A stretch of DNA of 51,014 nucleotides. It comes from an uncultured Chitinophagaceae bacterium. Lineage in GTDB: Bacteria; Bacteroidota; Bacteroidia; Chitinophagales; Chitinophagaceae. Position 1 is the first letter of the stretch. Each line of letters starts with the position of its first letter. A program made the position numbers and the translations under genes. The DNA lies in contig CALJNC010000006.1 in the NCBI GenBank assembly GCA_937981995.1, positions 1 through 51,014 on the forward strand, given 5' to 3'. Below the pieces are notes generated by a model. The model was not told the DNA's origin. It made no database searches and saw only the letters and a program-made list of their open reading frames with translations. This document shows, in pieces, positions 1 through 51,014 of the stretch.

Positions 1-40
1 CTTCGCATCTTTAAGGTCAGAACAATAAAAGATTAATAAG

Positions 41-925
41 ATGAATTTAAGAGCAACACTAGTCCTTGGGCTATGTATTACGTTAGGATTATCATCCTGT
101 GTAACCAAAAAACAATTTCAATCCTTACAAACTGACCTCTCTCGTACCGAAAGAGACCTGCGCGTTTCTAACGAAAACTTAGCATTATGCCAGGGAGATT
201 TAAAAGCTGCCAATGCAAGTTTAAACCTACGTAAGGAACAATATGATGATATACGAGATCAATTATCTGATGCAAAAACTCAACGCGATAAGCAAGTTAC
301 TCAAGTGGGTAATTTGACGACCCTATCAAAATCTGCGAATGCGAATATTGCAAAAACATTAAAACAATTAGAGCAAAAAGATAGGTACATACAACTAGTT
401 CAATCCGCTCGTACAAAAGCAGATTCTATTAATTTGGCCTTGGCTATAAACTTAAAAAAAGTTTTACGTGAAGGCATTGAAGATGAAGACATTGAAATCA
501 AGGTTGATAAAACTGTAGTAATGATTAATCTATCTGATAAAATGCTGTACAAAAGCGGCAGCTCAGATTTAAGCACAAGAGCAAATAATGTGTTGGAAAA
601 AATTGCAGCTATTATACAATCTCGCCCCGACTATGAGGTAATGGTGGAAGGGTATACTGACAATGTGCCCATTAGTAATGAAATATTAAAAGATAACTGG
701 GACCTAAGCGTAATGCGTGCTACCTCAGTAGTCCGTTCCTTACAAACTAACTATGGCGTGGACCCCAACCGCCTAATAGCTGCAGGTCGTGGTGAGTATA
801 ACACCTTAGCTCCCAATGATACTAAAGCCGGAAGAGCCACAAATAGAAGAACACGAATTATTATTTTGCCTAAGCTAGATCAGTTCTATGATTTATTAGA
901 TCCTGAGCAAGCCGTAAAGCAATAG
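41..925 (+). CDS. OmpA-family outer-membrane lipoprotein
   Basis: A 294-residue exported protein that probably tethers the outer membrane to peptidoglycan. A lipoprotein signal peptide ends in the lipobox LSSC (Cys20). Residues about 25-115 are rich in Q, K, N and L and look like a coiled coil or helical stalk. The C-terminal third (about 165-285) is an OmpA-like peptidoglycan-binding domain: the segments VEGYTDNVPIS, NWDLSVMRA and GRATNRRTRI carry the family's conserved Asp, Arg and Asn positions. There is no beta-barrel region, so it is of the Pal/OmpA-lipoprotein type. A strong hairpin terminator follows directly, so transcription probably ends here. The family assignment is firm; the exact role is inferred. 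Confidence 0.9.
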   Translation: MNLRATLVLGLCITLGLSSCVTKKQFQSLQTDLSRTERDLRVSNENLALCQGDLKAANASLNLRKEQYDDIRDQLSDAKTQRDKQVTQVGNLTTLSKSANANIAKTLKQLEQKDRYIQLVQSARTKADSINLALAINLKKVLREGIEDEDIEIKVDKTVVMINLSDKMLYKSGSSDLSTRANNVLEKIAAIIQSRPDYEVMVEGYTDNVPISNEILKDNWDLSVMRATSVVRSLQTNYGVDPNRLIAAGRGEYNTLAPNDTKAGRATNRRTRIIILPKLDQFYDLLDPEQAVKQ

Positions 926-945
926 AATTAGTAAGTATAAACGAT

Positions 946-976
946 AAGCGCATTCTTTACAGAATGCGCTTTTTTA
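946..976 (+). terminator. Rho-independent terminator after the OmpA-like gene
   Basis: A perfect inverted repeat AAGCGCATTCT / AGAATGCGCTT with a four-base loop (TTAC) is followed by a run of T. It lies 21 bases after the stop codon of the OmpA-like lipoprotein gene. Confidence 0.9.
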
Positions 977-992
977 TTGGAAATTACTTTAA

Positions 993-1000
993 TACATTTG
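993..1000 (+). promoter_or_regulatory. -7 promoter element TACATTTG
   Basis: TACATTTG matches the Bacteroidota -7 consensus TAnnTTTG. It sits just after the terminator of the preceding gene and 22 bases before the ATG at 1023, so it should drive the two-gene unit 1023-2300. Confidence 0.55.
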
Positions 1001-1022
1001 GACTTATAGAAAACAACCCCTT

Positions 1023-1952
1023 ATGAGATTATTACTTATTTTACTTTCGTTACTTACTTGTAATTTCTGTTTTGCGCAGGAAGTTGAAAAAATAAACGTA
1101 CCCAAACATGTAACCTATAATTATTGCAAACATGCTACCGTAGAAAAAGCCAAACAGAAAATCAAAGCATGCCTTAACAATAAAAAGGAGTACTCCGTTG
1201 CTCAAAGCATGTTGATTATTGGACCTAATTTATGGACGAGGTTTAAAGATATAAAAGAAGTAAATTCCATTGAAGCGGGTAAAGTAGAATTTCATATTGA
1301 TAATGAAGTAGTACCTGGCAAAATGAGTCAGGATATTGAAGACACCAAAAAAATATGGGATGTTTTAAGAGAAGAGGTAAATGGAAGTTATAAAATACGA
1401 AAAGCAAATGAGCATGAACTAAGGTACTATTGGTCGGTAATTTCATTTGACATAGATGAGCCCTTGCTTATAGTTGAAACTAAGGATCATAATTATATTT
1501 TAGACTTTGTAGAAGAAGATTTGAAGCTAATGTGGTTGGATGAGGCACCTAAAGTAAATAAGGGACCCAAAACCTACCGAAATGGGAAAGAAGTAACTTC
1601 AACTCCCAAAGGGAACAAAGAAACAAAGCTTGAAAAAGTAATCTTACTAAGTTCTGATGAGGATTTAAAAGCAAACTCTTCGGTAGAAGATATTAGTTTA
1701 ATTATAAAAGAAGTATCAGAAGTTTTTACTGACCTATTTAAAAACTCAAAAAAATCAGGAAAAATATTTGTAGAATTCGAGCTTAAAAAGAAAAAAAACG
1801 AAATCGTATATTTAATTAAAGACGATGTGGATTTAGATATAATGACACAATTTGAAAAGAAGATCAATCAATTAAAACTCCCAAAATCAAAAAAGGAACC
1901 AGTCAAGTTTCAATTGATGTATAAAATAAATTCATTTAACGATACCGAATAA
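1023..1952 (+). CDS. exported protein of unknown function
   Basis: A 309-residue protein with a clear Sec signal peptide ending FCFAQ, a typical Bacteroidota cleavage site, so the mature chain is periplasmic or surface exposed. I do not recognise a named family. The N-terminal part (about 20-175) is mixed alpha/beta with a pair of Cys near 35 and 49; a charged linker (about 175-205) follows. The last 90 residues (GKIFVEFEL, then an acidic stretch, then EPVKFQLMYKIN) have the strand-helix-strand spacing of a TonB C-terminal domain, like the proteins at 42116 and 43570, but without clear sequence identity; this is inference only. The next gene begins 12 bases downstream, so the two are probably co-transcribed. 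Confidence 0.75.
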   Translation: MRLLLILLSLLTCNFCFAQEVEKINVPKHVTYNYCKHATVEKAKQKIKACLNNKKEYSVAQSMLIIGPNLWTRFKDIKEVNSIEAGKVEFHIDNEVVPGKMSQDIEDTKKIWDVLREEVNGSYKIRKANEHELRYYWSVISFDIDEPLLIVETKDHNYILDFVEEDLKLMWLDEAPKVNKGPKTYRNGKEVTSTPKGNKETKLEKVILLSSDEDLKANSSVEDISLIIKEVSEVFTDLFKNSKKSGKIFVEFELKKKKNEIVYLIKDDVDLDIMTQFEKKINQLKLPKSKKEPVKFQLMYKINSFNDTE

Positions 1953-1964
1953 AGCAAACAGATT

Positions 1965-2300
1965 ATGTCTACCACCCGCCCTTTAGAACCTAGAGAAAAA
2001 GAATTAATAACACACCTACTTAAGTTAGGAGGAGCTACCGAACTAATAAATAGCATTCCTGCCGAAGCAAGCCCATACAATTTACAACAACCCGAAAGCA
2101 TTAATTTAAGTGGCACCGACGCTGAAAATTATGATGGCGACATTGTAACCGTTGAGTATATGGATACCGATAAGGTACGCGTGATTATTTCGCTTACCAA
2201 AGACAAAGAGGGCAACTTATTAGATATGGATTTTTGGAAAGAAGACTTTGTAAACGTTCAAACCTACCCTACTCCTGACAAACTTGAAATTATTAAGTAA
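1965..2300 (+). CDS. small cytosolic hypothetical protein
   Basis: A 111-residue protein with no signal peptide and no membrane segment. It opens with a helix-rich segment (RPLEPREKELITHLLKL), reminiscent of small acidic DUF6984-like proteins, and continues with strand-rich sequence containing DGDIVTVEYMD and KVRVIISLTKDKEGNLLDMDFWK. The resemblance is weak and the function is unknown. It lies 12 bases after the preceding exported protein and 34 bases before the large BNR protein, in the same direction. Its ATG directly follows GCAAACAGATT with no Shine-Dalgarno sequence, as is normal in this phylum. Confidence 0.7.
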   Translation: MSTTRPLEPREKELITHLLKLGGATELINSIPAEASPYNLQQPESINLSGTDAENYDGDIVTVEYMDTDKVRVIISLTKDKEGNLLDMDFWKEDFVNVQTYPTPDKLEIIK

Positions 2301-2334
2301 TCTATTTGAGATTTAGGAATTATCTTCACCTCTT

Positions 2335-5300
2335 ATGAAGAAGTTTCTTTTCCTTGCCTTAATTTACCTCACTCTAACGCCAACCGAAGTATTTGCACAA
2401 AGCAAATACCCTTTTGACTCTACCTTATTTGAGTATACAAAATTTAGAAATATAGGCCCCTTCCGTGGTGGAAGAGCCAGTGGTGTATGTGGTGATTATA
2501 AAAACAAAGATGTTTATTATATGGCGGCTACAGGTGGTGGAGTTTGGAAAACAAAAGACGCAGGACAAAATTGGAAAAACATTTCTGATGGTTACTTTGG
2601 CGGCAGTATAGGTGCCGTAGAAGTTGCACCCAATGACCCATTAGTACTTTATGTGGGTACCGGCGAAAGCACCTTGCGTGGCAATGTAAGCGAAGGACAC
2701 GGCCTATGGAAATCAACTGACGGAGGCCGAACTTGGAAATTTATTGGTTTAAAAGATAGTAGACATATTGCCAAAATAGTTATTCACCCTAAAGATCATA
2801 ATATTGTATACGTAGCGGCAGTTGGTCACTTGTTTGGACCTAACAAGCAAAGAGGCGTTTTTAAAACGACCGATGGCGGTAAAAACTGGGAGAAGGTTTT
2901 ATATGTAAATGAAGATGTGGGTGCTGCAGATATTGCAATGGACCCTACAAATTCTAATATTCTATTTGCAAGCACATGGCGTGTGCGCAGAACACATTAT
3001 GACTTTAGCAGCGGCGGTCAAGGAAGCGGCCTTTGGAAAAGTATAGACGGAGGAGAAACTTGGAAAGACATTACAAAAAGTAAAGGCTTACCAAAAGATA
3101 CTTTAGGAATTATCACCATTGCTATCTCACCATCTAATCCTGACAAAATGTATTCCATTATTGAAAGTAAAAAAGGCGGCCTTTTTGTAAGTGAAGATGC
3201 TGGTAAAACATGGAGTAAAAAAAATAGTGAAAGTAAAATCAGACAACGTTCTTGGTATTTTAGCCGCATGGCGGTAGATCCTAAAAACGAAAATTTGTTA
3301 TGGGTTTGTAATGTTCGTTTTCATAAAAGTACTGATGGCGGCAAAACGTTTAAAACAATTCGTACAGCACATGCTGATCATCACGGCATATGGATTGACC
3401 CAGAAGACGGCAACAGAATGATTATTGCAGATGATGGCGGTGCGCAAGTTTCTAAAAATGGGGGTACAACTTGGAGCACCTATATGAATCAACCTACCTC
3501 GCAATTTTATCGTGTAAGTACAGATAATCATTTCCCCTATCGCATTTTAGGTTGCCAGCAAGATAATAGCTCTATGCGTATTGCAAGCCGTACATATCAT
3601 GGCGATATAAACCGACAAGACTGGGAACGTAGTGCTGGATTTGAAAGTGGTCATATAGTTGCAGATCCTGAAAATCCCGAGATTGTTTATGGTGGAAATT
3701 ATGGAGGCTATCTATCGCGCTATAATCATACTACTAAGGAAAGCAGAACAATTAGCGTATGGCCCGTAAGCCCTATAGGTGCTGGAGCCGATGTGTTGAA
3801 GTATCGCTTCCAATGGAACTTCCCTATTTTCTTCTCGCCACATAATAGTAAAAAATTATATGCAGCCGGTAATGAATTATTTGTAACTACTAATGAAGGA
3901 CAAAGCTGGAAATCTATTTCGCCTGATTTAACAACCAATGATAAAAGCAAACAAAAACCAAGCGGAGGCAGTATAACAAAAGACAACTCCGGAGTAGAAT
4001 ACTATTGTACAATTTTTGCAGCTGCAGAAAGCCCGGTAGAAGAAGGAGTAATATGGTGCGGAAGTGACGACGGCATGCTTCATGTAACTCAAAATGGTGG
4101 TATAACTTGGGACGATGTAACTCCAAAACGAATGCCGGAATGGACCATGATTAATTGCATTGAGCCAAGTTATAGCAAAGGAGGTGAGTGTTATATAGTA
4201 GGAACAAAATATAAACTAGATGATGAAACGCCTTACATATACAAAACTTCTAATTACGGTCGTACTTGGAAAAAAATAACCAATGGCATTCCTGCAACTC
4301 ATTTTGTACGTGCAATTCGTCAAGACCAATCAGATAAAGACGTACTCTATTGCGGAACTGAAAAAGGATTATACATCTCTTTTAATAAAGGAGAAGATTG
4401 GGCTCCTTTTCAATTGAACTTACCCATAGTACCTATTACTGATTTAGCTGTAAAAGATAACAGTCTAATTGTGGCTACACAGGGTAGAAGTTTTTGGATA
4501 TTAGATAATTTAAACTTTATAAAAGAAGCGTATGAAGACAATGCAAATAAAATGAAGGAGCAAGTTGATGTAAAATTATTTACTCCAAAATACGCTTATC
4601 GTATGCGCGGCTGGCAAAATAAAAATGTGCGTAATACAGGAATAAATCATGCCAATGGTGTTGTATTTAATTATTGGCTGAATGATAATTTTAGAGATAC
4701 TAGTAAAGTTGAAATTACAATACGCGATGAAAACGGCGAAATAGTTAAAACAATTACCAACAAAGGAAAAGAGAAAGATAAAAACTTCAAACCTAAAGTA
4801 GGCATGAATGAATACCGCTGGGACATGAGAATGAAAGGCGTAGATAAAATTGATAAAATGATTTTATGGAATGGTACCATCTCAGGCTACAAAGTACCGC
4901 CAGGCATGTATAGCGCTGAATTTAAGGTAGGCGGCATACAACAAGTAGCCAGCGTTGAAATAAGAAAAGATAAAAACTATGAGGCTACGAATAGAGATTA
5001 TCAAGAACAATTTAGTTTTTTAAAACAAGTAAGAAATAAGTTTTTTGAAACACAAGAAACCATTAAAAATATTAAAAGCGTAAAAGCCCAAATTGCTAAA
5101 CTAAAAAATATTCAAGGAGAGGCATACCCAAAAGATTTAGACTCGCTGGGCAAAAAAATAAGCGCAAGATTAAATAAAGTTGAATCGGCCTTGTATCAAA
5201 ACAAAGCGGTGAGTCACCAGGATGTATTGAACTACCCTATCAAATTAAACGATAAACTAGGAGGACTATTTAGAGCAGCTAATCAGGAAACTGCACCAAG

Positions 5301-5457
5301 TCAACAAGTAAAAGATGCGTATGCTGAGTTGTCACAAAAGATTGATGAACAGCTATTGTACTTTATGAAAATATTGGATACCGATGTAGCCCTGTATAAC
5401 AAACTTGTACGTGACAAGCGTATTGACTTCATTCAAATCAAAAGAGAGAAGCCGTAA
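2335..5457 (+). CDS. BNR/sortilin-type beta-propeller protein (VPS10-like)
   Basis: A 1040-residue exported protein with a signal peptide ending VFAQ. Residues about 35-720 hold many BNR/Asp-box repeats of the form STDGGRTWK, TTDGGKNWE, SIDGGETWK, SEDAGKTWS and STDGGKTFK, the signature of sortilin/VPS10-type and sialidase-like propellers; probably two propellers. A beta-sandwich segment around 740-870 follows, including a FlgD-like stretch (MNEYRWDMRM, GYKVPPGMYSAEFKVGG), then a helical tail. There is no type IX secretion domain, so the protein is probably periplasmic or membrane associated. Databases often label such proteins glycosyl hydrolase, but I see no catalytic residues to support that. 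Length is typical for the Bacteroidota family. Substrate unknown. Confidence 0.85.
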   Translation: MKKFLFLALIYLTLTPTEVFAQSKYPFDSTLFEYTKFRNIGPFRGGRASGVCGDYKNKDVYYMAATGGGVWKTKDAGQNWKNISDGYFGGSIGAVEVAPNDPLVLYVGTGESTLRGNVSEGHGLWKSTDGGRTWKFIGLKDSRHIAKIVIHPKDHNIVYVAAVGHLFGPNKQRGVFKTTDGGKNWEKVLYVNEDVGAADIAMDPTNSNILFASTWRVRRTHYDFSSGGQGSGLWKSIDGGETWKDITKSKGLPKDTLGIITIAISPSNPDKMYSIIESKKGGLFVSEDAGKTWSKKNSESKIRQRSWYFSRMAVDPKNENLLWVCNVRFHKSTDGGKTFKTIRTAHADHHGIWIDPEDGNRMIIADDGGAQVSKNGGTTWSTYMNQPTSQFYRVSTDNHFPYRILGCQQDNSSMRIASRTYHGDINRQDWERSAGFESGHIVADPENPEIVYGGNYGGYLSRYNHTTKESRTISVWPVSPIGAGADVLKYRFQWNFPIFFSPHNSKKLYAAGNELFVTTNEGQSWKSISPDLTTNDKSKQKPSGGSITKDNSGVEYYCTIFAAAESPVEEGVIWCGSDDGMLHVTQNGGITWDDVTPKRMPEWTMINCIEPSYSKGGECYIVGTKYKLDDETPYIYKTSNYGRTWKKITNGIPATHFVRAIRQDQSDKDVLYCGTEKGLYISFNKGEDWAPFQLNLPIVPITDLAVKDNSLIVATQGRSFWILDNLNFIKEAYEDNANKMKEQVDVKLFTPKYAYRMRGWQNKNVRNTGINHANGVVFNYWLNDNFRDTSKVEITIRDENGEIVKTITNKGKEKDKNFKPKVGMNEYRWDMRMKGVDKIDKMILWNGTISGYKVPPGMYSAEFKVGGIQQVASVEIRKDKNYEATNRDYQEQFSFLKQVRNKFFETQETIKNIKSVKAQIAKLKNIQGEAYPKDLDSLGKKISARLNKVESALYQNKAVSHQDVLNYPIKLNDKLGGLFRAANQETAPSQQVKDAYAELSQKIDEQLLYFMKILDTDVALYNKLVRDKRIDFIQIKREKP

Positions 5458-5495
5458 CGCATTAACATTCTTTCACAATATTTTTAGAGTTTCGG

Positions 5496-5528
5496 TTTGA
5501 AACTGAATTGCGTATACCTATAACTTTG
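5496..5528 (+). promoter_or_regulatory. promoter TTTG-N21-TAACTTTG
   Basis: A -33 TTTG (5496-5499) and a -7 TAACTTTG (5521-5528) separated by 21 bases match the Bacteroidota housekeeping promoter. It lies 137 bases before the yiaA-like gene, giving a leader of about 130 bases. A short perfect hairpin (AGTTTC-GGTTT-GAAACT, 5488-5504) overlaps the -33 box. I saw no riboswitch in the leader. Confidence 0.6.
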
Positions 5529-5665
5529 CGTTTGAAACAAGGATAAACGTTTGTACAAAAAACTAGCAGGACTTCAAACTGCATCGTCTCAGACACAAAA
5601 AACAAACCATCCTATTTTCTACTTTATCTCTATTAGGGAAAATTCATTGTTTAAAATAAATAATT

Positions 5666-6088
5666 ATGGTACAGAAAACATCTAATGCCTTTGTGGCAGC
5701 ATCATGGATTGCTATGGGCGTAGGCACCCTAGGATTTATAATTGGATTATGGCGAGCGGATATGCTCCTTAATGAAAAAGGGTACTACTTCACCGTCCTC
5801 ATGTTTGGTCTCTTTGGTGTAATCTCATTACAAAAAGCCGTTCGGGATAGATTAGAGGAATTACCCGTTACCGAAATTTATTACGGGATATGCTGGTTTG
5901 GAACAATACTTTCTATAGCCTTACTAATCATAGGATTATGGAATGCTACCTTACAACCAAGCGAAAAAGGATTTTATGCCTTTGCCTTTCTCTTGGCGAT
6001 ATTTGGTGCAATTGCCGTACAAAAAAATGTAAGGGATAATTTAATTTATGACAAAGCAAATCCAACGAATACTTATATAGACGAATAA
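5666..6088 (+). CDS. yiaA: YiaA/YiaB two-helix family inner-membrane protein
   Basis: A 140-residue integral membrane protein made of two tandem copies of a two-helix unit. Each copy runs from a helix ending in GLW (GFIIGLWRADMLLNEKGYYF; LLIIGLWNATLQPSEKGFYAF), through a second helix containing FGVI or FGAI, to Q-K-A/N-VRD (LQKAVRDR; VQKNVRDN). This internal duplication and the length match the YiaA-type two-helix domain family. Function is unknown in all members. It is probably a single-gene unit: it has its own promoter about 140 bases upstream and a perfect hairpin terminator 11 bases after its stop. Confidence 0.9.
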   Translation: MVQKTSNAFVAASWIAMGVGTLGFIIGLWRADMLLNEKGYYFTVLMFGLFGVISLQKAVRDRLEELPVTEIYYGICWFGTILSIALLIIGLWNATLQPSEKGFYAFAFLLAIFGAIAVQKNVRDNLIYDKANPTNTYIDE

Positions 6089-6099
6089 TAAGCACCTAA

Positions 6100-6140
6100 A
6101 AGATAACGCTGCGCTAATGGCACAGCGTTATCTTATTTTT
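6100..6140 (+). terminator. Rho-independent terminator after yiaA
   Basis: A perfect 12-bp stem (AAGATAACGCTG at 6100-6111, CAGCGTTATCTT at 6123-6134) with an 11-base loop is followed by ATTTTT. An upstream in-frame ATG of the next gene (6117) falls inside this hairpin, which argues that the real start of that gene is the ATG at 6150. Confidence 0.9.
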
Positions 6141-6149
6141 GAAATAACT

Positions 6150-6539
6150 ATGCTTAGATTAATATTTCTTATTTTACTTACATCTGTTTCGGCAAGTACA
6201 ATTGCGCAAACGAGGATTCCTAATCAAAGCACACCGCGCAATACCTTAGAGGAAATGTTTCGCTGTGCACGTACAGGCGACTTTAGTCAAATACATTTAC
6301 TATGCAATTCAAGTATAAAGAATGACGGAGATACCAAAAGTGTTTGTGAATTGAATACAAAAAAAGTAGATAAAAAAAATGAATTTAGACTTTACTTTAA
6401 ATTGGCTTATTCAAAAGACGTAAAATTCGTGCATAAAGACATAGCAGAAGTATCTTTTAATTTTGGCCCTAAAGCTCAGAAGAAAGAAACAATGCGATTA
6501 ATAAGGACAAAAAACAAATGGTATTTAGCAAGTTTTTGA
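6150..6539 (+). CDS. small exported hypothetical protein, possibly NTF2-like
   Basis: A 129-residue protein with a signal peptide (MLRLIFLILLTSVSAS, cleavage near TIAQ). The reading frame is open from 6117, but that ATG lies in the loop of the preceding terminator and would put hydrophilic residues before the signal peptide, so the start at 6150 is preferred. The mature chain (PRNTLEEMFRCARTGDFSQIHLLC, then a strand-rich half ending LIRTKNKWYLASF) has the helix-helix-sheet order and Trp-containing terminal strand of NTF2-like/DUF4878 periplasmic proteins. That fold is inferred from the pattern; function unknown. It ends 34 bases before mqnE. Confidence 0.7.
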   Translation: MLRLIFLILLTSVSASTIAQTRIPNQSTPRNTLEEMFRCARTGDFSQIHLLCNSSIKNDGDTKSVCELNTKKVDKKNEFRLYFKLAYSKDVKFVHKDIAEVSFNFGPKAQKKETMRLIRTKNKWYLASF

Positions 6540-6560
6540 TGCTTTGAGCCGTTTGAACTT

Positions 6561-6568
6561 TACCTTTG
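6561..6568 (+). promoter_or_regulatory. -7 element TACCTTTG, 5 bases before mqnE
   Basis: TACCTTTG matches TAnnTTTG and is separated from the ATG at 6574 by only TATAT. A TTG at 6536-6538 lies 22 bases upstream as a possible -33 box. Transcription would begin at or within a few bases of the start codon. Confidence 0.6.
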
Positions 6569-6573
6569 TATAT

Positions 6574-7704
6574 ATGTCACAACAGCCCGTTTTTTCCGAC
6601 GCCCTTCTTTCAAGTTCACTTAAAACAATTGGTCAAAAAGTATTGGCCGGTGAACGTATTACTCCAGAAGAATGCTTAGAACTTTATGAGCATGCTGAAG
6701 TTGATTTTTTAGGTATGCTTGCAAATCATATCAAAACAAAACGCCATGGTAACAAAATTTATTTTAATAGAAACTTTCATATAGAACCTACCAACGTTTG
6801 TGTATTTAGCTGTGCCTTTTGTGCATATTCTCGATTGTATAAAAATAGAGAAGAAGGTTGGGAATTATCTGAAGAGCAAATGATGCATATCGTAAAAAGC
6901 TATGATGATAAAAAAGTAACTGAGGTACATATTGTAGGAGGAGTGCACCCAAAGTTAAACATTGAGTTTTTTGCAAATTTGATGAAGAAAATGAAAGCAC
7001 ACCGTCCTTCACTTCACATAAAAGGTTATACGGCGGTAGAATTAGATTATATGTTTCGCAAAGCAAAAATGACTAATAAAGAAGGTCTGGAATATTTGCG
7101 TGCCGCAGGCTTAGAATCTTTACCGGGAGGAGGCGCTGAAATTTTTGACGAAGAAATTAGAGAAAAAATCTGTGCTGATAAAGTAGATTCAAAAGGCTGG
7201 TTAGACATTCATAAAACGGCACATGAATTGGGCATGCATTCAAATGCTACCATGCTTTATGGTCATGTAGAAAAATTCTCGCACCGCATTGATCATATGA
7301 ATAGATTAAGAACATTGCAGGATGAAACAAATGGTTTCAATTGTTTTATTCCTTTAAAGTTTAGAAATGAGAATAATGATATGTCTGATGTAACTGAAAG
7401 CTCAGTGATTGATGATATTAAGACGTATACAATCGCTCGAATTTTCATGGATAACTTCCCGCATGTAAAAGCATACTGGCCTATGCTAGGACGCGAAAAA
7501 GCGCAACTTATGGTAAACTACGGAGTAGATGACTTGGACGGCACAATAGACGATAGTACCAAAATATACTCCATGGCAGGCAGTGAAGAACAAAGCCCAA
7601 GTATGACAACTGATGAAATTGTAGACCTAATTCACCAAACAGAGAATACGGCCGTAGAGCGCGATACCCTATATAATGAATTGGAGGTGTTTGAAATCGC
7701 TTAG
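6574..7704 (+). CDS. mqnE: aminofutalosine synthase (radical SAM), menaquinone pathway
   Basis: A 376-residue radical-SAM enzyme that should convert 3-[(1-carboxyvinyl)oxy]benzoate to aminofutalosine, the second step of the futalosine route to menaquinone. The [4Fe-4S]-binding CxxxCxxC motif is Cys76, Cys80 and Cys83 (CVFSCAFC). Family features follow: HIVGGVHP, LPGGGAEIFDEEIREKIC, SNATMLYGHVE and DETNGFNCFIPLKF. HSNATMLYGH and IPLKF point to MqnE rather than the sister enzyme MqnC. The ATG at 6574 is chosen over an upstream TTG at 6544 because a promoter -7 element lies between them. No other mqn gene is in the window. A REP-like hairpin follows the stop codon. Confidence 0.88.
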   Translation: MSQQPVFSDALLSSSLKTIGQKVLAGERITPEECLELYEHAEVDFLGMLANHIKTKRHGNKIYFNRNFHIEPTNVCVFSCAFCAYSRLYKNREEGWELSEEQMMHIVKSYDDKKVTEVHIVGGVHPKLNIEFFANLMKKMKAHRPSLHIKGYTAVELDYMFRKAKMTNKEGLEYLRAAGLESLPGGGAEIFDEEIREKICADKVDSKGWLDIHKTAHELGMHSNATMLYGHVEKFSHRIDHMNRLRTLQDETNGFNCFIPLKFRNENNDMSDVTESSVIDDIKTYTIARIFMDNFPHVKAYWPMLGREKAQLMVNYGVDDLDGTIDDSTKIYSMAGSEEQSPSMTTDEIVDLIHQTENTAVERDTLYNELEVFEIA

Positions 7705-7745
7705 CTTTTTTGTCCCATTTCGACTACGCTCAATGTGACAAAAAT
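7705..7745. repeat. REP-like intergenic hairpin
   Basis: Inverted repeat with an outer stem TTTTTGTC (7707-7714) / GACAAAAA (7737-7744), one mismatch, an inner stem CATT/AATG and a 12-base loop (TCGACTACGCTC). It begins at the mqnE stop codon and could terminate transcription. The core CATTTCGACTACGCTCAATG resembles short intergenic repeats I recall from other Bacteroidota genomes, but only one copy is present here. Confidence 0.5.
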
Positions 7746-7790
7746 AATGATTATCAATTCATCAAATTAGCTCATCATCAAATCAAACAA

Positions 7791-7798
7791 TACCTTTG
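7791..7798 (+). promoter_or_regulatory. -7 element TACCTTTG, 5 bases before priA
   Basis: TACCTTTG, identical to the element before mqnE, followed by ATTCG and the ATG at 7804. It supports this ATG as the true start of the shortened PriA and predicts a leaderless or near-leaderless mRNA. Confidence 0.6.
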
Positions 7799-7803
7799 AT
7801 TCG

Positions 7804-9840
7804 ATGTCAAAAAACGAGAATGGATTCAAGTTAAGTGAGATTCAAAAAATCTTTCCGCAGGCATCTGCTCGTAAAGTAATTTCTAACTTATTAGACAAAG
7901 GATATATTAATGTACAGCAAAAGCTGAAAGACAGATACATACCTAAATATGAAAACGTAATTTTTCTTGAAAATGGTTTTGAAACAAATGAAGAGTTACA
8001 AGAATTATTAAATGGTTTAGATCGTGCTCCCAAGCAGCAAAATATCATTCTGCAATATTTACATTTAGCAGAGACGCAAGATATTGTTTTTCAAAAAGAG
8101 CTTTTAAAAAAATCATCATCTACTAGCACACAACTAAAAACCTTAATTCAAAAAGGGGTGCTTCGTATTGAGCGAATGGGAACAGACCGTGTGCATTTTT
8201 CTAAAAATGAATTTCCTGCTGACATAAGCCTTAGCGAAGATCAAGAGCGTGCTTTAAAAGAAGTAAACGAAAGTTTTAAAAATAAAAAAACAGTCTTACT
8301 AAAAGGCGTAACAGGAAGCGGAAAAACACATATCTACTTCAGACTAATTGAGGAGGCATTAGCTAATAACAAACAAGTACTTTACTTGCTACCAGAAATT
8401 GCGCTGACCGCTCAAATAATCAAAAGATTGCAAGCTAAGTTTGGCGAACAAATAGGCATCTACCATTCACGATTTGGAAACCAGGAACGTGTAGAAATTT
8501 GGCAAAAAACCTTAAAAGGAGAATGCAAAATTGTACTAGGCGCTCGCTCTTCGCTCCTACTACCGTTTCAAAATTTAGGACTGATAATCATTGATGAAGA
8601 GCATGATACGTCCTTTAAACAAGCAGAGCCTTCGCCCCGCTATAACGCTAGGGATACTGCCATGGTTTTGGCACAAAAAATGAAGGCAAACGTGATATTG
8701 GGTAGCGCCACACCGTCTGTAATTTCTTACTTTAATACAAGTCAAAAAAAGTATGATCTTGTTGAGTTAAACGAACGATACGGCGAAGGCAAAATGCCTA
8801 AGGTTGAAATTATAGATTTAAAAAAGGCCTACGACAATAAAGAAATGCGCGGGCTATTTTCTGAAAGACTTCTAACAGAAATGAAAAAATCTTTAGAGGA
8901 CAGAAAACAAATTATCCTTTTTCAAAATAGAAGAGGCTACTCCCCTTTCCTACTTTGCCAATCTTGTGGTTTTGTACCCAATTGTGAGCATTGCGATGTA
9001 TCGCTTACATACCACAAACAAACAGATAAACTACATTGCCATTATTGCGGCACGGTATATCCTTATATAGTAGTATGTCCTACATGTAATAGTAATCAAG
9101 TAAGCACCAAGAGTTTTGGCACCGAAAAAATAGAAGAGGAAATCATGCGCGAATTTCCGAATGCTCGAGTGGCCCGCTTTGATTGGGATGCCTTAAAACA
9201 AAAAAATAAATTTAAAGAACTAATCACGGCCTTTGAAAATAGACAAATAGATATCCTAGTAGGAACCCAAATGGTTGTGAAAGGACTTGACTTTGAGCAT
9301 GTAAATCTAGTTGGAGTATTAAGTGCCGATAGTTTATTATCATTCCCCGATTATAGAGTAAACGAGCGTGTTTTTCAGCTCTTGGAGCAGGTAAGCGGTC
9401 GTGCAGGACGCAAAGACGACAAGGGACAAGTGTTGATTCAAACGCACCGTGCGGATCATCCTATTATTAAACTAGTGCAGCAGCATGACTATGAGCAATT
9501 TTACAAGTTAGAAGAGCAGCATCGTCATGACTTTGTTTACCCGCCCTTTGTAAAACTTATACGTCTTACAATAAAGCATAAAGACAAAAGCAGAACCTTT
9601 GATGCCGCCATGGCGCTAGTAACTACCCTTAGTAAAATGACAAACATTCATTTAATTGGACCGGCTGAGCCGCCTGTGGCCCGCATCAGAAATCAATACT
9701 TACAAGAAATTTTAATTAAACTCCCTAAATCAAGAGTGGCAATTACTGAAGTAAAAAACAATATATACCAAGCCGTGAATGAACTAACTAGTTTAAAAAA
9801 CAATAGCGGCGTTCGGGTTATATTAGATGTAGATCCTTAA
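7804..9840 (+). CDS. priA: primosomal protein N' (replication-restart helicase PriA), lacking the N-terminal domain
   Basis: A 678-residue superfamily 2 helicase that reloads the replisome at collapsed forks. Seen: winged-helix region (about 1-125), Walker A GVTGSGKT (168-175), DEEH box (264-267), GSATPS, and the zinc-binding insertion with eight Cys at 385, 388, 394, 397, 412, 415, 425 and 428. RGYSP, TQMVVKGLDF, QVSGRAGR and the C-terminal domain are present. Missing: the N-terminal 3'-DNA-binding domain (about 105 residues) that normally contains a V.LP.PL..F.Y strand and a G.RV.VPFG motif. An in-frame TAG lies 36 bases before the ATG, and a -7 promoter element precedes the start, so the short form looks real rather than misread. 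The signal peptidase-like gene follows 11 bases downstream. Confidence 0.9.
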   Translation: MSKNENGFKLSEIQKIFPQASARKVISNLLDKGYINVQQKLKDRYIPKYENVIFLENGFETNEELQELLNGLDRAPKQQNIILQYLHLAETQDIVFQKELLKKSSSTSTQLKTLIQKGVLRIERMGTDRVHFSKNEFPADISLSEDQERALKEVNESFKNKKTVLLKGVTGSGKTHIYFRLIEEALANNKQVLYLLPEIALTAQIIKRLQAKFGEQIGIYHSRFGNQERVEIWQKTLKGECKIVLGARSSLLLPFQNLGLIIIDEEHDTSFKQAEPSPRYNARDTAMVLAQKMKANVILGSATPSVISYFNTSQKKYDLVELNERYGEGKMPKVEIIDLKKAYDNKEMRGLFSERLLTEMKKSLEDRKQIILFQNRRGYSPFLLCQSCGFVPNCEHCDVSLTYHKQTDKLHCHYCGTVYPYIVVCPTCNSNQVSTKSFGTEKIEEEIMREFPNARVARFDWDALKQKNKFKELITAFENRQIDILVGTQMVVKGLDFEHVNLVGVLSADSLLSFPDYRVNERVFQLLEQVSGRAGRKDDKGQVLIQTHRADHPIIKLVQQHDYEQFYKLEEQHRHDFVYPPFVKLIRLTIKHKDKSRTFDAAMALVTTLSKMTNIHLIGPAEPPVARIRNQYLQEILIKLPKSRVAITEVKNNIYQAVNELTSLKNNSGVRVILDVDP

Positions 9841-9851
9841 ATAGAAGTAGT

Positions 9852-10520
9852 ATGAAAAAAATAATAATTGCAGGTGTAATATTATTGGGTGTTTTATTTA
9901 TGATTTTATTTATTGTGCATATTACTGGTACAATTGAAATGTATAATATGCCTACGCCAAGTAATGAACCTTCTATAAAACAAGGTTCAATTATTCTGGC
10001 TTCGCCTTATAAAGAAGCAAAGAGACTTGATTTTATTTGTTTTGAATATGATGATCAAGGTGCAATGTATACTAAGAGATTATGTGGCATTGCGGGTGAT
10101 AAAGTAGAATTAAAAAAAGGAGTTCTGTATATTAATAATCAAAATGTAGATAAAAATCTTACCTTAATGCACAACTACCTTATTACTCAAATTGCCTACG
10201 ATAGTTTATTAGAAATAGGTTTGGCATGTGAAACGGCTATCCAAAATAATTCAGGACTAGGAATCTACACATCCGTTGTTGACTCTGTGGCTTATAAGAT
10301 CAAAGGGACAAACTTTGATTTTGCATCTTTTGCCTCAGCTGATTATCCTGCTATAAAAGCCAAGTATGGACAAGAATGGACCCCAAACGATTTTGGACCC
10401 ATTATGGTTCCTAAGGATTCCGTATTCGTTCTTGGAGATAATAGAGACAACTCGCTTGATTCGCGTTACTTTGGATTTGTAGCTGTAGACGCAATTAGGC
10501 AAACGGTACTATTTCAGTAA
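9852..10520 (+). CDS. signal peptidase I family protein (short paralogue)
   Basis: A 222-residue S26-family membrane peptidase with one N-terminal membrane helix (about 3-25). The catalytic Ser motif reads TPSNEPSI in place of the usual SMEP, keeping Ser and EP but replacing Met by Asn. The general-base Lys is in YTKRLCGIAGD, and the C-terminal box GDNRDNSLDSRYFG is perfect. The extracytoplasmic insertion is short compared with the next gene. It follows priA by 11 bases and precedes the larger signal peptidase gene by 110 bases. It is probably active because Ser and Lys are both kept; it may process a subset of exported proteins. That specialisation is inference. Confidence 0.82.
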   Translation: MKKIIIAGVILLGVLFMILFIVHITGTIEMYNMPTPSNEPSIKQGSIILASPYKEAKRLDFICFEYDDQGAMYTKRLCGIAGDKVELKKGVLYINNQNVDKNLTLMHNYLITQIAYDSLLEIGLACETAIQNNSGLGIYTSVVDSVAYKIKGTNFDFASFASADYPAIKAKYGQEWTPNDFGPIMVPKDSVFVLGDNRDNSLDSRYFGFVAVDAIRQTVLFQ

Positions 10521-10594
10521 TCGTTTATAAATCAATAGAACCATTCAAATAACGGCAAAGCCATTTAGCCCCTATTTAAGAACTTATTATGACT

Positions 10595-10608
10595 ATGTAG
10601 CGCTACAT
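10595..10608. promoter_or_regulatory. 14-bp perfect palindrome at the lepB promoter
   Basis: ATGTAGCGCTACAT is self-complementary over its whole length and overlaps the -7 element TACATTTG (10604-10611). This is the position of a repressor operator; no regulator can be named. Confidence 0.45.
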
Positions 10609-10611
10609 TTG
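10604..10611 (+). promoter_or_regulatory. -7 element TACATTTG before lepB
   Basis: TACATTTG matches TAnnTTTG, 19 bases before the ATG at 10631, and shares five bases with a perfect palindrome. I saw no clear -33 TTTG at the usual distance. Confidence 0.5.
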
Positions 10612-10630
10612 ATATTCAAACTATTGAATT

Positions 10631-11749
10631 ATGAACCTTCAATTTTGGAAGAAAAAAGATACGGAAGAGAAAAAGAAAAAATCAGCTGGTCGAGAATGGC
10701 TTGATGCTGGAATATTTGCGGTAGTAGCTGCAACCTTAATAAGAACATTTCTTTTTGAAGCTTATACGATTCCTACCCCAAGTATGGAAAAATCATTGAT
10801 GGTAAATGATTACCTCTTTGTAAGTAAAATGCATTACGGTGCTAGAATTCCTATGACACCATTGTCTTTTCCTTTTGTTCACAATACCATGCCGCTTGTG
10901 GGAGGCAACTCTTATTCAACAGCCGTACAATGGGACTATAAACGCTTAACTGGATTAGGATCAATTGAACGTTTTGACGATGTAGTATTTAACTATCCCG
11001 CCGATACTTCTTTACGCGATAGCAGACCCATTGATAAAAAAGAAAACTATATTAAACGTTGTGTGGGCATTCCTGGTGATACCTTGTCTATGCAAAAAGC
11101 AGAACTTTATTTAAACGGACAACCCGCTTACAGCCCTAAGTACAAACAATTAAAATACTACGTACGTACTATTAACGGACAGGATATTAATTCTGAAATC
11201 CTTGCTGACCTAGATATTTATGCAGATGATAATGCTATGAACAATTTAGTATTAAACCTTACTGAAGGTGATGTAGAAAATCTAAAAAAAATACCAAATA
11301 CATTAATTACTGTATTAGGCGAAGCTGAACCTTCTTTGATAAACAATACGCCAGATCCAAATTGTTTCCCGTTTGATACATTACATTTTAAAAATAATGT
11401 TGACAATTTTGATCCTTTTTATATCCCTGAAAAAGGAAAAACAATTCAATTAAGCACAGATAATATTGCATTATATGCAGACGTAATTACTAAATATGAA
11501 GGACACTCACTTAGCTATGATTCAACTCAAATATTAATTGATGGCACTCCTCAAACCAATTATACTTTTGCTATGGATTACTATTGGATGATGGGAGACA
11601 ATAGACATAACTCGCTTGATTCTCGTTACTGGGGTTTTGTGCCCGAAGATCATATTGTAGGTAAAGCATGGTTCATTTGGTTTAGTTATGGTAAAAAAGG
11701 AATCCGTTGGAATAGATTATTTAGAGGAATCAAAGCCTTAGAAAAATAG
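10631..11749 (+). CDS. lepB: signal peptidase I
   Basis: A 372-residue S26-family leader peptidase that removes Sec signal peptides at the outer face of the inner membrane. A basic N-terminus precedes one membrane helix (about 24-42); the catalytic Ser is Ser51 in PTPSMEKS; the catalytic Lys is in YIKRCVGIPGD; the conserved C-terminal box is GDNRHNSLDSRYWG. Between them is a long insertion (about 150-300), typical of Bacteroidota enzymes and responsible for the length over E. coli LepB-type cores. A basic C-terminal tail follows. The cytochrome c gene starts two bases after its stop, so both are on one mRNA. It is the more canonical of the two adjacent signal peptidases. Confidence 0.92.
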   Translation: MNLQFWKKKDTEEKKKKSAGREWLDAGIFAVVAATLIRTFLFEAYTIPTPSMEKSLMVNDYLFVSKMHYGARIPMTPLSFPFVHNTMPLVGGNSYSTAVQWDYKRLTGLGSIERFDDVVFNYPADTSLRDSRPIDKKENYIKRCVGIPGDTLSMQKAELYLNGQPAYSPKYKQLKYYVRTINGQDINSEILADLDIYADDNAMNNLVLNLTEGDVENLKKIPNTLITVLGEAEPSLINNTPDPNCFPFDTLHFKNNVDNFDPFYIPEKGKTIQLSTDNIALYADVITKYEGHSLSYDSTQILIDGTPQTNYTFAMDYYWMMGDNRHNSLDSRYWGFVPEDHIVGKAWFIWFSYGKKGIRWNRLFRGIKALEK

Positions 11750-11751
11750 AC

Positions 11752-12153
11752 ATGCAAAAAATTATTCCTTTATTATTAGTATTATTTTTTTACTCATGCG
11801 GAAGCGAAAACTCCTCGAATGAAGAAGAAATATTTACTGATAATGAATCAACTGAAGAGATGATACAAAAGGGTAATGTGCTATTTAAAACGAATTGTCG
11901 TGTTTGCCATTCTTTAGATAAAAACGAACCAACAACCCTTGCTCCTGTGCTGGATAGTATTCAACATCATTGGCCAGATAAGACTGTTCTTGCACGATAT
12001 ATAAAGAATGCCCCTAACATGATGCAAGAAAATAAGCGCTCTCGTAAAATTTATCAAGAGTGGAAAGACAAAGCTCAAATGCCTGCCTTCGCTGGTTTAA
12101 GCCCTGAAGAAATCAATTGTATTATAAATTACTTATATAATAAAACGCAGTAA
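11752..12153 (+). CDS. class I cytochrome c lipoprotein
   Basis: A 133-residue periplasmic electron carrier anchored by lipid. The signal peptide ends in FFYSC (Cys16), followed by an acidic Ser/Asn/Glu linker. The haem-binding motif CRVCH lies near residue 49, and the distal Met ligand is in QMPAFAGLSPEEI, the usual C-terminal pattern MP.F..LS..E. One haem only. It starts two bases after lepB, an odd partner, suggesting chance operon assembly rather than shared function. The electron partner is not identifiable here. Confidence 0.88.
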   Translation: MQKIIPLLLVLFFYSCGSENSSNEEEIFTDNESTEEMIQKGNVLFKTNCRVCHSLDKNEPTTLAPVLDSIQHHWPDKTVLARYIKNAPNMMQENKRSRKIYQEWKDKAQMPAFAGLSPEEINCIINYLYNKTQ

Positions 12154-12205
12154 TACAAGGACTTTGGCACATTTATTGGTATATTAGTAGTAAATCATTA
12201 ACATT

Positions 12206-13213
12206 ATGAAAACCACTACAATCACACTACTACTATCTCTTATTATTTCAATTAGCCTTCAGGCAAATTCTACAAGTTTTGAAGAAGGATTAAAATGGAA
12301 AGAAAAAGGCAACCTCGTTGAAGCTTTAAAACATTTTGAAAAAGCAAATGAAGCAGATCCGAGCAATTTAACTATTGCTAAAGAATATGCTAGCACTGCC
12401 TACGAATTAAGAAAATACGTAATTGCTTTACCAACCTATGAGCAAATATTAATATCGGAACCAAAGAATGTAACTGTGCTAACAAGATTGGCAAAAATGT
12501 ATAGCTATAGCTCTCAGAAATTTAAGAGTGTAGAATATGCAGAACGAGCAGTTAAGTTAAAACCTACTAGTGTAGATGAACAAATTGAACTTGGAGATGC
12601 TTTCTATTTTGTAAAGCACTACCCTAAGGCAATAGAACTTTATAAAAATATACAACCAGCAAATGAGTATACGTTGCACAAAATTGCTAAGTCCTATGAA
12701 AAGATGAGTGCGTACCACTCAGCAACAGAGTACTTTGGCAAACTGATTGAGCTTAAAAAAGATCCAAAAGCAACATTGTTCTATGAATATGGTAAAGCAC
12801 TTTATAATAATAATCAATATAAACTAGCAACGAAAGCATTTATCAAATCAAAAGAAAAAGGGTTTTATAATAAGAAAATGATTAACCAAAATATTGCATT
12901 AGGTTTCTTTGCATTGAAAGCATACGAACCAGCGCTAGAGTTTTACCTAGAAGCAAGACAAAGCGCTCCTTATGATAAAAACCTAAACCTTGACATAGCT
13001 GATTGTTATAACAGAATGGGCAATTTTAAGCAAGCAAGATTAGTAATTACTGAATTACAAAAAACAAATCCACAAGATGGCGACTTAATGTACGCTTACG
13101 CAATGACTTTTTACAAAGAAGGTAAAACTTCAAAAGCCGAAAGCTACTTTGGGAAAGCCTTTGCTATGAAACCGGCTTTGAAAGGTCTACGTTATACTAA
13201 GAGTAGATTTTAA
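12206..13213 (+). CDS. exported TPR-repeat protein
   Basis: A 335-residue protein with a Sec signal peptide (cleavage near SLQA) followed by about eight tetratricopeptide repeats, for example the 34-residue units containing GNLVEALKHFEKANEADPSN, SVEYAERAVKLKPTSVDE and KAESYFGKAFAMKPALKG. Such proteins are periplasmic scaffolds; the partner is unknown. A TATATTAG about 30 bases upstream may be a -7 variant. Its stop codon overlaps the stop of the convergent histidine kinase by four bases, with no visible terminator between them. Confidence 0.8.
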   Translation: MKTTTITLLLSLIISISLQANSTSFEEGLKWKEKGNLVEALKHFEKANEADPSNLTIAKEYASTAYELRKYVIALPTYEQILISEPKNVTVLTRLAKMYSYSSQKFKSVEYAERAVKLKPTSVDEQIELGDAFYFVKHYPKAIELYKNIQPANEYTLHKIAKSYEKMSAYHSATEYFGKLIELKKDPKATLFYEYGKALYNNNQYKLATKAFIKSKEKGFYNKKMINQNIALGFFALKAYEPALEFYLEARQSAPYDKNLNLDIADCYNRMGNFKQARLVITELQKTNPQDGDLMYAYAMTFYKEGKTSKAESYFGKAFAMKPALKGLRYTKSRF

Positions 13214-14250
13214 TCTTGATCCTGATCAAGGGTAAAGCTAAAGGTTGTACCCATACCTTGTTCACTTCTGCAGCTAATCGTATGATTGTGTGCTTCAATA
13301 ATATGTTTTACAATCGCTAGGCCTAAACCATTGCCTTGTTTATCAGCAGTGCGAGCTTCATCCGTTCTATAAAAACGTTCAAATGCTCGAATACTTTGAT
13401 CAGGTTTCATTCCAATTCCATTATCGGTAATTTCAATAAGAATTTGCCCACTTCCTACAGGATAAACACCGGCTAACACATGCCCTTTATCGTTGCCATA
13501 TTTAATCCCGTTTTGAACTAAATTAGTAAGAACCTGCTCTATTCGAGCGGCATCAGCCCATATCATATAATCTCCTTCGCATCCTTTTTTTATGGCAAGA
13601 CTAATATCTCTATTATTTGCTAAGGGCTGTAATTCTTCAAATACTTTTTTAAGCATTTTTTGAATACTAAAGTTACTTTTCTCTAATCTAATTTGCTGAC
13701 TTTCATAATGAGATATTTCCCTTAAATCATCTACCAATCCACTTAAGCGATCAGTGCTTCTAGCGGCGTTTTCCAAAAAACGAATATTCACTTCAGGGTT
13801 ATTTATTTCCCCATCTAATAAGGTAGCTATATAACCTTGGATAGAAAAAATTGGTGTTCTTAACTCATGAGCTAAATTCATTAAAAACTCTTTTCTAAAA
13901 GATTCATTATGCTGCAATCGTGTAATTTCAATACGTTTTTCTCCTGCCCACTTTTCTACATCTTCTTTCACCTCATCAATCGTTTTATCAAATTGATCAG
14001 TATCAAGTTTCATTGAAGCTTTTTCTTTTGATATTAATTTATAAATCACTTTAATCTTTTGATGTATAAACCGATCTAATAAATAAGAAAGTAAAAAGTA
14101 AGAGAATATAAAAAAGATACAAAATGCAATCAAAGCGTAATACCAAGTACTACTAAAAAACCAAACAACAACTGCTCCAAATAGTGATGTACTAAAAGCC
14201 ATCAAACGCGACAGCTGTTTATACGACAAATTTCTATTTCCTAATTGCAC
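13210..14250 (-). CDS. sensor histidine kinase (PhoR-like)
   Basis: A 346-residue membrane kinase. Two N-terminal membrane helices (about 13-57) leave almost no periplasmic sensor loop, so it may sense the membrane or a partner. The phosphorylated His is in MNLAHELRTP; the ATP-binding boxes are N (LTNLVQNGIKYG), G1 (ITDNGIGM), F (FERFYRTD) and G2 (GNGLGLAIVKHI). It starts with GTG, six bases after TACTTTTA, a variant -7 element. It lies 25 bases after the PhoB-like regulator gene and surely works with it. The four-base convergent overlap with the TPR gene is shared stop-codon sequence. Signal unknown; a phosphate-type PhoR role is possible but unproved. Confidence 0.9.
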   Translation of the reverse strand: MQLGNRNLSYKQLSRLMAFSTSLFGAVVVWFFSSTWYYALIAFCIFFIFSYFLLSYLLDRFIHQKIKVIYKLISKEKASMKLDTDQFDKTIDEVKEDVEKWAGEKRIEITRLQHNESFRKEFLMNLAHELRTPIFSIQGYIATLLDGEINNPEVNIRFLENAARSTDRLSGLVDDLREISHYESQQIRLEKSNFSIQKMLKKVFEELQPLANNRDISLAIKKGCEGDYMIWADAARIEQVLTNLVQNGIKYGNDKGHVLAGVYPVGSGQILIEITDNGIGMKPDQSIRAFERFYRTDEARTADKQGNGLGLAIVKHIIEAHNHTISCRSEQGMGTTFSFTLDQDQD

Positions 14251-14275
14251 GGATTATAAAAGTAAACTCTAACAA

Positions 14276-14950
14276 CTATATTTCGAACTTATAACCAACA
14301 CCTTTTACGGTATGAATAAAATCGCTATTTAGCTTTTTTCTAATTTTTCTTACATGAACGTCAATCGTTCTGTCTCCTACTATTACTTCGCTCCCCCACA
14401 CCTTACTTAAAATTTCCTGGCGTAAAAACACTTTACCCGGTTTAGAAGCTAGCAAGAACAACAGTTCGAATTCTTTGCGTGGCAATGATATTTCAACGCC
14501 TTTATTTCTTACTACAAATTTCTCTCTATCAATTTCTACATCGCCATGCGTAATTACATCGGGTTTTGTATTTAAACGTCGTAGCGTAGCTTTTACTTTG
14601 GATATAAATAGTTTAGGCTTAATTGGCTTAGATATATAATCATCAGCTCCTACATCTAGTCCTAATATTTCATTCTCCTCGTCTGCTAATGCGGTAAGGA
14701 AAACAACGGCTGTTTCTTTTAACTCAGGAATAGTTCGTAACTCTTTACACGTTTCAATACCATTCATAAAAGGCATCATTCGATCCAATACAATTAAGTC
14801 TGGCAAAAATAATTTTGCTTCTTCGATAGCCTCTTTACCATTAGTGGCGGTGCGTACATCATACTTTTCTTTTTGAAGATTAAATAAGAGGATATCCAAG
14901 ATATCCTGCTCATCGTCTACCAAAAGTATTTTAGAACTTCCTTGATTCAT
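14276..14950 (-). CDS. response regulator, OmpR/PhoB family
   Basis: A 224-residue two-component regulator. The receiver domain (about 5-120) has the acidic pair DDE, the phosphorylated Asp in LIVLDRMMP, the conserved Thr/Ser region VVFLTA and Lys in DYISKPIKP. The C-terminal winged helix (about 130-224) carries EFELLFLLASKPGKVFLR and RTIDVHVRKIRKKL, the OmpR-type DNA-binding signature. LDRMMP instead of the commoner LDIMMP is a conservative oddity common in Bacteroidota PhoB-like proteins. It precedes its kinase by 25 bases. It has its own -7 element 10 bases before the start. Confidence 0.93.
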   Translation of the reverse strand: MNQGSSKILLVDDEQDILDILLFNLQKEKYDVRTATNGKEAIEEAKLFLPDLIVLDRMMPFMNGIETCKELRTIPELKETAVVFLTALADEENEILGLDVGADDYISKPIKPKLFISKVKATLRRLNTKPDVITHGDVEIDREKFVVRNKGVEISLPRKEFELLFLLASKPGKVFLRQEILSKVWGSEVIVGDRTIDVHVRKIRKKLNSDFIHTVKGVGYKFEI

Positions 14951-14960
14951 AAATTACTTA

Positions 14961-14968
14961 CAAAGCTA
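14961..14968 (-). promoter_or_regulatory. -7 element TAGCTTTG before the response regulator
   Basis: On the minus strand TAGCTTTG matches TAnnTTTG and lies 10 bases before the ATG at 14950. It makes the two-component pair independent of the upstream PadR-PspC operon. Confidence 0.55.
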
Positions 14969-15016
14969 AGAAAGCTATGCGGTCTTTCTAAATATGAATA
15001 TTACGAAATAGTTACC

Positions 15017-16930
15017 TTATTCAGATTCCAAGGTTTTATCGTTCAATTCTTCTTGTAATTTTTCAAGCTTCAGCTTTTCTTTTTCGTATTTCTTTTTCTG
15101 TTTTTCCAATCGTTTCTGAGCCTTAGAACCATTCGTCGCTTTGTCAATATTTACGTCTATATCACCCAGTTCTTCTCCAACATTTTCCAAGGCATCGCCT
15201 ACTTTTTCCATTGCATCGCCTACTTTATCCATAGCCTCTTCTACACTTTCCTCAATTTCCTCTTTAGTCTCATCATCAATGTCCTCCCAATCCATGTCAA
15301 TATTCACATTATCAGTCCTTCTTTTTTTAGTACGCATAATACTGCGATCAGCTATTAGTACCTTACCCTTAGGTACATAAATTATAACATCTGCGCTTTG
15401 AAAACGAAAAGGTTTGCCAGAAGGTAAACTCAATGTTTTACTTAGTTTTAAATCATTCTCATTTACACTATAATCATAGGTACCTAATTGAGCATTTTTA
15501 AGTGCATCATTATTATTACCTCCTCGTGCAGATTTTTCAATTTCCATATAAAAAGAATCGTCTTCTGATACTCGTTGCTTAAATGATACTAATTGGGATA
15601 ATTGATTTTTTCCATTATTAATATATATGTTCTGCATCATTGAATTGCCAAAAGAAACTTTCACATTGGGTATTTCTTTGTTTAATTTATTAACGTATAA
15701 AGTATCTGACTGTACGTTTAGATTAATTCGTTCAGTAGTTGTAGCATCTCCCTGAACATTTGATATAATTAAAAAAGCCAAGGTAATTGCCGATGCAAAT
15801 CCTAACGCCCAAAGACCTCCAAAGGTTGTGCGCAAAGGCTTATTGGGGCTTTTGTAACCATTAAATCTTCTAATAGCCCATACAAATGCGCCTACCATAG
15901 GAAGTAAAATAAAAAATATAATACTTAACCAACCGAGCCATTTCATAACAGGAGTAAATAATATTGCATTAGTTAGTGGAGCCATAAATACAGATCCAAA
16001 AACTAAACTAAGTAATAGAAAAAATATAAATACAAGTGCCAGGCCAATAAGAATAAATGCTACCACACGAAGCGCATTATTGATTCCCGAGTTCGTATCA
16101 GGATTGGTATTAACTCTTTCTGACTCTTCGCTTAAACTATTAATTGTAATATCCTCACCTCGCGCTAATAGCTCTTCACTTGGCGTTTCAGACTCCTTGG
16201 TAGTAAGCCAAAGAATAATATATGCGATAATCGAAAACCCCATAGACGATTCATCAAAAATGAATCTCAAGTCAAGAAAACCACTTAAAATTACATTAAT
16301 TATTATAGGACTTAAGAACAACACTCTAACAATCCAAGCTTCCGTATTAAAGAATGATGCCAAGCCTCCACATACCCCGGCAATCACTTTATCGGACCCA
16401 TTACGATATAACCTTTTACTAAGATTAGTAGGTAAAACTTTCGGTTTCAATACCGCCCAAAAAATTGCATAGGCTACAACGCCTATTAATCCTTTGCTCA
16501 TTAGAGCCACTACAACAAATAACAATCTAAATGCCAATGGGTCTAATGAAAAATAATTCCCTAAGCCGCTACATACACCGCCAATCATCTTTTCATTTTC
16601 GCTTCTGTATAACTTTTTATCAGTAACAACTACTTGAGGCTCTTGCTTCACAGTATCGTCATCTTCGGAACCTTCTTCTAACTGTTTTACATTACCTATA
16701 CTTGTTTTAATTTCTTCAATATCACTTACAGATATTGCAGCGCCTGAAGTTTTCATTTTGGATTGTAGCATTTCGCATATGCGAAGTTTTAAATCTTCAA
16801 ATATCTCATAGCCGTCAGCTTGTTCAAGAAAATATTCTTGTAGTTCTTTTTCATAGGTTTCAAAATTCTGGTACGCATCTTCTTCAAAGCGTAAATCTTG
16901 AGCACAATATTTAATGTCTAAAATGTTCAT
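15017..16930 (-). CDS. tandem PspC-domain envelope-stress membrane protein
   Basis: A 637-residue membrane protein. In order: an acidic helical N-terminal region (1-100); two PspC domains (about 105-163, KLYRSENEKMIGGVCSGLG; about 172-245, RLYRNGSDKVIAGVCGGLA); three or four further membrane helices (about 280-400); a beta-rich soluble region with DUF4097-like sequence (about 400-535); and a C-terminal coiled coil with exact seven-residue repeats (MDKVGDA, MEKVGDA, LENVGEE) plus a Lys/Glu tail. PspC proteins respond to envelope stress by membrane association. It follows a PadR regulator by 19 bases, and PadR-PspC pairs are common in Bacteroidota. PadR repression of this operon is inferred. 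Confidence 0.87.
   Translation of the reverse strand: MNILDIKYCAQDLRFEEDAYQNFETYEKELQEYFLEQADGYEIFEDLKLRICEMLQSKMKTSGAAISVSDIEEIKTSIGNVKQLEEGSEDDDTVKQEPQVVVTDKKLYRSENEKMIGGVCSGLGNYFSLDPLAFRLLFVVVALMSKGLIGVVAYAIFWAVLKPKVLPTNLSKRLYRNGSDKVIAGVCGGLASFFNTEAWIVRVLFLSPIIINVILSGFLDLRFIFDESSMGFSIIAYIILWLTTKESETPSEELLARGEDITINSLSEESERVNTNPDTNSGINNALRVVAFILIGLALVFIFFLLLSLVFGSVFMAPLTNAILFTPVMKWLGWLSIIFFILLPMVGAFVWAIRRFNGYKSPNKPLRTTFGGLWALGFASAITLAFLIISNVQGDATTTERINLNVQSDTLYVNKLNKEIPNVKVSFGNSMMQNIYINNGKNQLSQLVSFKQRVSEDDSFYMEIEKSARGGNNNDALKNAQLGTYDYSVNENDLKLSKTLSLPSGKPFRFQSADVIIYVPKGKVLIADRSIMRTKKRRTDNVNIDMDWEDIDDETKEEIEESVEEAMDKVGDAMEKVGDALENVGEELGDIDVNIDKATNGSKAQKRLEKQKKKYEKEKLKLEKLQEELNDKTLESE
15192..15233 (-). 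repeat. two 21-bp tandem repeats encoding a heptad duplication
   Basis: Units 15192-15212 and 15213-15233 (plus strand GCATCGCCTACTTT, then T or A, then TCCAT, then T or A) differ at two bases. They encode successive heptads of the coiled coil in the tandem-PspC protein, so a recent in-frame duplication extended the coiled coil by two turns. Confidence 0.7.
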
Positions 16931-16949
16931 GTCTATAGTTTTTTCTTAA

Positions 16950-17273
16950 TTATTTGGTTATTCTTTTTACGGCGGCTGCTAATTCACCCCAGGTTGTTTC
17001 TAATGCTTTATAAAATTTCTTTCCCTCAGCATTCATCGAAAAATATTTACGGGGAGGGCCACCAGTACTTTCTACCCAACGGTAATCTAGGTATCCTGCT
17101 TTTTTTAATCTTGTAAGTAAAGGATATAAAGTACCTTCTAAAACAGGCATCCCTTTAGTTTTTAATTCTTCTACTATATCTGCTGGGTATACTTCCCCAC
17201 GGTCTATGATAGTAAGAATACAAAACTCCAATACGCCTTTTTTCATCTGGCTTTGTATATTTTCTACATTCAT
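16950..17273 (-). CDS. PadR-family transcriptional regulator
   Basis: A 107-residue winged-helix repressor of the short PadR type: MNVENIQSQMKKGVLEFCILTII, YPADIVEEL, LEGTLYPLLTRLKKAGYLDYRW, then GPPRKYFSMNAEGKKFY, which are the family's core segments. The frame is open from an upstream ATG at 17321, but a -7 element TACATTTG (17291-17298) lies between the two, and family members start at the internal ATG, so 17273 is preferred. It is the first gene of the PadR-PspC operon and probably represses it by binding between 17274 and 17320. Confidence 0.9.
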   Translation of the reverse strand: MNVENIQSQMKKGVLEFCILTIIDRGEVYPADIVEELKTKGMPVLEGTLYPLLTRLKKAGYLDYRWVESTGGPPRKYFSMNAEGKKFYKALETTWGELAAAVKRITK

Positions 17274-17290
17274 TTCTTTGATTTCTGAAA

Positions 17291-17298
17291 CAAATGTA
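17291..17298 (-). promoter_or_regulatory. -7 element TACATTTG of the padR-pspC operon
   Basis: TACATTTG on the minus strand, 17 bases before the preferred ATG at 17273. The 170-base divergent region to 17466 is very AT-rich and contains no gene. Confidence 0.55.
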
Positions 17299-17466
17299 TA
17301 AAAATGTTTACTACTATACAATACAAAGTACCTAATTTAACATACTTACTTGCACACTATACTTCTATACAAATAGTTTAAATACCCTCTAAACCCTATA
17401 AATACTATATTCCAACATAATAAATTACCTTACTATCTCAAATAAATTTACTTAATACCAATACCT

Positions 17467-17474
17467 TATATTTG
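17467..17474 (+). promoter_or_regulatory. -7 element TATATTTG before the PSP1 gene
   Basis: TATATTTG matches TAnnTTTG, 42 bases before the ATG at 17517, leaving an AT-rich leader without a Shine-Dalgarno sequence. Confidence 0.5.
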
Positions 17475-17516
17475 TAGAGATAATTATTAATACAATAACT
17501 TGAATATATATAGAGA

Positions 17517-18875
17517 ATGGGATGTGGAAATTGTGGTTCGTCGAAAGACGGAAAACCGGGTGGCTGTAAAAGCAACGGTAATTGTAGCAGCGGTGGTTGC
17601 AATCGTTTAAATGTTCATGATTGGCTCAGTGATATTCCGGTAGCTGATTTTGGTAAACCATTTCCTTTTGTGGAAATGAGTTTTAATAATGGTAGCAGAA
17701 AAGATTTTTATAAATTAACGAGCACCATGGACCTAACAAAAGGTCAATATGTAACTGTAGAAGGACAAGGAGGATTTGATGTAGGTGTAGTAAGCTGTAC
17801 TGGAGAAATTGTGCGCCTTCAAATGAAAAAAAGAAGAGTTAAAGAAGATAATAAGGATATAAGAAAAATATTACGCCTGGCAACGGAAGCTGATATTGAA
17901 AAAATGAATGAAAGTAAACTACGCGAAAAAGAAACCATGATAACGGGTCGTGTAATTATTAATCGTTTAAAGCTTGACATGAAACTAAGCGAGGTTGAAA
18001 TCCAAGCTGATGGTAAAAAGGCCACTTATTATTATACCGCAGAAGATCGTGTTGATTTTAGAGAATTAATACGTGCTTATTCAAGCGAGTTTAAAATGAA
18101 AGTGGAAATGAAGCAAATTGGCATACGCCAAGAAGCTGGTAAAATTGGTGGCATTGGAAGTTGCGGACGGGAACTTTGCTGTAGTACGTGGCTTACAAGC
18201 TTTAACGCAGTTTCAACTTCAGCAGCGCGCTATCAAAACCTTGCTATTAATCAAACAAAACTTTCGGGCCAATGTGGCCGTTTAAAATGTTGCTTAAATT
18301 TTGAACTAGATACCTATATGGATGCACTCAAAATTTTCCCTAAAAAAGCCGACAAGCTGAAAACAGCTATGGGTACCGCTTACTTACAAAAGAAAGATAT
18401 TTTCAAAAATCTATTATGGTATAGCTACCGTGGGAGCAGTAAATTATACCCGATGAGTATTGAACGTGTAAATGAAATTGTAGAACTTAATAAGCAAGGT
18501 AAAGAAGTAGCTGAAATGAAACCTGTTGAAATTGAAATTTCAACAGGAGCTGAGGAAGAATTAGAATTTGCTGATACCGTTGGGCATATTAGTTTAAAAT
18601 CTTTGGACAGAAAAAGCCGTAACAAACGTAAAAATAAAGGCAACCGAAATAGAAACAACAAAAAAGGAGGCAATCAAAAAGCGAGCAATAATAACAAAGG
18701 TAAAAATCAGCCACAGGCTAAAAAGCAACCTGCTCAAAAAGGAGACAACAAAGGCAATAGCCAAAATGCTAAGAAATCAAACACACAATCTAAGACTAAC
18801 TCAAATAACAAACGCAAGCCACGTCCGCAAAATAAAAAAGGCGGTAACAATACCGCCCCTCCAAAAAAAGATTAA
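17517..18875 (+). CDS. PSP1/RicT-like regulatory complex protein
   Basis: A 452-residue cytosolic protein of the PSP1 family (B. subtilis RicT/YaaT). Residues about 40-290 form the PSP1 region: VEGQGGFDVGVV, KLDMKLSEVEIQADGKKATYYYTAEDRVDFREL, and the cysteine cluster at 216, 221 and 222 (CGRELCC) and 253, 258 and 259 (CGRLKCC). Homologous Cys in the Ric proteins bind iron-sulfur clusters. The first 30 residues are unusually Cys- and Gly-rich (MGCGNCGSS, GGCKSNGNCSSGGCNR), typical for Bacteroidota members. The last 90 residues are a low-complexity Lys/Asn/Gln/Gly tail, probably disordered and nucleic-acid binding. A role in mRNA processing or maturation is inferred from RicT. The usual Bacteroidota neighbour gldH is absent. 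Confidence 0.85.
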   Translation: MGCGNCGSSKDGKPGGCKSNGNCSSGGCNRLNVHDWLSDIPVADFGKPFPFVEMSFNNGSRKDFYKLTSTMDLTKGQYVTVEGQGGFDVGVVSCTGEIVRLQMKKRRVKEDNKDIRKILRLATEADIEKMNESKLREKETMITGRVIINRLKLDMKLSEVEIQADGKKATYYYTAEDRVDFRELIRAYSSEFKMKVEMKQIGIRQEAGKIGGIGSCGRELCCSTWLTSFNAVSTSAARYQNLAINQTKLSGQCGRLKCCLNFELDTYMDALKIFPKKADKLKTAMGTAYLQKKDIFKNLLWYSYRGSSKLYPMSIERVNEIVELNKQGKEVAEMKPVEIEISTGAEEELEFADTVGHISLKSLDRKSRNKRKNKGNRNRNNKKGGNQKASNNNKGKNQPQAKKQPAQKGDNKGNSQNAKKSNTQSKTNSNNKRKPRPQNKKGGNNTAPPKKD

Positions 18876-18879
18876 TTTC

Positions 18880-19542
18880 TTATCCCGGAATACGACTCAT
18901 ATACTTGTCCATTTCTTTGATTTGATCTACCAGCATTTTGCCCTTAGGCTTTAATTGCTTGGCACGTTTAAAGTAATGCTTTGCTCCTCTAAAGTCTTTA
19001 CGATCAGCACAGATTCCTGCTAATTGTAAATAGGCAGTAGCTTCCGTTTCTTTATCTGGCAGGCCTAACTCTACTGCTTTGCGCATATTAGTATAGGCTC
19101 CTTTTTTATCTCCTTTTTTAAATGCGATACTTCCTAATTGTAAGTAAGCAGTACCCTCCATTCCTTTCTCCTTAATACCCGCTTTCAAACTTTCCTTTAT
19201 ATCAGTTTCTGCAGCATCATAATCTTCATTAATAGTAGAAAACTGAGACTTCAACATATAATAGGCAGAACGAATAGGCTTATACAGTAACTTAGGATAT
19301 TTCACATTTCCAAGCAATGCCTTTGCACCATCAACGTCGCCACCTTCTACAAACTTTTGAATCAAAGTAATAGGACCGACCATAAAGTGCGCAACGATCA
19401 TCAAAATTGCTATTAAGAAAAATAACCAAGATGTATAGACTCCATTATTCACAGATATTGTCATCCATACGCCAAGTGCTATTAAAGCTGCTGCTAAAGG
19501 CAAGCGATATAACACAATAAACTTTCTAACTTTAAACCACAT
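18880..19542 (-). CDS. membrane-anchored TPR protein
   Basis: A 220-residue protein with two N-terminal membrane helices (about 10-27 and 35-55) and a cytosolic or periplasmic TPR domain (about 90-210) with units such as GTAYLQLGSIAFKKGDKKGA and ATAYLQLAGICADRKDFRGA. Function unknown; the membrane pair plus TPR suggests a scaffold. The stop codon is four bases from that of the convergent PSP1 gene. A perfect -7 element TAAATTTG lies 7 bases before the ATG. The threonylcarbamoyl-AMP synthase gene ends 30 bases upstream in the same direction. Confidence 0.82.
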   Translation of the reverse strand: MWFKVRKFIVLYRLPLAAALIALGVWMTISVNNGVYTSWLFFLIAILMIVAHFMVGPITLIQKFVEGGDVDGAKALLGNVKYPKLLYKPIRSAYYMLKSQFSTINEDYDAAETDIKESLKAGIKEKGMEGTAYLQLGSIAFKKGDKKGAYTNMRKAVELGLPDKETEATAYLQLAGICADRKDFRGAKHYFKRAKQLKPKGKMLVDQIKEMDKYMSRIPG

Positions 19543-19549
19543 AAGTGCG

Positions 19550-19557
19550 CAAATTTA
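19550..19557 (-). promoter_or_regulatory. -7 element TAAATTTG, 7 bases before the TPR gene
   Basis: TAAATTTG on the minus strand followed by CGCACTT and the ATG at 19542; predicts an mRNA with almost no leader. Confidence 0.55.
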
Positions 19558-19572
19558 CTCTAAAAAATAGGA

Positions 19573-20166
19573 TTAACGAATCTTAAGAGTCGTTCCGTCA
19601 TCATTTAATTTAATGATGTTGGAAGGCTGTTTGGGCGTTTCATCATCTTGTCGCCAGTTGCATACATAATGCGATCGTTCCACAATGGTTTTAGCTATCT
19701 CATTATAAAAAGAAGGATTTGATTCACCACTAAGATTAGCAGAGGTACTAAGTATAGGTTTTTTAAAGTGCCTTATTAAAGAAAGGCAAAAATCATCTTT
19801 AGGAATACGAATGCCCACACTACCATCTTCTGCCAAAGCATTAGCAGCTATTCCTTTAATTTGATTATAAATAATCGTTGTAGCTCCTTTTTGCTGCTCA
19901 AGAAACAATTCTAAATCTTGGATTGGATTGATTAAATAATTTCTAAGCATTTGGGCGTCAGACATTAACACAATGTATGATTTATGCTTGGGTCTATTTT
20001 TAATAAGCGAAATTTTATCTACTGCTAACTCATTCGTTGCATCACAACCCAATCCCCAAATTGTATCTGTTGGATATAAAATCGATTCTCCTTTTTCTAG
20101 GGAGCGCGTGCAATTGATTATATCTTGTTGGTATGATTCCAATAGGATACAAAGGTCAGTATTCAA
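19573..20166 (-). CDS. L-threonylcarbamoyladenylate synthase (Sua5/YrdC/TsaC)
   Basis: A 197-residue YrdC-fold enzyme that makes threonylcarbamoyl-AMP from Thr, bicarbonate and ATP for the t6A37 modification of ANN-decoding tRNAs. The start of the fold is GESILYPTDTIWGLGCDAT, the nucleotide-binding basic motif is KNRPKHKSYIVL, and the C-terminal signature is STSANLSGE. It is a single-domain (TsaC-like) protein without the Sua5 extension. There is no ATG at the start: the frame opens with TTG at 20166, and a second TTG at 20142 (giving the usual distance to ILYPTDT) lies 7 bases after a CCTTTG promoter-like motif and may be the true start. Confidence 0.87.
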   Translation of the reverse strand: MNTDLCILLESYQQDIINCTRSLEKGESILYPTDTIWGLGCDATNELAVDKISLIKNRPKHKSYIVLMSDAQMLRNYLINPIQDLELFLEQQKGATTIIYNQIKGIAANALAEDGSVGIRIPKDDFCLSLIRHFKKPILSTSANLSGESNPSFYNEIAKTIVERSHYVCNWRQDDETPKQPSNIIKLNDDGTTLKIR

Positions 20167-20232
20167 TTGTCAATTGTCAAATTAAATCAAAAAATCATTC
20201 CGTGGTCTACACAAATGGAGATTCAAAATACT

Positions 20233-20240
20233 TAAATTTG
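20233..20240 (+). promoter_or_regulatory. -7 element TAAATTTG, 7 bases before dapD
   Basis: TAAATTTG followed by CGCCCAC and the ATG at 20248; again almost no room for a leader. The upstream divergent region contains a tandem CAATTGT repeat near 20165-20180. Confidence 0.55.
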
Positions 20241-20247
20241 CGCCCAC

Positions 20248-21069
20248 ATGGAATTACAACAATTAATACAAGCTGCTTGGGACAAGAGAGAACTTTTAAA
20301 AGAAACTCAGTATGAACAAGCTGTGCATGACGCAATAGAAGAAATTGATAAAGGAAGAGTAAGAACGGCTGAACCAGACGCATCAACCGAATCAGGTTGG
20401 AAAGTAAACACCTGGGCAAAACAAGCGGTGCTCATGTATTTTGGAGTACAAAAAATGGAGACAATGAGTTTGCCACCATTTGAGTTTCATGATAAAATGA
20501 AATTGAAGACCAACTATGAAGAACTTGGCGTGCGTGTGGTACCGCATGCAGTAGCAAGATATGGCGCTTACTTAAGCAAAGGGGTAATTATGATGCCCAG
20601 TTATGTAAACATAGGTGCATACGTTGATGCGGGTACAATGGTAGATACATGGGCTACAGTGGGTAGTTGTGCGCAAATAGGCAAGAATGTTCATTTGAGC
20701 GGTGGAGTAGGAATTGGAGGCGTTTTAGAGCCATTACAAGCAAGCCCTGTTATTATAGAAGATGGTGCTTTTATAGGTAGTCGCTGTATTGTAGTAGAAG
20801 GTGTGCATGTAGGCAAGGAAGCTGTATTAGGAGCTAATGTGGTATTAACCCAGAGTACTAAAATCATTGATGTAAGTGGAGATACTCCAGTTGAAAGTAA
20901 AGGCTATGTACCACCTCGCTCAGTAGTAATACCGGGTAGTTATGAAAAAGAATTCCCAGCTGGAAAATTTAATGTAAGCTGCGCGCTAATTATTGGGCAA
21001 CGTAAAGAAAGCACCGATAAAAAAACAAGCTTAAATGATGCTTTGCGTGATTTTGGAGTGAGTGTTTAA
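20248..21069 (+). CDS. dapD: tetrahydrodipicolinate N-succinyltransferase
   Basis: A 273-residue enzyme that succinylates 2,3,4,5-tetrahydropyridine-2,6-dicarboxylate in the succinylase branch of lysine and diaminopimelate synthesis. The length is almost that of E. coli DapD. Seen: an N-terminal helical domain, then left-handed beta-helix hexapeptide repeats (VIMMPSYVNIGAYVDAGTMVD, VGSCAQIGKNVHLSGGVGIGG, AFIGSRCIVVEGVHVGKEAVLG), with the substrate-binding GTMVDTWATVGSCAQIG and GGVLEP regions intact, and the C-terminal PPRSVVIPGS. It implies a DAP-containing peptidoglycan. The tiny membrane-protein gene follows 28 bases downstream. Confidence 0.95.
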   Translation: MELQQLIQAAWDKRELLKETQYEQAVHDAIEEIDKGRVRTAEPDASTESGWKVNTWAKQAVLMYFGVQKMETMSLPPFEFHDKMKLKTNYEELGVRVVPHAVARYGAYLSKGVIMMPSYVNIGAYVDAGTMVDTWATVGSCAQIGKNVHLSGGVGIGGVLEPLQASPVIIEDGAFIGSRCIVVEGVHVGKEAVLGANVVLTQSTKIIDVSGDTPVESKGYVPPRSVVIPGSYEKEFPAGKFNVSCALIIGQRKESTDKKTSLNDALRDFGVSV

Positions 21070-21097
21070 ATTGATTTTAATGTTAAGTAATTAGAAA

Positions 21098-21343
21098 ATG
21101 TATAGGGCAAGTATCCTTCTTCAAGGAATGATGGCGACACCTTTCCTATTCATTTTCTTCTTTTTTACATGTTTAATAATAAGCTTTTTTGGTGTTTATT
21201 TTTTTGACTATCAAAGAATAAAAAAAGGCAATAGCCCTTTATCATTTATTCAATCATTATTATTGATTTTTTTGATACCTATTGTCTTAGTAATTGTACT
21301 AGGTTTAATTATATTCAGTGGTGAAGGAAGCAGTATAAATTAA
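21098..21343 (+). CDS. small two-helix membrane protein
   Basis: An 81-residue protein with two strongly hydrophobic segments (about 14-36, rich in Phe, and 53-73, rich in Ile/Leu/Val) separated by a short basic loop (DYQRIKKGNS). No family is recognised. The ATG is preceded by an A-rich stretch typical of this phylum. It follows dapD by 28 bases and ends three bases from the stop of the convergent TPR gene. Coding is supported by composition and clean spacing only. Confidence 0.55.
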   Translation: MYRASILLQGMMATPFLFIFFFFTCLIISFFGVYFFDYQRIKKGNSPLSFIQSLLLIFLIPIVLVIVLGLIIFSGEGSSIN

Positions 21344-21346
21344 AGA

Positions 21347-22990
21347 TTACTTATTCTTTTCTGTGGACTGCTCTTCAGTCTTTTCCTCTCCCACCCTAAA
21401 TTTATCAAAACGTTTATCGTCCCAATTAAGTAAAATAAAAAAGTACTTTTCTATTTTATCTGGATTGAGCAAAACAAAGTCTTTGAAACCATCATAAATA
21501 TCATGGTGAAACATAGAGATAAAGACATAACAATCCAAATAACCCATTTTTTCCATAGCTCGAGCAAAAGGGAAACTAGATGCATCCTTGTCCTTATTTT
21601 TTTTCTTATTCAGGTTTGACTTTTTAAGAAAAGCCGCCATTTCTTTTGGATCCATTTTTAATGAATCAATTTTAAGGTTACCTGCTAACATTTCTTTCCA
21701 AGCGTAAACCTCTAAATACCTTTCATTGGTTATTTCATTAGGCCTTATTACTCCTTTTGAGGCGTAAGAGTATACATTACTTTTTGCCGCTTGATAATAG
21801 CGCCATGGCGAATCTTCCTTAGCCATAATTTCTTCATAGTTTCTTGCGGTACTTATTGGATATACTTCTCTGCGCACCCATTGGCTTTTTAGCCCAGTAC
21901 CCATTCTTTTTAAAATTATATCCAGCTGTGCAAAATAACTATCCTCAGGATAAATTGTAATGGCCTTAACTATGCAGGCAGCTGCATCTTTATATTTTCC
22001 TTTAGCAAGATAATACCTTGATAAGCCTAGTAGCCCCTCCGGACGCTCCGTAAAAACTTGTGATATATAAACAAACTGTTTATAGCTTAAACTATCCAAA
22101 CCTAATTGCAAATAACAATTTGCTAAATGCCATTGCATATTAAAATGCTCTTCATACTTATAAGTCAATACCTTCAACCTTTTGGATGCAGGGATATATT
22201 CTTTGGTATAATAAAAATCTAATGCTTCATGGTATAAATCTAAATCTGCCGGTGCTACTAATGAGTCGTAATTAATAGTATCAATTAAAAACATGCGTAA
22301 ATAATGTGATGACGAATCAACACGCTCATGTTTTAAGGTTGCTAACCTTGCATTACTTACTAATTGTGCAGCATAGCTTTCGTAGGATAATAAAGAAAGC
22401 TCATTTTCGTTTTCAGCTTCTTTCCATCGTTTTGCTGTAAGTTCTTTTTCTTCGGCAACTTCATTTTTTTCTAAAAGGCTTTCTTTTTGCAATACTCTTT
22501 TGGCAGCTTCAATAGGATTTAAGGTTGTATCTTCTGCTAATACTTTATGCTCAATTAACTTTTTCAAGGCTTTTCTATCTGCCCTGCCTAATCTAATATT
22601 ATCAATGGTCTCTTTTTTTTCTGCAGCAGTGCGGGCTAATCCATTGTCTACAAAATTTTGAGCAAGGCTAATTTTAGGTAACAATAAATTTTTACTATCT
22701 AAAAAATACTCCCCTTCATCTCCTGAAGGTGGTTTCTCGTGTTGTATTTTATGTAGTATTTGTTTTTGAACTTGAATTAATGCTTCATGAAAGTAGGCAT
22801 GATTCATATTGTCTTTTCTTAACTTCAGTAAGATTTTTTCACCTTCAAATATTTCACCTTGGTTTAATAATTTCTTGGCGTGCTCCACTTTTCTTTTATC
22901 AGCATTGCTAATGAAATTTTTCAACTTTTTCTGCGCAAACAAAGTTTGCGAAAAGAATAGAGTGAAAAAAAGGAAAAGTATAAAACGCAT
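21347..22990 (-). CDS. exported TPR-like protein
   Basis: A 547-residue protein with a signal peptide ending LFAQ. The N-terminal third is charged and helical; from about residue 235 to 360 there are TPR-like units (ALDFYYTKEYIPASKRLKVL, WHLANCYLQLGLDSLSYKQF, GLSRYYLAKGKYKDAAACIVKAI). The C-terminal part is helical with no recognised domain, ending in a Lys/Glu-rich tail. Function unknown. TACTTTTA, a -7 variant, lies six bases before the ATG. It is convergent with the small membrane protein and stands 30 bases after the UDP-xylose synthase gene's end in the same direction without sharing its theme. Confidence 0.75.
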   Translation of the reverse strand: MRFILFLFFTLFFSQTLFAQKKLKNFISNADKRKVEHAKKLLNQGEIFEGEKILLKLRKDNMNHAYFHEALIQVQKQILHKIQHEKPPSGDEGEYFLDSKNLLLPKISLAQNFVDNGLARTAAEKKETIDNIRLGRADRKALKKLIEHKVLAEDTTLNPIEAAKRVLQKESLLEKNEVAEEKELTAKRWKEAENENELSLLSYESYAAQLVSNARLATLKHERVDSSSHYLRMFLIDTINYDSLVAPADLDLYHEALDFYYTKEYIPASKRLKVLTYKYEEHFNMQWHLANCYLQLGLDSLSYKQFVYISQVFTERPEGLLGLSRYYLAKGKYKDAAACIVKAITIYPEDSYFAQLDIILKRMGTGLKSQWVRREVYPISTARNYEEIMAKEDSPWRYYQAAKSNVYSYASKGVIRPNEITNERYLEVYAWKEMLAGNLKIDSLKMDPKEMAAFLKKSNLNKKKNKDKDASSFPFARAMEKMGYLDCYVFISMFHHDIYDGFKDFVLLNPDKIEKYFFILLNWDDKRFDKFRVGEEKTEEQSTEKNK

Positions 22991-23020
22991 TCGAACTAAA
23001 AGTAAGAAATCATTGGGAGT

Positions 23021-23959
23021 CTATATGCCTAATTCTTTCTTGAAATAATCTAAAGTTATTTTAAGTCCTTCGGCTCTATCAACTTTGGGTGTCCAATCTA
23101 AAATTTCTTTTGCTCTAGTGATATCAGGTTTACGCTGTTTTGGATCATCCTTAGGCAGTTCCATAAATGTCAATTTAGATTCCGTCCCTGTCAATGAAAT
23201 AATTTCTTCGGCAAACTCTTTTAAAGAGATTTCGCTAGGATTCCCCACATTAACGGGCATTGCATAATCACTTAGTAGTAAACGATATATCCCTTCTACC
23301 AAGTCGTCTACATAACAAAACGAGCGGGTTTGACTACCATCTCCAAAAACTGTAATTGGATCGCCTTTGAGTGCCTGTCCCATAAAGGCAGGTAGGGCTC
23401 TTCCGTCGTTTAATCTCATTCTAGGACCATACGTATTAAATATTCGCACAATACGCGTTTCTAATCCATGAAATGTATGATAGGCCATAGTCATTGCCTC
23501 TTGAAATCTTTTTGCTTCATCGTAAACTCCTCTTGGACCAATAGGATTTACATTCCCCCAATAATCTTCGTTTTGCGGGTGAACTAAAGGATCTCCATAT
23601 ACCTCAGAGGTAGAAGCAATCAGCATACGGGCTTTTTTCACTTTAGCTAAACCTAATAAATTATGAGTACCTAAAGAACCTACTTTTAATGTTTGTATTG
23701 GCATTTTAAGATAATCAATAGGGCTTGCAGGAGATGCAAAATGCAAGATATAATCCAAATCACCAGGTACATGCACAAATTTTGATACATCATGATGATA
23801 AAAACTAAAATATTCGTTTGCCATCAAGTGCTCAATGTTGTTTAGTGAGCCTGTAATTAAGTTATCCATGGCCACTACTTCATGACCTTCTTTGATAAAA
23901 CGATCACATAAATGCGACCCCAAAAAACCAGCTCCTCCTGTAATAAGTACTCTTTTCAT
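23021..23959 (-). CDS. UDP-glucuronate decarboxylase (UDP-xylose synthase)
   Basis: A 312-residue short-chain (extended) dehydrogenase that should oxidise and decarboxylate UDP-glucuronate to UDP-xylose or its 4-keto form. The NAD-binding motif is [10 protein letters not shown] at the N-terminus; the catalytic set is Thr/Ser in IASTSEVYG and Tyr-x3-Lys in VYDEAKR; the family-specific segments [28 protein letters not shown] and [15 protein letters not shown] are present. The ATG at 23959 is chosen over 23995 because the NAD-binding strand starts here and the upstream extension runs into the preceding gene's terminator region. The substrate would come from the UDP-glucose dehydrogenase at 24980. 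Confidence 0.9.
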
Positions 23960-23979
23960 ACAATAACGAAAATAAGACC

Positions 23980-24013
23980 AAATAAAGAAAGCCACCCATA
24001 TTGGGTGGCTTTG
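23980..24013 (-). terminator. Rho-independent terminator of the barrel gene
   Basis: A perfect 11-bp stem (AAAGCCACCCA, 23988-23998; TGGGTGGCTTT, 24002-24012) with a three-base loop, followed on the minus strand by TTTCTTTATTT. It ends transcription of the outer-membrane gene 24037-24885 just before the UDP-xylose synthase gene, which therefore needs its own promoter. Confidence 0.88.
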
Positions 24014-24036
24014 TTATACTTGTTTAATTTAAAATA

Positions 24037-24885
24037 TTATTTCTTTTCTTCTCTTCTGTCTTCACGAGAGTTTCCAAAGCTAAACTTAATACCTGCCGCA
24101 ACACCAATTGTTGAGAAAGGTGCATTTTCATTAAGTACTTTTCTAGCTTGCGTTCTATCCTGATTATCAGTAGCTGAAATAGATTCAACATAAACTCTAT
24201 TGTTGTCAATAAAATCTCTTGTATCTAACAATTCTTGATTATTTGTTTTATCAAAAACTTGAGTTACTGTTAATTTATCTCTTGCAATATCCAAGAAAGT
24301 TCCATTTAACTCTGCAAAAATAGATAGTTTGTCAGATAACGGAAAACTTGTACCAATCGCAGCATTATAACCTATTGACATTCTTCCTTCAATTTCAGTT
24401 TTATTATCAAACTGTTGAGTACTAGAAGTACGTACAACATCAAAATTTGTAGTTCCTGCAAGAGGTAAAGTAAGACCTACTCTTGAATATAAATTCAATC
24501 TATCAGAATTACTAGATAAAGTAAAAGCTGGGGCTAATAACAATAATCCTTTAGTTTGTATTTTTCTTGCATTTGTAAAAGCACCTGCCGTTTCAGAATA
24601 TTCTAAAGCCTTAGTAGTTAAACCATAACCTACACCTACTTGAAAACCTAGATTTTCATTGAAGTCATAACCAAGGGCTGCTTGAAACTGAGAACCATTA
24701 CCAAATGAATGAGTAAAAGAATTAGAAGAAGTTACGTTTCCAGCTGTGTCAAAGTTTTCTGCTACGTATGGAGCTGACAATGCTGAGAAGTTATATCCTA
24801 ATCCTGCTTTTACAAAAAATTGTGCGCTAGCTACATTTACGGCTATAAGCGCTGTTAATACTAAAATTGTTCTTTTCATAATCAT
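24037..24885 (-). CDS. outer-membrane beta-barrel protein
   Basis: A 282-residue exported protein (signal peptide ending VASAQ) in the OmpX/OprF-like porin-family class: alternating hydrophobic strands such as FFVKAGLGYNFSAL, QFQAALGYDFNENLGFQVGVGYGLT and LNLYSRVGLTLPL, and a terminal strand before the charged tail (GVAAGIKFSFGNSREDRREEKK). An eight- to ten-strand barrel is likely. It starts at ATG 24885 or, six bases further, 24879. A strong terminator follows. It is inserted between two nucleotide-sugar genes, with its own transcription signals, so it need not share their function. Confidence 0.85.
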   Translation of the reverse strand: MIMKRTILVLTALIAVNVASAQFFVKAGLGYNFSALSAPYVAENFDTAGNVTSSNSFTHSFGNGSQFQAALGYDFNENLGFQVGVGYGLTTKALEYSETAGAFTNARKIQTKGLLLLAPAFTLSSNSDRLNLYSRVGLTLPLAGTTNFDVVRTSSTQQFDNKTEIEGRMSIGYNAAIGTSFPLSDKLSIFAELNGTFLDIARDKLTVTQVFDKTNNQELLDTRDFIDNNRVYVESISATDNQDRTQARKVLNENAPFSTIGVAAGIKFSFGNSREDRREEKK

Positions 24886-24979
24886 ATGTTTTTCAGATGC
24901 AAAGATTAGTGCTTTATTTCTAAAAACAAAGTCTATTAACTTGCTATTCGTATAAAAAAATCAATTGTTAACCTCTTAT

Positions 24980-26329
24980 TCAACTTGTTGATAATACCAA
25001 TTTTCGACCTATTGAGTTATAATAAAACCCCTGACTAGCAACAACTTGCGAATCATAAAGGTTTCTTCCATCAAAGATCGTTGGACTTAAAAGCAATGAT
25101 TTCATTTGGGCAAAATCAGGTGTCCTGAAAATACTCCATTCAGTTAAAATTGCAAGGCAATCAGCTTTATCTAAAGCATGATAAGCGTCAGTGCAAAATG
25201 ATAATTTACCACTATAATTCTCAAGCTCACCATTGAAATACTCCTTTACATTTTCCATTGCCTCAGGATCAAAGACTTGTAAGTTAGCACCTGCATTTAA
25301 AAGAGCATCTATTATGTATAATGAAGGCGCTTCTCTAATGTCGTCGGTATTGGGTTTAAATGCTAAGCCCCAAATTGCAATGGTTTTTCCTTTTACATCT
25401 CCTTTGTAATAATCCTTAATTTTCTCAAATAGGACTAATTTCTGTTTATCATTTACTTCCATAACTGAGTTTAAAATTTTAAACTCATAACCATTTTGCA
25501 AACTTGTTTTGCCTAAGGCCTGAACATCTTTTGGGAAGCAACTTCCTCCATATCCAATGCCAGGAAAAAGAAATCGTTTACCTATTCGGCTATCACTACC
25601 CATCCCTTTTCTTACAACTTCTACATCAGCTCCTACTTTTTCGCAAATGTTAGCTAACTCATTCATAAATGTGATACGTGTTGCCAAATAAGAATTAGCA
25701 GCATACTTCGTAATCTCCGCACTTCGCTCATCCATAAAATAAACAGGATTACCTTGTCGTACAAAGGGCCTGTATAATTGCTCCATTAATTCCTTAGCTT
25801 GGGCGCTTGTGGTACCTACAACCACACGATCAGGTTTCATAAAATCATCTACAGCTACCCCTTCTCTTAAAAACTCAGGATTGCTAACCACGTCATATTC
25901 ACCTGAATAGTTTTCTGCAATCTTAGCATGTACTTTTTCGGCAGTACCCACCGGTACAGTACTTTTATTTATAACAACTTTATATTGCTTATGTTCTTGA
26001 AGGATTTTACCTATTTCTTCTGCAACTCCTAAAACATAACTTAAGTCTGCACTGCCATCCTCACCAGGAGGAGTAGGCAAGGCTAAAAATATTAAATCAG
26101 ATGCTTCAACTGCTTGCTTTAAATTTGTGGTAAAATGTAATCTACCTCCCTTTAAATTTCTTTCAAACAAAACCTCCAAACCCGGCTCATATATAACAAC
26201 TTCTCCTCCTTTTAATCGTTCTACTTTATTTTGATCAATATCAACACAAATTACTTGATTACCACTTTCGGCAAAACAAGTACCTGATACTAATCCCACA
26301 TAACCTGTACCTACAATTGCTATCTTCAT
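24980..26329 (-). CDS. UDP-glucose 6-dehydrogenase
   Basis: A 449-residue NAD-dependent enzyme oxidising UDP-glucose to UDP-glucuronate. Rossmann motif GTGYVGLVSGTCFAESG at the N-terminus; the catalytic Cys is Cys264 in GYGGSCFPKD; the substrate-binding EFLREG and GLAFKPNTDDIREAPS segments are intact. LPTPPGEDGSADLSYVL is the pattern of UDP-glucose, not UDP-HexNAc, dehydrogenases. The DegT aminotransferase gene ends six bases before its start, so the two are co-transcribed. Together with the UDP-xylose synthase it should supply UDP-glucuronate and UDP-xylose for surface glycans. Confidence 0.93.
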   Translation of the reverse strand: MKIAIVGTGYVGLVSGTCFAESGNQVICVDIDQNKVERLKGGEVVIYEPGLEVLFERNLKGGRLHFTTNLKQAVEASDLIFLALPTPPGEDGSADLSYVLGVAEEIGKILQEHKQYKVVINKSTVPVGTAEKVHAKIAENYSGEYDVVSNPEFLREGVAVDDFMKPDRVVVGTTSAQAKELMEQLYRPFVRQGNPVYFMDERSAEITKYAANSYLATRITFMNELANICEKVGADVEVVRKGMGSDSRIGKRFLFPGIGYGGSCFPKDVQALGKTSLQNGYEFKILNSVMEVNDKQKLVLFEKIKDYYKGDVKGKTIAIWGLAFKPNTDDIREAPSLYIIDALLNAGANLQVFDPEAMENVKEYFNGELENYSGKLSFCTDAYHALDKADCLAILTEWSIFRTPDFAQMKSLLLSPTIFDGRNLYDSQVVASQGFYYNSIGRKLVLSTS

Positions 26330-26335
26330 CTTATA

Positions 26336-27466
26336 CTATCCGTTTACAATTTCTAAAAAATTATCAATGATGTATTGTTGCACATCTTCTTTCATTTCGG
26401 TATGAATTGGTAGTGAGATAACCCGCTGAGTTAACCAATCTGTATTGGGTAGTTCTTGCCCTTCGCTATCAAACTCCTCAAACATTTTTTGACGATGAGC
26501 AGGAATCGGATAATAAATCATAGCCGGTATACCTTTTTCTGACAATTTATGTACAACCATATCACGATCAATATCATTTAAAACCAATGTATATTGATGG
26601 AATACATGGTATGAGTTTTCTCTACGTTTTGGAGTAGTAATTTTATCGCTTTCAGCAAATGCTGCGTCATAGGTATCAGCTACTTTTCTTCGCGCACTAC
26701 AATAGGTATCTAAATGTTTTAATTTAATACCTAATACAGCAGCTTGCATACTATCTAACCTTGAGTTACAACCTACCATATCATGTACATACTTTTTACT
26801 TTGCCCATGATTAGCAATCATTCTAATTTTAGCAGCTAACTCAGCGTTATTTGTAAAAATTGCACCACCATCTCCGTAGCAACCTAAATTTTTTGAAGGG
26901 AAAAACGAGGTTGTTCCAATGTCGCCCATGGTACCATTGGCAGATTTATTGCCACTAGTATGCGTATAACTCCCTCCTATGGCTTGCGCATTATCTTCAA
27001 TAATTGGCAAGTTATGTTTTTTTGCTACTTCTAAAATTTCATCCATCGGGGCACTTTGCCCATATAAGTGAACGGGTATAATAGCTTTTGTATTTGGTGT
27101 TATTAAAGATTCTAAGTGATTTACATCCATGCAAAATGTCTCTTTATCTACATCGCAAAATATTGGCTTTAATTTTAAAAGTCCAACTACCTCAACCGTA
27201 GCAATGTAAGTAAACGAAGGAGTTATCACCTCATCACCAGGTTTTAAACCAAGTGCCATTAAAGCAATTTGCAATGCATCAGTTCCATTAGCACAAGGGA
27301 TTACATTTTTTACTCCCAAGTATGTTTCCAGATCCTTAGCAAATTCTTTTACCTTAGGACCGTTTATAAAAGCAGCGCTATCCACCACTTCTTGAATTGA
27401 GGCATCTACTTCTCCTTTTATTTTTTGATACTGACTTTTTAAGTCAACCATTTGAATATTATCCAT
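26336..27466 (-). CDS. DegT/DnrJ/EryC1/StrS sugar aminotransferase
   Basis: A 376-residue PLP-dependent nucleotide-sugar aminotransferase. The PLP-binding Lys is Lys192 in FFPSKNLGCYGDGG, with the conserved IEDNAQAIGG and PVHLYGQSAPMDEI upstream and RLDSMQAAVLGIKL downstream. FFPSKNLGCYGDGGA is the pattern of WbpE/WlbC-type 3-amino-hexuronate enzymes, so the substrate could be a UDP-3-keto uronic acid, but the partner dehydrogenase and acetyltransferase are not in the window. The ATG at 27466 is preferred: the upstream TTG at 27493 lies inside a -7 element. It heads the two-gene operon with UDP-glucose dehydrogenase. Confidence 0.9.
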   Translation of the reverse strand: MDNIQMVDLKSQYQKIKGEVDASIQEVVDSAAFINGPKVKEFAKDLETYLGVKNVIPCANGTDALQIALMALGLKPGDEVITPSFTYIATVEVVGLLKLKPIFCDVDKETFCMDVNHLESLITPNTKAIIPVHLYGQSAPMDEILEVAKKHNLPIIEDNAQAIGGSYTHTSGNKSANGTMGDIGTTSFFPSKNLGCYGDGGAIFTNNAELAAKIRMIANHGQSKKYVHDMVGCNSRLDSMQAAVLGIKLKHLDTYCSARRKVADTYDAAFAESDKITTPKRRENSYHVFHQYTLVLNDIDRDMVVHKLSEKGIPAMIYYPIPAHRQKMFEEFDSEGQELPNTDWLTQRVISLPIHTEMKEDVQQYIIDNFLEIVNG

Positions 27467-27490
27467 AATATAGTTTTGAACAATCGAGCG

Positions 27491-27498
27491 CAAAAGTA
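27491..27498 (-). promoter_or_regulatory. -7 element TACTTTTG of the aminotransferase operon
   Basis: TACTTTTG on the minus strand, 24 bases before the ATG at 27466. An alternative upstream TTG start codon would overlap this element, which argues against it. Confidence 0.5.
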
Positions 27499-27552
27499 CA
27501 ATTTACTCGTAAGAAAAGTTCAATTGAATATAACACTTTGTAACTTTACTCT

Positions 27553-28326
27553 ATGTACAAAAAAGGCCTTGCAGTCATACTTCTCATGCTTCCTTTGCTC
27601 ACTTTTGCTCAAAAGAAGAAAAAAGATAAAGAAGAAGCTACTCGAATTTGGAATATTGAATTCAAATTGGCTTATGACGTACCTTTTGCTGATATGGCTG
27701 TACGTTTTGGAAATAGTTTTAGAATTGGAGCGGGTATTAAATTAAAAACAAAAAGCAATTGGACCTTTGGAGCTGAAAACATGTTTATTGTAGGAGGTGC
27801 CGTAAAGGAACCAGGCCTAATGCAAAACTTACTTACCAATAATCAAGGAATCATTAATCTATTTGGAGAGGAACTAACACCCGGAATATTTCAAAGAGGT
27901 TATATAATTGGTGTTCAAGCTGGCAAGGTGCTACCTTACTTAAACATGAACCCGAACTCCGGATTGACGGCACAAACCGGCATTGGTTTTATGCAATACA
28001 AAATCAATCTTTTTGATGAGGATAATAACCTAAGCCCGCTTTTAACTGACCCTAATACAGGGCTTGATTACAAAAAAGGATATGATCGATTAACCAATGG
28101 CATTTACCTCAAACAATTTTTAGGGTACACGCATTACTCAGCTAATAAACGTATCAATTTTGTAACTGGTTTTGACTTTATATATGCTTTTAATCAAGGT
28201 AGAAGAGATTATCTATTTGATGTTCAAAAACCAGGCAATGAAAAAAGAACAGATATATTAATAGGCTACAATTTTACTTGGGTCATTCCTATTTATAAAA
28301 AGAATACGGAAGAAACTTACTTCTAA
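27553..28326 (+). CDS. predicted outer-membrane beta-barrel protein
   Basis: A 257-residue exported protein: signal peptide ending LTFAQ, a basic stretch KKKKDKE, then barrel-like alternating strands (WNIEFKLAYDVPFADM, FRIGAGIKLKTKSNWTFGAENMFIVGG, GLTAQTGIGFMQYKINLF, RTDILIGYNFTWVIPIYKK). It resembles uncharacterised Bacteroidota barrel proteins that sit just before waaA. The waaA gene follows six bases later, so both belong to one unit, and a role in LPS or envelope biogenesis is inferred. A near-consensus -7 element TAACTTTA lies four bases before the ATG. Confidence 0.8.
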   Translation: MYKKGLAVILLMLPLLTFAQKKKKDKEEATRIWNIEFKLAYDVPFADMAVRFGNSFRIGAGIKLKTKSNWTFGAENMFIVGGAVKEPGLMQNLLTNNQGIINLFGEELTPGIFQRGYIIGVQAGKVLPYLNMNPNSGLTAQTGIGFMQYKINLFDEDNNLSPLLTDPNTGLDYKKGYDRLTNGIYLKQFLGYTHYSANKRINFVTGFDFIYAFNQGRRDYLFDVQKPGNEKRTDILIGYNFTWVIPIYKKNTEETYF

Positions 28327-28332
28327 AATATT

Positions 28333-29550
28333 ATGCGCCTTTTATACAATGCTGCTTTACGTATTTACAAGACCGGCATTTGGTGTGCGAGCTTTTTTAA
28401 TCCTAAAGCAAAAAAATGGATTGTAGGCAGAAAAACATCTTTTGAAAGCTTAAAAAACTTTAGCACTAAAAACCCATTGAACATTTGGTTGCATTGTGCA
28501 TCAGTTGGAGAGTTTGAGCAGGGGTTTCCATTGCTTTCCAAATTAAAAAAAGAATATCCCCATCATAAAATACTCCTTTCTTTTTACTCGCCATCGGGCT
28601 ATGAATATGCAAAAAATAAATACCCAGAATTAGATATTATTTACCTGCCGCTTGACACAAAAAACAATGCCTCTAAATGGTATTCTATCTTAAAGCCAAA
28701 AGCCGTTTTTTTTATTAAGTACGAGTTTTGGCATCATTATATTCAAGAAGCAAAAAACAGTAAAATACCTTTATACATAGTATCTGCTGTATTTTGGAAA
28801 GACCTTTTTATCTTTAAAAAAACAGCTAATTTTTTCAGAAAATCTTTAAAAAACGTTTCACACTTTTTTGTACAAAACGAAGAAAGCAAAACACTTTTAA
28901 ATGAAATAGGAATTCAACAAGCTACGCTAATTGGAGACACGAGATATGAAAGAGTAATACAACTAAAAAATAGTAAATTTCAAGATACTATAATTGAAAA
29001 ATTCATAAATCAAAACAAGGTTTTTATAGCCGGAAGTGTATGGAATTCTGACTCAAAAAGTCTGATTAAAATCATTCAATCTCTGCCACAAGATTTTAAA
29101 ATTATTGTAGCGCCACATGAGATTGAAAATTTTGATTATCAGCAATATGATGATTTTACTAACTTCAAATATTCTGCGAGTTACCAAGATAATTCAAAAA
29201 TCCTATTTGTAAATACAATTGGAATACTATCAAGAATTTATAAGTATGCAAGCATTACATATGTGGGCGGCGGTTTTGGGTCAGGCATTCATAATGTTCT
29301 TGAACCAGCAGTTTATAACATTCCAGTTTTAGTAGGTCCAAACTTTGAGCAATTTATTGAAGCCAAAGCTTTAAAAGATAATGGCATGTTATATGTTATT
29401 GAAAACAATGAAAAAACCGAGGAAACTATAGCAAAAGCACTGTCTTTAAATGAGCGAACAAAAGAGCTGAATAACGACTTTTTTGCTAGAAATGCCAACG
29501 TTTCTGAGCAAATTCTAGTCTTTATAAAAAAGCATGGCATTTTAGATTAA
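28333..29550 (+). CDS. waaA: 3-deoxy-D-manno-octulosonic acid transferase (Kdo transferase)
   Basis: A 405-residue GT-B glycosyltransferase that adds Kdo to lipid A at the inner membrane. The family's catalytic Glu is in WLHCASVGEFEQG; further signatures are a membrane-proximal N-terminus (NAALRIYKTGIWCASFFNPKAKKWI), VSAVFWKD in place of the usual ARLS region, FVQNEESKTLL, GDTRYERV, APHEIE and the C-terminal YVGGGFGSGIHNVLEPA. It is transcribed with the upstream barrel gene. It implies a Kdo-containing lipooligosaccharide or LPS. Confidence 0.93.
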   Translation: MRLLYNAALRIYKTGIWCASFFNPKAKKWIVGRKTSFESLKNFSTKNPLNIWLHCASVGEFEQGFPLLSKLKKEYPHHKILLSFYSPSGYEYAKNKYPELDIIYLPLDTKNNASKWYSILKPKAVFFIKYEFWHHYIQEAKNSKIPLYIVSAVFWKDLFIFKKTANFFRKSLKNVSHFFVQNEESKTLLNEIGIQQATLIGDTRYERVIQLKNSKFQDTIIEKFINQNKVFIAGSVWNSDSKSLIKIIQSLPQDFKIIVAPHEIENFDYQQYDDFTNFKYSASYQDNSKILFVNTIGILSRIYKYASITYVGGGFGSGIHNVLEPAVYNIPVLVGPNFEQFIEAKALKDNGMLYVIENNEKTEETIAKALSLNERTKELNNDFFARNANVSEQILVFIKKHGILD

Positions 29551-29632
29551 AAAAGCAGTCAATGCCCTATTTTTACTATTTAGCACAATTGGCTATATTA
29601 GCAAATTGTATATAAAGGATAGAATCCATACT

Positions 29633-31672
29633 ATGAGAAAAATTCTAGCAGTTTTAGGTGTAATTATAATTTCAGTACAGAGTTTATCGGCACAATTAAT
29701 ACAAGGTTTTGATACCGTTTGTATTAATACACCTTTACAATTAACAACTACTCAAACCAATGCATCCTCATACTATTGGGGTTTTTGCTCAGCTTATTTA
29801 AATAATTCACCTCAAGGTAGTAGTATCGCAGCGGGTACTGGCTTAGATGCTCCAAGATCCACAGCATTGGTTGTAGATTCTGATGATAATCATTATATTT
29901 TTGTTGTAAACAATGGTGGTGCTACAAGGAATATTATTAGATACGACTTTGGCTCATCTTTAGCTAATGCTCCAATTGCTACAAATCTTGGAGATTTTGG
30001 TGGATTGATAAACATTAACCCTAAAGGCTTATGGTTTGCTGAGGATGGTGATGGTTGGCATGCTTTTTTAGCTGCAGGTAATGGACCGGCTGCTTCTCAA
30101 ATAATTCGTTTTGATTTTGCAGGTGGCTTATCCGCTTTGCCTACGGCTATTGATTTAGGAAACCTTGGAGGACTAGTAATTAACCCACAGGACATGTACA
30201 TTTTTGAAGAAGGTGGCAACTGGCATGGATTTACAAACTCAGGATTTACGGGCAACTTATTACGTTTTGACTTTGGTGCTAGCTTAAGCAATGTTCCTTC
30301 TATTTTTACGATAGCTAACTTAGGTATCCCGCCGCTGGGTTTAGGATTCCCTACTGGTTTCTGGCCAGCTTTTGATGGTAATAATTGGCACTTATTTGTA
30401 TGTAATGCCATTACGTCAAGCGTTGTAAGACTGGATTTTGGTACTACACTTACTAATACGAATCCATCCTCTGTTGACCTTGGAGATTTTGGTGGTTTAC
30501 TTACAAGCCCAAGAGATATAAGTATTATTCAAGATTGCGATGCTTGGTATGGCTTTGTAACTAATGAAGGAAGCAATAATATGGTACGCTTAGAATTTAT
30601 GGGATCAATCACTGCAGCCCCTACTGCAACCGACCTTGGAAATTTTGCAAGTTTTGATGCTCCTATATATCTTACTCACTTTAAGCGTAGTAGAGATAAT
30701 GTTTTTGCCTTTACGGCAAATAATGGAAGTAACTCCCTTTCTCGTATTGAGTTTAATAGCTGCTTAGTACCTGATATTACTGCATCAACTTTTAGAACGC
30801 CACCTCCTATTACCTATGACATACCAGGTATATACAATGTGTATTTAGTAATTGATGAGGGGTTACCTACTATGCAAGTAGCATGTAAAGAAATTACAGT
30901 ACAAGATTTCCCATTAATTGATATTCATAATGACACCTTAATTTGTGTGGGAGATTCAATTCAGGTTACGGCAAATGGTCAAAATTTAAATAGCATAATG
31001 TGGTCAACGAATTACAACATGTTTCCACCTACAGCAGATACTGAAACAGTGGTGTTATATCCTAGAGAAAATTTTACGTATGATATTCAAATGGTATTTG
31101 CAAGCGGTGGTTGTGTTATCGATACTAACTTAACAGTAGATGTAAGTCAGGTAAGAGCTGACGCTGGCGAGGATCGTTTTGTAGCCGATGGAGCTTATAC
31201 AACTTTAGGCGGACCGCAAATTTCTTATGGTCAAGAATATTCATATACCTGGTCACCTTCTACGTTCTTAGATGATCCTTCTGTGGCTAATCCGCGCTGT
31301 GATCCCAAGTATACTCAGTTTTATGTTTTAGAGGTAACTAATGATTCAACCGGTTGTGCAGTAACAGATAGTGTTTATGTATTTAATGAATGTACTGATG
31401 TTAATCTGCCAAACGCATTTAACCCGGTGAGCGACGTTTCTTACAATCGTAGGTTTGGTGTAATGAATAATAGAATTTTTAAACTGAACTATTTTAAAAT
31501 ATTTAATCGTTGGGGCAAGTTAGTGTTTCAAACTACAAATCCTTCAATTCAATGGGATGGTAATGACCAAAATATCCCTGCACCATCAGGCACGTATGTA
31601 TGGATGGTTGATGGCGAATGTGACAACGGTAAAAGAATTCAAAAACAAGGAAACGTATTTTTAGTACGCTAA
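29633..31672 (+). CDS. T9SS-secreted beta-propeller protein with type B sorting domain
   Basis: A 679-residue secreted or surface protein. A signal peptide ends SLSAQ. Residues about 65-385 contain six similar blades, each with a strand such as IRYDFGSSL, IRFDFAGGL, LRFDFGASL, VRLDFGTTL, VRLEFMGSI or SRIEFNSCL followed by a TDLGNFGGL-type segment; together a six-bladed propeller is likely. An Ig/PKD-like part (about 395-590) follows, then the type B C-terminal sorting domain (about 595-679): NAFNP, NYFKIFNRWGKLVFQT, WDGND, PSGTYVWMV and the final strand. This tail targets cargo to the type IX secretion system and gliding-type surface attachment. The ligand is unknown. The start at 29633 gives the signal peptide directly. 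Confidence 0.9.
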   Translation: MRKILAVLGVIIISVQSLSAQLIQGFDTVCINTPLQLTTTQTNASSYYWGFCSAYLNNSPQGSSIAAGTGLDAPRSTALVVDSDDNHYIFVVNNGGATRNIIRYDFGSSLANAPIATNLGDFGGLININPKGLWFAEDGDGWHAFLAAGNGPAASQIIRFDFAGGLSALPTAIDLGNLGGLVINPQDMYIFEEGGNWHGFTNSGFTGNLLRFDFGASLSNVPSIFTIANLGIPPLGLGFPTGFWPAFDGNNWHLFVCNAITSSVVRLDFGTTLTNTNPSSVDLGDFGGLLTSPRDISIIQDCDAWYGFVTNEGSNNMVRLEFMGSITAAPTATDLGNFASFDAPIYLTHFKRSRDNVFAFTANNGSNSLSRIEFNSCLVPDITASTFRTPPPITYDIPGIYNVYLVIDEGLPTMQVACKEITVQDFPLIDIHNDTLICVGDSIQVTANGQNLNSIMWSTNYNMFPPTADTETVVLYPRENFTYDIQMVFASGGCVIDTNLTVDVSQVRADAGEDRFVADGAYTTLGGPQISYGQEYSYTWSPSTFLDDPSVANPRCDPKYTQFYVLEVTNDSTGCAVTDSVYVFNECTDVNLPNAFNPVSDVSYNRRFGVMNNRIFKLNYFKIFNRWGKLVFQTTNPSIQWDGNDQNIPAPSGTYVWMVDGECDNGKRIQKQGNVFLVR

Positions 31673-31723
31673 AAATCGTTTTAGGCTATGTCCTTCTTTT
31701 AATAACTTTAATTTTTAAACATC

Positions 31724-32473
31724 ATGAAAAACATCTTACTACTACTAAACTTTATATTTATTTCAACAATTACATTTGGGCAAACTGCACAAGAATATGT
31801 TACTAAAGGCGATGCAGCTGTTAAAAACAAAAAAGAGAAATTAGCCCTTGACTACTATAAAAAAGCAATTGCTAAAAGTAAAAAAAGCGATGCAGCTTAT
31901 GCTGGTGCTAGTTTAATGTACTCTCGCATTGGAAACCGACAAACCTCAAAAGATACAAAGACGAAGTATTTTAAAGCGGCTAAAGCACATGCCTTAGTAG
32001 CAATTAAATTAAATCCTAATAACTCATTTAATAATTATACCCTAGCGGTAGCCATGGGAAGGATGGCCTTAATTTCGGGCTCTAAAGACAAAGTAGCTGC
32101 ATCACGAGATATAAAAAAGTATGCAGATAAAGCAATCAAATTAGACCCTAAAAACTACGCTGCTTGGAATGTATTAGGTAAGTGGAACTTCGCAGTTTCT
32201 AACCTAAACTTTGCCGAGAAAGCTGCTGCTAAAATTCTTTTTAGTGGATTACCTGATGGAGATATCAATAAAGCAATCAAAGCTTTTGAAAAGACAAAAC
32301 AGTTGAACCCAAAATATGTTTTAAATTATTTGGATTTAGGAAAAGCATATAATCAAGTGAAAAAGAAAGCACAGGCAAAACAAATGCTTCAAAAAGGACT
32401 TGCACTTCCTAGCCAATTAGCTGATGATGCTGCTCATAAAAAAGAGATGAAGACATTATTATCTAAGTTATAG
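31724..32473 (+). CDS. exported TPR-repeat protein
   Basis: A 249-residue protein with a signal peptide ending TFGQ and about five tetratricopeptide repeats (AVKNKKEKLALDYYKKAIAKS, AKAHALVAIKLNPNNS, DIKKYADKAIKLDPKNYA, AFEKTKQLNPKYVLNYLDLGKAY). It belongs to the class of small periplasmic TPR proteins frequent in Bacteroidota. TAACTTTA, a -7 variant, lies 13 bases before the ATG. Its 3' end overlaps the convergent MATE gene by 11 bases. Function unknown. Confidence 0.82.
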   Translation: MKNILLLLNFIFISTITFGQTAQEYVTKGDAAVKNKKEKLALDYYKKAIAKSKKSDAAYAGASLMYSRIGNRQTSKDTKTKYFKAAKAHALVAIKLNPNNSFNNYTLAVAMGRMALISGSKDKVAASRDIKKYADKAIKLDPKNYAAWNVLGKWNFAVSNLNFAEKAAAKILFSGLPDGDINKAIKAFEKTKQLNPKYVLNYLDLGKAYNQVKKKAQAKQMLQKGLALPSQLADDAAHKKEMKTLLSKL

Positions 32474-33833
32474 ATTTAGGTACCCATTTTTTAGAATGCA
32501 AATAGTAAGCACTTATAACTAACATAAGTGTCCAGTATACATACTCCGAGCACCAAGCTACCCAAAGTGCGGGTTTCATTCCTTCTATTACAAAAAAGCA
32601 GAATAGTAAATAGATTACTATTGTACTTGTTTCGTACACTAAGCTACGTTTCGTATCGCCTAAGCCTAGTAATGCATTGAAATAAATAGTTGAAAAACTA
32701 AAAATTAAAGAAGCCGAAAGTACAACGCAAAGAGATGGTTTGGCTAAACGAAGAATCTCAGCATCGGCCGAATAGAATTGCAAAAAATAATCGCTAAAAG
32801 AAAAGATAATTAATGTCACAATTGCAGTATACGTAAAGCTAATTGTAGTTATTTTTTTAATGAGCGGAAGTATTAGGTCATACGCTTTTTGACCATACAA
32901 ATTACTTACAAGAGAATTAGTAGTATTGGATAATGCCCAAATTAGGATGCCCATAATACCATATACGGATCGTATGATTTGCGATGCTCCTAGTTCACGT
33001 TCTCCAATATGTTCAATAAATAAAAAGAACACTTCCCAAGCTCCAATACTTATAAAATACTGCAGCATAAGCGGGCTGGATTTTTTAGTATATACCCATA
33101 AATCTGATTGCTTGGCTAGCTTAAACAAATTAATATCTAGATATTTAAAGTGATTATTATAAATAATAATCCCAAATACAATAAGAAAGAAAACAAACTC
33201 ACCTAGTACAGAGGCAATGGCGGCACCTTCTACCCCTAACTCTGGGAAAAATCCATTCCCAAAAATTAAAAAATAATCAAATACAATATTGACAATCGTT
33301 TGCATTACCGTGCCATAAAGCATGTACTTTGTTTTATCAACAGCGATATATAACATATTACCCAAATGCGATAAATACAAAAAGGGCAATCCCCAAATAC
33401 GAATTGCAATATACTCTTTGGATAAATCCTTGACCACTGGATTTTGTATCGTAAAATCAAAAAAGTAATTAGAAAAACAAAAAGAAAATATTAATAAAAC
33501 TAGAACTACCAAAAGCCCTAATTGAGTACCTGCACTAAAAATTGAACCTACCTCCTTGGCATCGTTTTTGCCAGCATGCCTACTCATAAGCATGAGCAAA
33601 CCACTTGCTAAGCCAAAACATACCATAGCATAGATTAAATAATAAATACCAGCTACTCCTGCTACTGAAAGCGCCTCCTTACCCTCTACCAAGCCATTAG
33701 TAGCATTATAATTACCCAGGAACATAGTATTAGCTAGTATGCTCAATTGAGGTATTAGAATAGCCACAGACATAGGCAAAGCCACTCTAAAAATATGACG
33801 ATAAGAATTTGTTGCAGCTAAATCCTTTTGCAT
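32463..33833 (-). CDS. MATE-family efflux transporter
   Basis: A 456-residue integral membrane protein with about twelve helices arranged as two six-helix halves, the MATE fold. Family features seen are PMSVAILIPQLSILANTMFLGNYN in helix 1, the AISVAG-like EALSVAGVAGIYYLIY in helix 2 and the Gly/Pro-rich repeat at the start of the second half. Such transporters exchange cationic drugs or other compounds for Na+ or H+. It is probably a single-gene unit; the coding end overlaps the TPR gene by 11 bases. Substrate unknown. Confidence 0.88.
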   Translation of the reverse strand: MQKDLAATNSYRHIFRVALPMSVAILIPQLSILANTMFLGNYNATNGLVEGKEALSVAGVAGIYYLIYAMVCFGLASGLLMLMSRHAGKNDAKEVGSIFSAGTQLGLLVVLVLLIFSFCFSNYFFDFTIQNPVVKDLSKEYIAIRIWGLPFLYLSHLGNMLYIAVDKTKYMLYGTVMQTIVNIVFDYFLIFGNGFFPELGVEGAAIASVLGEFVFFLIVFGIIIYNNHFKYLDINLFKLAKQSDLWVYTKKSSPLMLQYFISIGAWEVFFLFIEHIGERELGASQIIRSVYGIMGILIWALSNTTNSLVSNLYGQKAYDLILPLIKKITTISFTYTAIVTLIIFSFSDYFLQFYSADAEILRLAKPSLCVVLSASLIFSFSTIYFNALLGLGDTKRSLVYETSTIVIYLLFCFFVIEGMKPALWVAWCSEYVYWTLMLVISAYYLHSKKWVPKSIT

Positions 33834-33996
33834 GGTTGTAAATCGAGATTACAATACTAAATCTATTCCTGCCCATTCCGTATGAAGTTTTAAATTATTT
33901 GCTTTACTACCCATATAATAGATACAGACTAACTGCGCTTTGAATAGAATAATTGAAGTAAATAAATTATTATTGTATTGAAATAGGATAACTGTT

Positions 33997-34836
33997 TTGA
34001 AAAATATTACATCAATAAATACAAAGCGCTTTGCGCTCAAAAATAATGTCCCTTACAACGCTTTCATTTGGTTGGGCAAAAACTTTATTCAACTTGCTAT
34101 ATCTAAAACAGAAAATGCCAAAGTAGAAGCTCTACAAACCTACAGAAAAGAAAAGGGTAACATCACAAAAGATGAAGCATTGGAAGTCTTTGGCTTAGAA
34201 ATAATAAAAAAAGCAGCTCATTGTTACATTGGTTTAGAAAGTAGAAAATTTACTTTAATACCTATTGAATTATATGCTCAAGATCAAACCGAAACATTAC
34301 TAAGCAAAATTTATCCAATAGAAGCAGCAGAAACAGTAGCCAGTCAAAAAATCACGCCAATTAAAGGGAATAGTATTTTCACTTTGAAAAGAGGAACTAA
34401 AAATCTGATAGAAAATGAATTGAAGGATCATACTATTTTCCATGCGCCTTCTTCTCTTTTAATTGCATATCAGCAGCTTGTTCCGCCTAATATAAATATT
34501 GTAAGCTTTGCAAGAATTCAAGAAGATGAAATTCTAATTAGTGTATTCCAAAATAAGCAATTGCAATTGCACACAAGCTTTGATATTGAAAATATAGACG
34601 ATGCTATTTATGCATACTTTAATAGCTTAGAACAATTAGGACTTCAAAAAAAGAATGTCACCTTGAACATACTTGGGAATCATTCTCAGATAGATAAATT
34701 CAATGCATTAGCCTCAGCAAATGTTGCCTCTTGCAAGCTTGTAAATCGCCTACCTACTTTACAATATAATGAAGAGATTTTCAATCATCCTACGCATCAT
34801 TTCTTTAATTTGTTTACCTTATTGCTATGCGCATAA
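33997..34836 (+). CDS. DUF3822 family protein
   Basis: A 279-residue cytosolic protein of the Bacteroidota-specific DUF3822 family, recognised mainly by pattern and by its invariant position before rsmD and coaD. Strand-rich halves (YNAFIWLGKNFIQLAISK; NINIVSFARIQEDEILISVFQNKQLQLHTSF) suggest an actin-like or RNase H-like duplicated fold; this is inference. The start is TTG at 33997; no in-frame ATG is near, and the TTG overlaps a TTTG run, so the true start may differ by a few codons. It overlaps rsmD by 10 bases, a sign of translational coupling. Function unknown. Confidence 0.8.
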   Translation: MKNITSINTKRFALKNNVPYNAFIWLGKNFIQLAISKTENAKVEALQTYRKEKGNITKDEALEVFGLEIIKKAAHCYIGLESRKFTLIPIELYAQDQTETLLSKIYPIEAAETVASQKITPIKGNSIFTLKRGTKNLIENELKDHTIFHAPSSLLIAYQQLVPPNINIVSFARIQEDEILISVFQNKQLQLHTSFDIENIDDAIYAYFNSLEQLGLQKKNVTLNILGNHSQIDKFNALASANVASCKLVNRLPTLQYNEEIFNHPTHHFFNLFTLLLCA

Positions 34837-35372
34837 TTAGCGGAAAACTTGGTGGCAGAAGAGTTTCTCCGCCATCCAAAATGCCACACACTCGTCCTAC
34901 AACCGATATTGCCAAGGAAGGCTTGTTCAACACCTTACAGCACCTAATTGATTTTGAAGATATTAAAACGCTAGATCTATTTGGAGGCACAGGTTGCATA
35001 TCCTATGAACTTTACTCAAGAGGAGCATCGGAGCAAGTACTTGTAGAGAAAGATAGAAAAATGGCAGCTTTCATTAAATCCAACTTAGCAAGTTTAAAAA
35101 TAGAAAATGCCCAGGTCATTATGCAAGATGTATTTAGATATATCAAAAACTGTACAGATACCTATGACTTCATTTTTGCAGGACCACCCTATGCCCTAGC
35201 TACAATTGACGATATCCCAGATTTAATTTTTGAAAAAAAACTTGTTGAAGGAAATGGTATTTTTTTATTAGAACATACACCACGTAATAATTACGAAAAA
35301 CACCCTAATTTTTTCAAAGCCAAAAACTACGGCACCACGATATTTAGCTTTTTTGAAAACAAAGAAGAATAA
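34827..35372 (+). CDS. rsmD: 16S rRNA (guanine966-N2)-methyltransferase RsmD, altered catalytic motif
   Basis: A 181-residue class I SAM methyltransferase of the RsmD family, which methylates G966 of 16S rRNA. Seen: RIISGKLGGRR at the N-terminus, RPTTDIAKEGLFNTL, SAM-binding LDLFGGTGCISYELYSRGA and acidic VEKDRK. The catalytic motif IV, normally (D/N)PP(Y/F), reads GPPY (FIFAGPPYAL); GGA is two base changes away from any Asp codon. Loss of this acidic residue should impair catalysis unless compensated. Length and all other motifs are normal, so this is not a decayed frame. It overlaps DUF3822 by 10 bases and precedes coaD by 16. Confidence 0.88.
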   Translation: MRIISGKLGGRRVSPPSKMPHTRPTTDIAKEGLFNTLQHLIDFEDIKTLDLFGGTGCISYELYSRGASEQVLVEKDRKMAAFIKSNLASLKIENAQVIMQDVFRYIKNCTDTYDFIFAGPPYALATIDDIPDLIFEKKLVEGNGIFLLEHTPRNNYEKHPNFFKAKNYGTTIFSFFENKEE

Positions 35373-35388
35373 ATCGTACTTTTAGCCA

Positions 35389-35856
35389 GTGAAAATTTGT
35401 GTATTTCCCGGAACATTTGATCCTATTACATTAGGTCATCATGATATTATCCAAAGAGCCAGACCTCTATTTGATAAAATTATTATTGGCGTAGGTATGA
35501 ATTCTAGTAAAAAACCTATGTTCTCAATTGAGCAAAGATTAGAGTGGATCAATAAAGTATTTGAAGAAGATGAATTTGTGACTGCTGAAAGTTATACTGG
35601 CTTGACCATTGATTTTTGTAAAAAACATAAAGCCACCTATATTTTAAGAGGCATCCGTTATGTTGCAGACTTTGAATATGAACGTGCCATTGCTGATATG
35701 AACGCAATGTTGGATGACGATATTGAAACCTTATTCTTAACTAGCTCATCTAAGTTTGCCTCTTTCTCTTCTACCTTAGTGCGCGATGTTTATAAGCATG
35801 GTGGCGATGTTAGTCCTTTTGTACCTAAGGCCGTAGGACTTAGTACCAATGCATAA
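35389..35856 (+). CDS. coaD: phosphopantetheine adenylyltransferase
   Basis: A 155-residue nucleotidyltransferase making dephospho-CoA from ATP and 4'-phosphopantetheine, the penultimate CoA step. The N-terminal FPGTFDPITLGH carries the T/HxGH nucleotide-binding motif; the conserved LRGIRYVADFEYERAIADMN and the C-terminal SSKFASFSSTLVRDV (ISSS.VRE-type) segments are present. It starts with GTG; a -7-like TACTTTTA lies only four bases upstream, suggesting an internal leaderless promoter within the rsmD-coaD unit. The methyltransferase gene follows 21 bases downstream. Confidence 0.95.
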   Translation: MKICVFPGTFDPITLGHHDIIQRARPLFDKIIIGVGMNSSKKPMFSIEQRLEWINKVFEEDEFVTAESYTGLTIDFCKKHKATYILRGIRYVADFEYERAIADMNAMLDDDIETLFLTSSSKFASFSSTLVRDVYKHGGDVSPFVPKAVGLSTNA

Positions 35857-35877
35857 TTTCTTAGTTTAAGAATTAAT

Positions 35878-37059
35878 ATGACCACTCCTAAAGAGAATTT
35901 CATTAAAATACTTCAAGATAGCCTTGCTGCTGATACTTTTATTAAAGTAAATCTTGCTAATTATCATGGTACGGCAAGCAATTTGAAAAAGCTTCTGATA
36001 AAAAAAGTAATCATTAAAAAGAAAGTCAATCTTTCAATAGTTTATAGATATCTAACAAATGATATTACTAAGAATTTTCAACTAGATGAAGGAGTTAAAA
36101 CAATAGCTTCTTACATAGATAAAACTGACTTTAGACATGCTAACCTCTTTACTATAAATAAAGACTATCAATTACAATGTTCTAAAAAAGGATCATGGAA
36201 AATATTTGAAAACAAAGCAAGTAGTAATGAACTGCCTACTACAAGTCATGACAAAAACAAGAAAAGAAATATTGTAGCCGATGGCAAACAATATTTATAT
36301 GATTTAAAAATCACAGATGCCCAAGGCAAGGTGCGCCCGCACGGCCAGGACAAATACAAACAAATAAATCATTACATAGAAATACTGAGTAAGTTACTTA
36401 AGGAGCTTCCCAAAGAAGAGACTGTTCAAATAGTTGATATGGGATCGGGCAAGGGGTACTTAACGTTTGCGCTCTACGATTATTTGCTCACCGTTTTAAA
36501 ACAACCAGCTATTATTACAGGTATTGAATACAGAAAAGATTTAGTGGAACTATGTAATTCGATAGCCGCTCAATCTAATTTTGATAAGCTTTCTTTTACC
36601 CAAGGAAGTATTGAAAACTACCAGGCCGATAAAAACCTTGATATGCTTATTGCTTTACACGCATGTGATACCGCAACAGATGATGCTATTTATAAAGGAA
36701 TTGAAGCACAAGCCGAATTGATAGTTGTAGCGCCTTGCTGCCATAAGCAAATAAGAAAAGAAATGAAAAAAGGTACCGCTAGCCAAGCGGTGCAGCATGT
36801 AACTAAGCATGGCATTTTTATGGAACGACAAGCCGAAATTATTACGGATACCTTGCGTGGGCTATACTTAGAACAAGCAGGGTATAGCACAAAATTGTTT
36901 GACTTTATTGCAACCGAGCATACGCCAAAAAACATCATAATCATTGCACAAAAAAGGAAAGAAGCCCAAACTAATAAAGAAGAAATAGCAACAAAAATTG
37001 AAGCTATCAAAAAAAGCTTTGGAATTGAAAAACATTATTTAGAAGAACTTCTTAATTAA
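35878..37059 (+). CDS. METTL25-like SAM-dependent methyltransferase
   Basis: A 393-residue protein with a helical N-terminal domain (about 1-130) and a C-terminal class I methyltransferase domain (about 165-330): SAM-binding VDMGSGKGYLTFALYDYL, acidic GIEYRKDLVEL, then LIALHACDTATDDAI and VVAPCCHKQIRKEM. The HACD and PCCHK motifs are those of the Methyltransf_32 family that includes eukaryotic METTL25 and RRNAD1, whose bacterial members are uncharacterised. The N-terminal domain has a run of basic residues (KKLLIKKVIIKKKVN), possibly for nucleic-acid binding. It lies 21 bases after coaD and 52 before bshA. The substrate is not known. Confidence 0.8.
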   Translation: MTTPKENFIKILQDSLAADTFIKVNLANYHGTASNLKKLLIKKVIIKKKVNLSIVYRYLTNDITKNFQLDEGVKTIASYIDKTDFRHANLFTINKDYQLQCSKKGSWKIFENKASSNELPTTSHDKNKKRNIVADGKQYLYDLKITDAQGKVRPHGQDKYKQINHYIEILSKLLKELPKEETVQIVDMGSGKGYLTFALYDYLLTVLKQPAIITGIEYRKDLVELCNSIAAQSNFDKLSFTQGSIENYQADKNLDMLIALHACDTATDDAIYKGIEAQAELIVVAPCCHKQIRKEMKKGTASQAVQHVTKHGIFMERQAEIITDTLRGLYLEQAGYSTKLFDFIATEHTPKNIIIIAQKRKEAQTNKEEIATKIEAIKKSFGIEKHYLEELLN

Positions 37060-37111
37060 AGCGAAAGTTAATTCAAGGACGTACGTCAAATTAGTCTTAA
37101 TTTTACAATTA

Positions 37112-38245
37112 ATGAAAATAGGCATAGTTTGCTACCCAACATTTGGTGGTAGTGGTGTTTTAGCAACAGAATTAGGTAAAGCACTAGCGGATAAAGGACA
37201 TTGTGTTCATTTCATAACGTATCAGCAGCCGGTAAGATTGGATTCTTTTCATCCTAATATCTTTTACCACCAAGTATCGGTGCCTACGTATCCTTTATTT
37301 GATTTTCCTCCTTATGAAATAGCCTTAGCAAGTACAATGGTTGATGTAATCGTTAATCAAAAATTAGACTTACTACATGTGCATTATGCCATACCGCATG
37401 CCTCAGCCGCCTTTATGGCACAACAGATTGTAAAAACAAAAGGACTAGAAGTTCCTTTTATAACTACCTTACATGGTACAGATATTACGCTAGTAGGAAA
37501 AGATAAAACCTATGAGCCTGTTGTAACTTTTTCAATGAATAGCTCAAATGCCCTTACAGCTGTTTCTCAAAATTTAAAAGAACAAACACTTGAGAATTTT
37601 GAAATGACAAAGGAAATCCAAGTCATAAATAATTTTGTAGATATTAAGCGATTTCAATATTCGGATAAAGAGCATTTTAAAAAAATTATCGCACCCAATG
37701 GTGAAAAAATCATTGCACACGTTTCTAATTTTAGAACCGTAAAACGTGTTGAAGATGCGATATACGCTTTCTCAAAAATAAGAACAGAGGTACCCGTAAA
37801 AATGCTAATGATTGGAGATGGCCCCGAAAGACCCAAAATGGAAGAACTTTGCAGAGAGTTAGGCACCTGTAATGACATTAGCTTTTTGGGTAAGCAGGAA
37901 AAAATGGAAGAGCTCCTAAGCATAGCTGATTTATTTATCCTGCCAAGTGAATACGAAAGCTTTGGATTAGCCGCTTTAGAAGCTATGGCGTGCAGAGTAC
38001 CTGTAATATCTTCAAATGCTGGCGGTATCCCCGAAATTAATATTCACGGCAAAACGGGTTATCTAGCTAATGTGGGTGATGTAGACTCTTACGCCAAATA
38101 TTCCTTAGAGCTTTTATTAAATGAAGAGAAGCTAGAAGAATTCAAGAATAATGCATTAGATCAAGCAAATACATTTGCTATTGAAAACATTGTACCACAG
38201 TATGAGGAGTTATATAAGAGTGTACTACAAGGAGTGGCACAATAA
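37112..38245 (+). CDS. bshA: N-acetyl-alpha-D-glucosaminyl L-malate synthase (bacillithiol)
   Basis: A 377-residue GT4 glycosyltransferase, the first enzyme of bacillithiol synthesis, joining UDP-GlcNAc and L-malate. Seen: N-terminal MKIGIVCYPTFGGSGVLATE, the BshA-specific FDFPPYEIALAS and LHVHYAIPHA, TLHGTDITLVG, SNFRTVKRVEDA, and the C-terminal nucleotide-sugar site PSEYESFGLAALEAMACRVP with GGIPE. The ATG follows a near-consensus -7 TAATTTTA by six bases. bshB and bshC are not in the window. The presence of BshA implies bacillithiol as the low-molecular-weight thiol of this organism. Confidence 0.93.
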   Translation: MKIGIVCYPTFGGSGVLATELGKALADKGHCVHFITYQQPVRLDSFHPNIFYHQVSVPTYPLFDFPPYEIALASTMVDVIVNQKLDLLHVHYAIPHASAAFMAQQIVKTKGLEVPFITTLHGTDITLVGKDKTYEPVVTFSMNSSNALTAVSQNLKEQTLENFEMTKEIQVINNFVDIKRFQYSDKEHFKKIIAPNGEKIIAHVSNFRTVKRVEDAIYAFSKIRTEVPVKMLMIGDGPERPKMEELCRELGTCNDISFLGKQEKMEELLSIADLFILPSEYESFGLAALEAMACRVPVISSNAGGIPEINIHGKTGYLANVGDVDSYAKYSLELLLNEEKLEEFKNNALDQANTFAIENIVPQYEELYKSVLQGVAQ

Positions 38246-38256
38246 AATTTAAAGCC

Positions 38257-38745
38257 TTAATCAGTTTCTCCTTTTTCTCTAAATGTAAAATATTGTTGAC
38301 TAAGATAGCTGTAAGCTATTACTAATGCAGTAGCGAGAATTTTAGAAAAATCCTCGTTCCAATTAAACACCTCATTAAAAAGTTTAAGGAATAATATAGT
38401 TAGTGCGAAACTTCCTACAGCCGTTAAACCATAACGAAATAATTGAACTCGCCCCTTTAGATCGGATGCTGTGAAAACTACAAACTTGTTTAAAACAAAA
38501 CCTAAAGGAAAAATTACCATAAAGGAGCAGGTTTGAGCAAGCGTATGGGGTTCGAATACATGAAAACCCAAATCAATTGAATTTCCCAAGAAAATAAAGT
38601 GATAACAAATCCAATAAACAATAATGTCTATTATAACTGTGCTTCCACCACATGCAGCATACTTAAAAGTTTTAAGTGGAATAAATCGCAAAAAGGGGAA
38701 GTAAAAAAACTCTATAAAAGAATTAATTGCTTTGCGTATTGCCAT
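38257..38745 (-). CDS. GtrA-family membrane protein
   Basis: A 162-residue protein with four membrane helices of the GtrA/flippase-like family: FKYAACGGSTVIIDIIVYWICYHFIFL, LGFVLNKFVVF and FRYGLTAVGSFALTILFLKLF are the typical helix and loop patterns. Members are linked to polyprenyl-linked sugar transfer or surface polysaccharide synthesis. It lies 21 bases after the lipocalin-like gene and is probably transcribed with it. It ends 11 bases from the stop of bshA on the other strand. Role inferred from family. Confidence 0.85.
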   Translation of the reverse strand: MAIRKAINSFIEFFYFPFLRFIPLKTFKYAACGGSTVIIDIIVYWICYHFIFLGNSIDLGFHVFEPHTLAQTCSFMVIFPLGFVLNKFVVFTASDLKGRVQLFRYGLTAVGSFALTILFLKLFNEVFNWNEDFSKILATALVIAYSYLSQQYFTFREKGETD

Positions 38746-38766
38746 AAATTAATTGTAAAATACCTT

Positions 38767-39219
38767 CTACTGCCCAGGCTCATTAAAAGGAACAAAGTGA
38801 TACTCAACTGTATTATCTAGCTTACGCAACCACAATGATTTTTCTTTTAGTTTTAAAATTTGATAATCTTCTAAACTATCAGCTACTCCGTTAAAGTTTG
38901 TACGATTTACAGCTAATTTTCTATCTTGATCATACAATGTCCATTGTCCTTGTACATCCTCAGCTTGTAGGGTTACAGGGTCAATAATATTAATTACATA
39001 TGAACCACTCTCATAGATATAATGTTTTTGCTTCGCATAAAGTGGGTCAGCTGCTTTTTCAATACCATTCACGGTTACACTTTGTATTCTCCATGAGTTA
39101 GCTAACCTTTCAGATTTAGACCTGAAACTTAATCCTGGTCCTTCTTCGTATTTCTTACAGGAGATAAAACCTACTATTAAGAAACTAAGCGCAGCTACAA
39201 TAAGTATATTCTTTTGCAT
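38767..39219 (-). CDS. lipocalin-like lipoprotein
   Basis: A 150-residue lipoprotein with the lipobox GFISC (Cys21). After a short linker, SERLANSWRIQSVTVNGIEKA begins a strand-rich domain ending LKEKSLWLRKLDNTVEYHFVPF, the pattern of small Bacteroidota lipocalin-like domains (LxGxWxxxxxxxNG). Ligand unknown. The frame is open upstream to 39279, but the start at 39219 gives a proper lipoprotein signal. It lies 69 bases after the end of the biotin carboxylase gene. GtrA follows downstream. Confidence 0.78.
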   Translation of the reverse strand: MQKNILIVAALSFLIVGFISCKKYEEGPGLSFRSKSERLANSWRIQSVTVNGIEKAADPLYAKQKHYIYESGSYVINIIDPVTLQAEDVQGQWTLYDQDRKLAVNRTNFNGVADSLEDYQILKLKEKSLWLRKLDNTVEYHFVPFNEPGQ

Positions 39220-39288
39220 AAAGAGATTTATTACACTAAAGTAAACGATATTTTTCATTTTTTGATAGGATAAGCCCAAAAAGTGAAC

Positions 39289-40761
39289 CTATTTACTTCG
39301 ATTGCCCCAATTAGTATCCGAAAGATTCAAAGCAGGTGGCAATTTTTCATTTTGCTCAAAAGCAAAAGTAGCAGCTAAAGCAGCCAATTTCTTTTCTTCA
39401 TCCGATGCTTCATTCATTTTTTCGGCATCAAAATAGGTAGGAATAAAGTGGGTATTATAATTGCCTTCGGCAAATGCTTTTTGCTGTATAGCCCAATGAC
39501 CAAATGAAAGAGTAGAAGGAATACCTGAAATATGAAAATTTTCAATAGCATAAAGCATACGCTCAATAGCAGCTGGCCTATCCTTACCCCATACGATGAG
39601 CTTACCTATCATAGAATCGTAATAGATCGGGATTTCCATTCCTTCTTCAAAACCATCATCTACTCGTATATGATCACCTTTGGGTCTGATATACGTTTTT
39701 AACTTGCCTATTGCCGGCGTAAAATCTTCCAAGGGATTTTCTGATGTCAACCTCAATTCAATTGAATGGCCATTTATTTTTAACTCGTCTTGCTTCAGGC
39801 CTAATTTTTCATCGCGGGCAACTAAAATTTGCTGCTCTACTAAATCTATACCCGTAATTTCTTCGGTTACACAATGCTCAACTTGCAAGCGTGTATTCAT
39901 TTCAAGAAAATAATAATTTAAATCTTCGTCAACCAAAAACTCCACGGTACCTGCACCACTATAATTACACGAGCGTGCTACGTTTACAGCAGTTTCTCCC
40001 ATGGCCATTCTAATATCTTGCGTAAGACAGGAGCTTGGAGCTTCTTCAATTAACTTTTGGTGACGGCGTTGCACACTACATTCTCTTTCAAAAAGATGCA
40101 CGTAATTACCATGATTATCTCCTAAAACTTGAATTTCAATATGTTTAGGTGAGCCTACATATTTTTCAATAAACAGAGCGTCATCGCCAAAAGAGCTAAG
40201 AGCTTCATTCTTGGCAGAATTAAATTGCGTTTCTAACTCATCGGCATTATTCACGATACGCATTCCTTTACCACCACCACCGGCACTTGCTTTTACTAAT
40301 AATGGATAGCCAGTTTTCGCAGCCACTTTCTCGGCTTCATTTATATCTGCTAATGGCTTATCGGTACCAGGCACCATAGGAACATCAAATTTTGCAGCTG
40401 CTTGCTTGGCCGCAATTTTACTACCCATTGTACTAATGGAGGGAGCGCTAGGCCCAATAAAGGTTAATCCTGCTTTGGACACTGCCTCGCTAAAATCTGC
40501 ATTCTCGCTTAAAAAACCATAGCCTGGGTGAATCCCCTCAGCACCACACTCTTTGGCTACCTCAATGATTTTATCCCCTAGCAAGTAAGATTGGTTACTT
40601 GGCGAAGGCCCAATGCAATAGGCTTCATCAGCTTGTTGTACAAAAGGCATATTTGCATCAATCTCACTATAAACGGCTACCGTTTTAATATTCATTTTTT
40701 TACAAGTGCGCATTACACGCAAAGCAATTTCACCTCTATTCGCAATTAAAATCTTCTGCAT
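39289..40761 (-). CDS. biotin carboxylase subunit (acyl-CoA carboxylase type)
   Basis: A 490-residue ATP-grasp enzyme that carboxylates biotin on its carrier protein. N-terminal KILIANRGEIALRVMRT, ATP-binding KASAGGGGKGMR, active-site EMNTRLQVEHCVTE and RECSVQRRHQKL are intact. The 40-residue C-terminal extension beyond AccC (Asp/Glu/Lys-rich, ending NWGNRSK) fits the propionyl- or acyl-CoA carboxylase biotin carboxylase of Bacteroidota rather than fatty-acid AccC. No carboxyltransferase or biotin carrier gene is adjacent, which is unusual. The -7 element TACTTTTG lies 25 bases before the ATG, in the divergent region shared with ccmB. Confidence 0.88.
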   Translation of the reverse strand: MQKILIANRGEIALRVMRTCKKMNIKTVAVYSEIDANMPFVQQADEAYCIGPSPSNQSYLLGDKIIEVAKECGAEGIHPGYGFLSENADFSEAVSKAGLTFIGPSAPSISTMGSKIAAKQAAAKFDVPMVPGTDKPLADINEAEKVAAKTGYPLLVKASAGGGGKGMRIVNNADELETQFNSAKNEALSSFGDDALFIEKYVGSPKHIEIQVLGDNHGNYVHLFERECSVQRRHQKLIEEAPSSCLTQDIRMAMGETAVNVARSCNYSGAGTVEFLVDEDLNYYFLEMNTRLQVEHCVTEEITGIDLVEQQILVARDEKLGLKQDELKINGHSIELRLTSENPLEDFTPAIGKLKTYIRPKGDHIRVDDGFEEGMEIPIYYDSMIGKLIVWGKDRPAAIERMLYAIENFHISGIPSTLSFGHWAIQQKAFAEGNYNTHFIPTYFDAEKMNEASDEEKKLAALAATFAFEQNEKLPPALNLSDTNWGNRSK

Positions 40762-40786
40762 TCTTTTGATTTCGTAAATTCGCAGT

Positions 40787-40794
40787 CAAAAGTA
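40787..40794 (-). promoter_or_regulatory. -7 element TACTTTTG of the biotin carboxylase gene
   Basis: TACTTTTG on the minus strand, 25 bases before the ATG at 40761. The intergenic region shared with ccmB is only 39 bases, so the two opposed promoters must overlap. Confidence 0.5.
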
Positions 40795-40800
40795 ACTGAC

Positions 40801-41451
40801 TTGAGCCAAATACTAAAATTGATACGCAAGGATGTTTTGCTCGAATGGCGAAAGAAATACTCGTTTTATGGGATTCTGCTCTATTTAGCTTCAGCTGTAT
40901 TCCTTATCAACTTACTTATTGATCACCCTGAGGGAGATACTTGGAATGTGCTGTTCTGGATTATTTTACTCTTTGTATCAGTCAATGCGGTGGCCAAAAG
41001 TTTTTTACAGGAAAACAGAGCCAGACAATTGTATTACTATACCCTACTTGATCCTAAGAAGGTAATTATATCCAAACTTATATATAACGGAGTACTTATG
41101 CTTATCATGAGTCTTATTGCGTTAGGATTGTTTATTTTATTTTTGGGTAATCCCGCTTTACAGTTTGGCAAGTTTCTTTTGGTAGTTTTAGTAGGAGGTT
41201 TGAGCTTAAGTACACTTTTTACTTTATTGTCAGCTATCGCTGGAAAAGCTGGTGGCAATTCAGCCTTAATTGCTATTTTGGGCTTTCCTATTGTAATACC
41301 ACAATTGATTCTTTTGAGCGACTTAAGCAAACCGCTTTTAGAACCTATGCTCACGGTGGGCTGGTGGAAACTTTTTGCTGTACTTCTCGCGCTCAATTTA
41401 TTAATCATTTTATTGAGCTATATCCTATATCCTTTTTTATGGAAGGAATAA
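40801..41451 (+). CDS. ccmB: haem exporter permease CcmB
   Basis: A 216-residue inner-membrane protein with six helices, the CcmB subunit of the CcmABC haem-handling ABC complex used in cytochrome c maturation. The N-terminus LIRKDVLLEWRKKYSFYGILLYLASAVF is the conserved cytosolic entry of the family, and GKAGGNSALIAILGFPIVIPQLIL matches the conserved fifth helix region. It starts with TTG. The usual partner ccmC (ccsA) is not beside it: the next gene is an LprI-like protein. Whether the rest of the set is elsewhere is unknown. A cytochrome c substrate exists in the window (11752). Confidence 0.87.
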   Translation: MSQILKLIRKDVLLEWRKKYSFYGILLYLASAVFLINLLIDHPEGDTWNVLFWIILLFVSVNAVAKSFLQENRARQLYYYTLLDPKKVIISKLIYNGVLMLIMSLIALGLFILFLGNPALQFGKFLLVVLVGGLSLSTLFTLLSAIAGKAGGNSALIAILGFPIVIPQLILLSDLSKPLLEPMLTVGWWKLFAVLLALNLLIILLSYILYPFLWKE

Positions 41452-41475
41452 TTGGTTCCAATAACTTTCATTATA

Positions 41476-41510
41476 TTAGTACAAACAAAAAAGTATTCTC
41501 GCCGTACTAA
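41476..41510 (+). repeat. inverted repeat in the LprI-like gene leader
   Basis: TTAGTAC (41476-41482) and GTACTAA (41504-41510) pair perfectly around a 21-base loop, 11 bases before the ATG at 41522. It could be an operator or an mRNA hairpin. A TATATTAG-type -7 variant overlaps its left arm. Confidence 0.3.
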
Positions 41511-41521
41511 GAAAAAAAAGC

Positions 41522-42073
41522 ATGAAAAAAAACATCCTTCTTATAAGCTGTATTTTAATTTCCACGATTGCTTTTGGGCAAAATAGGATCACCCTAAAAG
41601 CGGCTAAAGACAATTTATTTAAACAAGTAGATAGCCTACGTAAGCATAAACCATTAGACGATTACAATGGTCAGTGGGTAGCAAAATTAGAGAAAGAGTT
41701 TTATTTGGACACACTTTATATTGAAAGGTTGTGGGCTTTAGAATTGGATTACAATAGTTCAACTCAGGGCATTGCTCAAGCTAACTATAATGCTGAGAAC
41801 CATTACGACACACTTTTAAATAAATACTACAATAAGCTAATTAATAGAATGGTTGGTAAAGACAAAGAAGTTATTAAAGAGTCGCAACGAAACTGGATAA
41901 AATTCAGAAATAGCGAACGAATTTTTAATAATACAATTCAAGACGAGCAGTACAGCGATGGCGGCACAATTCATACCATTTTTGCAACACAAAAATTTGC
42001 AGATATCACTAGGCAACGTGTAATTGAACTATACTATTATCTAGATAGAATTTGGCGACCAATGAAAAAATAG
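41522..42073 (+). CDS. LprI-like (DUF1311) exported protein
   Basis: A 183-residue protein with a signal peptide ending IAFGQ. The region about 85-175 has the DUF1311 pattern: YDTLLNKYYNKLINRMVGKDKEVIKESQRNWIKFRNSE, matching L.N..Y..L...L....L..SQR.W..FRD. Members include the lysozyme inhibitor LprI. DUF1311 usually has four conserved Cys; the mature protein here has none, which is an oddity. A lysozyme-inhibitor role is therefore only a possibility. The MORN/TonB_C gene follows 42 bases downstream. Confidence 0.8.
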   Translation: MKKNILLISCILISTIAFGQNRITLKAAKDNLFKQVDSLRKHKPLDDYNGQWVAKLEKEFYLDTLYIERLWALELDYNSSTQGIAQANYNAENHYDTLLNKYYNKLINRMVGKDKEVIKESQRNWIKFRNSERIFNNTIQDEQYSDGGTIHTIFATQKFADITRQRVIELYYYLDRIWRPMKK

Positions 42074-42115
42074 CAACCCTTTTTTTACTTGGAAAAATCT
42101 TATCTTTAATACGAC

Positions 42116-42886
42116 ATGACATTCCAAAAAATCATCTTGCTTCTTATCGCGTTATTTTATACTACAATAGGATTTGGCCAAGTACAGGCAAGTGATACAT
42201 TATTTTATAAGAATGATGGCTCTGCTTGTGTAAAAGGTGAGGAAGCTTATTACAAGCTGTATTTTCAAGAACCAAATATTAAAAAAGTAACCGAAAAAAC
42301 ATTTTATAAAAATCACGCGGTACGTACTATTAGCTACTTCAAAAACGAAAAGCTAATTAAAAAAACAGACTCTTCCTTAGCCTTTTATGAAAATGGCAGC
42401 TTGCACTGGACTCAACATTATGATCAAGAAGGCAACCCATTGTATTTAAAACAACTTCATTTAAATGGCACCATTAAAAGAATCGAAAAATATAACAAGG
42501 GACAACTAAGTAAAAGAAAAAAGTATGACGAAAATGGTAAGCGCGTACGATTTACAAAGTTTCAAAAATCGCCAACTTATAAAGGTGGCTACGAAAGAAT
42601 GATTGCCTATTTGAATAGAACCATTCGCTACCCTGCGCAAGCAAAAGATCTTAACGAACATGGTACTGTTATTGTTTCCTTTATTGTAACCAAAGATGGG
42701 AAGGTAGAAAAACCAATTATTGAAAAATCCATACATCCTTTGCTAGACCAAGAAGCTTTGCGAGTAGTAGGCATTATGAGGCAATGGTCTCCAGGTCGTA
42801 TAAACGATCAAAAAATAAATACACGCATGAGTATTCCAATTACCTTTGGCTTGCCAAATGCAGGCGACGAAATTCCTAATAACTAA
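42116..42886 (+). CDS. exported MORN/YwqK-repeat protein with TonB C-terminal domain
   Basis: A 256-residue protein with a cleavable signal peptide (GFGQ). The middle (about 60-145) has MORN/YwqK-like repeats (FYENGSLHWTQHYDQEGNPL, LHLNGTIKRIEKYNKGQLSKR), and the C-terminal 85 residues are a TonB C-terminal domain: AYLNRTIRYPAQAKDLNEHG, VIVSFIVTKDGKVEKPII, LDQEALRVVGIMRQWSPG. With a signal peptide in place of a TonB membrane anchor, it is probably a soluble periplasmic binding protein rather than an energy transducer. A close paralogue lies at 43570. A -7 variant TATCTTTA is seven bases before the ATG. Its stop overlaps that of marC by four bases. Confidence 0.83.
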   Translation: MTFQKIILLLIALFYTTIGFGQVQASDTLFYKNDGSACVKGEEAYYKLYFQEPNIKKVTEKTFYKNHAVRTISYFKNEKLIKKTDSSLAFYENGSLHWTQHYDQEGNPLYLKQLHLNGTIKRIEKYNKGQLSKRKKYDENGKRVRFTKFQKSPTYKGGYERMIAYLNRTIRYPAQAKDLNEHGTVIVSFIVTKDGKVEKPIIEKSIHPLLDQEALRVVGIMRQWSPGRINDQKINTRMSIPITFGLPNAGDEIPNN

Positions 42887-43470
42887 AGCGCAAAATTGGT
42901 TCGAAACATTTTAACTGCAATTGCTAATAAAATAACACCGAAGAATTTTCTTATTACCAATACACCAGCAGGACCTAGCAGTTTTTCAAGTCTATTTAAT
43001 GACTTCAGCGCTAGATAAATTATTATCATATTTATCAAAATCCCTATTAAAACATTGTACTGATGATAAATCGTCTTCATGCTCATTACAGTTGTTAGCG
43101 TACCTGAGCCAGCTATTAACGGAAAGGCAATAGGTACAACACTACCCGCTTTGGCATCATTATCTCCTTTATGAAAATCTACACCCAAAATCATTTCGAT
43201 AGCTAAGATAAAAATTACAATACTGCCCGCTATGGCAAAGGAAGAAACATCTAATCCCATTACACCCAATAATCCTTCGCCAAAAAAGAAAAACGCTAAA
43301 ATCAAAACCGAAGAAACAAAGGTTACCACATTCGCTTTAATATAGCCCATTTTATTCTTAAGTGATATTAATAAAGGAATTGAACCCAATACATCAATTA
43401 CCGCAAAAAGGGCAAAACTTACTGATACAACCTCCGATAACTTGATATGTTCTATTCCAAAAGATCCCAT
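42883..43470 (-). CDS. MarC-family membrane protein
   Basis: A 195-residue inner-membrane protein with six helices of the MarC/UPF0056 family: LFAVIDVLGSIPLLISLKNKM, DVSSFAIAGSIVIFILAIEMILG, and VVPIAFPLIAGSGTLTTVMSM, the last being the family signature. Function is unknown in the family despite its old name. It sits between the two MORN/TonB_C paralogues on the opposite strand and shares a four-base stop overlap with one of them. A weak -7 element TACTTTCG lies about 21 bases before the ATG. Confidence 0.9.
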   Translation of the reverse strand: MGSFGIEHIKLSEVVSVSFALFAVIDVLGSIPLLISLKNKMGYIKANVVTFVSSVLILAFFFFGEGLLGVMGLDVSSFAIAGSIVIFILAIEMILGVDFHKGDNDAKAGSVVPIAFPLIAGSGTLTTVMSMKTIYHQYNVLIGILINMIIIYLALKSLNRLEKLLGPAGVLVIRKFFGVILLAIAVKMFRTNFAL

Positions 43471-43522
43471 AATTTAATCATTTAAAGCGCGCGAAAGTAA
43501 ATATAGTTTTGACAATTGTTAC

Positions 43523-43543
43523 ACCAAACCGATTTAGTTTGGT
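43523..43543. promoter_or_regulatory. inverted repeat in the marC / MORN-TonB_C divergent promoter region
   Basis: ACCAAAC (43523-43529) and GTTTGGT (43537-43543), a perfect 7-bp dyad with a seven-base spacer, lies between the divergent genes and may be an operator or overlap the -33 region of the plus-strand promoter. Confidence 0.35.
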
Positions 43544-43569
43544 TATGATTTAGTTACTACCTTTAATTA

Positions 43570-44304
43570 ATGAAATCCCGGCTTTGCTTTGTCCTGTTCT
43601 TACTTTTCAGCTGTACCGCTACATCACAAATTGTAGAATATAATTGGTTAAAAAGCATGAATAAAACCACTGTAAAAGACAGCGCAAAGTTCTTTCAAAA
43701 ACTAATATGGAAAGACGATAAAAAAGAAGGTTGTTCTGAATTTATTTATCGTTTAGACAGCTCAATATATTTTGAAGCTCATTATTCAAATTACGATAGT
43801 TCCGACTTTGTAGGTGTTTCTAGATACTACTTCAAAAATAATCAAGTTTGGAGTGAAAATCATTACGATGCCAATGGCAAAATATTGAAGTATCGGCAAT
43901 ATTATAAAAACGGAAACATTAAAAGAATTGATAATTATGAGAATGACAAATTCATCTCAGGCATCTTAAAATCCCAAGACGGGAAATTACTACCCTACGA
44001 AGCACGAGAAGTAATGCCCGAATTTATTGGAGGCGAAAAAAAACTTTATGAATACTTAGCAGCAAAAATAAAATATCCTAAAAAAGATAGACGCAAAGGC
44101 ATTTCGGGAGAGGTTCTCGTTGAATTTATAGTTTGCAAGGACGGCAGCGTTTGCGAATTTAAAATAAAACAAAGCGTATCTAAAAATATAGATAAGTCAG
44201 TACTAGATGCACTTAAGGATATGCCAAAATGGAAGCCCGCCAAAAATGATGGCGAACCTGTTCGAGTTCAATACACTTTACCCGTAGGCTTTTACCTGGA
44301 TTAG
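43570..44304 (+). CDS. exported MORN/YwqK-repeat protein with TonB C-terminal domain (paralogue)
   Basis: A 244-residue paralogue of the protein at 42116. The signal peptide is followed by MORN/YwqK-like repeats (YYFKNNQVWSENHYDANGK, QYYKNGNIKRIDNYENDKF) and a TonB C-terminal domain with the canonical GEVLVEFIVCKDGSVCEFKI, then LDALKDMPKWKPAKNDGEPVRVQYTLPVGF. It also has a cleavable signal rather than a membrane anchor. TACCTTTA, a -7 variant, lies four bases before the ATG. The stop is 20 bases from the convergent gltX. Ligand unknown. Confidence 0.83.
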   Translation: MKSRLCFVLFLLFSCTATSQIVEYNWLKSMNKTTVKDSAKFFQKLIWKDDKKEGCSEFIYRLDSSIYFEAHYSNYDSSDFVGVSRYYFKNNQVWSENHYDANGKILKYRQYYKNGNIKRIDNYENDKFISGILKSQDGKLLPYEAREVMPEFIGGEKKLYEYLAAKIKYPKKDRRKGISGEVLVEFIVCKDGSVCEFKIKQSVSKNIDKSVLDALKDMPKWKPAKNDGEPVRVQYTLPVGFYLD

Positions 44305-44324
44305 TAGAAAATAATACCTAGAGA

Positions 44325-45818
44325 CTAACTATTTACTAGTACACGTTCCAACACTTCTTCTTTACCCAAGAAACTAGCAATATCAAATACACCAGGACCA
44401 AACTTGCCGCCCACTAGCATAATACGAAAAGGTAACATGACAGCACCCATTTTCATTTCATGCTTACTTATAAGCTCTTTAAAAGAAGTTTCTAAATTTT
44501 CTTTTGTCCATTCAGTATCTGCCCAAATTGTTTTCAGTTCGTTATAAAAAGCAGTATGCTGCTCACTCCATTTTTTATTAATGGTTTCAGTATCAACCTG
44601 TACTGGTTTTCTAAAGAAATAGTCCATTTCCTTTACAGCTTCTGGCAATAGACTAATGCGCTCTTGCACCATGGCTAAAACGATTTTTATCTTTTTGTTA
44701 TCGGCAACTATTCCTGCTGCTGCTAATTCTTTTTTTATTGCTGGCAATAAGCTATCTACACTAGCACGCTTAACCCACTCCGCATTATACCAAACAGCTT
44801 TTTCATAACTAAATTTTGCACCTGCTTTATTAATTCGTTTCACATCAAACTTTTCTAGCAAGTCCTCCATTGAGAATATCTCTTCTTCGGTACCATCATT
44901 CCAACCTAAAACTGCTAATAAATTAATGAAAGCATCCGGCAGAAAACCCAATTCCTTAAAGCCCTTATTATCCTCCCATTGTAATGAAAAAACAGGAAAC
45001 CCTAAACGAGCACCATCGCGCTTACTTAATTTCCCATTACCATCTGGCTTTAGGATTAAAGGTAAATGAGCCCAATCAGGTGCATCCTTTTCCCAACCCA
45101 AATACTTCCAAAGCAAAACATGTATTGGCGCACTAGGTAACCACTCTTCTCCTCTAAAAACATGAGACACTTTCATTAAATAATCATCAACTACTACCGC
45201 CAAATGATACGTAGGCATACCATCTCCTTTAAGCAATACTTTATCATCTAATAGGTTGCTATCATTTTCTATATCACCACGTATTATATCTGTAAATTGA
45301 ATTTGCTCATTAGCAGGTACTTTAATACGAATTACATGTGGCGTGTTTTGATCCAACAAATCTTTTACTTCAGCCTCGCTTAATGTCAATGAGTTTTTCA
45401 TTTTAGTACGAGTATTTTTATCATACTGCGGACTAGGATTTTCCTTAGTTTTATATTTCTCGCGCATAGCAGTCAGCTCTTCTGGTGTATCAAAAGCATA
45501 ATATGCATTACCACTTTCAACTAATTGCTCAGCGTATTTCCTGTAATCTGCTTTACGCTCACTTTGTCTGTAAGGGCCATATTCTCCACCATTTTGCGGA
45601 CTCTCATCTGGAATAATACCACACCAATTTAACGTCTCAACTATATACTCTTCAGCTCCTTCTACAAAACGTGTTTGATCCGTATCCTCTACTCTTAAAA
45701 TAAAGCTCCCCTTATTTTGCTTGGCAAAAAGATAACCAAACAAAGCAGTACGCACTCCTCCAATATGTAAACCTCCTGTTGGGCTTGGCGCAAAACGCAC
45801 TCTCACATTATTACTCAT
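44325..45818 (-). CDS. gltX: glutamyl-tRNA synthetase
   Basis: A 497-residue class I aminoacyl-tRNA synthetase charging tRNA-Glu. The HIGH motif is in FAPSPTGGLHIGG, the KMSKS counterpart in GKLSKRDGARLGFPV; the anticodon-binding helical domain follows. Length is typical of bacterial GluRS with the Bacteroidota insertions. Whether it is discriminating for tRNA-Glu or also charges tRNA-Gln cannot be judged. A perfect -7 element TATTTTTG lies seven bases before the ATG. Confidence 0.95.
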   Translation of the reverse strand: MSNNVRVRFAPSPTGGLHIGGVRTALFGYLFAKQNKGSFILRVEDTDQTRFVEGAEEYIVETLNWCGIIPDESPQNGGEYGPYRQSERKADYRKYAEQLVESGNAYYAFDTPEELTAMREKYKTKENPSPQYDKNTRTKMKNSLTLSEAEVKDLLDQNTPHVIRIKVPANEQIQFTDIIRGDIENDSNLLDDKVLLKGDGMPTYHLAVVVDDYLMKVSHVFRGEEWLPSAPIHVLLWKYLGWEKDAPDWAHLPLILKPDGNGKLSKRDGARLGFPVFSLQWEDNKGFKELGFLPDAFINLLAVLGWNDGTEEEIFSMEDLLEKFDVKRINKAGAKFSYEKAVWYNAEWVKRASVDSLLPAIKKELAAAGIVADNKKIKIVLAMVQERISLLPEAVKEMDYFFRKPVQVDTETINKKWSEQHTAFYNELKTIWADTEWTKENLETSFKELISKHEMKMGAVMLPFRIMLVGGKFGPGVFDIASFLGKEEVLERVLVNS

Positions 45819-45825
45819 AAGCTTG

Positions 45826-45833
45826 CAAAAATA
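45826..45833 (-). promoter_or_regulatory. -7 element TATTTTTG, 7 bases before gltX
   Basis: TATTTTTG on the minus strand followed by CAAGCTT and the ATG at 45818; predicts a leaderless or near-leaderless gltX mRNA. A TTG 16 bases further upstream could be a poorly spaced -33 box. Confidence 0.55.
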
Positions 45834-45872
45834 CTTGGCAATTCTTTAGCAATTGAAACCAATAAGAGGAAT

Positions 45873-45880
45873 TATATTTG
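45873..45880 (+). promoter_or_regulatory. -7 element TATATTTG before the polysaccharide deacetylase
   Basis: TATATTTG, 35 bases before the ATG at 45916. The alternative upstream TTG start at 45853 precedes this element, which supports the downstream ATG. Confidence 0.5.
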
Positions 45881-45915
45881 AAACTTGTTGCTGTAATCAA
45901 CGGCAACCTCTTACC

Positions 45916-46542
45916 ATGCGAAACTACTTAGTCAAGACGCCGCGTATCCTTAAAGCTGCCTATAATCAAGGCATTTGGCATATGGATGATGACACAAGTG
46001 TTTATATTTCGTTTGATGACGGACCGCATCCTGATATTACCCCTTTTGTACTAGCAGAATTAAAAAAAGCAAATGCCAAGGCTACTTTCTTTTGCATAGG
46101 CAAAAATGTAGAAAAATACCCTGAGGTTTATAATCAAATTTTATCCGAAGGTCATGCAGTAGGTAATCATACGCAGAACCATAAGAATGGATGGAATACT
46201 TCTAACCTTGTGTATTTTAGGGATGTATTAAGTGCCTCAAAAAAAATAAAAAGCAATCTATTCAGGCCTCCATATGGAAGAATAAAATACTCACAAGGTT
46301 CAGGCATACAAAGATTACTACCCAATGCAAAAATTATAATGTGGGATGTTTTAAGCGGTGATTTTGATACAGACATCACACCTCAAGAATGCTTTGAAAA
46401 TGTAACCAAAAACACAAAGGCTGGAAGTATTATTGTTTTTCATGATAGCGAAAAAGCATTTGAACGATTGGAGTACACCTTGCCAAAGTTTTTAGACTTC
46501 TGTCAAAAACAAAAATGGGAAATGAAAGCTTTAGATTTGTAA
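45916..46542 (+). CDS. NodB-domain polysaccharide deacetylase
   Basis: A 208-residue metal-dependent deacetylase acting on an N-acetylated or O-acetylated polysaccharide such as peptidoglycan or chitin-like glycan. The NodB motifs are present: SFDDGPHPD (base Asp and metal Asp), GNHTQNH (two metal His), RPPYGR, and the C-terminal IVFHDS. There is no recognisable signal peptide, so it may be cytosolic, exported without a classical signal, or the start misjudged. The start is taken at ATG 45916 after a -7 element. It leads a tight unit with tatD (six bases) and a membrane protein (three bases). Confidence 0.87.
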   Translation: MRNYLVKTPRILKAAYNQGIWHMDDDTSVYISFDDGPHPDITPFVLAELKKANAKATFFCIGKNVEKYPEVYNQILSEGHAVGNHTQNHKNGWNTSNLVYFRDVLSASKKIKSNLFRPPYGRIKYSQGSGIQRLLPNAKIIMWDVLSGDFDTDITPQECFENVTKNTKAGSIIVFHDSEKAFERLEYTLPKFLDFCQKQKWEMKALDL

Positions 46543-46548
46543 CTAAAT

Positions 46549-47316
46549 ATGCTTATAGATTCTCACTGTCATATTTATGACGACAAATTCAAAGACGACA
46601 TTGATGCCGTTTTGCAAAACGCACAAGCCAATGGTGTAGAAAGAATATTCATGCCCAATTGTGATAGCACAACTATCGAAGCCATGATTAAAATGGAAGA
46701 CAAATACCCGGGTACTTGTATTTCTACCATGGGATTACACCCCTGCTACGTAAAAGAAAACTATAAACAAGAGCTAGCCATTATAGAACACTGGCTCAAA
46801 GACAGACCATTCCTAGCTATAGGCGAAATAGGCCTTGACTTTTATTGGGATAAAACATTTATAAAAGAACAAGAACTAGCACTACGCCAGCAAATAGAAT
46901 GGGCGTTACATTATAAAGTTCCTGTAATATTACATACAAGAGATTCTATAGATGAGACCATTGAAATTGTTTCTGATTATACGGCTAAAGGTTTAAAAGG
47001 TGTTTTTCATTGTTTTAGTGGTAATGCCCAACAGGCCAAAAAAATAACCGAAGATTTGGATTTTTATTTAGGTGTTGGTGGTGTAGTTACATTTAAAAAT
47101 TCCGGCGTTAAAGAAGCTATTAAAAATGTTTCTTTGGATAAAATTATGCTTGAAACCGATGCACCTTATTTGGCTCCTACACCCTATCGTGGCAAACGAA
47201 ATGAACCTGCTTATATCCGAAACATAGCAGAATTTTTAGCGGCAACATTAGATCGGCCAGTTACAGAAATAGCTGCCATTACCAGTCGAAATTGTGATAC
47301 ATTTTTTGATTTGTAG
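46549..47316 (+). CDS. TatD-family metal-dependent DNase
   Basis: A 255-residue TIM-barrel hydrolase. The metal-binding residues are in the N-terminal IDSHCHIYDD, GEIGLDFYWD, VILHTRD, FHCFSG and the C-terminal LETDAPYLAPTPYRGKRNEPAY. All are canonical, so it should be an active 3'-5' exonuclease for DNA repair or turnover. The ATG lies six bases after the deacetylase stop, without a Shine-Dalgarno sequence. The next membrane-protein gene begins three bases after its stop. It could equally be the YcfH-type paralogue; the substrate is not fixed by sequence. Confidence 0.92.
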   Translation: MLIDSHCHIYDDKFKDDIDAVLQNAQANGVERIFMPNCDSTTIEAMIKMEDKYPGTCISTMGLHPCYVKENYKQELAIIEHWLKDRPFLAIGEIGLDFYWDKTFIKEQELALRQQIEWALHYKVPVILHTRDSIDETIEIVSDYTAKGLKGVFHCFSGNAQQAKKITEDLDFYLGVGGVVTFKNSGVKEAIKNVSLDKIMLETDAPYLAPTPYRGKRNEPAYIRNIAEFLAATLDRPVTEIAAITSRNCDTFFDL

Positions 47317-47319
47317 ATA

Positions 47320-47991
47320 ATGGAACAGCCAATAGCAAAGTCCAAAATCTCTAAAGTAACTTATGCAATTATCCTTTGCGTCTTCCTATTTTTTGTTGCA
47401 ATTACAATCTTTCTTTGGGTTTCTATTATTGATTCAGAATTTTACATCTACTCTGCCAACGGCATCATGGCTTGTATTTTTTCATGCATCCCATTAAGTT
47501 TTATCTACTTTTTTTTAACGGCTAAGGAGTTCCTTTTTTATCAAGATTACTTAATTTTTGGATGTAAAATAAAGGGGCGCACAAAATATACTTATGATAA
47601 CATTGATAGCTTTTGTTATTATAAAACTCGTGGCAAATACGGAGAAGTTGAAATATTAGAAATTATCATAAACCAAAAAAGAAATAAATTAAGCTATCTC
47701 CAAGGTGTTGACATCGACGCCTTATTAGCAAACCTTAAAGTAAAAATTCCTAGCCGTGAGCTTTTTAATGGCAAAGAAGCGTTTGATATTCGAATTAAAA
47801 AAAATGTGCGCACCTTCTATATAGTTTGGATAACCTTCTTGACCGTGGCTTTTCTGTATGCCATCATTAGAGACCAACAGATTAATTATGACCTTGTAAT
47901 TGTCTACATTTTTATTGCCTTTGGTTTACCATTAATAGTGAATACTTTAACAAAGTATGAAGAAAAAAAGGCGAAAGGCAAGAGGCATTAA
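47320..47991 (+). CDS. membrane protein of unknown function
   Basis: A 223-residue protein with two N-terminal helices (about 12-35 and 47-67), a soluble central segment (about 70-155) and two C-terminal helices (about 163-180 and 190-210), then a Lys-rich end. The central part (FYQDYLIFGCKIKGRTKYTYDNIDSFCYYKTRGKYGEVEILEIII) has the strand pattern of a PH-like domain as found in membrane proteins of the YdbS/YdbT or DUF304 type; this is inference. It starts three bases after tatD and is therefore co-transcribed with it. Confidence 0.72.
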   Translation: MEQPIAKSKISKVTYAIILCVFLFFVAITIFLWVSIIDSEFYIYSANGIMACIFSCIPLSFIYFFLTAKEFLFYQDYLIFGCKIKGRTKYTYDNIDSFCYYKTRGKYGEVEILEIIINQKRNKLSYLQGVDIDALLANLKVKIPSRELFNGKEAFDIRIKKNVRTFYIVWITFLTVAFLYAIIRDQQINYDLVIVYIFIAFGLPLIVNTLTKYEEKKAKGKRH

Positions 47992-48001
47992 ATAAAAAAA
48001 G

Positions 48002-48088
48002 AGGAGGATAAGGGATTCGAACCCTTGAAACTATTGCTAGTTTACACGCTTTCCAGGCGTGCCTCTTCAGCCACTCGAGCAATCCTCC
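48002..48088 (-). tRNA. tRNA-Ser (GGA anticodon)
   Basis: Minus strand. The cloverleaf is complete: acceptor GGAGGAT / ATCCTCC, D stem CTC/GAG, anticodon stem CACGC/GCGTG around loop CTGGAAA (anticodon GGA), a long class II variable arm (AAACTA...TAGTTT) and T arm AAGGG-TTCGAAT-CCCTT. The long variable arm and GGA define a serine tRNA reading UCC/UCU. The base after the acceptor stem (discriminator) reads U, although most serine tRNAs have G73. CCA is not encoded. A run of T just downstream (47994-48000 complement) can terminate transcription. It is alone, in a region between convergent and divergent genes. Confidence 0.95.
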
Positions 48089-48138
48089 TTTTTGGGTGAG
48101 CAAATGTAGCTTTTAATATGTCAAAAATAAAAAATTGA

Positions 48139-49641
<1,503 letters not shown>

Positions 49642-49644
49642 AAA

Positions 49645-50868
49645 ATGAATCATCTATTTCGTTATTTCTCTTTGCTGCTGTTCTTGAGTTTTTCTATAAA
49701 TGGGAATGCCCAAGACTCGCTCATTACAAAATCAGATAATGGAATACGAATTAGCCTTGTAACCTGTGGCCCGGGATTAGACTTATACTCGGGTTTTGGT
49801 CATAGCGGCATTAGAATACTTGATACAAACTCGAGGCAAGATTACGTTTACAATTATGGGACGTTTGATTTTAATGACCCCAACTTTTACCGAAAATTCA
49901 CCCGAGGCAAATTATTGTATTACGTAAACGTAGAAAGCTTTAGACAGTTTATTTATACGTATCAAGTGGAGTCAAGATCGGTTTACGAACAAGTGCTTGA
50001 CTTATCGCCAACTGAAGAAAATAAAATTTTAGCTTTTTTAGAAAACAATGCGTTGGAAGAAAACAAATTTTACAAATATGATTTCTTATATGATAATTGT
50101 TCTACAAGACAATTAGATGTATTTAAAGAAGTGCTTGGTCCGGGTTTTAAAATAGGAAAAGCAATTGAACCTAAGTCTGAAACCTTTAGAGATTTTACCA
50201 ATAAATATATGCGTAATAATCACTGGACTCGGCTTGGTATAAATTTATTATTGAGCACACCGGTTGATAAGCGTATGTCTAATGAGGAAGCCATGTTTTT
50301 GCCTGATTATTTAATGGAAGGCTTTAGAGATGCTACATTAAATGGCAAACCCATTGTGGCTCAAACCATTGAAATCCTACCTGAGAAATTAGACTTTAGA
50401 GCTAAACCTAATACTCCTAGAACGGTATTATGGCTTTTTGGTTTACTTGTTTTTCTTATATGGTTTAAGGCTAAAGATAAATTGATCTATTTTGACATAT
50501 CGTTTTTCTTTGTGTTGGGTATACTAGGATGCTTCATGTTGTTTATGTGGTTTGGAACCGACCATCAATCTTGCGCTTGGAACCGCAATATTTTTTGGGC
50601 GTTACCAACTCATTTAGGACTAGCGTATGCCATTTCGAAAAACTTACGTTGGGTACAAAAGTATGCGCGTATAGCTTTTTATATTTTACTCATTGCACTA
50701 GTATGGAATTTATGGGCAGCTCAATCCTACATAGTAGAAATAACACCAATCGTAATTTTATTAATTTGGCGCTTAAATTATTATCGTCGCGACCCTGAAA
50801 AAAATAAACTCTATGGTAACCTTAGAAGCGTTTTTACTCAATTCCAACAAGCTAGAAGGCGCAGCTAA
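49645..50868 (+). CDS. DUF4105 (Lnb-type periplasmic domain) membrane protein
   Basis: A 407-residue protein: signal peptide (NAQ near residue 23), a periplasmic DUF4105 domain (about 25-240) and four or five C-terminal membrane helices (about 250-370), then a basic tail. Conserved segments are LVTCGPGLDLYSGFGHSGIRI and YDFLYDNCSTRQLDV. The order His (GHSGI) then Cys (DNCST) is that of permuted papain-like NlpC/P60 enzymes such as YiiX, so an amidase or peptidase role is possible but is inference. It starts three bases after guaB and overlaps the next gene's start by 56 bases. Confidence 0.85.
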   Translation: MNHLFRYFSLLLFLSFSINGNAQDSLITKSDNGIRISLVTCGPGLDLYSGFGHSGIRILDTNSRQDYVYNYGTFDFNDPNFYRKFTRGKLLYYVNVESFRQFIYTYQVESRSVYEQVLDLSPTEENKILAFLENNALEENKFYKYDFLYDNCSTRQLDVFKEVLGPGFKIGKAIEPKSETFRDFTNKYMRNNHWTRLGINLLLSTPVDKRMSNEEAMFLPDYLMEGFRDATLNGKPIVAQTIEILPEKLDFRAKPNTPRTVLWLFGLLVFLIWFKAKDKLIYFDISFFFVLGILGCFMLFMWFGTDHQSCAWNRNIFWALPTHLGLAYAISKNLRWVQKYARIAFYILLIALVWNLWAAQSYIVEITPIVILLIWRLNYYRRDPEKNKLYGNLRSVFTQFQQARRRS

Positions 50869-51014
50869 GTATTACAAATGTGGACAAGGTTTTCCCATAG
50901 TTCTTCTCCATGGATTTGCTGAGACCTATAAAATTTGGGACCCCATTTTTCCTAAATTAAGTAAGAAGTTTCAAGTTATCATTCCTGAAATACCCTCTTG
51001 TGGCAATTCAACTT
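50813..51014 (+). CDS. alpha/beta hydrolase, N-terminal part (runs off the window)
   Basis: The frame is open for 67 codons to the window end. It begins MVTLEAFLLNSNKLEGAAKY and contains the oxyanion-hole segment VLLHGFAET and the strand VIIPEIPSCGNST (position of DLPGFGxS), the pattern of alpha/beta-hydrolase-fold enzymes. The only plausible start, ATG 50813, lies 56 bases inside the end of the DUF4105 gene in another frame, so translation may be coupled. The nucleophile Ser, expected near residue 90-100, is outside the window, so the substrate class cannot be judged. Confidence 0.75.
   Translation, partial: MVTLEAFLLNSNKLEGAAKYYKCGQGFPIVLLHGFAETYKIWDPIFPKLSKKFQVIIPEIPSCGNST

What the first reader, a model, noticed from the sequence alone, without database searches (positions are those of the whole stretch)
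7804..9840. PriA without its 3'-DNA-binding domain
The helicase core, zinc-binding Cys and C-terminal domain are intact, but the N-terminal domain (about 105 residues) that binds the 3' end of the nascent leading strand is absent. An in-frame TAG lies 36 bases upstream, no matching piece is in the 100-base gap, and a perfect -7 element and ATG sit exactly at the shortened start. Fork recognition would have to work differently, or another protein supplies this function.
Basis: partly seen in the sequence, partly recalled or inferred. Interest (0 to 1): 0.5.

Follow-up and report, generated by a model that had tools for sequence, protein, structure and literature searches.

The report
PriA helicase split into two genes
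In a small group of uncultured Bacteroidota, the protein that restarts stalled DNA copying (PriA) is made from two distant genes instead of one: the piece here is the motor, and the missing 3'-end sensor sits elsewhere in the same genome.

Summary
The short PriA is real, but its 3'-end-binding domain (3'BD) is not lost: it lies elsewhere in the same genome as a 142-aa gene (G000:C26, E 3.5e-29). Together the two genes cover a relative's full-length PriA, bar about four residues at the joint.

The split marks a clade: separate 3'BD genes in 14 of 14 genomes of genus g105 and 2 of 3 of the window's genus, the third cut by a contig end. The partner motor gene was read in 11 genomes; in a single-contig genome the halves lie about 1.4 Mb apart. 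In a phylum sample, 136 of 137 genomes with the domain keep it in a frame of 757 aa or more; G000 is the exception.

The sister genome G034 has acyltransferase-priA-lepB in a row. The N half keeps the acyltransferase (11 of 11 loci), the C half lepB (5 of the 9 loci whose downstream side was seen): one break inside priA.

The break falls inside a winged helix (WH1). Both WH1 parts stay conserved, so I infer that the halves reassemble non-covalently into a working PriA.

The parts
7804..9840 (+). priA C half: motor subunit, 678 aa (WH1 remnant, WH2, helicase lobes, zinc ribbon, C-terminal domain), stop codon included
7825..7968 (+). remnant of the first winged helix (WH1) without its first helix; residues about 8-55
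8029..8184 (+). second winged helix (WH2), whole; residues about 76-127; aligns with the region of the single WH of E. coli PriA
8236..8718 (+). helicase lobe 1 (DEAD, residues 145-305)
8983..9057 (+). PriA zinc ribbon (PF18319, residues 394-418)
9544..9837 (+). PriA C-terminal domain (PF18074, residues 581-678)
7791..7798 (+). TACCTTTG, match to the Bacteroidota -7 element TAnnTTTG (consensus recalled), 5 bases before the ATG; same spacing in G001, G183 and G107
7768..7770 (+). in-frame stop TAG upstream of the start
10631..11749 (+). lepB (signal peptidase S26): synteny marker that follows full-length priA in the sister genome G034
11752..12153 (+). cytochrome c: second synteny marker, same order in G034
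12206..13213 (+). 335-aa gene (TPR-like by my reading; no domain search run): third synteny marker, same order in G034

Best explanation
This is the motor half of a PriA split between two unlinked genes. A rearrangement breakpoint cut an ancestral acyltransferase-priA-lepB string inside priA, in the loop after the first helix of the first winged helix (WH1). The upstream half (3'BD plus that helix) gained a stop codon and a short tail. The downstream half gained a start codon and, in several species, a -7 promoter element. Both are kept by selection as a pair. Most likely mechanism (inferred): the two proteins meet because helix 1 of WH1 on the 3'BD subunit packs against helices 2 and 3 on the motor subunit. 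[quoted passage not shown] Shown: two genes, one clade, the ancestral order, an almost loss-free cut, conservation of both halves. Inferred: physical association, function as PriA.
For: Separate 3'BD gene in the same genome, its only PF17764 match. N half matches residues 6-141 and C half residues 146-816 of relative L069's PriA. The same joint in 8 of 8 split genomes aligned; the other three with both halves read (G107, a near-copy of G183; G411 and G367, frameshifted near the C start) fit by eye. Genus census 14 of 14 with frames of 147-197 aa. Tree: 11 split rows on one branch, SH-aLRT 94. Sister G034 carries acyltransferase, 815-aa priA, lepB, cytochrome c and a TPR-like gene in a row. In one search the acyltransferase precedes the N half in 11 of 11 N loci (one further ORF lies between in L062); lepB follows the C half in 5 of 11 C loci (both of g1, three of g105), is not seen in 4, and 2 end at the C half. 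dN of the halves is alike in three distant pairs: N/C 0.248/0.246, 0.218/0.254, 0.251/0.231. WH1 helix 1: Ala134 and Leu135 in 16 of 16 split and 41 of 41 full-length rows; hydrophobic at 124, 129, 130 and 131 in 16 of 16 split rows. C-side WH1 is as conserved among 8 split rows as among 12 full-length Chitinophagaceae rows (0.558 vs 0.508). AlphaFold: WH1 is folded in the full-length relative (blocks of 79-92 over 131-190); in the window protein alone its remnant has blocks of 60-76 and lacks one wing strand, while WH2 stays at 84-89 over 71-120 (77 for 121-130).
Against: No contact between the halves was tested; no tool here folds two chains. The weaker WH1 may reflect only the cut input and alignment. 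In the close pair G183/G107 the N half has dN/dS 0.36 against 0.04 for the C half, on nine differing codons, which alone would be weak constraint. WH2 is less alike among split than among full-length relatives (0.505 vs 0.628), and helix 1 slightly so (0.580 vs 0.651). lepB no longer follows the C half in 4 of the 9 loci whose downstream side was seen. Start codons of the C half are unclear in G235, G411 and G367.
Confidence: 0.78

Rival explanations
1. The 3'BD subunit acts on its own: it binds 3' ends at forks and recruits the motor through DNA or SSB, with no lasting contact between the halves; WH1 helix 1 is kept only for the stability of the N protein.
For: The E. coli 3'BD (105 residues) was crystallised alone with dinucleotides (PMC4129139, passages); the N half matches it.
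Against: The N half has kept WH1 helix 1, which lies after the 3'BD, with its core residues in 16 of 16 rows, and the C half keeps the matching helices (8 rows).
Confidence: 0.15
2. The motor half works without any 3'BD and the N half is a decaying leftover.
For: Low constraint on the N half in one close pair (dN/dS 0.36, nine codons).
Against: N half open and ended by its own stop in 16 of 16 split genomes where its end was read; in distant pairs its dN is close to that of the C half while dS is saturated or about 2; 3'BD identity among 15 split rows is 0.695.
Confidence: 0.04
3. The halves are joined after transcription or translation (trans-splicing by a split intron, or a split intein) into one chain.
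For: The cut loses almost nothing, as splicing would require.
Against: No intein domain among the Pfam matches of either half (the best 25 of 37 shown for the C half); no intron RNA match within about 1.5 kb of either gene of G000 (one sub-threshold riboswitch match only). The N half has its own stop, and the extra tail and head vary in length between species.
Confidence: 0.02
4. Assembly or sequencing artefact.
For: All but one of the split genomes are multi-contig drafts; G411 and G367 show apparent frameshifts near the C start.
Against: Separate N and C genes read in 11 genomes. All 11 N halves and 9 of 11 C halves lie about 3 kb or more from a contig end (the C halves of G390 and G342 run off contig ends). 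G411 holds both on one 4.27 Mb contig, about 1.4 Mb apart.
Confidence: 0.01

Closest known systems
PriA (primosomal protein N'), E. coli / K. pneumoniae type (PDB 8fak, 4nl4)
   Same: Helicase lobes, zinc ribbon, C-terminal domain and a WH2 that aligns with E. coli PriA are all in the window protein; the 3'BD is in the partner gene.
   Different: Two polypeptides from two loci. The cut lies in WH1, an extra winged helix between the 3'BD and WH2 for which E. coli PriA seems to have no room.
Full-length PriA of Chitinophagaceae (Chitinophaga sp. CF418, L173; sister genome G034)
   Same: Homologous over the whole length; same domain order; same neighbours in G034.
   Different: One gene there, two here.
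Gene fission by rearrangement in bacteria (general kind, recalled)
   Same: Two conserved halves of one ancestral gene at separate loci, each with an ancestral neighbour.
   Different: It hits a replication-restart helicase inside a folded domain; none of my literature searches listed it for PriA.

Membership tests
PriA | 3'BD (PF17764) in the same polypeptide | tested here: not met
   No PF17764 match in the window ORF
PriA | 3'BD encoded in the genome | tested here: met
   142-aa gene, E 3.5e-29; profile of 10 split N halves matches E. coli 3'BD 2d7e, E 7.6e-14
PriA | DEAD and Helicase_C lobes | tested here: met
   Pfam over cut-off
PriA | Cys-rich zinc ribbon | tested here: met
   PF18319, 39.3 bits over 26; Cys 385, 388, 394, 397, 412, 415, 425, 428 invariant in 41 rows
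PriA | C-terminal domain PriA_C | tested here: met
   PF18074, 54.6 bits over 26.9
PriA | Winged helix as in E. coli (here WH2) | tested here: met
   Sequence alignment from residue 68 to E. coli residue 128 onward; helices and strand at 76-127 in the model. Not compared fold to fold.
PriA | Fork-specific binding, 3'-5' unwinding, restart function | not testable with these tools
   Needs bench work
Gene fission | Ancestral intact gene with the neighbours of both halves | tested here: met
   G034, one sister genome
Gene fission | Single origin (split rows one clade) | tested here: met
   11 rows on one branch, SH-aLRT 94, just under the starred level of 95, quick tree; shared flanks
Split intein / trans-spliced gene | Intein domain or intron RNA at the ends | tested here: not met
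   (G000 loci only)

The most novel reading that the evidence does not exclude
A natural two-subunit PriA in which the 3'-end sensor is a detachable subunit: its separate expression and reversible docking through the rebuilt WH1 set when the motor may act at a fork, and free 3'BD may also guard 3' ends on its own.
Probability: 0.15. Interest if true: 0.75.

Novelty: new variant of a known kind. Interest (0 to 1): 0.57.

Why it matters
In a sample of the phylum the 3'BD was found in 137 of 138 genomes, in 136 of them within one long PriA-sized frame. A lineage that has kept PriA as two genes suggests that 3'-end recognition and the motor need not be covalently linked. It offers a natural system in which 3'BD and motor can be removed, titrated or swapped one at a time. 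It also shows a replication-restart gene surviving a break inside a folded domain, with both ancestral flanks still readable, and warns annotators against calling such genes truncated.

Tried and rejected
Loss of the domain: rejected. Second, full-length PriA: none found. Splicing: no intein or intron signal. murB (cluster c2, named by my reading) as the gene after ancestral priA: it lies downstream of priA in 9 of the 15 full-length loci, but in G000, G001, G279, G034 and G003 murB is on another contig than either priA piece, and in G411 about 114 kb from the nearer half, so G034's lepB is the informative neighbour. A bulky residue at helix-1 position 132 looked split-specific, but G034's full-length PriA has Met there too, so it was dropped; Ala22 and the basic residue 24 of the C half also have counterparts in G034.

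Named-genome scan with the motor protein found no relative. Of the other 75, 68 run on for 700 aa or more, six leave the contig and one (L160) stops inside the motor; none stops at the joint. The five named split loci are not extra species: L111 and L113 have the contig lengths of G107:C21 and G390:C27, L112 the position of G313's N half, and L110 and L114 N frames identical to G547's and G548's.

Frames short for other reasons: G002 and G018 (contig ends); G032, G035, G040, G045 and G119 (3'BD and motor piece in one frame); G168 (adjacent overlapping frames, looks like a frameshift). G049, G056 and G319 were not read. No PF17764 match: G014 (72% complete), 20 of 394 (2 of 331 among the better genomes), G529. 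The family survey lists only part of its 374 matches, so other split genera could be hidden there. The structure match tests mainly the helicase core. Rows dropped before counts: G107 from the split rows for identities (15 of 16 left), G107, G411 and G367 (8 of 11 left), and the same three.

Literature: I read passages only of PMC10175261 and PMC4129139, and saw search listings; one search found no paper. 'Not described' means that no title or abstract start in those listings told of a split PriA; the library is open-access papers only.

Full report
Observation. The ORF at 7804-9840 encodes 678 aa with DEAD, Helicase_C, zinc ribbon and PriA_C domains but no 3'BD. An in-frame TAG lies 36 bases upstream, and TACCTTTG, which fits the Bacteroidota -7 element (consensus recalled), ends five bases before the ATG. 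That pattern occurs 56 times in the window on both strands (shuffle mean 82; all 100 shuffles have at least 56), so one match at this spot is modest evidence. It is strengthened by the same spacing in G001, G183 and G107: 4 of 11 C starts examined including G000, G183 and G107 being near-copies. G411 has one at a similar place, G390 only a distant one, and the other five none.

Where the domain went. PF17764 matches once in the window's genome: a 142-aa ORF on contig C26, behind an acyltransferase, E 3.5e-29. Against PriA of relative L069, that ORF covers residues 6-141 and the window ORF 146-816, so about four residues at the joint are unmatched. G000 has no other PriA: its two remaining matches to the window protein are partial, at 34% and 29% identity, in frames of 728 and 1127 aa.

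How widespread. Genus g1: G000 and G001 have the stand-alone 3'BD; in G002 the contig ends inside the 3'BD. Genus g105: 14 of 14 genomes have the 3'BD in a frame of 147-197 aa. The stop codon of the N half was read in 11 genomes and in five more, 16 in all. The partner motor ORF was read in 11 genomes; it is in pieces or cut by contig ends in G342 and G390 and frameshifted in G367 and G411. In G411, one contig of 4.27 Mb, the halves lie at 2,523,981 (-) and 1,092,060 (+). Outside the clade: in a phylum sample of 138 genomes at least 90% complete, 137 have the domain; 136 of these carry it in frames of 757-1174 aa and one, G000, in 147. Among 80 named GTDB loci the five most similar to the query (L110-L114) are split and none of the other 75 stops at the joint. 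These five are the same genomes as five of g105, not extra ones, but they give names: all are metagenome-assembled, two titled Chitinophagaceae bacterium and three Bacteroidetes bacterium.

One origin. In a quick IQ-TREE tree of 65 rows the 11 split rows fall on one branch (SH-aLRT 94), next to full-length G034 (the split rows are joined N and C proteins, some partial). G034 carries acyltransferase, priA (815 aa), lepB, cytochrome c and a TPR-like gene in a row. In the gene maps (ORFs of 90 aa or more) the acyltransferase precedes the N half in 11 of 11 N loci, with one further ORF between in L062. Of 11 C loci, lepB follows the C half in 5 (window, L063, L087, L090, L092; in four of these one ORF lies between), with the TPR-like gene and a kinase behind it. 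It is not seen in L085, L088, L094 and L099; L097 and L101 end at the C half. So the halves keep the two ancestral flanks, which fits one breakpoint inside priA and later shuffling around the C half in some species. The nature of the rearrangement (inversion or other) was not resolved.

Where the cut falls. The AlphaFold model of Chitinophaga sp. CF418 PriA (mean pLDDT 88.3) shows a winged helix (WH1: helix 126-138, strand 140-142, helices 143-150 and 156-164, strands 168-175 and 182-188) and a second one (WH2: 209-259) before the helicase; calling them winged helices is my reading of the element order. In 8 of 8 split genomes aligned, the break lies between helix 1 and helix 2 of WH1; N halves add a short tail and C halves a few residues. 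E. coli PriA seems to lack WH1. Between the end of the 3'BD match and the start of the helicase match there are 91 residues in full-length chain 6dgd (124 to 215) and 36 in 6dcr (125 to 161), which is titled a winged-helix deletion; the window's species has about 36 plus 140 there. In 8fak the alignment runs on to window residue 68 at E. coli residue 128, so E. coli's one WH answers to WH2. A cut inside a domain that another PriA does without may be easier to survive (inference).

Why I think the halves work together. dN of N and C halves is alike in three distant pairs (0.248/0.246, 0.218/0.254, 0.251/0.231), with dS saturated or, in the one case computed, 2.1. In the close pair G183/G107 dN/dS differs (N 0.36, C 0.04), but on nine codons in N. 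Helix 1 of WH1 keeps Ala134 and Leu135 in 16 of 16 split and 41 of 41 full-length rows, and hydrophobic residues at 124, 129, 130 and 131 in 16 of 16. On the C side WH1 identity is 0.558 among 8 split rows and 0.508 among 12 full-length Chitinophagaceae rows. If WH1 no longer formed, both parts should drift. Against this, helix 1 is slightly less alike among split rows than among full-length Chitinophagaceae (0.580 vs 0.651), and WH2 as well (0.505 vs 0.628). The window protein alone gives a WH1 remnant with pLDDT blocks of 60-76 over residues 1-50 and one wing strand missing, against 79-92 over the matching part of the full-length model; WH2 stays at 84-89 over 71-120 and 77 over 121-130. This suggests but does not prove need of the missing helix.

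Function. In E. coli the 3'BD holds the nascent leading-strand 3' end and the WH docks on parental duplex (PMC10175261, passages); the isolated 3'BD was crystallised with dinucleotides, and Asp17 is called crucial (PMC4129139, passages). In the split N halves the position aligned to Asp17 is Thr in 10 of 10 rows, but Thr is also nearly invariant in the 40 full-length Bacteroidota rows, so this is not linked to the split.

Rivals. Splicing is not supported; decay and artefact are unlikely; independent action of a free 3'BD remains open. No listing I saw told of a split PriA (open-access library only).

Verdict. A real, clade-wide, nearly loss-free fission of PriA into two genes, new as a variant of a known protein. 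That the halves reassemble through WH1 is my inference.

Noticed in passing
window 7755-7790: Upstream of the C half the sequence TCATCAAATYA occurs twice; the window has 10 matches with up to one mismatch against 5.1 expected (2 of 100 shuffles reach 10). G001 has a similar run at the same place..
   Followed up: partly
window, whole: TAnnTTTG occurs 56 times against a shuffle mean of 82, and all 100 shuffles have at least 56: the -7 element may be avoided.
   Followed up: no
L103 6250-6460 (G168): priA N and C frames overlap on one contig, which looks like a frameshift after the 3'BD region; one 69%-complete genome.
   Followed up: partly
L085 and L099 (G411, G367): Apparent frameshifts near the start of the C half, probably sequencing errors; in G367 the motor match also breaks near residue 584.
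   Followed up: partly
L173 10001-12439: Full-length Bacteroidota PriA is predicted to have two winged helices in a row before the helicase; E. coli PriA seems to have only the second.
   Followed up: partly
window 9852-10520: A 222-aa gene between the C half and lepB, not seen at the same place in G001; it looks like a second signal peptidase by eye, not searched.
   Followed up: no
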